This document shows positions 1 to 38,762 of a stretch of DNA of 38,762 nt, in pieces. The position numbers and the translations under genes are program-made. Position 1 is the first letter of the stretch. Every line of letters starts with the position of its first letter. The notes below the pieces were generated by a model that ran no database searches, was not told where the DNA came from, and saw only the letters and a list, made by a program, of their open reading frames with translations. The DNA is taken from positions 1 through 38,762 of IMG/VR virus record IMGVR_UViG_3300025030_000256; one strand, written 5' to 3'. The stretch comes from a virus.

Positions 1-1
1 C

Positions 2-1759
2 AAACGGCTCACGCCTAAGCAGATGCCGGTTGTCTATAAGTCCGTGAACGCCTTGCAGCGCGTACCGTGGAGCGTAAACGATGCAGTTCTAGCAGTAGCT
101 CACGAGGTTCAGGACAGAGACCTCGCCATCGCCATGCCCGCCAAGGAGCCGGTATTTATCCGACCCGCCCCGGTTCCTGAAGAGTTCCACAAATTGAAGA
201 AGTCGGAGCTGAAGCAAGCGCTCTCCCCGCAGGCGTGGAACGACTTCACGGCATGGGTCCGCGAAGCAGCAACGACATACGACCTTGAGCGGGAGAGGCA
301 GAGCAAGTACGTTGAGACAGATCGTACCATCTCGCAGGCCAAGAAGTACCAGCAGTTTCAATCTTTGTACTTTGTGTACACTCTGGACTTCCGGGGCAGG
401 TGCTATGCTCAGTCGAGCCTGATTAGCCCGCAGGGGTCCGACCTTCAGAAAGCACTGATACATGGTGCCAAGGGCATGGCACTAGGCAAGGAGGGACGCT
501 ACTGGCTCGCAGTTCACGGTTCTTCTGTCTACGGGAACGACAAGTGCAGCTTAGATGAAATGGCAGCGTTCACGGAGGCCATGACGGAGGACATTCTCGA
601 CTATGCAAGCAACCCGCTCGTGTTCCGGGGGTGGTCCGGGGTGGATAAGCCGTGGCAGTTCCTCGCCTTCTGCTTTGAGTGGGCAGCTCTGCAAGCGCAC
701 ATCGACGCAGGCAACCCGGAGGAGTCCTTTGTATCTCGCATCTCGTGTGCTCAGGACGGCTCTTGCTCAGGCATCCAGCACTACAGCGCCATGCTGCGCG
801 ATGAAGTAGGTGGGGCAGCGGTCAACCTTGCTCCTAACGAGAACCGGCAGGACATATACAACGAGGTCGCCAAGGTCGCTTTGTCTCACATGAGAGACAT
901 CTCGTGGGGTACTGAGGTCATCGAGAAGATGGACGAGACCTTGCAAAAGGTGATCGCAGAGGCGTGGATAGAGGTCGGCATTAGCCGTGGGCTAACCAAG
1001 ACGCCAGTAATGACCCTGCCCTATGGGTCTTCGCAGCTCACTTGCAGGGAGAGCATAAGCGACTACCTTGATGAGATGATTATCAAGGCCCAGAAGAAGG
1101 CCAAGAGCGAGGGCAGGGAGCTAGTCAACCCGCACCCCTTCAGCAAAGACCTGGATGCTGCTATCAACCAGTTCGAGGCAGAGAAGCTGTGCTCCCGTGT
1201 AGTCTGGGGCAGCATCGGGGAAGTTGTAATAGCTGCAAGAGCGTGCATGAAGTACATCAAGGCAGTATGCGGGCAGGTAGCTAGCAAGAACGTGCCTCTG
1301 GAGTGGGTCACGCCCACAGGCTTCATCGTGAATCAGGCGATATACGAGACCACGGAGCTGGAGGTGGACACGCAACTGCTAGGGCGCACGTGCTTGATCT
1401 TGCTGCAACCGACCGACAAGCTGAACGTGGCCAAGATGAAATCGGCGTGCAGTCCTAACTTCGTTCACTCAATGGACGCTAGCCACCTCATGCTCGCTGT
1501 ATCTGCAATGGAAGATGCCGGGATGGAGCACATAGCGGTCATTCACGACTCGTTCGGGACATATGCAGGCAACACGGGCAGGCTCAGGAAGATACTCGTT
1601 GATACCTTCGTGGATATGTACCAGAGCCATGATGTCCTTGCTGAGTTCCACGAGTACAACGAGATTCGCATCTGTGAAGAGCTGACCGTGGAGATGCCCA
1701 AGAAAGGGTCGCTAGACCTTGAGCAAGTGAGAAAAAGCAAGTATGCTTTCGCACCGTAG
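2..1759 (+). CDS. T7-type single-subunit RNA polymerase, 3' part (5' end outside window)
   Basis: DNA-directed RNA polymerase that transcribes the phage's middle and late genes from its own promoters. The frame is open from base 2, so the gene is cut by the window edge; about 585 residues remain, matching T7 RNAP from roughly residue 290 to the end. Seen motifs: AQDGSCSGIQHYSAMLRDEV (catalytic Asp, codon near 755), TLPYGSS (fingers Tyr near 1020) and IHDSFGT (second catalytic Asp near 1548), and a terminal KYAFAP resembling the T7 'FAFA' foot. The specificity-loop region EVDTQLLGRTCLILLQPTD is longer than in T7; aligned on the LG pair it places Asp where T7 has Asn748 and T3 has Asp749. A terminator follows, and the first phage promoter in the window lies 77 bp downstream. 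Family assignment is certain. Confidence 0.97.
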   Translation, partial: KRLTPKQMPVVYKSVNALQRVPWSVNDAVLAVAHEVQDRDLAIAMPAKEPVFIRPAPVPEEFHKLKKSELKQALSPQAWNDFTAWVREAATTYDLERERQSKYVETDRTISQAKKYQQFQSLYFVYTLDFRGRCYAQSSLISPQGSDLQKALIHGAKGMALGKEGRYWLAVHGSSVYGNDKCSLDEMAAFTEAMTEDILDYASNPLVFRGWSGVDKPWQFLAFCFEWAALQAHIDAGNPEESFVSRISCAQDGSCSGIQHYSAMLRDEVGGAAVNLAPNENRQDIYNEVAKVALSHMRDISWGTEVIEKMDETLQKVIAEAWIEVGISRGLTKTPVMTLPYGSSQLTCRESISDYLDEMIIKAQKKAKSEGRELVNPHPFSKDLDAAINQFEAEKLCSRVVWGSIGEVVIAARACMKYIKAVCGQVASKNVPLEWVTPTGFIVNQAIYETTELEVDTQLLGRTCLILLQPTDKLNVAKMKSACSPNFVHSMDASHLMLAVSAMEDAGMEHIAVIHDSFGTYAGNTGRLRKILVDTFVDMYQSHDVLAEFHEYNEIRICEELTVEMPKKGSLDLEQVRKSKYAFAP

Positions 1760-1788
1760 CGACTAGCCTGCACTCAAGCAACTTGAGA

Positions 1789-1817
1789 GCCTCGCCCTAA
1801 CCGGCGGGGCTTTCTTT
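1789..1817 (+). terminator. Intrinsic terminator after RNA polymerase gene
   Basis: GCCTCGCC (1789-1796) pairs with GGCGGGGC (1803-1810), one U-G wobble, 6-nt loop, followed by TTTCTTTG. It lies 30 bp after the polymerase stop codon and ahead of a phage promoter, so it probably ends the early transcription unit. Confidence 0.85.
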
Positions 1818-1835
1818 GTTTATACTCTCATCTAA

Positions 1836-1854
1836 TAAACCCGGACTATAGATA
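1836..1854 (+). promoter_or_regulatory. Phage RNA polymerase promoter 1
   Basis: TAAACCCGGACTATAGATA, one of nine close copies in the window. By analogy with T7/T3 the start is the G at 1851. It differs from the consensus only near its 5' edge (TAAA for TTAA). It would drive the small gene at 1947 and the primase-helicase. Confidence 0.9.
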
Positions 1855-1917
1855 ACAGAGCGAGCTAGTAGAGTAAGTATAATAAGAGAGATAAGTAGAA
1901 CAAGAGCGCTACACCAA

Positions 1918-1933
1918 GTCTCACACGTGAGAC
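1918..1933. repeat. Dispersed 16-bp palindrome, copy 1
   Basis: GTCTCACACGTGAGAC: 7-bp perfect arms around an AC centre. It lies in the leader between promoter 1 and the ribosome-binding site of the next gene. It is one of seven perfect-arm copies in the window. Confidence 0.85.
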
Positions 1934-1946
1934 AACAGGAGTGACA

Positions 1947-2183
1947 ATGCTGATACTGAATGACAGAGAGACAATGAGGACCGGCGAAGTTCGCTACCGC
2001 ATGAGCAGGCAAGTAGCTAAGGGTAGCCGCGAGGCACTGTGTATCACCTTGGCGTTCCCCGCCGAGATGCAGCTTCCCAGCGCCTTCCGTGGTTCCGACG
2101 AGCGCAAGTACGCAGCGAGGGCAATACTGCACCAGCGCAGGAAGCTTATGAAAGCAGTGCGAGGTGCCCGTGGCGGTTGTTAG
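1947..2183 (+). CDS. Small basic protein of unknown function (78 aa)
   Basis: I do not recognise this protein. The ATG at 1947 is preferred because AGGAG (1937-1941) stands 5 nt upstream; a GTG at 1941 in the same frame overlaps that site. The product is basic, starts MLILNDRETMRTGEVRYRMS and ends KAVRGARGGC, with no transmembrane segment or recognisable motif. It is the first gene after promoter 1 and palindrome copy 1, and its 3' end overlaps the start of the primase-helicase gene by 14-20 bp, which suggests translational coupling. A role early in the middle phase is inferred only from position. Confidence 0.7.
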   Translation: MLILNDRETMRTGEVRYRMSRQVAKGSREALCITLAFPAEMQLPSAFRGSDERKYAARAILHQRRKLMKAVRGARGGC

Positions 2184-4140
2184 CAACGAGGCTTGCCCTG
2201 CATGTCAGGAGACAGGTCATGATCGAACAGGAAATCACCTCATGGTGTTTGAGGACGGTGCTAGTTATTGCGGACGTGAGCAGCACCACAAGTCGGGCTT
2301 TGCGTACTATGTCGCACCGGATGGGTCCGACCCGCTTGCCACCGCCAAGCTCGATGGGCGGGCCAAGTACACTGCCGATCAGTTCCGGCAGCTTGCGGAA
2401 AGCGGCAGGCTCGACAACCCGACAGTGCGAGCAATCGTGCTCAAGGGTATGCGAGGCGAGCAAGCCTATCAGGTAATGAACGAAGCGGAGAGGGAGTTGC
2501 AGCACACCGACTGGCTCCTCGACCAAGGCTACTATGACTCTCTGAAAACCAAGAACCTCGCCTCGCGCTACATACGCGGCGACATCGCCAAGTTCTACGG
2601 GGTGAAGGTAGGATGCGACATCGAAGGCACCGTGACACGGCACTACTACCCACGCTACGATAACGATCAGTGGGTAGGTGCCAAGTGCAGGACACTCCCG
2701 AAGGACTTCAAGTACGGGGCGCTAGGTAGGCTCTGGGGCGCGGGCCAGCTCTTCGGGCAGCAGACGCTCAAGCAGGTGCTAGACCTCGGCAGGCGCATGG
2801 ACGTGCTCGTGCTTGTCGGCGGCGAGTGCGATGCAATGGCAGCTCAGCAGATGCTCTCCGATAGCCAGAAGGGTACGGCATGGGAGGGCAAGTTCTTTCA
2901 CGTGTGGTCTCCCATGAAGGGCGAGAAGTGCGTGGAGGAGGTGCTGGCTCAGAAGGAGGTCATCTCCCGCTTCAAGAAGATCATCGTCGCTTTCGACGGA
3001 GACGAGACCGGCCAGCAGATGAACAAGGACATTGCCCGCCTGTTCCGGGGCAAGGTCACGAAGCTGGTCTACCCCGCAGGTTGCAAGGACGCTAACGCCT
3101 GCCTCATCGCTGGCAAGGGTAAGGAGTTCGTGGATGCCTTCTTCAACACTCAAGAGGTCTTCGGCGGCGGGCTACTAAAGCGCGTGTCCGACCTCTCCAA
3201 CAAGGCGAAGCAGACTCCGGTGATGGGGCTGAGCTGGCCGTGGCCCGAGATGAACCGGCTCACCTTCGGCATCAGGCCACACACCCTGTACGTGTTCGGG
3301 GCAGGCACCGGCGTAGGCAAGACGGAGACCACCAAGGAGATAGTAACGCACCTTATGGTGGAGCATGACGAGATGGTGGGTGTCATCTACCTTGAAGAGC
3401 AGTCTGACAAGACCGTGCGCTGCTTCGCTGGCAAGACCATCAACAAGAGGTTGGAAGACCCGCCCTGCAACGACAAAAGCGACCCGGACTACAGCGAGAC
3501 AAGGGACTACACGGTAGAGCAAGCCAATGCAGCCATCGACGCGCTGGATGCTCTGGACCGCCTCATTGTGGTGGACACGGGCGGGGCGAAGGACATCGAC
3601 ACCGTGATGCAGCTCATCGAGGAGTTGCTGGCGATGGGTGTCTCATACATCGTGGTTGATAACCTGACAGCTATCGAGCTGAAGGGTAAAGAGGGCAACA
3701 AGGTCGAAGCCATCGACGCAGCCATGAAAGCTATGGGTACGTTCAAGGACGAGAAGCCTGTGACGCTTTTCTTGCTCAGCCACCTTACAAGACCGCGTGA
3801 CCCGCGCACACCGCACGAGAAAGGCGGGGAGGTCTTCATCACTGACTTCAGGGGCGCAGGCTCCATCACCTTCTGGGCGAACGGGGTCTTCGGCATCGAA
3901 CGGGATACCACCTCTGAGGTGGAGGAGGAACAGCGGCTCACGTGCTACCGTTGCGTTAAGTCCAGAGACAACGGGCTTGCAGGTGGGAAGTGCGTGTACG
4001 CTACGATGAACCCCGTAACCGGCAGGTTGTTGCAATCTAGCTCTCACAGCACTCAGGCTAAAGCCAAGTCGTTCGATAGCGGGACCGGAGCAAGCAAGCC
4101 GAAGACGCAGACCGAAGCAAGCGACACCGAAGAGTTCTGA
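2170..4140 (+). CDS. Fused DNA primase-helicase (T7 gp4-like)
   Basis: Bifunctional replisome protein that primes lagging-strand synthesis and unwinds DNA as a hexamer. The N-terminus carries a zinc-ribbon (CPAC, then YC and a His pair about 25 residues on). A TOPRIM domain follows with VLVGGECDAMAA (near 2805-2840) and IVAFDGDETG (near 2985-3012). The C-terminal RecA-like helicase has Walker A GAGTGVGKTE (near 3300), Walker B YIVVDN (near 3650) and LFLLSHLTRPRD. About 656 residues, longer than T7 gp4 (566). The C-terminus is acidic and ends DTEEF, a polymerase-docking type tail shared with two other replication proteins here. GTG at 2170 has GAGG 5 nt upstream; GTG at 2164 is the alternative. 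Fusion of both activities is T7/SP6-like, not phiKMV-like. Confidence 0.96.
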   Translation: MAVVSNEACPACQETGHDRTGNHLMVFEDGASYCGREQHHKSGFAYYVAPDGSDPLATAKLDGRAKYTADQFRQLAESGRLDNPTVRAIVLKGMRGEQAYQVMNEAERELQHTDWLLDQGYYDSLKTKNLASRYIRGDIAKFYGVKVGCDIEGTVTRHYYPRYDNDQWVGAKCRTLPKDFKYGALGRLWGAGQLFGQQTLKQVLDLGRRMDVLVLVGGECDAMAAQQMLSDSQKGTAWEGKFFHVWSPMKGEKCVEEVLAQKEVISRFKKIIVAFDGDETGQQMNKDIARLFRGKVTKLVYPAGCKDANACLIAGKGKEFVDAFFNTQEVFGGGLLKRVSDLSNKAKQTPVMGLSWPWPEMNRLTFGIRPHTLYVFGAGTGVGKTETTKEIVTHLMVEHDEMVGVIYLEEQSDKTVRCFAGKTINKRLEDPPCNDKSDPDYSETRDYTVEQANAAIDALDALDRLIVVDTGGAKDIDTVMQLIEELLAMGVSYIVVDNLTAIELKGKEGNKVEAIDAAMKAMGTFKDEKPVTLFLLSHLTRPRDPRTPHEKGGEVFITDFRGAGSITFWANGVFGIERDTTSEVEEEQRLTCYRCVKSRDNGLAGGKCVYATMNPVTGRLLQSSSHSTQAKAKSFDSGTGASKPKTQTEASDTEEF

Positions 4141-4151
4141 GCAGTAGGGAA

Positions 4152-4170
4152 TTAACCCGGAGTATAGATA
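4152..4170 (+). promoter_or_regulatory. Phage RNA polymerase promoter 2 (variant)
   Basis: TTAACCCGGAGTATAGATA. The only core change among the nine copies is G for C at position -5. In T7-type promoters this position contacts the polymerase, so this may be a weaker promoter. It serves the gene starting at 4198. Confidence 0.85.
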
Positions 4171-4197
4171 ATACAACTTTCTGGAGGTTACATATTC

Positions 4198-4659
4198 ATG
4201 TCCGATCAACTTAGCGATCAGGAGAAGGCTATCATTTTCGCCACGTGCGGCGAACTGGAGGGGATACTCGCGGGTATCTCGGAGAAGCATGAGCTGAAGG
4301 TGATACCGGCCTTCTTGTTCTACGAACTGCTCAGTACGCTCAAGGCGCTCAAGGAGCGCAACCGAGAGCTGGAGGAGATGATCGAAACTCAGACCAACAA
4401 CCTCTCGGTCTACGAGCGCGTGCTGGGCGAGACCAAGGAAGCTTTCTCCAACGTGAATCCGGGTCAGCTCGTGATAGGCGAGAAGGAAATCGTCATCCCC
4501 GGAGTGAACGGACCCAGACCGGAGCACGCGCATCTGGACATGGATTCGGCAGCAGGCATGGCCCGTAACCTCACGAGAGCGCGGGAGAGCAAGCAGCACA
4601 AGGACCGTGCCATCATGGACAAGTTCGCCAGCAAGTTCAACCCGAAGAAGAGGAGGTAG
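4198..4659 (+). CDS. Unknown protein with a central coiled-coil-like helix (153 aa)
   Basis: I do not recognise the family. The product has a charged heptad-like stretch (TLKALKERNRELEEMIETQ, about residues 47-65) that suggests a coiled coil, then a Gly/Pro segment and a strongly basic C-terminus ending KFNPKKRR. No membrane segment is visible. GGAGG at 4183-4187 stands 10 nt before ATG 4198, and promoter 2 lies 28 bp upstream, so this is the first gene of a transcript that continues into the small genes to 5776. A DNA-binding or replication-accessory role is possible but not shown. Confidence 0.75.
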   Translation: MSDQLSDQEKAIIFATCGELEGILAGISEKHELKVIPAFLFYELLSTLKALKERNRELEEMIETQTNNLSVYERVLGETKEAFSNVNPGQLVIGEKEIVIPGVNGPRPEHAHLDMDSAAGMARNLTRARESKQHKDRAIMDKFASKFNPKKRR

Positions 4660-4663
4660 CGCC

Positions 4664-4906
4664 ATGAAGCGACAGCTCAAGCGACTCAGCGCAGCTTATC
4701 CCGGCTTACACGTGAGCTTAACCCGCGAGGGTGATTGCTACAGCTCCGGTGAGTACCAGTTCAAGTGGTGCGCCTACCGAGGTACGACTGACCCAGAGAG
4801 CAATGGGCGTCTCGCAGACGGAGCTACCGCAGAAGAAGCAGTAGACAACTTAATTGCAGCAGACCGGAGCACAAGTGCTGGACAAGAAGCAGGTAGCAAA
4901 AGTTGA
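4664..4906 (+). CDS. Small unknown protein (80 aa)
   Basis: Not recognised. ATG 4664 follows a strong GAGGAGG site in the tail of the preceding gene. The product begins MKRQLKRLSAAYPG, has one short segment with spaced Tyr/Cys/Trp residues (DCYSSGEYQFKWCAYRG), and ends with a Ser/Ala/Glu-rich helix. This looks like a small alpha-beta domain, comparable in outline to short double-stranded-RNA or nucleic-acid binding folds, but I cannot assign one. It is followed by a TTGA stop-start overlap with the next frame. Confidence 0.65.
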   Translation: MKRQLKRLSAAYPGLHVSLTREGDCYSSGEYQFKWCAYRGTTDPESNGRLADGATAEEAVDNLIAADRSTSAGQEAGSKS

Positions 4907-5295
4907 CACGGAGGTGCTCGCTTTGTTCGGGCACCTCCCCGATATACACGTGCGGGTGCGGGGAGGAGTACCTCTTTACGAGGTGCAAGTCTTCGCCCTG
5001 CACTGTCCAACGTAGGGCGGGGAGAGACCCTCTCCGCTGCACTCATTCACCTCAAACAACAGAACGGTCTCGCTTAGGCAGGCAGTCAAAGGAGCAGCGC
5101 ACAGTGGCAACGCTACAGGAAGTAGAAGCAACGCTCGAAAGAGCAATGGACACCCGCAAATGCAACGGTAAGCAGTGCCTCACGTGCGCTACACCGGAGA
5201 GCATCAAATGCAAGAACTGCCTCGCTACTGAGGCTTGCGCCACCGGCTGTTTCGGTTGCCAGTGGACACGTAAGATAGGGAGGGGTGGTGTATGA
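4903..5295 (+). CDS. Cysteine-rich, probably zinc-binding protein (130 aa)
   Basis: Not assigned to a family. The frame carries two cysteine clusters: CSLC...CGCG...C...C near the N-terminus, and a denser C-terminal one (KCNGKQCLTC, KCKNC, EACATGCFGC, residues about 84-124), both consistent with zinc ribbons. The start is uncertain. TTG 4903 forms a TTGA overlap with the preceding stop, but a GTG at 5104 has AAAGGAG 9 nt upstream and would give a 63-residue protein containing only the second cluster. The first 200 bases also form strong DNA inverted repeats, so the upstream part may be structured leader instead of coding sequence. The end overlaps the next gene by ATGA. Confidence 0.55.
   Translation: MTRRCSLCSGTSPIYTCGCGEEYLFTRCKSSPCTVQRRAGRDPLRCTHSPQTTERSRLGRQSKEQRTVATLQEVEATLERAMDTRKCNGKQCLTCATPESIKCKNCLATEACATGCFGCQWTRKIGRGGV
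4910..4938 (+). other. Stem-loop at gene junction
   Basis: GGAGGTGCTCG (4910-4920) pairs with CGGGCACCTCC (4928-4938) over 11 bp with one wobble and a 7-nt loop. No U-run follows, so it is not a simple terminator. It contains a GGAGG that could act as a ribosome-binding site when unfolded. Confidence 0.5.
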
Positions 5296-5555
5296 GGTAC
5301 GGGGTACGAGTCCTAACTTTCTTATTGTCGATGACTGCCTTCATGAAGAGCGCCATGTTCGCGTCCTGGTCGTGGGTACGGGGCGAGTCGGAACCGTATC
5401 GGCCTGCATCGCAGCACATATCAGGAACTCACCTGAGCTTTCAGCACTCGTTCAGTTTTCGGAGGAACCCGAGAGCGCCGAGGAACGGGAAGATGAAGGG
5501 CAACCGGCTTGCCACTTCCCGAGCTACGAGAGCGAAGCACCGGGGGAAGAGATGA
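5292..5555 (+). CDS. Small unknown protein with hydrophobic N-terminus (87 aa)
   Basis: Not recognised. ATG 5292 overlaps the preceding stop as ATGA and has GGGAGGGG just upstream; its own stop overlaps the next ATG (5552) in the same way. This unbroken overlap chain is the reason for choosing this frame over the longer alternative frame 5285-5776. The N-terminus (VRVLTFLLSMTAFMKSAMFA) may be a signal or membrane segment; the C-terminal half is basic and Arg/Ser-rich, ending RAKHRGKR. No homologue comes to mind. Confidence 0.5.
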   Translation: MRYGVRVLTFLLSMTAFMKSAMFASWSWVRGESEPYRPASQHISGTHLSFQHSFSFRRNPRAPRNGKMKGNRLATSRATRAKHRGKR

Positions 5556-5776
5556 ACCCCGGAAGAAGCATAGCTATCATGGGCGCGATGAGTCTGGCAA
5601 TGGCGATGTTGGCTGGCTCTCTTTCGCAAGGACACCAGATCGTCATGAGCGATCACTACTGCGACACCCCGGCTTTCAGGTTCTCGGAAAGCAGGAGCAG
5701 CGCTCTTCGCAGGCCGAGGCGAGCCAAGCGCAACAAGCAGACTAACAAGAAGAAGAACTACCGCAAGATGCTCTAG
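5552..5776 (+). CDS. Small membrane-type protein (74 aa)
   Basis: Not recognised. ATG 5552 follows GGGGGAAGAG and overlaps the upstream stop by ATGA. The N-terminal segment SIAIMGAMSLAMAMLAGSLS is a likely single transmembrane helix or signal sequence, followed by a short polar part (two Cys/His/Asp positions, HYCD) and a very basic tail (RRPRRAKRNKQTNKKKNYRK). The stop codon TAG ends on the first base of palindrome copy 2. A small membrane protein with a cytosolic basic tail could act on the host envelope, but this is inference. Confidence 0.55.
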   Translation: MNPGRSIAIMGAMSLAMAMLAGSLSQGHQIVMSDHYCDTPAFRFSESRSSALRRPRRAKRNKQTNKKKNYRKML

Positions 5777-5791
5777 TCTCACACGTGAGAC
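5776..5791. repeat. Dispersed 16-bp palindrome, copy 2
   Basis: GTCTCACACGTGAGAC, identical to copy 1. Its first base is the last base of the stop codon of the preceding gene, placing it exactly at a gene end. Confidence 0.85.
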
Positions 5792-6029
5792 GCCGGAGGT
5801 GCTCATGTACAACCATTGAACCACCTGCCTGACTTGAGTTAGCCTATAGATGGTACTCTCAGGAGGGACAACCACATAGCAACCACTACACAACTAAGAC
5901 CCGATGAGGTCGATGGCGAACGCCCAAGAAGACACCTACGGAAAGCCCGTGTCACCGATACGCACGTATCAAGCACACGGCTAGGCAGTATGAGGCGACA
6001 AGTAACCACAACGAGAAAAGGATTGCAAG
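5792..6029 (+). other. Non-coding leader before the DNA polymerase gene
   Basis: No convincing gene. It holds a strong GGAGG (5795-5799) followed by a four-codon frame (ATG 5805, stop 5817-5819), a promoter-like TTGAGTTAGCCTATAGATG (5834-5852; 12 of 19 match to the phage consensus), an AGGAGG at 5861-5866 without a nearby start, a 26-codon frame (5904-5984) without a clear ribosome site, and nested inverted repeats CCGTGT/ACACGG with GATAC/GTATC inside (about 5947-5980). AAAGGA precedes the polymerase ATG at 6030. It may be a regulatory leader or the remains of a decayed gene. Confidence 0.45.
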
Positions 6030-8462
6030 ATGCCCCAACGCGAACGAGTCCTTAGCGGACAAGGAAGATTTCTCTGCTTCGACTCAGAAGCCAAGGGGCT
6101 ATTGCCCGAATTAAGATCAGGTACTCTTGCCGACATGCACGTGCTTGTCGTAAAGGATATGCTGACGAAAGAGGTGTTCACGTTCTTTGATCGTTACGGG
6201 GACAGAGCTGAGCCGAAGGTGTGGCTCGACTGCGAAGACGAACAGGACGGAACGCTGTCCGAGGGACTGAGGTTCCTCAAAGAAGCTGAAGCGCTCGTGC
6301 AGCAGAACGGCACAGGCTATGACTTCCTAGCCTTTGAGCAGTGCGCTCCGAGCATTTGGCTTGGCTTCAACTACCTGCAAGCAAGAGGTAAGGACCGGGA
6401 GAGCATCGACAAGTTCCCGAACCGTGTCATGGACACCTACGTGATGTCCTGCACCTTGAACCCTGAGCGCAAGCCGCCACCGCAAGCCTATGCCATCGGC
6501 AGGGGGGATGTCGGACCTCATAGCATCGAGGCGCACGGTATCCGCATCGGGCGCTACAAGCCTGAGAACGAGGACTGGTCCCAGCTCACCGACCACATGA
6601 TACATCGCTGCAAGATGGACGTGGAGATAGGCGAGAACTTCTACTGGTTCTTGATGAAGGAGTGGAACGAGCAGGCCAGCAAGCCCAACGCTCGTACTGG
6701 TCTTGGCATCGGCACTGCGTACAGATGCGAGCTACAGATGGCTATGGCGATGGCTAGGCAGGCAAGGCGGGGCTTCCGCTTCGATACTGTCGCGGCGGTC
6801 AAGTTAACCGAGGAGCTGGACGAGAAGATCGGAGCGACTGAGGCAGCGTTCAGGCCGCACATGCCGCAACGTATCATCATGAAGAAGCTAAAGGAGCCGG
6901 TCAATGGATGCACGCACGGCAGCAAGTACACCGCAGTCACCGGCATTACTGTCAAGTCTGGCGCATACGCGGCAGCAGTTACGAAGCACTATCCAGAACT
7001 TAGAGGATACCCTTCTGATGCTGGATACAGCTACACGGAAAGCCCGGACTTCTCCCGCAGTGAAGAGTGGCCCATTGTACGAGGAGCTTTTACGCCGATT
7101 GAATGGGAGGATATTCCTCTAGGCAATCGAGAGACCGTGAAGGAAATACTCTTCAGCTACGGCTGGGAAGGTATCACGTACAACGAGAAAGAGCAGGCGC
7201 TCATAGATGATGGCAAGGAAGACGAGCTACCGCCGTGGGCGGGCAAAATAGACGAGAAGTCGATGGAGCTTTGGATGGAGCGAGACCCAAACGTGCCCGA
7301 GTGGTGCAAGAAGATCGCGGAGTGGTACATCTTGTGCTCCCGGCGCTCTCAGGTCTTGAACGCCAAAGACCCGGAATACTTCGCAGCTAACGGCTACTGG
7401 CCGAACCTAGCAGGCGGCAAGGGGCGAGGCTGTCGCGGCATCCTTGCTCAGTGCTTCAACAAAGAGACAGGAGAGCGAGCAGATGCGTACTATGCCAGAA
7501 CGGGCGAGTGGCCCGCCGAGGGTGACTGGAGAGCGCCAGCGGTTGCGTTCTTTGCTGCAACTAACACGTTTCGTATGCGGCACAAATGCGTTGTTAATAT
7601 TCCTAAGTCTGGCCTGTATCCTCTTCGCTACCTCTTTATCGCCAGCGAAGGTAAGCTGGTGCTTGGGTGTGACGGCGCTGGTCTTGAGCTGCGTATGCTT
7701 GCTCACTACATGGCCGATGCCATCTACCAAGAGGTCGTGCTCAGCGGCGACATCCACACGTATAATCAAGAGCTGGCAGGACTCCCTAAGCGGGACATGG
7801 CAAAGACATTCATCTATGCCTTCTTGTACGGATCAGGAGTAAGGAACCTCGCCAAAGTGTGCGGCCTGTCGATGAAGCAGATGCAAGCCATCATCGAGAA
7901 CTTCAAGGCTCGCTTGCCTGCACTCAGCGGCCTCATAGATCGCATACAAGCGCAAGGCGAAGCGTTCGGGCACCTCATGGCCCCGGACGGAAGGTGGGGC
8001 AGGATTCGCAGGAAGCACGGCAAGCTGCTGGTTCACACCATGCTGAACGTGCTGCTCCAGATGACTGGCTCTATCAGTATGAAGTACGGCTTCTGCTTCG
8101 CAGAGCGCAAGATGCTGACCGAGAAGGTAGCTCTGGACGAGACCGGCTGGCCCGCGTGGGTGGCAAACCAACACGACGAGTTCCAATGTGAGATACCAGC
8201 TCACGAGGTCGAGTACCACACTTACTCTGTGCCTAACTGGAAAGAGGAAGAGAAGCGAGAGCACCGGGACACCCAAGGACGTATGTGGAGCGCACCTGTG
8301 CTTGTCGAGAAACTGGAGGATAGCGTGACCTGCACCCGGAGCTATCATAGGGCTGGTGAGATTATGGCTGAAAGTATAACTAAAGCTGGTGAGTTCTTGA
8401 ACCTGCGCTGTCCCTTAGCAGGGGAGTACAAGGTGGGTTTAAACTGGCAAGAGACGCACTAG
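6030..8462 (+). CDS. Family A DNA polymerase with 3'-5' exonuclease (T7 gp5-like)
   Basis: Replicative DNA polymerase. The N-terminal exonuclease has CFDSEAKG (catalytic D18, E20) and later exonuclease motifs. Polymerase motif A is CDGAGLELRMLAH (near 7670-7706), motif B KTFIYAFLYGSG (near 7803-7838) and motif C ANQHDEFQ (near 8163-8186), all as in T7 gp5. At 810 residues it is about 100 longer than T7 gp5. Part of the extra length is an insertion of roughly 45 residues between motif C and the C-terminus (YHTYSVPNWKEEEKREHRD onward), rich in Glu/Arg/Trp. The ATG at 6030 has AAAGGA 7 nt upstream. Whether it recruits host thioredoxin as T7 does cannot be told from the sequence. Confidence 0.97.
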   Translation: MPQRERVLSGQGRFLCFDSEAKGLLPELRSGTLADMHVLVVKDMLTKEVFTFFDRYGDRAEPKVWLDCEDEQDGTLSEGLRFLKEAEALVQQNGTGYDFLAFEQCAPSIWLGFNYLQARGKDRESIDKFPNRVMDTYVMSCTLNPERKPPPQAYAIGRGDVGPHSIEAHGIRIGRYKPENEDWSQLTDHMIHRCKMDVEIGENFYWFLMKEWNEQASKPNARTGLGIGTAYRCELQMAMAMARQARRGFRFDTVAAVKLTEELDEKIGATEAAFRPHMPQRIIMKKLKEPVNGCTHGSKYTAVTGITVKSGAYAAAVTKHYPELRGYPSDAGYSYTESPDFSRSEEWPIVRGAFTPIEWEDIPLGNRETVKEILFSYGWEGITYNEKEQALIDDGKEDELPPWAGKIDEKSMELWMERDPNVPEWCKKIAEWYILCSRRSQVLNAKDPEYFAANGYWPNLAGGKGRGCRGILAQCFNKETGERADAYYARTGEWPAEGDWRAPAVAFFAATNTFRMRHKCVVNIPKSGLYPLRYLFIASEGKLVLGCDGAGLELRMLAHYMADAIYQEVVLSGDIHTYNQELAGLPKRDMAKTFIYAFLYGSGVRNLAKVCGLSMKQMQAIIENFKARLPALSGLIDRIQAQGEAFGHLMAPDGRWGRIRRKHGKLLVHTMLNVLLQMTGSISMKYGFCFAERKMLTEKVALDETGWPAWVANQHDEFQCEIPAHEVEYHTYSVPNWKEEEKREHRDTQGRMWSAPVLVEKLEDSVTCTRSYHRAGEIMAESITKAGEFLNLRCPLAGEYKVGLNWQETH

Positions 8463-8471
8463 CGGGTCGCT

Positions 8472-8669
8472 ATGCAGGCGGCACTAGGCAGCGACCCGAA
8501 GCGGGAACTGCTGTCCTGTGTACGTATCTTCAACGAAGACCCGCACCCTACCGGCTTCTTTGAGGCCAGCCACGACTGCACAGCCACCTGCTATAAGGCG
8601 GCTCCGTGCATCATGCCGTGTGCCAGCTACCAGAGCGACCCGCTCCCGGCGCACATCGAGAACTTTTAA
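8472..8669 (+). CDS. Small Cys-rich unknown protein (65 aa)
   Basis: Not recognised. It has five cysteines (SCVRIF, DCTATCYKAAPCIMPC), so metal binding is possible, and ends HIENF, resembling the acidic-aromatic ends of other replication proteins in this window although shorter. It starts 9 bp after the polymerase gene with a weak ribosome site (GCGGG), so it may depend on coupling. The stop codon TAA lies inside promoter 3. Confidence 0.5.
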   Translation: MQAALGSDPKRELLSCVRIFNEDPHPTGFFEASHDCTATCYKAAPCIMPCASYQSDPLPAHIENF

Positions 8670-8684
8670 CCCGGACTATAGATA
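8666..8684 (+). promoter_or_regulatory. Phage RNA polymerase promoter 3
   Basis: TTAACCCGGACTATAGATA, exact consensus, predicted start G8681. It overlaps the stop codon of the preceding gene and drives the genes from 8710. Confidence 0.92.
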
Positions 8685-8709
8685 AGATCAACTTCAAGCG
8701 AGGTAACAC

Positions 8710-8973
8710 ATGCCGTTCCACGTAAGGCTCATCCTGCTTCTGGCAGCTCTGGGCACCAAGATCATCGAGCTGTCCGACAAACTCAAGCAGTACAAGTGCA
8801 AGTGCATCACCAAGGCGCACTTCAAGCGCAACGCAGAGCGCACCAAGATCGACCGCGATGCTCATGCAACGCAGATCAAAGCCTACAACCGTGCTAGGAC
8901 TTTGCACGCTCGGCTGGACGGCGCGGACGAAGATGACGACGAGCTGTACATCATCTTGAAAGGGGAGGCATAG
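8710..8973 (+). CDS. Small unknown protein with hydrophobic start (87 aa)
   Basis: Not recognised. ATG 8710 has GAGG about 7 nt upstream and is the first gene after promoter 3. The first 15 residues are hydrophobic (HVRLILLLAALG), followed by a long basic, probably helical middle (KCKCITKAHFKRNAERTKI) and an acidic patch GADEDDDEL. It could be a small membrane-anchored protein or an amphipathic helix bundle. It is followed after 2 bp by the single-stranded DNA-binding candidate, so both are co-transcribed. Confidence 0.65.
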   Translation: MPFHVRLILLLAALGTKIIELSDKLKQYKCKCITKAHFKRNAERTKIDRDAHATQIKAYNRARTLHARLDGADEDDDELYIILKGEA

Positions 8974-8975
8974 CC

Positions 8976-9743
8976 ATGACCACAGAAGCAGAGAACACAG
9001 GCTTCGATTACGGCACCGAACCCGTTGAGGCGGGCGGTGCGAACTTCAAGAACCCGGAGGTAGGCCCGCACACCGGCAGGCTTCGCTCCCTCATCCATGT
9101 CGGCATGTTCGCTGGCTCGTATCAGGGCAAGCCCAAGCCACCCGCTCCCACCGCCATCGCCATCTTTGAGCTGAAGGGAGAGGATGATATGGAGGAGGAT
9201 GGCGTTACCCCACTCACCATCTCCAAGGACTTCGCCATCAAGAAGGGCGACAAGTCGTTCATGACCAAGCTCATCTCCGTGCTGGACCCGAAGGGTAAGT
9301 GCAAGGGCTTCGATGACATGATCGGAGCGCCGGGAACGCTGACCATCACCGGCAGTACCGAGCTGAACGATGACAAGACGCCCAAGTACGCTAACTTCGG
9401 CGGAGTGGCGAGCATCCCGCCCGAGTTCCACAAGATGATTCAGCCGCTGGTGGAAGGTCTCGGGGTCGGACACGTTCGCTTCAAGGACATCACCAAGGAA
9501 GCGCTGCTGGAGCTGCACCCCATCCGGCACGTTGCGCTCATCCTGATGAAGTCGCAGGACTACCCCGGCTCGCACGTGGAGAAGCTGGTAGCTGAAATCC
9601 GCAAGGACAACCCGGACTTCGCCAAGCAGAAGGCCAAGGACGGCACGACCCAGAAGGACGGCGAAGCCAAGCACGAGGGCGAAGATATGCCCCCGGAGCA
9701 GCAGGCACCGAACCCAGCGCTGGACAGCAACGAAGAGTTCTAA
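8976..9743 (+). CDS. Probable single-stranded DNA-binding protein (255 aa)
   Basis: Likely coats single-stranded DNA at the phage fork. The central part (TGRLRSLIHVGMFAGSYQGK, PTAIAIFEL, then KLISVLDPKGKCKGFDDMIG and GTLTITGSTE) matches the beta-rich pattern I associate with podophage proteins often annotated as ssDNA-binding, which have an OB-fold-like core. The C-terminal 45 residues are low-complexity and end LDSNEEF. An acidic tail ending in Phe is the hallmark of SSB and T7 gp2.5, where it docks polymerase and helicase. GGGGAGG precedes the ATG. Position after the polymerase and before the exonuclease fits. Direct homology to gp2.5 is not obvious, so the call rests on pattern, tail and context. 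Confidence 0.7.
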   Translation: MTTEAENTGFDYGTEPVEAGGANFKNPEVGPHTGRLRSLIHVGMFAGSYQGKPKPPAPTAIAIFELKGEDDMEEDGVTPLTISKDFAIKKGDKSFMTKLISVLDPKGKCKGFDDMIGAPGTLTITGSTELNDDKTPKYANFGGVASIPPEFHKMIQPLVEGLGVGHVRFKDITKEALLELHPIRHVALILMKSQDYPGSHVEKLVAEIRKDNPDFAKQKAKDGTTQKDGEAKHEGEDMPPEQQAPNPALDSNEEF

Positions 9744-9825
9744 AGCATCCGGCAGGGTGTCCCGCAAAACCATCGGTGCTCCTAACGGCGCAGACCACCG
9801 AGCCATGCCGCCTTTCATTAACCAA

Positions 9826-9844
9826 TTAACCCGGACTATAGATA
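9826..9844 (+). promoter_or_regulatory. Phage RNA polymerase promoter 4
   Basis: TTAACCCGGACTATAGATA, exact consensus, predicted start G9841. The transcript begins with a small hairpin (AGAGA/TCTCT, about 9845-9859) before the GGAGG of the next gene. Confidence 0.92.
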
Positions 9845-9884
9845 GAGATACGCTCTCTAATTCTAGCAACACAGGAGGCCCATC

Positions 9885-10166
9885 ATGGGTATCAAAGCAA
9901 TCCAGAAGTTCATCGTGACCATCGACGGCAAAGAGAAAGAGTTCAACACCGAGGCGGAAGCTGTTCAGGCGCTCGCCAAGGTCGAGCTGGCTTCCAAGGC
10001 GAAAGCTTACGTGGATCAGCTCACCGACAAGGAAGGCAAGCCGCTGGGCGACAAGGACAAGAAGGGCAAGTACAACGTGGTCCTCGACTACATCGCCTAC
10101 GAAGCCAGCCTGTCCGCCGCCCCGGTCTCCGAGACCGCCAAGGAAGACGAGTCCGAGAACTTCTAG
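9885..10166 (+). CDS. Small protein with acidic-aromatic tail (93 aa)
   Basis: Not assigned to a family. It begins MGIKAIQKFIVTIDGKEKEF, has a helix EAEAVQALAKVELASKAKAY, and ends KEDESENF. The acidic Phe-terminated tail resembles those of the primase-helicase and the SSB candidate, suggesting contact with the same partner, for example the DNA polymerase. It has its own exact promoter, a perfect AGGAGG site and its own strong terminator, and the codons are strongly C/G-ended, so it is probably made in large amounts. High expression and replication role are inferences. Confidence 0.75.
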   Translation: MGIKAIQKFIVTIDGKEKEFNTEAEAVQALAKVELASKAKAYVDQLTDKEGKPLGDKDKKGKYNVVLDYIAYEASLSAAPVSETAKEDESENF

Positions 10167-10193
10167 CACACCGGCTCCGGCCAGCAGGAACAT

Positions 10194-10221
10194 GCCCTGA
10201 CCCTTCGGGGTCGGGGCTTTT
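10194..10221 (+). terminator. Intrinsic terminator with UUCG loop
   Basis: GCCCTGACCC (10194-10203), loop TTCG, GGGTCGGGGC (10208-10217), then TTTT. A 10-bp stem with one wobble closed by a UUCG tetraloop. A near-copy lies after the capsid gene, and both are followed within about 4-8 bp by the 16-bp palindrome. Confidence 0.92.
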
Positions 10222-10224
10222 CAT

Positions 10225-10240
10225 GTCTCACGTGTGAGAC
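10225..10240. repeat. Dispersed 16-bp palindrome, copy 3
   Basis: GTCTCACGTGTGAGAC, the reverse complement of copies 1 and 2. It follows the UUCG terminator by three bases. Confidence 0.85.
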
Positions 10241-10277
10241 AAACAGGAGCGACCTGACAACGCACAAGGGGGCCATC

Positions 10278-10460
10278 ATGGGTAGGTTCAAAGAGCTTCA
10301 GATAAGCGCAATGGAGTTGGAGAGGGTAGGCATGAATGACGAGCGGGCAGTGTCCTGCGGTAATTGCCCACTGAACCACGAGGGTTGTGGTGCAGCGAGA
10401 GGTTGCCCCACTGCGGAAGACGTGGCTAGGCTTCTTGAAGCGCAGGAGGTGGCGGCATGA
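10278..10460 (+). CDS. Small Cys-containing unknown protein (60 aa)
   Basis: Not recognised. ATG 10278 follows AAGGGGG. The product contains SCGNCPLNHEGCGAARGCP, four to five closely spaced cysteines that could hold a metal ion, followed by an amphipathic helix AEDVARLLEAQEV. It overlaps the exonuclease start by ATGA, so the two are likely translated together; a helper role for the exonuclease is conceivable but unproven. Confidence 0.65.
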   Translation: MGRFKELQISAMELERVGMNDERAVSCGNCPLNHEGCGAARGCPTAEDVARLLEAQEVAA

Positions 10461-11734
10461 GTTTCGATTATGGAGCAGACGTGCAGCAAGCCGCCGATGT
10501 CTTCAAGCTCTGGCCCCGCGAGGGTAAGTTCACAGCGCTCATCGACGGCGACATGATCCCGTACATCGTCGGGTACACCACCGACCTTGAGGATGCAAAC
10601 AGAGCGTACCGTGCAGTCTCTAAGCTCTTGCCGCAACTGGCGAGCGAGGACTTCTGCCACCCGCTCAAGTTCGCTGCTCTCATGCAGACACCTGAGTTCA
10701 ACAACAAGATGCAGCACGCGAACTTCATCGTGAACGATTGGGTCAGCAAAGCCGAAGCGGACTCGGCGCTCATCTACCTCACAACCAGCACCAACAACTA
10801 CAGGAACGCCATCGCGTTCAGCAAGCCGTACAAGGGGCAACGTAACAGCGAGAAGCCGCCCCTCTTCTACGAGATTAAGCACTACATAGCTACCCATCAC
10901 GAGGCCATAATAGCCGATGGTATGGAGGCTGACGATCTCATGAGCATCGAGATGTGGCGTAGGCACCGCCTGTGCTGCGGCAAGGAGATGCAGATCGGCT
11001 CCGAGCAGCACAAGGTCTTCTCCGACTGCGCCATCGTGTCCAAGGACAAGGACTTGCGTATCGTGCCGGGGTGGAACGTAGGCCCGGACAAGGGTACGAA
11101 GCTCTGGTCCGACATCATGGGGGAAATCATCCCTGTCTGGAAGACCAAAGGGGTCAAGCTCTACGAGCAGTGGCCTACCATCAAGGGCGAGCCGGTCAAC
11201 CCGCAGCTCCAGCACAATGCACCTTACGACACCTTCGCGTCTGGCAAGAGCAAGGGTGAGGTCAAGTTCAAGAGGGTATGCATAGGGGTCGGAGAGGACC
11301 AGTACGTAGATAAACTCAAGGGTTCCGGGTTGCGCTTTTTCTACTCACAGTTAGTGACAGGCGATCAGGTCGATAACTATCCGGGAATACCGGGTATGGG
11401 TGCCAAGGCCGCTTACGAGGTGCTAGCTGCCTGTGAGACGGAAGAGGAGTTGTATTACAAAGTCCTCGGGATGTACAAAGAGAAGTACGGAACAGCAGCA
11501 GAAGTTGAGAATTACAGAGGAGGGACAGCAACGCTCACGCCCTTCCAGCTCATGATAGAACAAGGGCGTCTCGCCCACATGCAGACCGTTCCGGGAGAGT
11601 TGTGGAGAGCGAAGAATTACTGTCCGTCCGGGGAGAGTGACATCTGGACGAACAAGAAAGACGCCCCGTTGCAGGCTACGAGGGTGCATACGAAGTTGCC
11701 AGAGATGGCGCAGTCTTCAGCATCACCCGCATGA
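10457..11734 (+). CDS. 5'-3' exonuclease, FEN/PIN type (T7 gp6-like)
   Basis: Removes RNA primers, degrades host DNA and supports recombination in T7-type phages. Visible metal-binding motifs: TALIDGDMIPYIVG (N-terminal Asp), GMEADDLMS, IVSKDKDLRIV, and VTGDQVDNYPGIPGMGAKAA, the last being the conserved H3TH/Asp block. 425 residues, longer than T7 gp6 (about 300), with an insertion after the KDKD motif. The ATG overlaps the preceding stop (ATGA). The last 30 or so residues are encoded by DNA that in another frame encodes the N-terminal NUMOD4 part of a homing endonuclease, so the native C-terminus may have been replaced there. Confidence 0.93.
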   Translation: MSFDYGADVQQAADVFKLWPREGKFTALIDGDMIPYIVGYTTDLEDANRAYRAVSKLLPQLASEDFCHPLKFAALMQTPEFNNKMQHANFIVNDWVSKAEADSALIYLTTSTNNYRNAIAFSKPYKGQRNSEKPPLFYEIKHYIATHHEAIIADGMEADDLMSIEMWRRHRLCCGKEMQIGSEQHKVFSDCAIVSKDKDLRIVPGWNVGPDKGTKLWSDIMGEIIPVWKTKGVKLYEQWPTIKGEPVNPQLQHNAPYDTFASGKSKGEVKFKRVCIGVGEDQYVDKLKGSGLRFFYSQLVTGDQVDNYPGIPGMGAKAAYEVLAACETEEELYYKVLGMYKEKYGTAAEVENYRGGTATLTPFQLMIEQGRLAHMQTVPGELWRAKNYCPSGESDIWTNKKDAPLQATRVHTKLPEMAQSSASPA

Positions 11735-12138
11735 ACTTTGCGGGCAAGTCGTTGCAAGGGCGTAGGCTCAAACCTGCGCCCACAAGTGACGGATACCCAG
11801 CAGTGAACCTGTGCAAAGCAGGTAAGTCCAGCACCCACAAGCTACACATACTTGTGGCAGATGCCTTCCTACCCAACCCGCAAGGACTCGCCCACGTGAA
11901 CCACAAGGATGAGGACAAGTTCAACCCAGATGTATCTAACTTGGAAAGGTGTACACACCAGTACAACCTAGAGTACAGCCTTGCCAAGAGGTACGAGCTG
12001 ATTAGCCCTAGCGGGGAACTTACTTCTGTGTTCAACTTGAGTAAGTTTTGCAGGGAGAATGGTTTGTCCAAGGGCCGACTGAACATGGTGGCTCACGGGA
12101 AGACTCCTCACCACAAAGGTTGGAGGAAGGCAGCGTGA
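11731..12138 (+). CDS. HNH homing endonuclease (NUMOD4-HNH_3), free-standing; frame opens upstream
   Basis: Probable intronless homing endonuclease. The HNH core is HKLHILVADAFLPN...HVNHKDEDK...NLERCTHQYNLEYS; the C-terminal part (ISPSGELTSVFNLSKFC, then HHKGW) is a DNA-recognition module also seen in the second HNH gene here. The ATG at 11731 overlaps the exonuclease stop but has no ribosome site and would cut the NUMOD4 domain. The same frame is open back to 11641 and there encodes a good NUMOD4 start (VAGYEGAYEVARDGAVFSI). A CTG at 11644 with GGGAGAG 6 nt upstream is a possible true start, giving about 164 residues. Base composition is slightly less GC-rich than its neighbours. Confidence 0.85.
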   Translation: MNFAGKSLQGRRLKPAPTSDGYPAVNLCKAGKSSTHKLHILVADAFLPNPQGLAHVNHKDEDKFNPDVSNLERCTHQYNLEYSLAKRYELISPSGELTSVFNLSKFCRENGLSKGRLNMVAHGKTPHHKGWRKAA

Positions 12139-12539
12139 GCGCAGTAAGGATAGAAAATAAGCATCTTCCAGCCGTTAAAGCTAAGCTCATGGCAGCACAG
12201 AGCGGAGCTTGCCCGTTGTGCCGCCGCAACCTGTCTAGTCTGGGTAGCCCGAACCAATGCGTAGACCACGACCACGACTCTGGCATCATACGAGGGGTGC
12301 TATGTAGGACGTGCAATGGCATCGAGGGAAAGGTTCGTCTCATGGCGATCAGGGCCGCTTGTAAAGAGGGATACATCGACTGGCTCATCGAGTTGGGCAA
12401 GTACCTTGCGCTGCACAAGGAACCGCAGACGAACTACATTCACCCCACGCACCTGACGGCTTCTGAGAAGAAGGTTAAGCAGCTAGCCAAGGCTCGTAAG
12501 AACTACGCAAAGAAGGCGCAAGCCAAGAAGGTGACGTAG
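12135..12539 (+). CDS. Endonuclease VII-like recombination nuclease (134 aa)
   Basis: Holliday-junction-type resolvase of the T4 endonuclease VII family, which clears branched DNA before packaging. Motifs: CPLCRRNL and CRTCNGIEGKV (zinc-binding cysteine pairs) around CVDHDHDSGIIRGVL (the HNH-like catalytic core). The C-terminal 40 residues are very basic. GTG 12135 is chosen: it overlaps the HNH stop (GTGA), has GGAGGAAGG upstream, and gives the usual start of the domain; a longer frame from 12048 lies inside the HNH gene. The pairing of exonuclease with endonuclease VII is usual for phiKMV/SP6-type phages. Confidence 0.92.
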   Translation: MSAVRIENKHLPAVKAKLMAAQSGACPLCRRNLSSLGSPNQCVDHDHDSGIIRGVLCRTCNGIEGKVRLMAIRAACKEGYIDWLIELGKYLALHKEPQTNYIHPTHLTASEKKVKQLAKARKNYAKKAQAKKVT

Positions 12540-13540
12540 TGGCAGGTCAGCTTAGGAAGATGTTCACCAATGACGAGATTGCCTCGGCCACCTCTGGCAG
12601 AAGTTTGTCAGAAGCGGCTGAGGTGCTCTCTCGCCTTGGTAGAGGAACTGTTAGCAAGAAGCTGGTCACGTACTGGCACAGGAACCTCACAGAAGTAACT
12701 AAGAAGAACGGAGAGCCGTACATCGGCACTACCGTGCTGGACCGCAAGATACGCAACAAAGAGGTCAAGCTCAGGGACAGGAGCGCAGTAGATGACAGCG
12801 CCACCCAGCCTGCCGCAGAAGACAACTCGTGCATCTTGCACCTGTGCGACACGCACGCCCCGTACTCTCACCCCGATCTGATTCCGTTCCTCACTGCGGT
12901 GAAGGAGCACTACCAGCCTTCACGAGTCATTCATGGGGGCGACGAGGTTGACTGTCATGCCCTTAGCTTCCACGACTCGGACCCCGCTCTTGATGCCGCA
13001 GGACCGGAGCTGCACAAAGCCCGGAAGAGCATCGCTGAACTGCACGCTCTGTTCCCCGAGATGCAGATTCTCCATAGTAACCACGGCTCCCTCGTTTACC
13101 GAAGAGCGCTCAAGGCAGGAATCCCTGCCGAGTGTCTCAAAAGCTACCGAGAGATACTGTTCCCCGATGGGGGCGGGCAGGGCTGGAGTTGGCATGACAA
13201 GGTTCGGGTCACGCTCCCCAATGGGGAACAGGTCCAGTTCCAGCACCAGTGCAGCGGCGATGTAATCGCGGCGGCGGCTCACGAGCGCGCCAGCCTTGTA
13301 CTAGCCCACGAGCATAGCAAGTACCAGATAGTTTACAGTGCCAGCAGAGCAGCGTTGTACTTCGGAATGTACGGAGGGTGCCTGCTCGATGCTGACTCCC
13401 TCGCCTTCGCCTATGGCAAGGTCTATCCGAAGAAGCCCATTATAGGCTGTTCGGTCATCATCGACTCCCAGCCGGTGCTAGTCCCGATGCTTTTGAGCAA
13501 GGGTGGCAGGTGGACCGGGAGGCTCGGAGGTATACGTTGA
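12539..13540 (+). CDS. Calcineurin-like metallophosphoesterase with N-terminal helix-turn-helix (333 aa)
   Basis: Probable DNA- or nucleotide-directed phosphoesterase. Residues about 15-50 (ASATSGRSLSEAAEVLSRLG to KLVTYWH) look like a helix-turn-helix. The catalytic domain has the metallophosphoesterase series HLCDTHAPYSHPD, VIHGGDEVD, ILHSNHGS and LAHEHSKY, with Asp, His, Asn and His metal ligands in the expected order. Such proteins are common in phiKMV/SP6-type replication clusters; the substrate is not certain. The GTG start shares its first base with the preceding stop. The gene ends with TGA overlapping the next TTG. Confidence 0.85.
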   Translation: MAGQLRKMFTNDEIASATSGRSLSEAAEVLSRLGRGTVSKKLVTYWHRNLTEVTKKNGEPYIGTTVLDRKIRNKEVKLRDRSAVDDSATQPAAEDNSCILHLCDTHAPYSHPDLIPFLTAVKEHYQPSRVIHGGDEVDCHALSFHDSDPALDAAGPELHKARKSIAELHALFPEMQILHSNHGSLVYRRALKAGIPAECLKSYREILFPDGGGQGWSWHDKVRVTLPNGEQVQFQHQCSGDVIAAAAHERASLVLAHEHSKYQIVYSASRAALYFGMYGGCLLDADSLAFAYGKVYPKKPIIGCSVIIDSQPVLVPMLLSKGGRWTGRLGGIR

Positions 13541-13881
13541 ATCAGCAAGACCCCACGGGTAAGAGCGCCCATGAGAAAGGCTCTAAGTTAGATGCAGGAA
13601 AGCCCCGCATAGGTCTGGTGCTCGGAGGGTTCGCCCTAGCACTCACTGAGGTGAGCAAGGTTGGAACCTTCGGGGCCAACAAGTACACAGACAACGGGTG
13701 GATGAGCGTACCCAAGGGCATCGAGCGCTACACTGACGCGCTGCACAGACACATCCTAGCTGAAGCAACAGGGGAGGCCAACGACCCGGAGAGCGAGCTG
13801 CTACACGCTGCTCACACGGCTTGGAACGCTCTGTCCCGGCTGGAGCTTATCCTACGCAAGCGTAACAAGAAGAGGAAGTAA
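13537..13881 (+). CDS. dATP/dGTP diphosphohydrolase-like protein (114 aa)
   Basis: Resembles the phage family with the pattern KLDAGKPRIGLVLGGFALAL, KVGTFGANKYTDNGW, RYTDALHRHI and DPESELLHAAHTAWNALSRL, named dATP/dGTP diphosphohydrolase N-terminal domain (DUF5664-type, MazG-like all-alpha). It would hydrolyse purine deoxynucleotides and so shape the nucleotide pool. TTG 13537 is preferred: GGAGG lies 6 nt upstream and TTGA overlaps the preceding stop; a GTG at 13510 in frame has no such site. The basic tail KRNKKRK is unusual. Family call is fairly firm; the reaction in this phage is inferred. Confidence 0.8.
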   Translation: MNQQDPTGKSAHEKGSKLDAGKPRIGLVLGGFALALTEVSKVGTFGANKYTDNGWMSVPKGIERYTDALHRHILAEATGEANDPESELLHAAHTAWNALSRLELILRKRNKKRK

Positions 13882-14354
13882 TGACCATAGACGTGAGACC
13901 CGATGAGGTCTGGAAACTCATTGAGGGACAGCCGGGATACATGGTGTCCAACCACGGTCGGTTCATGAATGTAAGGCGTGAGCGAATACTCAAGCAATCT
14001 ACAGAGACCCGATACATACAGATCAACCTTGGAGCTGCAAATCGCAATCAGCTTGCACATCGGCTGGTGGCGCTTGCCTTCATACCCAACCCTGATAACC
14101 TACCCGAAGTGAACCACAAGGATAAGAACAAGCGCAACAATGTGTCCGATAATCTTGAGTGGTGTACCACTTCTGAGAATCAAGTTCACTCCAAGGCCAC
14201 GGAGTATGAGTTTCTGTCTCCTGATGGGCGGGTACATCACGTATTCGGAGTTGCTCCTTTCGCTCGCAGGTTAGGCTTGCAGAGCACTCACCTATTCCAG
14301 CTTGTCCGCGGTCAGGCTAAGTCTCACAAAGGATGGAGGTTCATCAATGAGTAA
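13881..14354 (+). CDS. HNH homing endonuclease (NUMOD4-HNH_3), free-standing, 157 aa
   Basis: Homing endonuclease with complete NUMOD4 (VWKLIEGQPGYMVSNHGRFM), HNH_3 core (AHRLVALAFIPN...EVNHKDKNKRNN...NLEWCTTSENQ) and the same C-terminal recognition module as the first HNH gene (EFLSPDGRVHHVFGVAPFAR, SHKGWRF). ATG 13881 shares a base with the preceding stop (TAATG), and the end overlaps the DNA ligase start by 8 bp, so the element is wedged neatly between two genes without breaking either. It is more AT-rich than its neighbours, which fits an acquired selfish gene. Confidence 0.92.
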   Translation: MTIDVRPDEVWKLIEGQPGYMVSNHGRFMNVRRERILKQSTETRYIQINLGAANRNQLAHRLVALAFIPNPDNLPEVNHKDKNKRNNVSDNLEWCTTSENQVHSKATEYEFLSPDGRVHHVFGVAPFARRLGLQSTHLFQLVRGQAKSHKGWRFINE

Positions 14355-15321
14355 TGTCTGGGAGTTCCTTGGACTGCCTGCTAATCACAGGGCAGAGAAT
14401 AAGGTTGTGCAATTAGTGAAGCATTACGCTGACGTGGCGCACAAGGTTACGTTCCCTTGCCTCGGTCAGATCAAGAAGGATGGCGTGTTCGCCATGATCG
14501 TGATTGACAACACGAACTGGCAGGAGAAGACGGGCATCTTCGGGCGCACTGGCAAGCAGCTTACGAGCTGTGAGCAACTCCTACCTACGTTCAAGAAGAG
14601 TACTCCCGGTTGCCTCAACATGAGATGTGCTATCATCGCTGAGCTGTGCTGCGACCTGTGCTCTCTGGAAGAGCTGTCTGGTATCGTGAACCCGAACCGT
14701 AAGAAGCCGCTCAGCTCGGAGCAGGAGCGCTATGCTGCTGCTATGTACTTCGCAGTGCATGACATGGTGTATCTGAGCGAGCTGATTGAGGGTAGGAGCG
14801 AGCGGCCTTACGGCTTACGAATCAGTGACCTTGTGAGACACTTGGGTGTTCTTGACTACAAGGGCCACCGGATACTGAACGTGCAGTTGGACAACGAGGA
14901 GCAGGCGGCTGAGTTCGCTGAGCGCTGCATCGCCGCCAAGGAAGAGGGAATGGTTGGCAAAGACCCCAACGCGGGCTGGATAGCGGGCCGGAAGAACGAG
15001 GTAGCGTGGAAGCTCGTGAAGGGCGTGGACTACGACCTTGAGGTGCTCGGTGTCGAAGAGGGCAAGGGCAAGCGGGCCGGTATGGTGGCGAATCTGCTGG
15101 TGCGCTGGAGACCCTACGGCGATCCCAAAGCAGATTGGGTCTTACTGCCAGTGGACCTCGCAGGGCACAAGGACGAGCAACGCAGAGAGTGGTGGAATGA
15201 CCCTTCCATCATAGGTGGAAAGATCGTGCATGTCCATGCGCTCTGCATCGGCAGCAAGGGCGCACTGCGCCTACCCAAAGCGAAGGAAGTTCGCATCGAC
15301 AAGACGGAGGCCGACCTGTAG
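14347..15321 (+). CDS. ATP-dependent DNA ligase (324 aa)
   Basis: Seals nicks between Okazaki fragments. Nucleotidyltransferase motifs: motif I QIKKDGVFAM (adenylated Lys in KxDG; Phe stands where Arg is usual), motif III AVHDMVYLSE, motif IV EEGMVGKDPN and motif V AWKLVKGVDYDLEV, followed by a C-terminal OB-like part. Length is close to T7 ligase (359). ATG 14347 (MSNVWEFLGL) is chosen because AAAGGATGGAGG lies upstream; an earlier ATG-type start at 14302 would read into the HNH gene. Promoter 5 follows the stop codon by 6 bp. Confidence 0.94.
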   Translation: MSNVWEFLGLPANHRAENKVVQLVKHYADVAHKVTFPCLGQIKKDGVFAMIVIDNTNWQEKTGIFGRTGKQLTSCEQLLPTFKKSTPGCLNMRCAIIAELCCDLCSLEELSGIVNPNRKKPLSSEQERYAAAMYFAVHDMVYLSELIEGRSERPYGLRISDLVRHLGVLDYKGHRILNVQLDNEEQAAEFAERCIAAKEEGMVGKDPNAGWIAGRKNEVAWKLVKGVDYDLEVLGVEEGKGKRAGMVANLLVRWRPYGDPKADWVLLPVDLAGHKDEQRREWWNDPSIIGGKIVHVHALCIGSKGALRLPKAKEVRIDKTEADL

Positions 15322-15327
15322 GCAGGT

Positions 15328-15346
15328 TTAACCCGGACTATAGATA
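15328..15346 (+). promoter_or_regulatory. Phage RNA polymerase promoter 5
   Basis: TTAACCCGGACTATAGATA, exact consensus, predicted start G15343. It opens the transcript for small genes, acetyltransferase, portal and scaffold. Confidence 0.92.
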
Positions 15347-15356
15347 AAGACAAGCG

Positions 15357-15390
15357 GCGGTAGCGCTTTCACAGGCTACCGCTTAATTTT
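15357..15390 (+). other. Leader stem-loop just after promoter 5
   Basis: GCGGTAGC (15357-15364) pairs with GCTACCGC (15375-15382), 10-nt loop, followed by TTAATTTT. It starts about 14 nt into the transcript. It may protect the 5' end of the mRNA, be an RNase III-type site, or partly terminate transcription. Confidence 0.6.
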
Positions 15391-15408
15391 GGAACTAAGG
15401 AAGAGGCC

Positions 15409-15597
15409 ATGAAGAAACTAACAACGGATGAAGTTGAGGAACGGGACGAGCTGGCCGCTGCTGTAGCGGAGCTGTTCATGTCTGGCTTCCTCCCCAACGA
15501 AACACAGGTTCAACGAGCCAGTGCGCTTGGCCTTGACCTGAACGCCATAAGGGAGGCTGTGGATGCCTGCTACGAACCAGAAGGAGCAGAAGCCTAA
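15409..15597 (+). CDS. Small unknown acidic protein (62 aa)
   Basis: Not recognised. ATG 15409 follows GGAAGAGG. The product is acidic and helical (TTDEVEERDELAAAVAELF, AIREAVDACYEPEGAEA) without membrane segments. It is the first gene of the promoter 5 transcript and overlaps the next small gene by 35 bp. Such short acidic proteins in this position may bind host factors, but nothing in the sequence proves it. Confidence 0.65.
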   Translation: MKKLTTDEVEERDELAAAVAELFMSGFLPNETQVQRASALGLDLNAIREAVDACYEPEGAEA

Positions 15598-15754
15598 GCA
15601 CGTGCATTTCAACGATGACACGTTCGACTGGCTCATGGCGGCGACGATGCCGGTGCCTGTCAAGGTGGGGCTAGCTCCGCTGGACATCTACGGGTACAAC
15701 GAGGCCATGCGGCACATACAATCGCTCATCCAGCACAAGAGGTGCAACCCGTGA
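15563..15754 (+). CDS. Small unknown protein (63 aa)
   Basis: Not assigned. ATG 15563 is preceded by GGGAGG within the upstream gene. The product has a basic N-terminus (MPATNQKEQKPKHVHFNDD) and a helical C-terminal half (GYNEAMRHIQSLIQHKRC). No motif is visible. Its stop overlaps the GTG of the acetyltransferase gene (GTGA), linking translation of the two. Confidence 0.65.
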   Translation: MPATNQKEQKPKHVHFNDDTFDWLMAATMPVPVKVGLAPLDIYGYNEAMRHIQSLIQHKRCNP

Positions 15755-16212
15755 TACGACCGGCTACACAGCTCGACCTCCCCTTCATAGCAAAACTAGG
15801 CGAGACGTACACGAGCGAAGCCGAGCATCACGGAGCTTTCACCTTGAATTGGGACAGAGCGTTCCGTGAAGCGGCGGCGGCTATCTCCGACCCGGATAGC
15901 TGCCTTTTGGTGGCAGTGCGAGGCACCACGCCTGTGGGCTTCTTGTACGCCACCATTAGCTACTTCCTGTGGAGTGATACCCCTCTTGCTGTGGATCAAC
16001 TGCTGTATATCTCCCCCGGAAGCCGGGGAGGTTCAGGTGCAGTCGGTCTCATCAGGGCTTATGAGCGCTGGGCAGCGGATAAGGGTGTCTCACACGTGAG
16101 ACTTAGCATCGCTTCCGGTATCACTGAAGACAGGACTTGTAGGCTGTACGAACGATTGGGATACATCAAGATCGGAGTCACCTACCAGAAGGAGGTATCA
16201 CATGGGGAGTAA
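15751..16212 (+). CDS. GNAT-family N-acetyltransferase (153 aa)
   Basis: Predicted to transfer an acetyl group from acetyl-CoA to an amine, possibly on a host or virion protein. It has the GNAT layout: N-terminal IRPATQLDLPFIAKLGETY, central strands CLLVAVRGTTPVGFLYATIS, the acetyl-CoA loop SPGSRGGSGAVGLIRAYERW, and the final C-terminal LYERLGYIKIGVTYQKEV. GTG 15751 is favoured (AAGAGG 8 nt upstream, GTGA overlap); GTG 15742 is possible. Palindrome copy 4 lies inside the gene, coding VSHVRL. It sits directly ahead of virion genes. Substrate unknown. Confidence 0.85.
   Translation: MIRPATQLDLPFIAKLGETYTSEAEHHGAFTLNWDRAFREAAAAISDPDSCLLVAVRGTTPVGFLYATISYFLWSDTPLAVDQLLYISPGSRGGSGAVGLIRAYERWAADKGVSHVRLSIASGITEDRTCRLYERLGYIKIGVTYQKEVSHGE
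16087..16102. repeat. Dispersed 16-bp palindrome, copy 4 (inside acetyltransferase gene)
   Basis: GTCTCACACGTGAGAC, identical to copies 1 and 2 but within coding sequence, about 110 bp before the gene end. Its conservation inside a reading frame argues that the DNA (or RNA) sequence itself is selected. Confidence 0.85.
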
Positions 16213-16390
16213 ACCTAAACCCCAAGCCCCGCAGATTCCGGCCAAAGCCCCCACGCGGCCAGCGGGAGTAGCCCCTGAAGACATCATCTTGGGAGGGGCA
16301 GACAACATCGAAGGGTCCAGCGGAGTCAAAGGGAAGCGGGCACTCATCAAGCCCAGCGGCTTCTTGAGTGGCATCAACTTGGGGGTATAG
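16202..16390 (+). CDS. Small protein upstream of portal (62 aa)
   Basis: Not functionally known. ATG 16202 has a near-perfect AGAAGGAGGT site. The product is Pro/Ala/Lys-rich at the N-terminus (MGSKPKPQAPQIPAKAPTRP) and Gly-rich at the C-terminus (KRALIKPSGFLSGINLGV), so probably unstructured or extended. Small proteins of this kind often stand between non-structural genes and the portal in T7-like phages and can be minor virion components; that is inference from position. Confidence 0.7.
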   Translation: MGSKPKPQAPQIPAKAPTRPAGVAPEDIILGGADNIEGSSGVKGKRALIKPSGFLSGINLGV

Positions 16391-16391
16391 C

Positions 16392-17972
16392 GTGGCTTTC
16401 AACGGCATCACGGTAAACCCACACCGCAAGAGCAAGAACCCGCAGTTGTACACGGACATGAGCACGGAGCGAGCAGGCTACCTCACGCGAGGCAGAGACT
16501 ACGCCCGCATGACCCTGCCGTACATTCTCCCCGAGACTGCCAACAGAAGCGGAGACGCTAACCAGCACGGGTTCCAAGGTATCGGGGCGCAGTGCGCCAA
16601 CCACCTCTCCAACAAGGCGACCCTCACGCTCTTCCCACCGCAGAAGTCCTTCTTCAAAGCGGACCTGTCGGAAGAGAGCAAGGAAGCGCTGAAGAGTGAG
16701 GGGTTCTCCGACACGGACCTTGTCTCCCAGCTCGTAAAGATCGAGGAGAAAGCGCTCAAGGTTCAGGCCAAGATCGGGGCTAGGGTGGCTAGCACGCAGG
16801 CCATGAAGCACCTCATCATCGCAGGCAACGTCTGCCTGAAGCTGCCTGTAAAGGGTAAGGGCAAGATGCGGGCCATCCCGCTGAGTCGCTACGTCTGCCG
16901 CCGCAACGCAGAGGACGAGCTGATTGACTTCATTGTGCTGGAGGAGAAGACTCTTGAAGCCTTCCCGCGCAAGGAGCAAGCTGCTATCCGTGCTACCCAG
17001 AAGGGCAAGAACCTGAAGGCCACGGACAAGGTGAAGTTGTACACCAGAGCGTCCTTGCAAGCTGACGGTATGTACTTGGTCGAGCAGAGCGCCGATGACA
17101 TACCCGTGGGCGAGACTTCCCGGCTGAAGCCTGAGAAGCTGCCTTGGATAGTCCTGCGCTGGAACAGTGCAGATGGCGAGTCCTACGGGCGAGGGCTGGT
17201 GGAGGATCACGCGGGCGACTTCTACGTGATGGAGTTCCTGAGCGAAGCAATGGCTAAGGGCATGGCGCTCATGGCCGACATCAAGTACCTTGTCAAACCG
17301 GGCGGCATCACCGACATCAACCACCTCATCAACTCCCCTGCGGGCGAGTACGTGGCTGGCAACCTTGATGACATCGGGGTGCTACAGCTTGAGAAGTACG
17401 CAGACTTCACCCCTATCGCCAATGCGCTCAAGGACTACGAGCGCAGGATCGGTCAGGCTTTCCTCCTTGGCTCTGCCAACAGAAGGGACGCCGAGCGGGT
17501 AACTGCATACGAGCTGCGGCTGGATGCTAACGAGCTGGAGACTTCGCACGGCGGCATCTACAGCGCCCTAGCGGAGACGTGGCAAGTCCCGATGGCGTAC
17601 CTGCTCCTGAGCACGGTGAACGCTGGTCTCGGACCCAACATGATTTCGCCCAGCATCCTGACAGGACTAGAAGCTCTGGGGCGTGTCGGTGACTTGGAGA
17701 AGATTCATCAGTTCTCCGAGATGATGGCGCTCCCGGCCAACTGGCCCGAAGGTGTACAGAAGAGGATCAAGTGGGGAGACTTCTCCCGCACCGTAAGCGC
17801 AGCCGTATCTCTGGAGACCCCGTGGCTCATGACCGACAAGGAGTTCACGGCAGCTCAGCAGGAAGAGACGGATGCAACGCAAGGGCAGACATTGCTTGAG
17901 GGTGCAGCTAAGGGTGCCCCTGAAATCATCAAGCAGCAAATGCAGGGCGATGGCGCTCAAGGAGGCGCATAG
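16392..17972 (+). CDS. Portal (head-tail connector) protein (T7 gp8-like)
   Basis: Forms the dodecameric ring through which DNA enters and leaves the capsid. About 526 residues, close to T7 gp8 (536). The sequence contains typical podophage portal segments: RGRDYARMTLPYILPE, ANHLSNKATLTLFPP, SYGRGLVEDHAGDFYVMEFL and NRRDAERVTAYELRLDANEL. GTG 16392 is chosen because GGGGG stands 6 nt upstream; GTG 16368 in the same frame lies inside the upstream gene without a ribosome site. It is followed after 3 bp by the scaffold gene. Confidence 0.95.
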   Translation: MAFNGITVNPHRKSKNPQLYTDMSTERAGYLTRGRDYARMTLPYILPETANRSGDANQHGFQGIGAQCANHLSNKATLTLFPPQKSFFKADLSEESKEALKSEGFSDTDLVSQLVKIEEKALKVQAKIGARVASTQAMKHLIIAGNVCLKLPVKGKGKMRAIPLSRYVCRRNAEDELIDFIVLEEKTLEAFPRKEQAAIRATQKGKNLKATDKVKLYTRASLQADGMYLVEQSADDIPVGETSRLKPEKLPWIVLRWNSADGESYGRGLVEDHAGDFYVMEFLSEAMAKGMALMADIKYLVKPGGITDINHLINSPAGEYVAGNLDDIGVLQLEKYADFTPIANALKDYERRIGQAFLLGSANRRDAERVTAYELRLDANELETSHGGIYSALAETWQVPMAYLLLSTVNAGLGPNMISPSILTGLEALGRVGDLEKIHQFSEMMALPANWPEGVQKRIKWGDFSRTVSAAVSLETPWLMTDKEFTAAQQEETDATQGQTLLEGAAKGAPEIIKQQMQGDGAQGGA

Positions 17973-17975
17973 TAC

Positions 17976-18761
17976 ATGGAAGAAGAAGAGAGAGAACTGC
18001 TAAACCTTGAAACTCCTCCCGGTGACGAGACGCCTCCGGGTGAGCAAGCGCCTCCGGGAGAAGAAGCACCTTCCGGCGAGGAAGCCCCTCCGAAAGAGGA
18101 AGAGACCCCGCCCGCTCCCGGTGATCTGGACTGCACGAACTTCAAGTTCAACGGCTCTGATGTAACCGTAGAGGTGCCGGAAGACCTTCGCGCAGAGCTT
18201 ACTGCCAAGGGCATCGACGTGAACGCAGTAGTGACCGAGCTGTACACGAGCGAGGGATTCACCCTCACACCGGAGACCAAGGCTAGCCTTGATGCAGCCT
18301 TCGGTAAGAGCATCGTGGACAGCTATCTCGGTGCGCTCAAGTCGCAGAACGAGGGCACCCTTGCCGCCGCCGCCAGCAACGAAGCGGCAGTCACGCAAGC
18401 AGAGCAGCAGGCGTGGACTGAGACCACGGAACAGATCGGTGGTGAGCAGAACTGGACCGCCTTGGAAGCGTGGGTGCTCAAGACCATACCGCAGACTGCT
18501 CTGGACGAGTTCAACGCGATCATGGCATCAGGCAACAGGTACACCCAGAAGCTTGCGGTGGCGGATATGTACGCCAAGTTCCGCTCCGCAGAGGGTGACG
18601 ATGGTGCGAACCTCATCCCCGGCGAGGTGGGCAATCCCGGCGCAGAAGGTGCTCCGCTGGGTTACTCCGAGTACCAAAAGCTCATCAGATCGGGCGAGTA
18701 TCGCAAGAACCCCAAGCTGTACGACTCTTTGAGGCGTCAGGGTATTGCGCAGGGTATTTAA
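17976..18761 (+). CDS. Capsid assembly scaffolding protein (261 aa)
   Basis: Guides procapsid assembly and is absent from mature heads (T7 gp9-like by position between portal and capsid, size and acidity). The N-terminus is extremely acidic and contains five six-residue repeats of PPGEEA type (codons 18015-18104). The C-terminus (YSEYQKLIRSGEYRKNPKLYD) is basic and helical, as expected for the part that binds coat protein. AAGGAGG precedes the ATG. The stop codon TAA overlaps promoter 6. Confidence 0.9.
   Translation: MEEEERELLNLETPPGDETPPGEQAPPGEEAPSGEEAPPKEEETPPAPGDLDCTNFKFNGSDVTVEVPEDLRAELTAKGIDVNAVVTELYTSEGFTLTPETKASLDAAFGKSIVDSYLGALKSQNEGTLAAAASNEAAVTQAEQQAWTETTEQIGGEQNWTALEAWVLKTIPQTALDEFNAIMASGNRYTQKLAVADMYAKFRSAEGDDGANLIPGEVGNPGAEGAPLGYSEYQKLIRSGEYRKNPKLYDSLRRQGIAQGI
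18015..18104 (+). repeat. Five tandem 18-bp repeats in scaffold gene
   Basis: Imperfect 18-bp units encode PPGDET, PPGEQA, PPGEEA, PSGEEA, PPKEEE. The unit can vary in number by slipped replication; it gives an extended acidic N-terminal arm. Confidence 0.8.
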
Positions 18762-18776
18762 CCCGGACTATAGATG
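18758..18776 (+). promoter_or_regulatory. Phage RNA polymerase promoter 6 (capsid promoter)
   Basis: TTAACCCGGACTATAGATG, one mismatch at the last base, predicted start G18773. It overlaps the scaffold stop codon and drives the capsid gene; no further promoter of this type is seen until 36533. Confidence 0.92.
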
Positions 18777-18787
18777 ATAATAACCCA

Positions 18788-18828
18788 GAGCGCCCTTCCT
18801 CCCGTTCGCGGTAAGCTGCGGGGCGCTC
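18788..18828 (+). other. Stem-loop in capsid mRNA leader
   Basis: GAGCGCCC (18788-18795) pairs with GGGCGCTC (18821-18828); an inner CCG-TTCG-CGG hairpin lies at 18802-18811. It begins about 15 nt into the promoter 6 transcript, similar to the leader hairpin after promoter 5, and ends before the capsid ribosome site. Confidence 0.6.
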
Positions 18829-18851
18829 ATTTCAAGTACAAGAGGTAATAA

Positions 18852-19907
18852 ATGTCCCAGAGTCCGAACAACTTGACCAACCTCGCGCAGTCCGCGAGCG
18901 GGTCCGTTGACTCCCTCCTTATCGAGAAGTTCATCGGCAAGGTCCACGAGCAGTACCTCAAAGGTGAGAACCTGAGGGCGTACTTCGACATGCAGGAAGT
19001 CACCGGCACGAACATGATTTCCAACAAGTACCTTGGCGACACCGAGGTTCAGGCGATGGTTCCGGGCCAGACCGCTCAGGCTACTCCGACCGAGGCAGAC
19101 AAGAACGCGCTCGTGGTGGATACCTCCGTCATCGCAAGGAACGCCGTTGCGCTCCTGCACGATGTCCAGAACGACATCGACGGCGCGAAGTCCAAGCTGG
19201 CGATCAACCAGACCAAGCAGCTCAAGAAGCTGGAAGATCAGATGATTATCCAGCAGCTCATCTTCGGCGCGATCAGCAACACCGAGGCGGTTCGTACCAC
19301 CCCGCGTGTCTCCGGTCACGGCTTCAGCATCAGGACCGACATCTCGGACGCTCAGGCTGATGACCCGAACTGCCTCCTCGCAGCTATCGAGCTGTCGCTG
19401 GAGAAGCAGGTCACGCAGGAAGTGGAGGTCAACGAGGTCGTTGCCTTCATGCCGTGGGTCTCCTTCAACTGCCTCATGGACGCTGAGCGTCTCGTCTCCA
19501 AAGACTACACCCCCGTGGGCGCTGAAGTCGGCTCCGAGCACTACATGCTGAAGAGCTACAACGTGCCGGTCATCCCGAGCAACCGCTTCCCGACCAGCAC
19601 CGCAGCCAGCATCCTGAGCAAGCCGAGCAACGGCAACCGCTACACCCCGGACGCAACGCAGCTCACCTGCATCGCGGTCCTGTTCGCCCCGGACGCCCTG
19701 CTCATTGGCCAGACCCTCGCGCTCGACGCCGACATCTGGTTCGACAAGGGTTCCAAGTCCTACTTCATCGACTCGTGGTACGCCGAAGGTGCCATCCCGG
19801 ATCGCTGGGAAGCGGTCTCGGCGGTCTTCAAGGGCGGTGCAGAGAACACGGCAGTCACCAAGCGTGCAGCGCGTAAGGCGTTCGTGCAGCGCACCGTGAC
19901 CCTGTAA
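18852..19907 (+). CDS. Major capsid protein (T7 gp10-like)
   Basis: Builds the icosahedral head (HK97 fold). 351 residues, near T7 gp10A (345). Recognised by SVDSLLIEKFIGKVHEQYLK, the loop region NKYLGDTEVQAMVPGQTAQ, and the terminal block DKGSKSYFIDSWYAEGAIPD. AAGAGGTAATAA precedes the ATG. The gene has its own promoter and its own strong terminator and the most uniformly C/G-ended codons in the window, all consistent with very high expression. No slippery site or second, longer capsid form is evident. Confidence 0.96.
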   Translation: MSQSPNNLTNLAQSASGSVDSLLIEKFIGKVHEQYLKGENLRAYFDMQEVTGTNMISNKYLGDTEVQAMVPGQTAQATPTEADKNALVVDTSVIARNAVALLHDVQNDIDGAKSKLAINQTKQLKKLEDQMIIQQLIFGAISNTEAVRTTPRVSGHGFSIRTDISDAQADDPNCLLAAIELSLEKQVTQEVEVNEVVAFMPWVSFNCLMDAERLVSKDYTPVGAEVGSEHYMLKSYNVPVIPSNRFPTSTAASILSKPSNGNRYTPDATQLTCIAVLFAPDALLIGQTLALDADIWFDKGSKSYFIDSWYAEGAIPDRWEAVSAVFKGGAENTAVTKRAARKAFVQRTVTL

Positions 19908-19933
19908 CACACCGGCCCCGGCCAGTAACAAAT

Positions 19934-19965
19934 AGCCCTGCCCCTTCGGGGGTGGGGTTTATTTT
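19934..19965 (+). terminator. Intrinsic terminator after capsid gene
   Basis: An 11-bp stem (19934-19944 with 19949-19959, including G-U pairs) closed by TTCG and followed by TTTATTTT. It corresponds to the T7 terminator after gene 10. Sequence and flanks closely match the terminator at 10194. Confidence 0.92.
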
Positions 19966-19981
19966 GTCTCACGCGTGAGAC
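19966..19981. repeat. Dispersed 16-bp palindrome, copy 5
   Basis: GTCTCACGCGTGAGAC, the only copy that is a perfect 16-bp palindrome through the centre (GC centre). It abuts the terminator U-run and lies 12 bp before the tail gene start. Confidence 0.85.
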
Positions 19982-19993
19982 ATGAGAGGTCCA

Positions 19994-20632
19994 ATGGATA
20001 CGCTAACAAGAGCGGTAAACGCTTGCCTCAGAGGTATCGGACTACGGCCCGTGGCTTCGTACAGCGATACCAACTTGAACGCTGCAATAGCGCTTGAGTG
20101 CGTGTATCAGGCAAGCAGAGAGATACAAGAGCGAGGGTGGTGGTTCAACGAGGAACACGGGTGGAAGCTCTACCCTGACAGCAACGGGCAGATCAAGGTT
20201 CCGAACAACTGCCTCGACATTACCTCGTGGAACGGAAGCAAGGATAAGGCGCTGACAATCCGAGATGGGCTGGTGTACAACACGTACACGCACAGCAACA
20301 ACGTGCTCGACAGCGTGGGTGATAGTGGGTACATCGAGTTCATCTTCATCATGGAGCTTGGTTACGAGAGCTTGCCCAGCATCGCGCAGTCCGCCATAAC
20401 CAACAGAGCTAAGCGCCTGTTCGCTCAGGACGTAGAGGGTGATGTCAACAAGTGGAAGTTCAACAGTGCTGACGAGACCCGCACCTACAACGAGCTGTGC
20501 TCTGCGGAGCTTCGTAACAAGAAGCAGAACGCAGGGCAGAACCCTACCGTGGCTGCGTTTATGGCGAGAGTTGGCGGGCAGAACGCCATGAGCTATTCAG
20601 GGCTGTTCCCTGAGAAGGAGCGCCAACAGTGA
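19994..20632 (+). CDS. Tail tubular protein A (T7 gp11-like)
   Basis: Gatekeeper ring between portal and nozzle. 212 residues from ATG 19994 (MDTLTRAVNACLRGIGLRPV), which has GAGAGG just upstream; an in-frame ATG at 19982 directly abuts palindrome copy 5 and lacks a site. Family features: VNACLRGIG start, ECVYQASREIQERGWWFN, PNNCLDITSW and the helical RAKRLFAQDVEGDVN region. The stop overlaps the next GTG (GTGA). Confidence 0.94.
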   Translation: MDTLTRAVNACLRGIGLRPVASYSDTNLNAAIALECVYQASREIQERGWWFNEEHGWKLYPDSNGQIKVPNNCLDITSWNGSKDKALTIRDGLVYNTYTHSNNVLDSVGDSGYIEFIFIMELGYESLPSIAQSAITNRAKRLFAQDVEGDVNKWKFNSADETRTYNELCSAELRNKKQNAGQNPTVAAFMARVGGQNAMSYSGLFPEKERQQ

Positions 20633-23262
20633 GTAACGTAAAAGGCTCGTGGGCTAGGCCCGTGCAGGGTGTGTCCCAGCAGCCACCTAAGCTGCTCAAG
20701 GAGGGCCAGTCGCTCGTAGTGGACAACATGATACCCGACCCGGTATCTGGTCTCACCAAGCGCACCGGAACGGACCACATCGCTAAGCTCCTCGACACCT
20801 TGCACCAAGACGCAAAGATACATCATTACGTAAGGGACAGTCAGGAAGAATACTTCGTAGTGCTAGAACCTGACGGGACTCCGAAGGTATTCGGCGCAGA
20901 TGGTACGCAGCACGTTGTCACAGTGGTGAACGGTGCAGACTACTGCTCCACGACCAATCCTAAGAGCGAGCTGGCGATGCAGACTATCGCGGATTACACC
21001 TTCATCGTGAACAAGGGCGAGCAAGTTCTGGTTGCATCGGATCAGTCCGCAGCCGTGGTCGAAGAAGCGATGGTGTACGTTCAGTACGGCTTCTACGGCA
21101 GGAAGTACAAGGTCATCATCGACGGAGCGGAGGTAGCTAGCTACCACACACCCGATGGCTCTATCTCCTCTCACATCGACCTAGTGGCGACTGACTACGT
21201 GTGCAGCCAGCTTTTGTCCGGTACTATCTGGACAGGCGCACACCTTGAGGCAGCGGGCGAGCTGGTGTACGAGACCGTGGGTGGTGATCCTCCCACATCC
21301 GAGCTGGTGGGTATACGCACCGCCCTCTCTCCTAGCGCCGACATCACCTTCATAGCCATTGGTGGCACTCAGTACATAGTGGGCGTAGATGGTGTCACCT
21401 TCACAGGTGGGTACGTTTACATACCCGGACTGTTCGCTCCCGGTACTGTGGTTGACGTTTACTACAAGATACCCAGCTCTGGCGGGCTGGCATCTCTGGC
21501 AGGGTTCGTAGTGACTCGCTACGGAGACTCCTTGCACATCAAGAGGGCTGACGGAGCGCCCTTTGAGGTTCGTACCGAAGACGGAGCGCAAGGTAAAGAC
21601 TTGATCGCCATCAAGGGCACAGTGACCTCAGTGGGCGAGCTGCCACCTGTTGCCCCGGCTGGCTTCATCATAAAGGTCAAGGGTGCCGGTAAGAGCGAGG
21701 ATGACTCCTTCTACCTTAAAGCCGTGGCGCGAGATGGAAACCAGACCGTGTGGGTCGAGACCTTGGCCCCTAGCACGAAGTACAAGTTCAACGCAGCTAC
21801 CATGCCGCACACGCTAGTTAGGGAGTCGGTAGATGTCGAGGGTGTAGCCACGTTCGTTCTGGACCGGGGTGAGTGGGTGGACAGAGATGTAGGGGCTGAG
21901 GACAGCAACCCATTCCCGGCTTTCGCGGACCAGAGCACACCTACCACAATCCAGAGCGTAGGTATCTTCCAGAACAGGCTGTTCTTCACCAGCGGAGAGA
22001 CGGTGAGCATGACCCGCACGGGTCGCTTCTTCGACTTCTTTAGACAGAGTACACAGGCAACCGCCGACGATGACCCGATAGATGTTTACTCGGACTCAGC
22101 ACAGGTAAGCAACCTACTGCACTCTGTATCGCTTGATGGCGATCTGGTGTTCTTCAGCCCCAACGCTCAATTCGTGCTCAAGGGAGACAAGCCTGTAACC
22201 AAGGCTACTGCCACCCTGAAGCAGTCGAACACGTTCAAGGTTCAGGTGGGAGCTGCACCTGTCCCTGCTGGGGAGTACGTGTACTTCGCATATGATGCCG
22301 GTGCGTTCTCAGGTGTACGTGAGTTCTTCACCGACAGCGTGGTTGACACCAAGCGAGCACGACCCGTGACCGAGCACGTCAACAAGTACATCAAGGGTAA
22401 GGTGCGCGGAATGAGCGCCAGCACCAACCAGAACTGGCTTCTGGTGCTCTCCACTGGAGAGCGCAACGTGGTGTACGTGTACAACTGGCTGTGGGCTGGT
22501 AGCGAGAAGCTGCAATCGGCGTGGCATCGGTGGGTATGGCCCGCTGATGAGGAGGTGCTGTACGCTACGTTCTCCAATGACGTTATCCACCTGTTCATCA
22601 AGAGGGCCGAGGGAGTGTACCTTGAGTCACTGGACATAGGCGACTTGAACTCAGAAGGGCTGACCTTCCCGGTCAGGCTGGACCGCAAGCACGCTTTAGC
22701 TGCCTTGAAGGTAGGAGACCGCTGGGAGTTCGATGACCTGTTTCCAGAGGAGAGCACCGACAACCTTGAGTACGTGCTTGCGTTTGGGTGCTACCCGGAA
22801 GACGTTGGGACCACTTGCACGTTTGAGCGGAGTGGCGACAAGCTTATCACGTATGACAACATCTCTGCACTAGGGGTGTGCCAGCTCGTTGGAGGCAAGA
22901 AGTACACTAGCACTTGGGTTCCGGGTCAGGCTTTGGTGAAGGACTACCAAGGCCGCATCATCGAGTCGGATACACTGCGGGTGCAGCAGGTGTGGCTCAA
23001 CTATGAGAAGACTGGTCACATCTTGGTCACGGTCTCTGACACTGATGGTAACTCCGAGGTGAACGAGTTCAACGGAAGGGTGTTCGGTGACTCCAACAAC
23101 CTAGTTGGCTTTGCCCCGCTCACGGACGGCACCTTCAACTTCCCGGTGATGCAAGAGTCAGATAAGTTCACAATATCCATAAGCTCCTCAAGTCACCTTC
23201 CGCTGCAAGTGCGGGACATGGAGTTCAGTGGACAGTTCACCCAGCGCGGAAAACGCATCTAG
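20629..23262 (+). CDS. Tail tubular protein B / nozzle (T7 gp12-like)
   Basis: Forms the tail nozzle. 877 residues (T7 gp12: 794). The start SWARPVQGVSQQPPKLLKEG and LVVDNMIPDPVSGLTKRTGT are family hallmarks, as are FQNRLFFTSGETVSMTRTGR and the C-terminal VRDMEFSGQFTQRGKRI. The GTG start overlaps the previous stop. Followed after 9 bp by a gp13-like small gene, as in T7. Confidence 0.96.
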   Translation: MSNVKGSWARPVQGVSQQPPKLLKEGQSLVVDNMIPDPVSGLTKRTGTDHIAKLLDTLHQDAKIHHYVRDSQEEYFVVLEPDGTPKVFGADGTQHVVTVVNGADYCSTTNPKSELAMQTIADYTFIVNKGEQVLVASDQSAAVVEEAMVYVQYGFYGRKYKVIIDGAEVASYHTPDGSISSHIDLVATDYVCSQLLSGTIWTGAHLEAAGELVYETVGGDPPTSELVGIRTALSPSADITFIAIGGTQYIVGVDGVTFTGGYVYIPGLFAPGTVVDVYYKIPSSGGLASLAGFVVTRYGDSLHIKRADGAPFEVRTEDGAQGKDLIAIKGTVTSVGELPPVAPAGFIIKVKGAGKSEDDSFYLKAVARDGNQTVWVETLAPSTKYKFNAATMPHTLVRESVDVEGVATFVLDRGEWVDRDVGAEDSNPFPAFADQSTPTTIQSVGIFQNRLFFTSGETVSMTRTGRFFDFFRQSTQATADDDPIDVYSDSAQVSNLLHSVSLDGDLVFFSPNAQFVLKGDKPVTKATATLKQSNTFKVQVGAAPVPAGEYVYFAYDAGAFSGVREFFTDSVVDTKRARPVTEHVNKYIKGKVRGMSASTNQNWLLVLSTGERNVVYVYNWLWAGSEKLQSAWHRWVWPADEEVLYATFSNDVIHLFIKRAEGVYLESLDIGDLNSEGLTFPVRLDRKHALAALKVGDRWEFDDLFPEESTDNLEYVLAFGCYPEDVGTTCTFERSGDKLITYDNISALGVCQLVGGKKYTSTWVPGQALVKDYQGRIIESDTLRVQQVWLNYEKTGHILVTVSDTDGNSEVNEFNGRVFGDSNNLVGFAPLTDGTFNFPVMQESDKFTISISSSSHLPLQVRDMEFSGQFTQRGKRI

Positions 23263-23271
23263 GAGGAAGAT

Positions 23272-23607
23272 ATGAGTCTCACGTGTGAGACAGGCAAGGT
23301 AGTGTGGCACACCTACGACTTCCACCTTGACGGCAAACCGTTCGGGTTCGCTCAGTGGCGCAAACAGGGTAACGAGGCAGAGTTCCACAACTTCATGTAT
23401 TCATCTTCCCTCAGTGCCTTGAAGCTGTCTCGTGAGATATTCAACGACATCAAACATGACATGGCGGCTGCTGGCTGCACGTGCGTGGTGGTAACAGACT
23501 TGGTGGAGAACGTGGACAGTGCCCGCATCAAGTACTGGAGGTTCATGGGTTTTGAGATATTTGGAGAGCATGAAGGGTACAAGTTCGCAGTTCAGGGGGT
23601 AAACTAA
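23272..23607 (+). CDS. Small GNAT-like protein, T7 gp13 position (111 aa)
   Basis: Located where T7 has gp13, a small virion-assembly protein with a GNAT-like fold. The C-terminal segment DSARIKYWRFMGFEIFGEHEGYKF matches the last GNAT strand-helix motif; a usable acetyl-CoA loop is not evident, so it may be structural. AGGAGGAAGAT precedes the ATG. The start region encodes MSLTCETGK across palindrome copy 6, so the protein's first residues are dictated by that repeat. It overlaps the next gene by TAATG. Confidence 0.8.
   Translation: MSLTCETGKVVWHTYDFHLDGKPFGFAQWRKQGNEAEFHNFMYSSSLSALKLSREIFNDIKHDMAAAGCTCVVVTDLVENVDSARIKYWRFMGFEIFGEHEGYKFAVQGVN
23276..23291. repeat. Dispersed 16-bp palindrome, copy 6 (at a gene start)
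   Basis: GTCTCACGTGTGAGAC, same orientation as copy 3. It begins 2 bp after the ATG of the gp13-like gene. Confidence 0.85.
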
Positions 23608-24167
23608 TGCCAGCGGCGTTAGTAGCGCTGCCCTACGTAATGGCAGCAGTTTCAGCAGCAGGGGCGATATACAGCGGCGTACAGCAGAAGAACACAGTCG
23701 AGGCAGAGGAAGCGCAGCAGGCTATAAACAACAAGAACACGACTGAAGCTGCTATTGCGGCTATGGGTGACTTGTCTCCCGCCCAGCGCGACATCAACCA
23801 CGATTCGGCAGAAGAAGGACTGAAGGCGCAAGCAGAGTACATCCGCAACGTGTCTCAGGTTAATGTAGTGTCTGGGGCTAGCGGTACATATGGTGGCTCT
23901 GTAGACTCCATGCTACGCGACCTCAAGACAACTCGTGGCAGGAATATGTCTGCCATTGTTCAGAATAGAAACACTCAGCTAGCTGAAGTACAAAAGCAGG
24001 CTGAGCAGATCAGGTACGGGGCCAGAGCTAATCAGGATACTCGTACCTTCAACAAGCCGAGCGGGTTCGGTATTGCAGTCAGCGCAGTAGGAGCAGGCGC
24101 TCAAGGCTACGCTTCTGGATCATCAATGGCTAAAGGCATGAAGGACGGCATAAAGGCGGGTGGCTGA
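23607..24167 (+). CDS. Internal virion protein B (T7 gp14-like)
   Basis: Ejected core protein thought to form the outer-membrane pore during DNA entry. 186 residues (T7 gp14: 196). Hydrophobic N-terminus ALVALPYVMAAVSAAGAIYS, then an alanine/glutamine-rich helical body (QAEYIRNVSQVNVVSGASGT, MLRDLKTTRGRNMSAIVQNR) and a Gly-rich end. ATG 23607 shares a base with the preceding stop, and its last bases overlap the next ATG. Confidence 0.88.
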   Translation: MPAALVALPYVMAAVSAAGAIYSGVQQKNTVEAEEAQQAINNKNTTEAAIAAMGDLSPAQRDINHDSAEEGLKAQAEYIRNVSQVNVVSGASGTYGGSVDSMLRDLKTTRGRNMSAIVQNRNTQLAEVQKQAEQIRYGARANQDTRTFNKPSGFGIAVSAVGAGAQGYASGSSMAKGMKDGIKAGG

Positions 24168-27076
24168 TGGCAGACAGGTTCATAGAGAGGCAGGACATGG
24201 GAGACCCGCTCAGCCGGGAATCCCAGCCGCAAGACCTCAAGAGCAGCACTAGCACCATCGACCGCAGCTACAGGCAGCAGGCAACCGCTGTTGGTCCGGT
24301 GGAGAATATATTCAATACGCTCCTGCAAGCTTCGGGTCAGGTTATGGACGCCGCTGGTCAAGAGTTCACCCGCAAGATCGAGGAGGATAAGACCCTCCAG
24401 ACCTATCGGTTCTACAAAGGCATGGAGCCTTCCGATGAAGCAACAGTGGCGGGCTACCGCGCTCACGCCGTGCTGGGGGTGCAGAACAGCGTCCTAGAGC
24501 AGACGGCAACGCTCAAGAAGGAAGCCGAGACGTTCACTGGCACCGACGAGGAATGGGAGGAGCGGGTAAGGGTCTCCCAGAAGGCCACGGTTGATAGTGT
24601 CTTCGCCTCACACCAGCACCTCAAGGAAGACCCGGAGACACTCAAAGCGATCACCACCATCTACGGCGAGCAGGTTCCGCAGATAGCAGCAGCGAGGGTG
24701 GGCGCGAAGCTTGCTCAAGAGCACGAGAAGCGCATCACTGGCTTGTACGACAACATCCTGCTACGGGCAGATGGCTTGCCACCCGAAGAGCAGTTCAAGG
24801 TGCTTGAGTCCACCATGTCGGATGCGTCCGATGCCATGCAGCTTGGCAAGAAGGACAGAGAGAAGGTGCTCATGACCTTGGCGGCAGAGAAGGCCAAGCA
24901 GGGCGACCTCACCTTCATCGAGTACACCAAGCAGTACAAGGGCGGGGCTAGCACCTCACTCTTTGATCGCACGGCAGCTCTTCAGGAAGCAGAGCGATCT
25001 GGTCAGCAGGTGTGGTTCCAGCAGAATCAAGACGTGGTTGCAAAGGAGAAGCTTGCCTTGGAGACCGCCTACTTGAACGAGGAGTTCGACTTTGACGAGC
25101 TGACTCGCCGTGGTCAGGAGCTTAACAAGCGTCTAGGCGGCACAGGCTCGCTGGCATACAAGGATGACACATTCCTTGCTGTTAAGAGCAAGCGCGACTC
25201 AAAGGATAAAGATAAGCCTTGGATGCACACCGGAGAGGACTTCAAGGCTGTGGCTGGCCTTCAGGCTAGAGTGGATAGCGGGGAGTTCGACAACGACCCA
25301 GGCAACACGCGCCTAGCCAGCGCAGGTCAAGGTCTCAACAGCTCAGAGCAACGCATGGTGATAACTGATGCAGAGCTGGGGGCCATGAAGCTGAAGCGCG
25401 AGACTGCCACCGCCGTGAACACGGACCTCAACGCAGATGTAAACCTACTGCTCAAGTCAGGTCAGGTGGGAGTGGACCCGTTCGCTCTGGTACAGGGCGA
25501 TGGAGCTAGGCAGAAGGCTGCGGTTGCAGGGGTAGCCAAGATATACGAGAACGCGGCAGAGCAGGCCGTGCTCAAGCTACCGGCAGGAGCCACCAAGGAG
25601 CAGCAGAACGCAGTGCGGCAATCGTACCGCATAGGTCTTGCTAACTTGCTCTCACAAGGGCAGGTTGAGAATCCAGAGTGGACTAGCAAGATCGCCGTGC
25701 TGTCTGTGCTAGACATGGAGAACGCAGACAAGATGACCAGCTTGCCTCAAGCGGCAAAGGACGCCATCGACCTGTACAGCTCCCTCCCTGAAGGCTCACA
25801 GATACAGCACGCCAAAGACCCTGCGGTTGCTGTCATCATGGCTAACTACCAAACCTTCAGGCGGCTAGGTCAGCCTGAACCGGCTGCTCTCAGGTCGGCT
25901 CAGAAGGCCCAGCGCAACAAGCGAGCTCTGTCCTCTTCGGAGGTTAAGTCCATAGCAGCAGCAGCTCAGTCCCTCACTGAAGACAAGGCAGACACGTGGG
26001 TGATGGATGGCATCTCTGATTCACAGCCGTGGATGAGAGGTCTCATGGAGCGTGAGGCTAACGACATGCTCATCGCTACGCTCAAGGCAGGAGCTACGGA
26101 CGTAGAGACAGCAAAGGGCATGGTCAAGAAGGTGTGGGACAACAACTACACTCAGCTCAAGAACGGTCAGCTCGTGTTCGGAAGTAGGGCATCTCTCGCA
26201 TCCCGCATGGCGGTGCATCAAGAAGACATCGACAAGACGATGGACGTGTACAAGCTCCAGAACCGGACCATGCTAGAAGATCAGGCTGGTCACTCCATCG
26301 AGGATATGTACTTCGATGTGACCCCGGACCGTGGCACCTTCACTGTCAGGTCAGGTCTTACCGGAGAGGTGCTGACCTTGCCTGCCAACCTCAACACCAT
26401 GAAGCGTGGAAGGGATGGCTACATCAGCAACAACCCGGACGGCTTTTTGGACGGCATCAAGAAAGACTACGCTGCCTTTGTTCAATCGTGGCGGTCAGGG
26501 AAGGGCGATCAGGTGTCGTTCTTCAAGCAACCGGAGCAGCTCCCTGAGCAGTCAGAGCTTCTGGTTCGTACCATCGGTATGGTGGAGAATCCAGACCGAG
26601 TGGGTTGGCAGAAGCTAGGGAAGACCGGGGCGTATCACCCCTACGACGACAACGGTGGGAGGGCTATTGGCTACGGTCATGCCTTGACTCCTGCTGAGGT
26701 CAAGCAGGGATACATCGAGCTGGACGGCACTCGGTACGGCATAGGCGGTAAGCATCCCTCCATGATTACCGAGGACGTAGCTCGTAGGATCATGAAGCGA
26801 GACATAGCCAAGTACGAAGAAGACCTGCGTAAGAGCTGGAAAGGGTACGATGCTCTCCCGTTCAAGTACAAGGGTGTGCTTCTTAACATAGCTTACAACA
26901 CCGGAAACGCCCTCCCTAAGAACTGGCCCAAGCTGCGCGAGCAGATCGACCGTGGAAATGACGCTGGGGTTCGCAAGGAGATGGTGACTAGCTTCCGGGA
27001 CGTTACCACCGGCAACCGAATCCCGCTAGCACAGCGCGCTTCCATAGTAGCTGACAGGCTTAAACTTAACCGATAG
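24167..27076 (+). CDS. Internal virion protein C with C-terminal lysozyme-like domain (T7 gp15 / phiKMV gp36 type)
   Basis: Ejected core protein of 969 residues. The first 780 or so residues are helical and Gln/Ala/Lys-rich, as in gp15-type proteins. The last 170 (from about nt 26560: ELLVRTIGMVENPDRVGWQK) form a lysozyme-like domain with PYDDNGGRAIGYGHALTPAE and NIAYNTGNALPKNW, similar in plan to GH24. The residue before IGYGH is Ala where T4 lysozyme has catalytic Thr26, and the Glu-Asp spacing is longer, so the exact enzyme class is uncertain. This placement matches phiKMV-type virion peptidoglycan hydrolases, not T7, whose activity is in gp16. It opens the cell wall locally during injection. 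Confidence 0.9.
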   Translation: MADRFIERQDMGDPLSRESQPQDLKSSTSTIDRSYRQQATAVGPVENIFNTLLQASGQVMDAAGQEFTRKIEEDKTLQTYRFYKGMEPSDEATVAGYRAHAVLGVQNSVLEQTATLKKEAETFTGTDEEWEERVRVSQKATVDSVFASHQHLKEDPETLKAITTIYGEQVPQIAAARVGAKLAQEHEKRITGLYDNILLRADGLPPEEQFKVLESTMSDASDAMQLGKKDREKVLMTLAAEKAKQGDLTFIEYTKQYKGGASTSLFDRTAALQEAERSGQQVWFQQNQDVVAKEKLALETAYLNEEFDFDELTRRGQELNKRLGGTGSLAYKDDTFLAVKSKRDSKDKDKPWMHTGEDFKAVAGLQARVDSGEFDNDPGNTRLASAGQGLNSSEQRMVITDAELGAMKLKRETATAVNTDLNADVNLLLKSGQVGVDPFALVQGDGARQKAAVAGVAKIYENAAEQAVLKLPAGATKEQQNAVRQSYRIGLANLLSQGQVENPEWTSKIAVLSVLDMENADKMTSLPQAAKDAIDLYSSLPEGSQIQHAKDPAVAVIMANYQTFRRLGQPEPAALRSAQKAQRNKRALSSSEVKSIAAAAQSLTEDKADTWVMDGISDSQPWMRGLMEREANDMLIATLKAGATDVETAKGMVKKVWDNNYTQLKNGQLVFGSRASLASRMAVHQEDIDKTMDVYKLQNRTMLEDQAGHSIEDMYFDVTPDRGTFTVRSGLTGEVLTLPANLNTMKRGRDGYISNNPDGFLDGIKKDYAAFVQSWRSGKGDQVSFFKQPEQLPEQSELLVRTIGMVENPDRVGWQKLGKTGAYHPYDDNGGRAIGYGHALTPAEVKQGYIELDGTRYGIGGKHPSMITEDVARRIMKRDIAKYEEDLRKSWKGYDALPFKYKGVLLNIAYNTGNALPKNWPKLREQIDRGNDAGVRKEMVTSFRDVTTGNRIPLAQRASIVADRLKLNR

Positions 27077-27093
27077 CACCCTCCGGGGGTGCT
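27075..27093 (+). other. Stem-loop between internal virion genes
   Basis: AGCACCC (27075-27081) pairs with GGGTGCT (27087-27093) beginning in the stop codon of the gp15-like gene. No U-run follows. It may modulate expression of the next gene or mRNA stability. Confidence 0.5.
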
Positions 27094-27111
27094 TATCCCC
27101 CAGAGGTGAAC

Positions 27112-30100
27112 GTGGGTAAGAAGAAGAAGCAAATAGATGTGACCGCTTTCGGTGTGCCCTCTCTGGCCCCCACGGTGGAGATGAAGCCGGGAGCTAGCGC
27201 TACGGTTATACCTGAGAGGTACACCACAACCGAGGATACGGCGGTAGCTCAGCGGGCAGAGGAGCAGCGCAGGGAAGACCTTGACTGGTCTGACCTGCCT
27301 AAGCAGGCAATCCAGAGCAACTGGATGGTTCCTTCCGTGTCTAGGTTCCTTGAGCGTAATGACTACAGCCCCAGCATCGAGGGATACAAAGTTCCTGAAG
27401 AGGAGCTTGACTTGCTACCGCACAAGATGGAGGACAAGTCCTACCTGCGTGAGAGTACCTCCCCGGAAGACTACAAGCGCAGGCTTGTGTATCTGGATGA
27501 GGACTTGGAACGCAAGCGTGGGCTAGCCTCCTACGGCTGGCAAGGCGCCGCCGCTGGCTTCCTCGCTGAGCTGTTCGACCCTGTTGGCTGGGGTATCGGA
27601 GCCATCGGAGCGCCACAGATCGCCGCTATGAAGGGTGGGAGGCTGCTTAAGGCCGGGGCCGGGGCGCTCACTTTCGGCACTCAGGGTGCCGCCACTGAAG
27701 CCCTCCTTGCCGCTGGAGACACGCAGAAACCTGTGTCCGATGCGATGTATGGATTCGCGTTCGGTGCCGTCTTGGGCGGTGGTCTGGGCGCTCTGAGCAG
27801 GGTTCACCCGCACGCCCCTGCCGTGGCTCACGCCTCGGACTTGGTAGATGAGGCGGTACGCCGTGAGGCTCAACTCGTAGTGTCTCACGCGGGAGACATC
27901 GACACCCCGACATTCCAGCGCAAGCCCTCACGTCCGGGTGCTGATGCCAACTACCCAGCAGAAGCTAGCTTGCTTGATTCCGAGCCTGCTACTCATCCCG
28001 TGTTCCGTAAAGAAGAGGTGACGGTCAAAGGTGTTGATGACATAGAGGTGGCTCGTGTTGTGAAGGAGTACACATCTAACCTTGAAGCCAAGGGCAAGAT
28101 GGAGTTCCGTGGCAGGCAAGGCGCTGCTGCTAGGAAAGGCATCGAGGACGCTGCTGCTCAAACAAAGGCAGACGTGGGTGAGATACGAGACCTTCTCACC
28201 AGAGAGCGTGCAGAGCTGGTTAGTGAGCACGGAGCGCCCCGCAACAGCAGCGAGCATACCAAGCTTGAGTTCCTGCTTCAGAAGCTAGATGATAAGTACA
28301 AGCCAGTGCTGAACGCAGCACAGCGCAAGCTTGATGACCTCACTGACAGGTTGAGAGCCTCCAAGGAGTCACGCAACGCTCGTAAGGAGCTGGACGAGTT
28401 CAAGGCCAAGACTCCAGAGGGCCAAGCTAAGCATCTCTTCCCTGAAGGTCTTCCTCGCTTCTTTGAGCGAGTGGATCGCCACGTGTTCGTTGCAGATGAG
28501 GTTGGAGCAGAGCTGGACATCTCAGAGGCGGCAGAGGCGGCGGCTAGGTTGGACGAACTGGACCCGATGGAAGAGGCTGGGGAGATGTTCGACCTCCTCA
28601 CCGGCGAAGCGGTTCCGTCTGCTAAGAGCAAGTCAGCTTCAGGCTCCAGCGAGCCGGTCCCATCCCTTGCTAACAAAGAGGCGGATAGGTTAAAGGCTGA
28701 TGAGCGCAAGGCCAAGGTCGATGCGCTCAGGGTGCGGTCTACCACAGGGCTGACAACCCCTGAGTTCGTTAAGTCCATGATCGAGCGGGCAAAGCGTAAG
28801 GGGGCGACCTCCGTGCAGTGGCTCCCGTTCCAGTGGATGCGGGACAGGGTACAAGGCGTGTACACCACGCTGGATCACTCAGAGAACCAAGCCTTCAGGG
28901 GCTTGAACGACATCTTGCATGAGACAGGGCAGGGTCAGTCGAACCAAGAGCACACTGCCGCTGCTTTCCAGCACTTCTTCCTGAACAAGATCAGATCGGC
29001 AGAGCGTAACAGGTATGACGTAGGCTACCTGTCTTGGGCCAAAGAGCAAGGCATGGGAACCGTGCAGGCTCTCATGGACGTGGGCAACAGGAAAGCGCTG
29101 TTCAACACCGAGGTATACCTGAAGGTGGTGGACCCTAGCAGATCAGCATCCGAAGGTGTCACCCTAGCGGCAGAGGGGCATCGAGACGCCATGAGCCTAG
29201 CGCTGGAGCTTCGCAAGAAGGCTGGTGAGATGGGCTGGTCCGACATACAGGACAGCAGGGCGTACATGCCTGTCATATTTGAGAGCACTGCGGTTGTGCA
29301 TCTCGTGTCCAAGCACGGAGAGGACTTGGTGCGCGGCTTAATATCCAAGTCGTACCAAGAGGGCAAGTTCCACCTCAAGGCCAAAGCTGCTGACAAGCTT
29401 GCTGAGATGCAGATCAGGCGCTCTAGGGCGCATCAGCTATCTGGCAGTCAGGTATTCAAGAACGTGGTGGCGGAGTCCGAGCGTAAGGACTTCATCAAGG
29501 ACTTGAAGGAGGCCGGGGTTCCTGAAGAGCACATCATGACGTTCCTTGAGGACCAAGAGCACGCCCAGCTCCTCGATAACATCTCCAACAGGGCTAAGTT
29601 CAGCTTAGGGCTGAATCCTATCACCGAGCACCAAGGTGTTCGGATGGTGGACCTTTTGTATACAGACACTTCAATGTTGACGCAGAACTACTACCGGGAG
29701 TCTGCCGGTGGTGCAGCTCTAGCCAAGATGGGCTTCAAGTCCTATGAGCACGCTCACCGAGTTGTCAACGCGGCAGAAGATGTGGGCCTGCGCTCTGGTG
29801 CAAACGCAGCTCGTAATAAGGAAGAGGCGGACATGATCCGCGATACGCTGAAGCTCATGTACGGCAAGTCCTTGGACCTAGACCCGAACGGCACCTTTGC
29901 GGTTACTAGCCGCAGGCTCAGGGGCATAGCGGCCAACCGCTCTCTTGGCATGATGGGCTTTGCTTCCTTCCCAGAAGCAGCTCGTGCAATAACCCATCTA
30001 GGTCTAGGGACCGTGCTGAGGAATGTACCTGCCGTGGCTATCTTCCGTAACAAGTCTGCAAGGGTGGGTGCCACGTCAATGGGAGAGCTGTCTGAGCCTG

Positions 30101-31146
30101 TGCTGCGTGGCATAGAACGGCAGTTCGGATATATCGGGGATGACCCGTGGCTAGCCCCGTTGCACATACGCGGTGACGAGATGCTTGTTCAGGACTCGGC
30201 CAGCAAGATCGGCAGGGTGTTAGATAACGCACTGGCTGTGGGTGGCAACGTCAACAGCATAGCCTCTGGCTTCCGTGCAATACAGGGCGGGCTAGAGAAG
30301 ATAGTCATGCGCGGCATCAGCGAGAAGGTGGTGAGCATGGCAGAGGGCAAGATGCCCTTCCCGGCGCAGATGGCGGGGGAGGTTGGCTGGTCGCCTCAGT
30401 TCCTCTCCGACTTGCAAAGGTTCGTGCAGGATAACCCGAAGGTGGACAACTTCAAGGGCCAGAGCATAAGTGTGCTGAACTTTGAGAAGATGCCAGAGGA
30501 GATGCTGGACACGCTACTGATAGGGATGCAGCGCATCAGGGGCCGCATCGTACAGCAGAACTTCATCGGTGATTCAAGCGTGTGGATGCACAGCTCTATA
30601 GGCAAGGTGCTCACTCAGTTCAAATCCTTCAGCATCATCTCTGTGGAGAAGCAGCTCATACACGACCTTCGCGGGGATAAGATCAAGGCCGCTCAGACCC
30701 TCATGTGGTCCTCCCTTCTGGGGTACGTGGCGTACAACGTGCGTACACAGCTCGCCTCCATAGGCAGGCACGACAGGGAGAAGTTCCTAGAGGACCGGCT
30801 CAACGATAGGGCAGTGTCAGTCGGCACATTCAACATGATGCCGCAGGTTGCAGGCTTGTCTCTCGCGGGAGACTTCCTCGGCACGCTGGGTCTGCTCCCC
30901 GACAGCATGATGAGCGCTCCGGGGCGGGCAGGTGTACGTCCCATGTCTGGCAACAACATAGCGCCAGCAGCAGGCGTGATAGCTGATACCGCGAAGCTGG
31001 CGCACAGCGTAACTCGTATGATGGACCCGACCAGTGAAGGTACGGGCGTTGATGTACTCAAGGCAGGCCGCAAGCTAGTCCCACTGTCTAACGCAATGGG
31101 CGCAGGGCAGATGCTAAACGTGCTCATTGGAGCAGCAGAGAAATAG
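27112..31146 (+). CDS. Internal virion protein D, very large (T7 gp16-like)
   Basis: Ejected protein that spans the periplasm and inner membrane and draws in the genome. 1344 residues (T7 gp16: 1318). GTG 27112 (AGAGG 5 nt upstream, product MGKKKKQIDVTAF) is preferred to GTG 27106. Family-type segments include the hydrophobic AAAGFLAELFDPVGWGIGAI near the N-terminus and RSLGMMGFASFPEAARAITH and FNMMPQVAGLSLAGDFLGTL near the C-terminus. The N-terminal transglycosylase of T7 gp16 is not apparent; that role lies in the preceding gene. Two degenerate copies of the 16-bp palindrome occur inside. Confidence 0.92.
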   Translation: MGKKKKQIDVTAFGVPSLAPTVEMKPGASATVIPERYTTTEDTAVAQRAEEQRREDLDWSDLPKQAIQSNWMVPSVSRFLERNDYSPSIEGYKVPEEELDLLPHKMEDKSYLRESTSPEDYKRRLVYLDEDLERKRGLASYGWQGAAAGFLAELFDPVGWGIGAIGAPQIAAMKGGRLLKAGAGALTFGTQGAATEALLAAGDTQKPVSDAMYGFAFGAVLGGGLGALSRVHPHAPAVAHASDLVDEAVRREAQLVVSHAGDIDTPTFQRKPSRPGADANYPAEASLLDSEPATHPVFRKEEVTVKGVDDIEVARVVKEYTSNLEAKGKMEFRGRQGAAARKGIEDAAAQTKADVGEIRDLLTRERAELVSEHGAPRNSSEHTKLEFLLQKLDDKYKPVLNAAQRKLDDLTDRLRASKESRNARKELDEFKAKTPEGQAKHLFPEGLPRFFERVDRHVFVADEVGAELDISEAAEAAARLDELDPMEEAGEMFDLLTGEAVPSAKSKSASGSSEPVPSLANKEADRLKADERKAKVDALRVRSTTGLTTPEFVKSMIERAKRKGATSVQWLPFQWMRDRVQGVYTTLDHSENQAFRGLNDILHETGQGQSNQEHTAAAFQHFFLNKIRSAERNRYDVGYLSWAKEQGMGTVQALMDVGNRKALFNTEVYLKVVDPSRSASEGVTLAAEGHRDAMSLALELRKKAGEMGWSDIQDSRAYMPVIFESTAVVHLVSKHGEDLVRGLISKSYQEGKFHLKAKAADKLAEMQIRRSRAHQLSGSQVFKNVVAESERKDFIKDLKEAGVPEEHIMTFLEDQEHAQLLDNISNRAKFSLGLNPITEHQGVRMVDLLYTDTSMLTQNYYRESAGGAALAKMGFKSYEHAHRVVNAAEDVGLRSGANAARNKEEADMIRDTLKLMYGKSLDLDPNGTFAVTSRRLRGIAANRSLGMMGFASFPEAARAITHLGLGTVLRNVPAVAIFRNKSARVGATSMGELSEPVLRGIERQFGYIGDDPWLAPLHIRGDEMLVQDSASKIGRVLDNALAVGGNVNSIASGFRAIQGGLEKIVMRGISEKVVSMAEGKMPFPAQMAGEVGWSPQFLSDLQRFVQDNPKVDNFKGQSISVLNFEKMPEEMLDTLLIGMQRIRGRIVQQNFIGDSSVWMHSSIGKVLTQFKSFSIISVEKQLIHDLRGDKIKAAQTLMWSSLLGYVAYNVRTQLASIGRHDREKFLEDRLNDRAVSVGTFNMMPQVAGLSLAGDFLGTLGLLPDSMMSAPGRAGVRPMSGNNIAPAAGVIADTAKLAHSVTRMMDPTSEGTGVDVLKAGRKLVPLSNAMGAGQMLNVLIGAAEK
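27882..27897. repeat. Degenerate 16-bp palindrome (15 of 16)
   Basis: GTCTCACGCGGGAGAC, one mismatch to copy 5, within the gp16-like gene (coding VSHAGD). It fills the otherwise long gap in the copy spacing. Confidence 0.55.
30858..30873. repeat. Degenerate 16-bp palindrome (14 of 16)
   Basis: GTCTCTCGCGGGAGAC, two mismatches to copy 5 and one to the copy at 27882, in the gp16-like gene. The outer arms still pair. It may be chance. Confidence 0.35.
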
Positions 31147-31154
31147 GAGCAGCA

Positions 31155-33353
31155 ATGGCTTTCAGTTATCAAGAGCAGACAGGAGACGGTGTAACAACCG
31201 TCTTCCCCTTCAGCTTCACAGGCGCGGACATAGGGTACATCCGAGAGGATGACATTCATGTGTACGTAGACAAAGTGGAGACCAACGACTTCACCTTCTC
31301 CGGCAGCAATCAGGTGCAATTCAACGTGCCCCCGCCCGCGCCGGTAGTGGCAGGCGTGCCTAACATCATGATACGCAGGATAATGCCCAAGACTGCACCT
31401 TATGCAGACTTCAGCCGAGGCAATAACTTTGGTCAGGAGCAGATGAACTACACTGTGCTACAGCAGTTGTACGCGCACCATGAGTTCCTCGATGGCTTCT
31501 TACCAGAGGGCTACTTTGTCAAGGGCGACATGGACTTCAAGGGAAACAGAGTCATTAATATTGGAGCGCCTGTCAACGCAGAGGACGCTACTAACAAGGC
31601 TTACGTGGAGGAGATGTATCTGGCTGGCGTTGCACCTACTGCTGTAGCAGAGTCGATAGGTGCTGCAACAGAGGAAGACCCAAGTGACGGAGGATTCTTC
31701 TCGTTCTTGGGGGCAGGGCTTCGCAAGGTTACGTGGGCGCGCGCCAAGGCGCTACTCAGGGGTGGAGTTGTGTACTCCTCTGATTACACTACCCTCAATG
31801 AAGCAGTGGCCGCGATAGGGAGCGACAGGCGCACCTTGAAGCTGGTGGCCGATGTAGCAGTAACGGCCAACCTCATCATCCCCTCTAATATCGAACTCAT
31901 CCCCCTGAACCTCGCTCAGATCAACCATAGCATCTACACAATCAGCTACGCGGGCAGCACGGCGCGGTGGCCGCTGGCGCAGATGTTCAACGGGACGGGT
32001 AAAGTCACGATCAGTAATGCACTGGAACGCTATGCGGAATGGTGGGGCGTTGACGGCGTAGCCGATAATGTGCAGATAAATGCCGCGCTGGACAGCAGCC
32101 CTAACGATGATGCAACTGTTAGATTGCTGGCTAAAGAGTATGTGATCGCTGCCACAGTAATGCACCCAGCAGGAGAGGCACCGGTAGCGCTTCTCGGGTC
32201 TGGTAATTATGAGTCGAGTAAGGGGACTAGATTTAAATGGGTAGGCGGCAACAACGATTCCATTGTTGCCCTGCCCGCCTACGGGGTCATAAAAGACGTT
32301 TTCATTCGCAACGGCAACTCATCCACGGGCATCATAGGTGTGGACCTTGTAGGGACTTCCGCCGCAGCCGGTGCGTACCGGTCCTATGCTGACATTGAAA
32401 ATACCACAGTGAAGAGTTGCGCTTACGGTTATGCGTTTGATTGGTCGTGGAGCGATACAATCACCAACGCAACAGCGCTCTATTGCGGAGTGGGATTTGA
32501 CCTGCGCACCGAGTCAAATAGTGCGCTGTTCACTAACTGTCACGCCGTAGCCTGCGGTATAGGTATTAACGACAGCAACGGTTCCGGTGCGCGAGGTGTA
32601 ACGTGGGTGGGGGGTTCCATCGAACTGAGCACTACAGTCGGCATTGACTATTCATACGGCAACGTGAGTGCTGCGTGGGTCTTTACCGGGACATATTTTG
32701 AGTCCAATGCGCAGACCGCAAAACTGGCAAAAATTATTACCATTTCGGATGCGTTTATTAACGGTGATGGTGTCGCCGCAGGGAACCCGGCTTTTGCAAT
32801 AGTAGCATCCAGAGGTATCAGGCTGGAAAACCTATATCCTGCGGGGTCAATCACAAACCTCGTATCTTTCACCGGGGCTGATGCCGCATACGTGGCACAA
32901 AGTGTAACTATCAGCGCACCGTACCACAAAAGCCTGATTGCGACAGCCATATATGGCAACCCTAAAGCCCTTTCTCTTGGATGGCTGCATCCCTCTTGTT
33001 ATACCAAAATAGAAACGGAGTGGATCAACACATCCAGTGCAAATAACAGCGCCGTTTCAATGGTCGGTGAAAATTCCGGACTGGCAGAGAGAAAGCTTGT
33101 TGCAATGTATATGATCAACAAATCCACGGTGTCGTTTGCGGCTCCCTTTGTTGTAGGCATGGGGCGTTCTGCCGGTTACGTTGATTTGGCGACTGCCACA
33201 TTTGCTTCAAGCCCTCTTGCTTCAGGTGTTAGGAATATACCTTTGGTTGGTGGCGCTCCGGCCACATATACCTCATCTGCCTATAACTATTTCACGTCAA
33301 GCACGGCAAACAGTGGCGGCGGATACGTCAAATTCGTGATGTTTTTTATATAA
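31155..33353 (+). CDS. Tail fibre / tailspike with T7-type anchor and beta-helix body
   Basis: Receptor-binding protein. Residues 1-150 are the T7 gp17-type virion anchor (FSYQEQTGDGVTTVFPFSFT, VINIGAPVNAEDATNKAYVE). From about residue 200 on, short repeated strands with many Asn, Gly, Ser and Thr (YSSDYTTLNEAVAAIGS, EWWGVDGVADNVQINAALD) indicate a pectate-lyase-type right-handed beta-helix, as in polysaccharide-degrading spikes; the active site cannot be named. GGAG precedes ATG 31155. Codon use changes strongly after about nt 32000 to A/T-ended codons, showing that the distal part was acquired from a different source. Confidence 0.92.
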   Translation: MAFSYQEQTGDGVTTVFPFSFTGADIGYIREDDIHVYVDKVETNDFTFSGSNQVQFNVPPPAPVVAGVPNIMIRRIMPKTAPYADFSRGNNFGQEQMNYTVLQQLYAHHEFLDGFLPEGYFVKGDMDFKGNRVINIGAPVNAEDATNKAYVEEMYLAGVAPTAVAESIGAATEEDPSDGGFFSFLGAGLRKVTWARAKALLRGGVVYSSDYTTLNEAVAAIGSDRRTLKLVADVAVTANLIIPSNIELIPLNLAQINHSIYTISYAGSTARWPLAQMFNGTGKVTISNALERYAEWWGVDGVADNVQINAALDSSPNDDATVRLLAKEYVIAATVMHPAGEAPVALLGSGNYESSKGTRFKWVGGNNDSIVALPAYGVIKDVFIRNGNSSTGIIGVDLVGTSAAAGAYRSYADIENTTVKSCAYGYAFDWSWSDTITNATALYCGVGFDLRTESNSALFTNCHAVACGIGINDSNGSGARGVTWVGGSIELSTTVGIDYSYGNVSAAWVFTGTYFESNAQTAKLAKIITISDAFINGDGVAAGNPAFAIVASRGIRLENLYPAGSITNLVSFTGADAAYVAQSVTISAPYHKSLIATAIYGNPKALSLGWLHPSCYTKIETEWINTSSANNSAVSMVGENSGLAERKLVAMYMINKSTVSFAAPFVVGMGRSAGYVDLATATFASSPLASGVRNIPLVGGAPATYTSSAYNYFTSSTANSGGGYVKFVMFFI

Positions 33354-33389
33354 CGCCTGGTTCGCTGGGTTGAACTCTTGAGGTAACAT

Positions 33390-33617
33390 TTGCTCAAAGA
33401 AACAGCTAACATTGCAAGGGAGGCGGCTCACACAGCACCTCCCGCTGCATACGCCCTCGGTACGCTCTCCGGTTATACCTTCTCTGAGTTGAGCGCTGCT
33501 GCCATCTTTATCTTCACAGTCATGCAGATAATCCGTGCTTTCCCAAAGACAGTACGGTGCATCTCGTGCTACATCTCGCACTGGTCCTGCAATGGAACGT
33601 GCAAGGAGCTTAAATGA
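33390..33617 (+). CDS. Holin (T7 gp17.5-like position and layout)
   Basis: Predicted to permeabilise the inner membrane at lysis. TTG 33390 has GAGG 6 nt upstream. 75 residues: amphipathic N-terminus LKETANIAREAAHTAPPAAY, one hydrophobic segment TFSELSAAAIFIFTVMQIIR resembling the T7 holin membrane helix, then a Cys-rich tail (RCISCYISHWSCNGTC) not found in T7. It lies between tail fibre and small terminase exactly as gene 17.5 does in T7, and overlaps terS by ATGA. Confidence 0.78.
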   Translation: MLKETANIAREAAHTAPPAAYALGTLSGYTFSELSAAAIFIFTVMQIIRAFPKTVRCISCYISHWSCNGTCKELK

Positions 33618-33922
33618 AAGGTAACAAGAACTCCGCTTCGGAGGACATGCTCGGTACTCTGCACAAAGCTGTCACCACGGCGTTCACCCGCAGGGTAGAT
33701 GACATGCTGGAGAAGTGCGTCGAGGCACCGGACGAGATACAGTTCATCATTGATGAGAAGTTCTTGACCGCTGCTTCTAACTTCTTACACAAGAACGAGA
33801 TAGGCGCAAGCCTGCCTGAGCAGAATGAGGCATCGCCGCTGGCGGTCTCTCTCGCTGCGGTCAAGGCGAAGCACAGCGGCAAAGTCCTGAGCTTCACCGA
33901 CAGGGAGCAAGCGACTGGCTAG
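33614..33922 (+). CDS. terS: Small terminase subunit (102 aa)
   Basis: DNA-recognition part of the packaging motor. Assigned by position directly before the large subunit, size (T7 gp18: 89) and all-helical charged make-up (AFTRRVDDMLEKCVEAPDEI, AASNFLHKNEIG, SLAAVKAKHSGKVLSF). ATG 33614 overlaps the holin stop. Its 3' end overlaps the start of the large terminase frame by about 8 bp and contains that gene's likely ribosome site (AGGGAG, 33902-33907). Confidence 0.82.
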   Translation: MKGNKNSASEDMLGTLHKAVTTAFTRRVDDMLEKCVEAPDEIQFIIDEKFLTAASNFLHKNEIGASLPEQNEASPLAVSLAAVKAKHSGKVLSFTDREQATG

Positions 33923-34133
33923 ACTCTCAGCGGAGCAGCAGTTAGCTCTCTGGCAATCTTTAGAAGAGGTGCAGGAGACCTTCCCTAATACGGAGGAGGG
34001 TTTCCTGCTCTTCGCCCAAGTAGTTATCAACACGCTCATCACAGGCAATCCGAGCCTGAACAGGTTGCAGGCAGACATGTGCAAGTACCTGTTCGGCGGG
34101 CCGCTCTACCGGATGCTCCAAGCACAACGAGGT
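33915..34133 (+). CDS. terL: Large terminase subunit, exon 1 (73 codons, likely CTG start)
   Basis: N-terminal part of the packaging ATPase-nuclease. The frame opens at 33891 and contains no ATG, GTG or TTG before 33969; CTG 33915 stands 7 nt after AGGGAG and is the best start, giving L/M-ARLSAEQQLALWQSLEEV and on to LNRLQADMCKYLFGG. The exon ends PLYRMLQAQRG, the first half of the P-loop, immediately followed in frame by a stop codon that belongs to the intron. Spliced to exon 2 it restores QRGQAKTT. The spliced protein would have 613 residues, in the range of phiKMV-type large terminases. Confidence 0.85.
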
Positions 34134-34889
34134 TAGTAACTTGGCTTCGTAATCACACTCAAACAGGGAACACCCTACATGGGCAATCCTGACTAGAATG
34201 GAATTATCCTATATGGAGAATTGTATGTACAAGAAAGCAAACATTGAAGTAACAAACAGAAGTGGACATGAGTACTCAGTTGATACTAACGGGGTTGTGG
34301 TTAACGAGACCACAGGGCACATACTTGAAGGCAGGCTGAAGAACGGATACCACTTAGTCTGTATCAACCAGAAGTATCACCCAACCCACCGGCTTGTAGC
34401 CCTAGCGTTCTTACCTACAGACAGCAGCAGGCCCTATGTTAATCACGTTGATGGGCGTAAGTCTAACAACCATGTGAGCAACCTTGAGTGGTGCAGCCAC
34501 CAAGAGAACATGAGACATGCAGCAGATACAGGGCTTTGGGTTAAGAAGATAGGACTAGAGCACGGTAAGTGCAACACAACTGAGGTGCAGGTAAGGATTG
34601 TATGTGATCTTATGGAGAGAGGTAAGAACTGGCGGTATATCAAGAACCTCTCAACCATGACAAGGAACACCTACCTGAACATACGTAGAAGGGCCACTTG
34701 GACTCATATTTCTTGTGAATACAAATTCTAGTGCAACGACTATCCCGAAAGGGAGTACACCACAAGCTAATGGTGGTGGAAACGTGTGACTGTCTATAGG
34801 ACAGAAGATATAGTCTACTCTGCATGGTAACATGCAGAAGTTCTATAAAGAGAACTGGCGAGGTATTGCGAACCTCTCTGAATATAATG
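34134..34889 (+). other. Group I intron in large terminase gene (756 nt)
   Basis: Self-splicing intron. P1: exon end ACGAGGT (34127-34133) pairs with guide GCTTCGT (34144-34150), giving the required U-G pair at the 5' splice site (U34133, G34144). P10: CTTG (34140-34143) pairs with exon 2 start CAGG (34890-34893). P7: GACTAT (34738-34743) pairs with ATAGTC (34810-34815), in the classic AAGATATAGTC context. P8-type hairpin CTGTC/GACAG (34790-34804). P9 hairpin CTGCATG-GTAA-CATGCAG (34820-34837) with a GNRA loop. The intron ends in G34889. An HNH endonuclease gene occupies 34225-34731. Splicing joins the two terminase frames in phase. Confidence 0.92.
34225..34731 (+). CDS. Intron-encoded HNH homing endonuclease (168 aa)
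   Basis: Spreads the intron by cutting intronless terL alleles. HNH_3 core: THRLVALAFLPTDSSRPYVN, HVDGRKSNNHVSNLEWCSHQ, ENMRHA. The N-terminal part NRSGHEYSVDTNGVVVNETT is a NUMOD4-like domain and the C-terminal half (CDLMERGKNWRYIKNL) looks like a helix-turn-helix. ATG 34225 has GGAG 6 nt upstream; in-frame ATGs at 34198 and 34213 are less favoured. It is markedly more A/T-rich than the flanking exons. Confidence 0.93.
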   Translation: MYKKANIEVTNRSGHEYSVDTNGVVVNETTGHILEGRLKNGYHLVCINQKYHPTHRLVALAFLPTDSSRPYVNHVDGRKSNNHVSNLEWCSHQENMRHAADTGLWVKKIGLEHGKCNTTEVQVRIVCDLMERGKNWRYIKNLSTMTRNTYLNIRRRATWTHISCEYKF

Positions 34890-36512
34890 CAGGCTAAGAC
34901 CACTATCACAGCGATCTATGCCGTCTTCCGTATCATCCATGCACCGCATACCCGCATCCTCATCTTCTCTCAGAAGGGCAAACGTGCCGAGGAGATAGCA
35001 GGCTGGTGCATCAAGATCATACGTGGGCTTGAGTTCTTGCAGTTCATGCTTCCTGATAAGGCTTCAGGTGATAAGGAGTCAGTCAAGTCCTTCGACATCC
35101 ATTGGGCGTTGAAGGGTGCTGACAAGTCTCCGAGCATAGCGTGCGAGTCCATCGAGGCTGGAGCGCAGGGTGCCCGTGCTGACGTGCTCATTGCTGATGA
35201 TATTGAGTCCTTGCAGAACTCCCGCACAGTAGCAGGCCGGGAGCTGCTTGAGGACACCAGCAAAGAGTTTGAGTCAATTTGTACTCATGGTGACATCATC
35301 TACTTAGGTACGCCTCAGAGCATTGAGTCTATCTACAACAACCTACCCTCTCGCGGATATGACATACGAATCTGGCCGGGGAGGTATCCGAACTCTAAAG
35401 AGCTAGACACATACGGTGGCTACTTAGCCCCGATGCTCTTGTCTGACATAGAAGAAGACGACACCTTGCAGTTGGGTGGCGGATTCGATGGGCTATCTGG
35501 TAAGCCCACCTGCCCTGAGATGTTCGATGAAGAGACGCTCCGCACCAAGGAGCTGTCGCAAGGTAAGGCTAAGTTCCAGTTGCAGTATATGCTGAGTACC
35601 CGCCTGTCGGATGACGGAAGATTCCCGCTCAAGCTCTCTGACCTTATCGTGTATGGCTACAGCCGGTTGCAAGGACCGGAGATGCCTATCTGGGCCAGTG
35701 GCCCCGGTCAGATCATCAACGAGCTGCCTAAGTTCGGGAACAGGACCACTGACAAGTTCCATATGCCTATACAGCGCGTCTATGAGTGGAAGCCCTTTGA
35801 TCGGGTCATCATGTACATAGACCCCGCTGGTGGTGGAAAGAACGGAGACGAGACGGCGTATGCCATCATAGGTCTCATTGGCACCTTTGTCTACATCTTG
35901 GACTCTGGTGGATTCCCCGGCGGGTACGAAGAAGAGACTCTGATGAAGTTCGTTGAGGCAGCTAAGGCAGCGAACTGCAAGACCGTTTACATAGAGAAGA
36001 ACTACGGGCATGGCGCTCACTCCGCTATGCTCAAGCCGCTGTTTGAGAAGCACTGGCCCGTTACCATCGAAGAGGTGTACGAGACAGGCCAGAAGGAACT
36101 CAGGATCATAGACGTTCTTGAGCCACTCATCAGCTCTCACCGGCTCGTTGTGACACCTGATGCAGTGCGCCGGGACTTGGACTCAACTGCCCGCTACGCG
36201 CTGGAGAAGCGCCTACGGTACAGCTTGTTCTTCCAGTTGGCGCACATAACGCGGGACAAGGACTCCCTGTTCCACGATGACCGACTAGACGCACTGGCGG
36301 GTGCCGTGCGCCAGATCGTACAAAGCATCGACTACGACATGGCCCGAGTTGTGGCGGCTCAGCAGGCCGAGAAGTACAAGGAGTTCCAGCGGGTGTGGCG
36401 CGACAAGGAGCTGCGGAGAGAGTCGATTTCCGGGCACTCCTCGGCCCCGCACCGGCCCAATAAGAACATATTCGCCAAGACCGGCCCAAAGGTCGGAAAG
36501 CGGAAATGGTGA
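34890..36512 (+). CDS. terL: Large terminase subunit, exon 2
   Basis: C-terminal 540 residues of the packaging motor. Starts QAKTTITAIYAVFRI, completing the P-loop begun in exon 1. Walker B is VLIADDIES, the coupling motif IYLGTPQS, and the nuclease domain has MYIDPAGGGKNGDETAYAII, VYIEKNYGHG and HDDRLDALAGAV, carrying the metal-binding Asp residues. The sequence is close to phiKMV-type terminases. Without splicing, only a protein lacking the P-loop could be made (the ATG at 34824 lies in the intron), so splicing is essential for packaging. Palindrome copy 7 follows the stop by one base. Confidence 0.95.
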   Translation, partial: QAKTTITAIYAVFRIIHAPHTRILIFSQKGKRAEEIAGWCIKIIRGLEFLQFMLPDKASGDKESVKSFDIHWALKGADKSPSIACESIEAGAQGARADVLIADDIESLQNSRTVAGRELLEDTSKEFESICTHGDIIYLGTPQSIESIYNNLPSRGYDIRIWPGRYPNSKELDTYGGYLAPMLLSDIEEDDTLQLGGGFDGLSGKPTCPEMFDEETLRTKELSQGKAKFQLQYMLSTRLSDDGRFPLKLSDLIVYGYSRLQGPEMPIWASGPGQIINELPKFGNRTTDKFHMPIQRVYEWKPFDRVIMYIDPAGGGKNGDETAYAIIGLIGTFVYILDSGGFPGGYEEETLMKFVEAAKAANCKTVYIEKNYGHGAHSAMLKPLFEKHWPVTIEEVYETGQKELRIIDVLEPLISSHRLVVTPDAVRRDLDSTARYALEKRLRYSLFFQLAHITRDKDSLFHDDRLDALAGAVRQIVQSIDYDMARVVAAQQAEKYKEFQRVWRDKELRRESISGHSSAPHRPNKNIFAKTGPKVGKRKW

Positions 36513-36513
36513 T

Positions 36514-36529
36514 GTCTCACACGTGAGAC
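36514..36529. repeat. Dispersed 16-bp palindrome, copy 7
   Basis: GTCTCACACGTGAGAC, identical to copies 1, 2 and 4. It lies between the terminase stop codon and promoter 7, three bases from the latter. Confidence 0.85.
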
Positions 36530-36532
36530 GAA

Positions 36533-36551
36533 TTAACCCGGACTATAGGGG
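36533..36551 (+). promoter_or_regulatory. Phage RNA polymerase promoter 7
   Basis: TTAACCCGGACTATAGGGG. The core is identical to the consensus but the initial transcribed bases are GGGG as in T7/T3, not GATA. Predicted start G36548. A second promoter follows 116 bp on. Confidence 0.88.
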
Positions 36552-36648
36552 TTCTAGGGTCTATGCCTTACCAGAGCGGGCCTAGAGCGCCTATGTCCTC
36601 CTCCTTCTATTCCTTTACATAGTATAACAAGGTAGCGAGTAGGTAGAA
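36552..36648 (+). other. Spacer between two promoters
   Basis: No gene. It contains an inverted repeat TCTAGG/CCTAGA (about 36553-36586, 22-nt loop) and a pyrimidine-rich then AT-rich part (CCTCCTCCTTCTATTCC, ACATAGTATAACAAGG). I see no clear terminator. Confidence 0.4.
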
Positions 36649-36667
36649 TAAACCCGGACTATAGATA
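36649..36667 (+). promoter_or_regulatory. Phage RNA polymerase promoter 8
   Basis: TAAACCCGGACTATAGATA, identical to promoter 1, predicted start G36664. It stands 31 bp before the next gene. Confidence 0.9.
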
Positions 36668-36697
36668 TATAGACCCGCAGTACAAGGAGCTTCAAGA

Positions 36698-36958
36698 ATG
36701 ACCTTAGCAATCGCAGGCGACACTCAGGCAGGGACCGCAACCGCTGGCCCCATCGTATTCAACGACCTTCCCATCGTGGCACAGGCTGACATCGCAGAGC
36801 AGGATCATGCCGTGAACGTCACCCTCATCTCTGGCAAGAAGAAGGGTTCGCTCCTCATCAATGCCACCACTGGCGAAATCATGGTCGCTCAGGGCAGCAC
36901 CCCGACTTCGGCGTGGAACAACATGGGTCCGGTCGCAGCTAACATCGTACCGGCCTAA
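36698..36958 (+). CDS. Possible virion decoration/structural protein (86 aa)
   Basis: Function not certain. GGAG precedes ATG 36698. The product is small, Ala/Thr-rich and beta-type: VNVTLISGKKKGSLLINATT followed by MVAQGSTPTSAWNNM. This last pattern resembles short Gly/Ser/Trp motifs of phage head-fibre or decoration-type proteins, but I cannot name the family. Two phage promoters in tandem precede it, codons are strongly C/G-ended, and a strong hairpin follows, all suggesting abundant late expression. Confidence 0.65.
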   Translation: MTLAIAGDTQAGTATAGPIVFNDLPIVAQADIAEQDHAVNVTLISGKKKGSLLINATTGEIMVAQGSTPTSAWNNMGPVAANIVPA

Positions 36959-36974
36959 CTAACATCGGCGGCAT

Positions 36975-36998
36975 CGCCACCCAGCGCATCGGGTGGCG
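36975..36998 (+). terminator. GC-rich stem-loop, possible weak terminator
   Basis: CGCCACCC (36975-36982) pairs perfectly with GGGTGGCG (36991-36998), 8-nt loop, followed by CTCTTCC, not a clean U-run. It separates the 86-residue gene from the lysis genes and may reduce read-through. Confidence 0.5.
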
Positions 36999-37020
36999 CT
37001 CTTCCGCAAAAGGAAAGCAC

Positions 37021-37188
37021 ATGCTCGACATCATCGCAGCTAACAGCGAGCTTATCGCCGCTGGTATCGTAATCCTCATCAACGCAATCCTGACCCGCGT
37101 TCCCAGCATCAAGGAGAACGACATCTTCCACGTGGTCGGCACCATCGCCAAGAACGTCTTCGGCAAGCTCGTCACCCCGGTGAAGTAA
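37021..37188 (+). CDS. Small membrane protein (55 aa), possible second holin
   Basis: Not recognised with certainty. ATG 37021 has AAAGGAAAG upstream. The product begins MLDIIAANSELIAAGIVILI, with one hydrophobic segment to about residue 24, then TRVPSIKENDIFHVVGTIAK and a second, weaker hydrophobic stretch. Position just before the endolysin suggests a holin or holin regulator alongside the gene at 33390; a minor virion protein is an alternative. Confidence 0.65.
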   Translation: MLDIIAANSELIAAGIVILINAILTRVPSIKENDIFHVVGTIAKNVFGKLVTPVK

Positions 37189-37190
37189 CC

Positions 37191-37967
37191 ATGAGCGTCA
37201 TCATCGAACTCATCGTTAAGGTGCTGGCGCTCATCTTCAGTACAACTCTGGAGCGCCATGACAAGAAGGAAGAGGCCAATGCAGCTACCAACAAGATCGA
37301 AGAATTTAGAGCCACCCTCGGCTCGGCAGCGGTTGCTGATGATAGCGATCAGCCTGTTGATGTGGGGCTGGCTGTTGCTCTCAGCGATCAGCACGACAGG
37401 GTGCGCCAAGCCATCCTTGATAGTGGATTCGGAGAAGAAGTTGTCCATCTCAGCGCAGCAGTTGAACCAACTGTACAGCGACAACGAGATGCTGCTGAAA
37501 GCACTCCGGTCCTGCCAAGGACGCCAAGCACCGCGCTGATAGCTCAGCTCAAGAAGGACGAAGGCTTCAGGGCTAGACCCTATTGGGACATCTCGCAATG
37601 GACCTACGGGTACGGGTGCGAGGCTCCTAGCAAAGATGCAGTCATCACAGAGTTCGCTGCTTCTGCTCTCCTCCTCAAGAGGACACAGCAGAGCGTGGAC
37701 GAGTTCTTCAAGCTCTTCAAGGGCCACGAGCACAAGTTCAACGTGGTGCGCCAAGAGTGCTTCATCAACATGCTCTTCAACATGGGCCTCGGCAACGCGC
37801 AGAAGGGGATGAAGAGCTTCGTGAACACGCTCGCTCACATCTTCGACTACGACGAGCCTGACTGGTCCCGAGTTTCCTATAACCTGACCCAGAGCAAGTG
37901 GTACAGGCAGGTAGGCTCCAGAGCGGTACGCATCTGCAAGGAAGTCAAGACAGGCCAGTACGCATGA
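37191..37967 (+). CDS. Endolysin, GH24 lysozyme domain with N-terminal membrane anchor (258 aa as read)
   Basis: Peptidoglycan hydrolase for final lysis. The C-terminal 143 residues are a GH24 lysozyme with the catalytic series E124 (KKDEGF), D133 (PYWDIS) and T138 (QWTYGYG), then NMLFNMGLG and a helical end. The frame starts at ATG 37191 with a hydrophobic segment VIIELIVKVLALIFSTTL, which could be a signal-anchor. The linker (about residues 45-115) overlaps a spanin-like frame, and its codons are less typical of this genome than those of the overlapping frame. A separate endolysin could begin at CTG 37536 (CTGA overlap with the spanin stop), giving a normal-length 143-residue enzyme; no good ribosome site is seen there. 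Confidence 0.85.
   Translation: MSVIIELIVKVLALIFSTTLERHDKKEEANAATNKIEEFRATLGSAAVADDSDQPVDVGLAVALSDQHDRVRQAILDSGFGEEVVHLSAAVEPTVQRQRDAAESTPVLPRTPSTALIAQLKKDEGFRARPYWDISQWTYGYGCEAPSKDAVITEFAASALLLKRTQQSVDEFFKLFKGHEHKFNVVRQECFINMLFNMGLGNAQKGMKSFVNTLAHIFDYDEPDWSRVSYNLTQSKWYRQVGSRAVRICKEVKTGQYA
37279..37539 (+). CDS. Spanin-like small membrane/lipoprotein nested in endolysin frame (86 aa)
   Basis: Candidate for the outer-membrane-disrupting spanin. Read in the +1 frame relative to the endolysin. ATG 37279 has AAGGA 8 nt upstream; ATG 37258 and 37339 are alternatives. After a basic N-terminus comes LLMIAISLLMWGWLLLSAIS followed by TTGC, a possible lipobox (the -3 residue is Thr, not the usual Leu), then a short helical region KKLSISAQQLNQLYSDNEML. 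Over 37339-37539 this frame has the C/G-ended codon pattern of the genome. Embedded or overlapping spanin frames are well known in phages. Confidence 0.6.
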   Translation: MQLPTRSKNLEPPSARQRLLMIAISLLMWGWLLLSAISTTGCAKPSLIVDSEKKLSISAQQLNQLYSDNEMLLKALRSCQGRQAPR

Positions 37968-38581
37968 CCCAACTAGCGGACGTATCCCGTACACTGGCTC
38001 TAACAGCGAAAGCTGGCAATGGAGAGCCGCCGCTAGGCTACCCGCCAGAGGCAGGCTCGTTCCTCACGAGCAGCCTTGCAGGAGTTCGCTCGTGGCTATC
38101 GTGGACTGGCCTGAAGGCCAACCTGAAGTCGTACTTCGACTCGTTGTACCTTGGCATACCCGCTAGGGTGGCTCTCAGCCCTGAAGGTGGCGTGCTGGTC
38201 AAGCTCATCAATCGTACCGGAGCGCCCTCAGTTAAAGGCTCGGTGCTGTCTATGTCCACTACCTACGACAGTGCAGCCACCTTGCAGGTTGAGGAGTTCG
38301 ATGCTGCTGGCATCATGTACGACTCTGGCGTGGCTGATGGCTCTGAGTGCTGGGTGGTAGTGTCTGGTGTTGCTGAGGTGCTGCTCAAAGACGGCACCGC
38401 CGCTACGCGAGGCTACTGGTCTCGCTGTGCTGATATAGACGGCAGGGCAGAGGTTACAACCCCTCCCTCGGGTCTTGGTGTGGTTGGCCTGAGCGAGCAC
38501 TTCAAAGAGGTAGGCCACTGCCTTGAGACTAAAGCCGCTGGCACTAACGTGCTCGCTAAGCTTGTAATTCACTTCAACTGA
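37964..38581 (+). CDS. Structural-type protein of unknown role (205 aa)
   Basis: ATG 37964 overlaps the endolysin stop (ATGA); an earlier GTG-type start at 37898 lies inside the endolysin gene and is not used. Residues from about 75 on have the beta-rich pattern of small phage capsid or fibre accessory proteins: LVKLINRTGAPSVKGSVLSM, ECWVVVSGVAEVLLKDGTAA, and the terminal KEVGHCLET...NVLAKLVIHFN, which I have seen in many phage structural proteins of unknown function (DUF2190-like in style). A virion or attachment role is inferred. Confidence 0.7.
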   Translation: MTQLADVSRTLALTAKAGNGEPPLGYPPEAGSFLTSSLAGVRSWLSWTGLKANLKSYFDSLYLGIPARVALSPEGGVLVKLINRTGAPSVKGSVLSMSTTYDSAATLQVEEFDAAGIMYDSGVADGSECWVVVSGVAEVLLKDGTAATRGYWSRCADIDGRAEVTTPPSGLGVVGLSEHFKEVGHCLETKAAGTNVLAKLVIHFN

Positions 38582-38589
38582 GGTACAAC

Positions 38590-38670
38590 ATGAAAGCCAT
38601 GCCGAAAGGTACTAAGAAAGAGAAGGACATGCCGTGCAAGGGCATGATGAAGCCGCAAGTTAAGCGCTAG
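38590..38670 (+). CDS. 26-residue Lys/Met-rich peptide
   Basis: A very short frame with a proper ribosome site (GAGG, 6 nt before ATG 38590). The product starts MKAMPKGTKKEKDMPCKG and has 8 Lys and 5 Met. Similar tiny Lys/Met-rich peptides occur next to late genes in other T7-like phages. It stands directly after the structural-type gene and before a hairpin. No function is known. Confidence 0.5.
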   Translation: MKAMPKGTKKEKDMPCKGMMKPQVKR

Positions 38671-38675
38671 GTGTC

Positions 38676-38693
38676 GCGCCGGGAATCCGGTGC
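38676..38693 (+). other. Stem-loop at right end
   Basis: GCGCCGG (38676-38682) pairs with CCGGTGC (38687-38693), one wobble, loop GAAT. No U-run. Possible weak terminator or mRNA 3' end stabiliser before promoter 9. Confidence 0.45.
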
Positions 38694-38730
38694 TACCATA
38701 CGCTCTAGTGCGCTCGTCGTAACGCCGCAA

Positions 38731-38749
38731 TTAACCCGGACTATAGATA
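38731..38749 (+). promoter_or_regulatory. Phage RNA polymerase promoter 9
   Basis: TTAACCCGGACTATAGATA, exact consensus, predicted start G38746, 14 bp from the window end. It must serve at least one further gene or the terminal packaging region beyond the window. Confidence 0.92.
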
Positions 38750-38762
38750 TAGGAACGCCCGT

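Follow-up and report, generated by a model that had tools for sequence, protein, structure and literature searches.

Group I introns have been described in the large terminase gene (terL) of several phages, namely LL-H of Lactobacillus (1995) and Moonbeam, SIOphi and phiAGATE of Bacillus, often together with a homing endonuclease, and the SIOphi TerL intron splices in vitro (PMC4299906, PMC11878797). The window, i.e., the whole viral DNA of 38,762 nucleotides analysed here, likewise carries a group I intron in terL, but it represents a T7/SP6-like podovirus, whereas those phages are of another type. Within the Autographiviridae, terL of Klebsiella phage Kpp-61 is also split around a homing endonuclease, with an RF00028 match of 60.5 bits, although that intron lies downstream of Walker A, near a nuclease-domain site at about residue 395. 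Escherichia phage ULINTec6 (Autographiviridae) shares both the ribozyme family and the HNH family (40% amino acid identity) with the window, but its intron resides in the primase/helicase gene rather than in terminase. The td intron of T4 resembles the intron described here in its IA2-type layout, having P7.1/P7.2 and carrying its endonuclease ORF in the P6 region, but it encodes a GIY-YIG enzyme and interrupts the thymidylate synthase gene. In the part of the literature accessible to searching, no paper described an Autographiviridae terminase gene with a group I intron at its Walker A codons, and no split at codon 81/82 was found in GenBank phages among the best 60 of 60 + 1371 terminase records. 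While terL group I introns are thus already known in phages, the window is a clear and well-bounded further case: almost certainly a mobile, IA-like group I intron that houses an HNH endonuclease gene in the loop of P6 and interrupts a T7/SP6-like terminase gene at its Walker A codons. Sequence comparison establishes the insertion site, structure and horizontal spread, whereas splicing and cleavage are inferred.

The interrupted terminase gene is laid out as follows.

33915 to 34133, plus strand: exon 1 of the terminase large subunit, 73 codons to QRG, from in-frame alignment to L002-L021 and T7 gp19 homologues
34134 to 34889, plus strand: group I intron of 756 nt, delimited by empty sites, occupancy of the same codon in relatives, RF00028 and covariation
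34890 to 36512, plus strand: exon 2 of the terminase large subunit, 540 codons from QAKTT plus the stop

Exon 1 ends in CAACGAGGT at 34133, the intron ends in AATATAATG, and exon 2 opens with CAGGCTAAG, which sets the insertion point between G81 and Q82 of a deviant Walker A loop (QRG/QAKTT). An earlier note on this DNA had proposed exactly this P-loop insertion, and its boundaries and length were indeed found to be correct. In blastn, many phage terminases without an intron align from exactly 34890 onward (query position 1291), and empty sites at the same codon occur in L007-L014. Two of these, L007 and L008, encode an uninterrupted terminase that is 94% identical in protein sequence, and their site reads CAGCGAGGG followed directly by CAGGCC. 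Four other viral contigs (L002-L005) carry the same intron in the same codon.

Joining of the exons as CGAGGT-CAGGCT yields a full-length terminase frame with QRGQAKTT restored, such that clean removal of the insert would restore the host gene. The joined protein aligned over 511 residues to the solved terminases 8dgc (E 2e-88) and 4bij (7e-76), DNA maturase B, and it possesses the Walker A, Walker B and RNase H-like nuclease domain of T7-type large terminases (PF22530, 4.2e-37). Since QRGQAKTT aligned on the FRGIGKS Walker A loop of both structures, the insert sits between the P-loop glycine and the catalytic lysine segment. In the unspliced frame, TAG TAA follows directly after exon 1 (...QAQRG) and leaves a 73-residue fragment; thus, an intact terminase is predicted to need splicing, in agreement with the dependence that had been claimed before. 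The exon 1 frame is devoid of ATG, GTG or TTG at the conserved start (window 33888-33922). By homology the start codon may be CTG 33915, which is preceded by GGGAG and overlaps the end of the small terminase gene, but this assignment is uncertain; in L007 the corresponding position is occupied by TTG. L007 also contains two extra ORFs between its small and large terminase genes (L007:2045-2782, ~740 bp), which are absent from the window and do not appear endonuclease-like by eye.

The secondary structure of the intron was then assembled from its two halves, which flank the endonuclease ORF.

34127 to 34150, plus strand: P1, exon bases 34127-34133 (ACGAGGU) with 34144-34150 (GCUUCGU), 7 bp, U.G at 34133/34144
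34140 to 34143, plus strand: P10 guide CUUG, 4 bp with 3' exon bases 34890-34893 (CAGG)
34153 to 34158, plus strand: P3 5' strand, paired with the 3' strand below
34164-34167 with 34188-34191, plus strand: P4, from structure check and covariation alignment
34173-34175 with 34181-34183, plus strand: P5, from structure check and covariation alignment
34192-34199 with 34725-34732, plus strand: P6, the loop of which houses the HNH ORF
34738-34743 with 34810-34815, plus strand: P7, invariant in relatives
34744 to 34753, plus strand: P7.1 hairpin
34758 to 34778, plus strand: P7.2 hairpin
34784 to 34789, plus strand: P3 3' strand, paired with 34153-34158
34790 to 34804, plus strand: P8, three pairs changed on both sides
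34805 to 34809, plus strand: J8/7, AAGAU (inspection and script)
34820 to 34837, plus strand: P9 (inspection and script)
34840 to 34855, plus strand: P9.1 (inspection and script)
34860 to 34876, plus strand: P9.2 (inspection and script)
34889, plus strand: terminal G (inspection and script)

All elements listed in the earlier note, namely P1 with its U.G pair, P10, P7, P8 and P9, were recovered by inspection and script, and P3, P4, P5, P6, P7.1, P7.2, P9.1 and P9.2 were added to them. A P7 with a paired G-binding core together with the P3-P8 domain identifies the element as group I, and the presence of P7.1 and P7.2 between P7 and the 3' strand of P3, kept in the relatives in spite of differing sequence, places it in subgroup IA. 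The U34133.G34144 splice-site pair and the last intron base G are present in all five introns. P10, on the other hand, is short and poorly kept in the relatives, in which the pairing is weaker and one guide base is missing or different.

The introns of the window and of L002-L005 were aligned for covariation analysis over 54 named pairs. Standard pairs filled 99.2% of the cells, compared to 31-40% in slid versions of the structure. Both sides had changed in eight pairs, where shuffling would predict 1.7 (none of 500 shuffles reached 8) and the slid versions gave 0-1; however, with so few introns, and with L002-L004 nearly the same as one another, only about three independent sequences stand behind these counts. 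The two-sided changes were located in P1, P3, P5, P6, P7.1 and P8; for example, 34130/34147 in P1 goes from A-U to U-A in the relatives, P3 contains a C-G to U-A change, and P5 shows C-G to U-A in L005.

The covariance-model search that the earlier note had proposed for 34134-34889 returned a group I match (RF00028, E 1.5e-5), but only the 3' half was covered (34590-34837), at 30.3 bits against the gathering score of 50, and the whole window gave no Rfam match at the gathering threshold, which is a curation threshold and not a structural feature. The low score is explained by the HNH ORF, which splits the core in the P6 loop; moreover, the 5' half of the match is wrong, because the true one is located on the other side of the ORF, 500 nt upstream. 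The same gathering score was exceeded by the homologous introns of L034, L003, L022 (Kpp-61) and L010 and by a second intron of L002. We also built our own covariance model (R1), for which the introns of the window, L002 and L005 were used after removal of their ORFs, and searched it on 26 sources. It matched both halves of the window intron, itself one of the training sequences; across the 26 sources it matched intron-bearing loci only, with independent introns scoring high, and intronless terL loci gave no match. Overall, the helices, the covariation, the RF00028 match and the empty sites together bear out the group I identity originally proposed. The sub-threshold Rfam score, and the one guide base unlike that of the relatives, could also be taken to mean that the ribozyme has decayed and that the terminase is dead or a split gene. 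We consider this very unlikely, as all helices are intact with compensatory changes, the HNH frame is open with its catalytic region kept, exon 2 is full-length, and terminase is essential in this T7/SP6-like phage type. We regard the intron as real and very likely functional.

The loop of P6 holds a single long reading frame.

34225 to 34731, plus strand: HNH homing endonuclease ORF, 168 amino acids from ATG 34225, GGAG upstream; mechanical ORF start 34198

Its stop codon lies within the 3' strand of P6. The protein matched Pfam HNH_3 (PF13392, 5.8e-7) and phrog_59 (2.5e-33), and residues 14-104, with the HNH core, matched I-HmuI (PDB 1u3e, E 1.7e-11), an HNH homing endonuclease encoded by the intron in the DNA polymerase gene of SPO1. 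The prediction that the insert encodes an HNH endonuclease was thus substantiated by these three matches. The two enzymes are alike in the HNH core, but the C-terminal part is unmatched and the target gene is different. No relative of the protein was found in the bacterial and archaeal genomes searched. ORF callers report this HNH gene plus a truncated terminase starting at 34824, as would be the case if there were no intron and a freestanding HNH gene disrupted terL, with ribosomal bypass or a split protein making up for it. This can be virtually dismissed, considering the ribozyme core, the exact empty site and the boundaries conserved in five loci; furthermore, ATG 34824 falls within the stem of P9 and, by inspection, lacks a Shine-Dalgarno-like sequence. 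A freestanding HNH gene adjoins an unrelated terminase in L006, which was left out of the homing evidence.

Comparison of full and empty sites argues for the mobility of the intron. Between the window and L002-L005, the non-coding parts of the intron are 78-83% identical and the HNH proteins 76-78%, whereas the flanking terminase segments share only 49-65% (protein). The introns of L002, L003 and L004 are 98.9-100% identical in all parts, compared to 71-79% for the exons beside them; because near-identical introns lie in diverged exons, recent horizontal homing is indicated rather than descent. The GC content is 0.41-0.46 in the intron versus 0.55 in the exons. The intron phylogeny is thus out of step with the host gene, and full and empty sites coexist, as is characteristic of mobile introns and as had been suggested from the position alone. 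A search of viral contigs with a pattern of intron end plus exon 2 returned only the L002-L004 contigs again. Identity between the window and L007 is 79% in exon 1 and 85% over 34890-35590, and then rises to 96-98%, so that the drop spans 33840-35590. A tract replaced beside the intron by co-conversion during homing may account for this drop; ordinary mosaic recombination is a possible alternative, and the upstream divergence continues into other genes.

Taken as a homing intron, the element would work as follows. The transcript would fold, exogenous G would attack after U34133, the 3' OH of the exon would attack after G34889, and the exons would join with restoration of QRGQAKTT. The HNH protein would be translated from unspliced RNA and would cut or nick terminase alleles that lack the intron, at their conserved Walker A codons; repair would then copy the intron into the cut allele. 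The earlier note had further suggested that splicing could delay packaging until late in infection. On such a reading the intron would double as a timing switch, with slow or regulated splicing releasing the packaging ATPase only late. A hypothesis of 'molecular-on-switches' has been published for Bastillevirinae, in a study that did not decide between a role as a switch and one against competitors, and in which all the forms observed for SIOphi TerL were spliced (PMC11878797). Close relatives of the window live without the intron, and the terminase would already be a late gene by position, judging from T7-like gene order. No regulatory element or other sequence sign of regulated splicing was found. 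The window was also scanned for promoter-like repeats.

1837, 4153, 8667, 9827, 15329, 18759, 36534, 36650, 38732 and, weaker, 3480, plus strand: copies of AAACCCGGACTATAG, from the repeat scan

These ten copies (up to 3 mismatches, mostly TAACCCGGACTATAG) compare with 0.5 expected by chance and probably serve the phage's own RNA polymerase as promoters; none falls within the intron. A tRNA search of the window found none. The delay was not borne out, and we regard a timing role as quite improbable.

The same ribozyme family extends to other genes and to other sites in terL. The R1 model matched the primase/helicase intron of ULINTec6 (L033) at 119 bits and that of an oyster-associated phage at 123 bits, as well as the structural-gene loci L028 and L029. 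The latter two contain two group I introns each, with HNH relatives 38-52% identical, and their intron genes adjoin the apparent head-tail connector/portal and scaffold/capsid region. In terL, a second intron of L002 (L002:2250) lies directly after the Walker B LIADD, and introns at L003:2409 and L010:3942 lie after the nuclease motif IDPAG, all above the Rfam gathering score; L004 (match at 5541) and Kpp-61 have an intron in the same stretch as the IDPAG site, its location being approximate. That these further introns, too, sit in catalytic motifs is what one would expect of endonucleases directed at conserved codons (see the review PMC3984707). A broader proposal, to which we give only a slim chance, is that terL of T7/SP6-like phages has at least three sites (Walker A after G81, Walker B after D185 and nuclease IDPAG after G395), each in a catalytic motif, that are recurrently taken by different homing introns, up to two per gene, whose splicing could gate the packaging motor.

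At this locus, a full site, an empty site and a near-identical intron in diverged genes make the homing pattern complete by comparison, and the codons at which the intron is inserted belong to the most tightly constrained in this essential phage enzyme. From ORF callers alone the locus would appear as an HNH gene beside a truncated terminase, and the default Rfam threshold misses the intron. The pattern of three sites in catalytic motifs offers a testable set for asking whether the endonuclease target alone determines where such introns settle.
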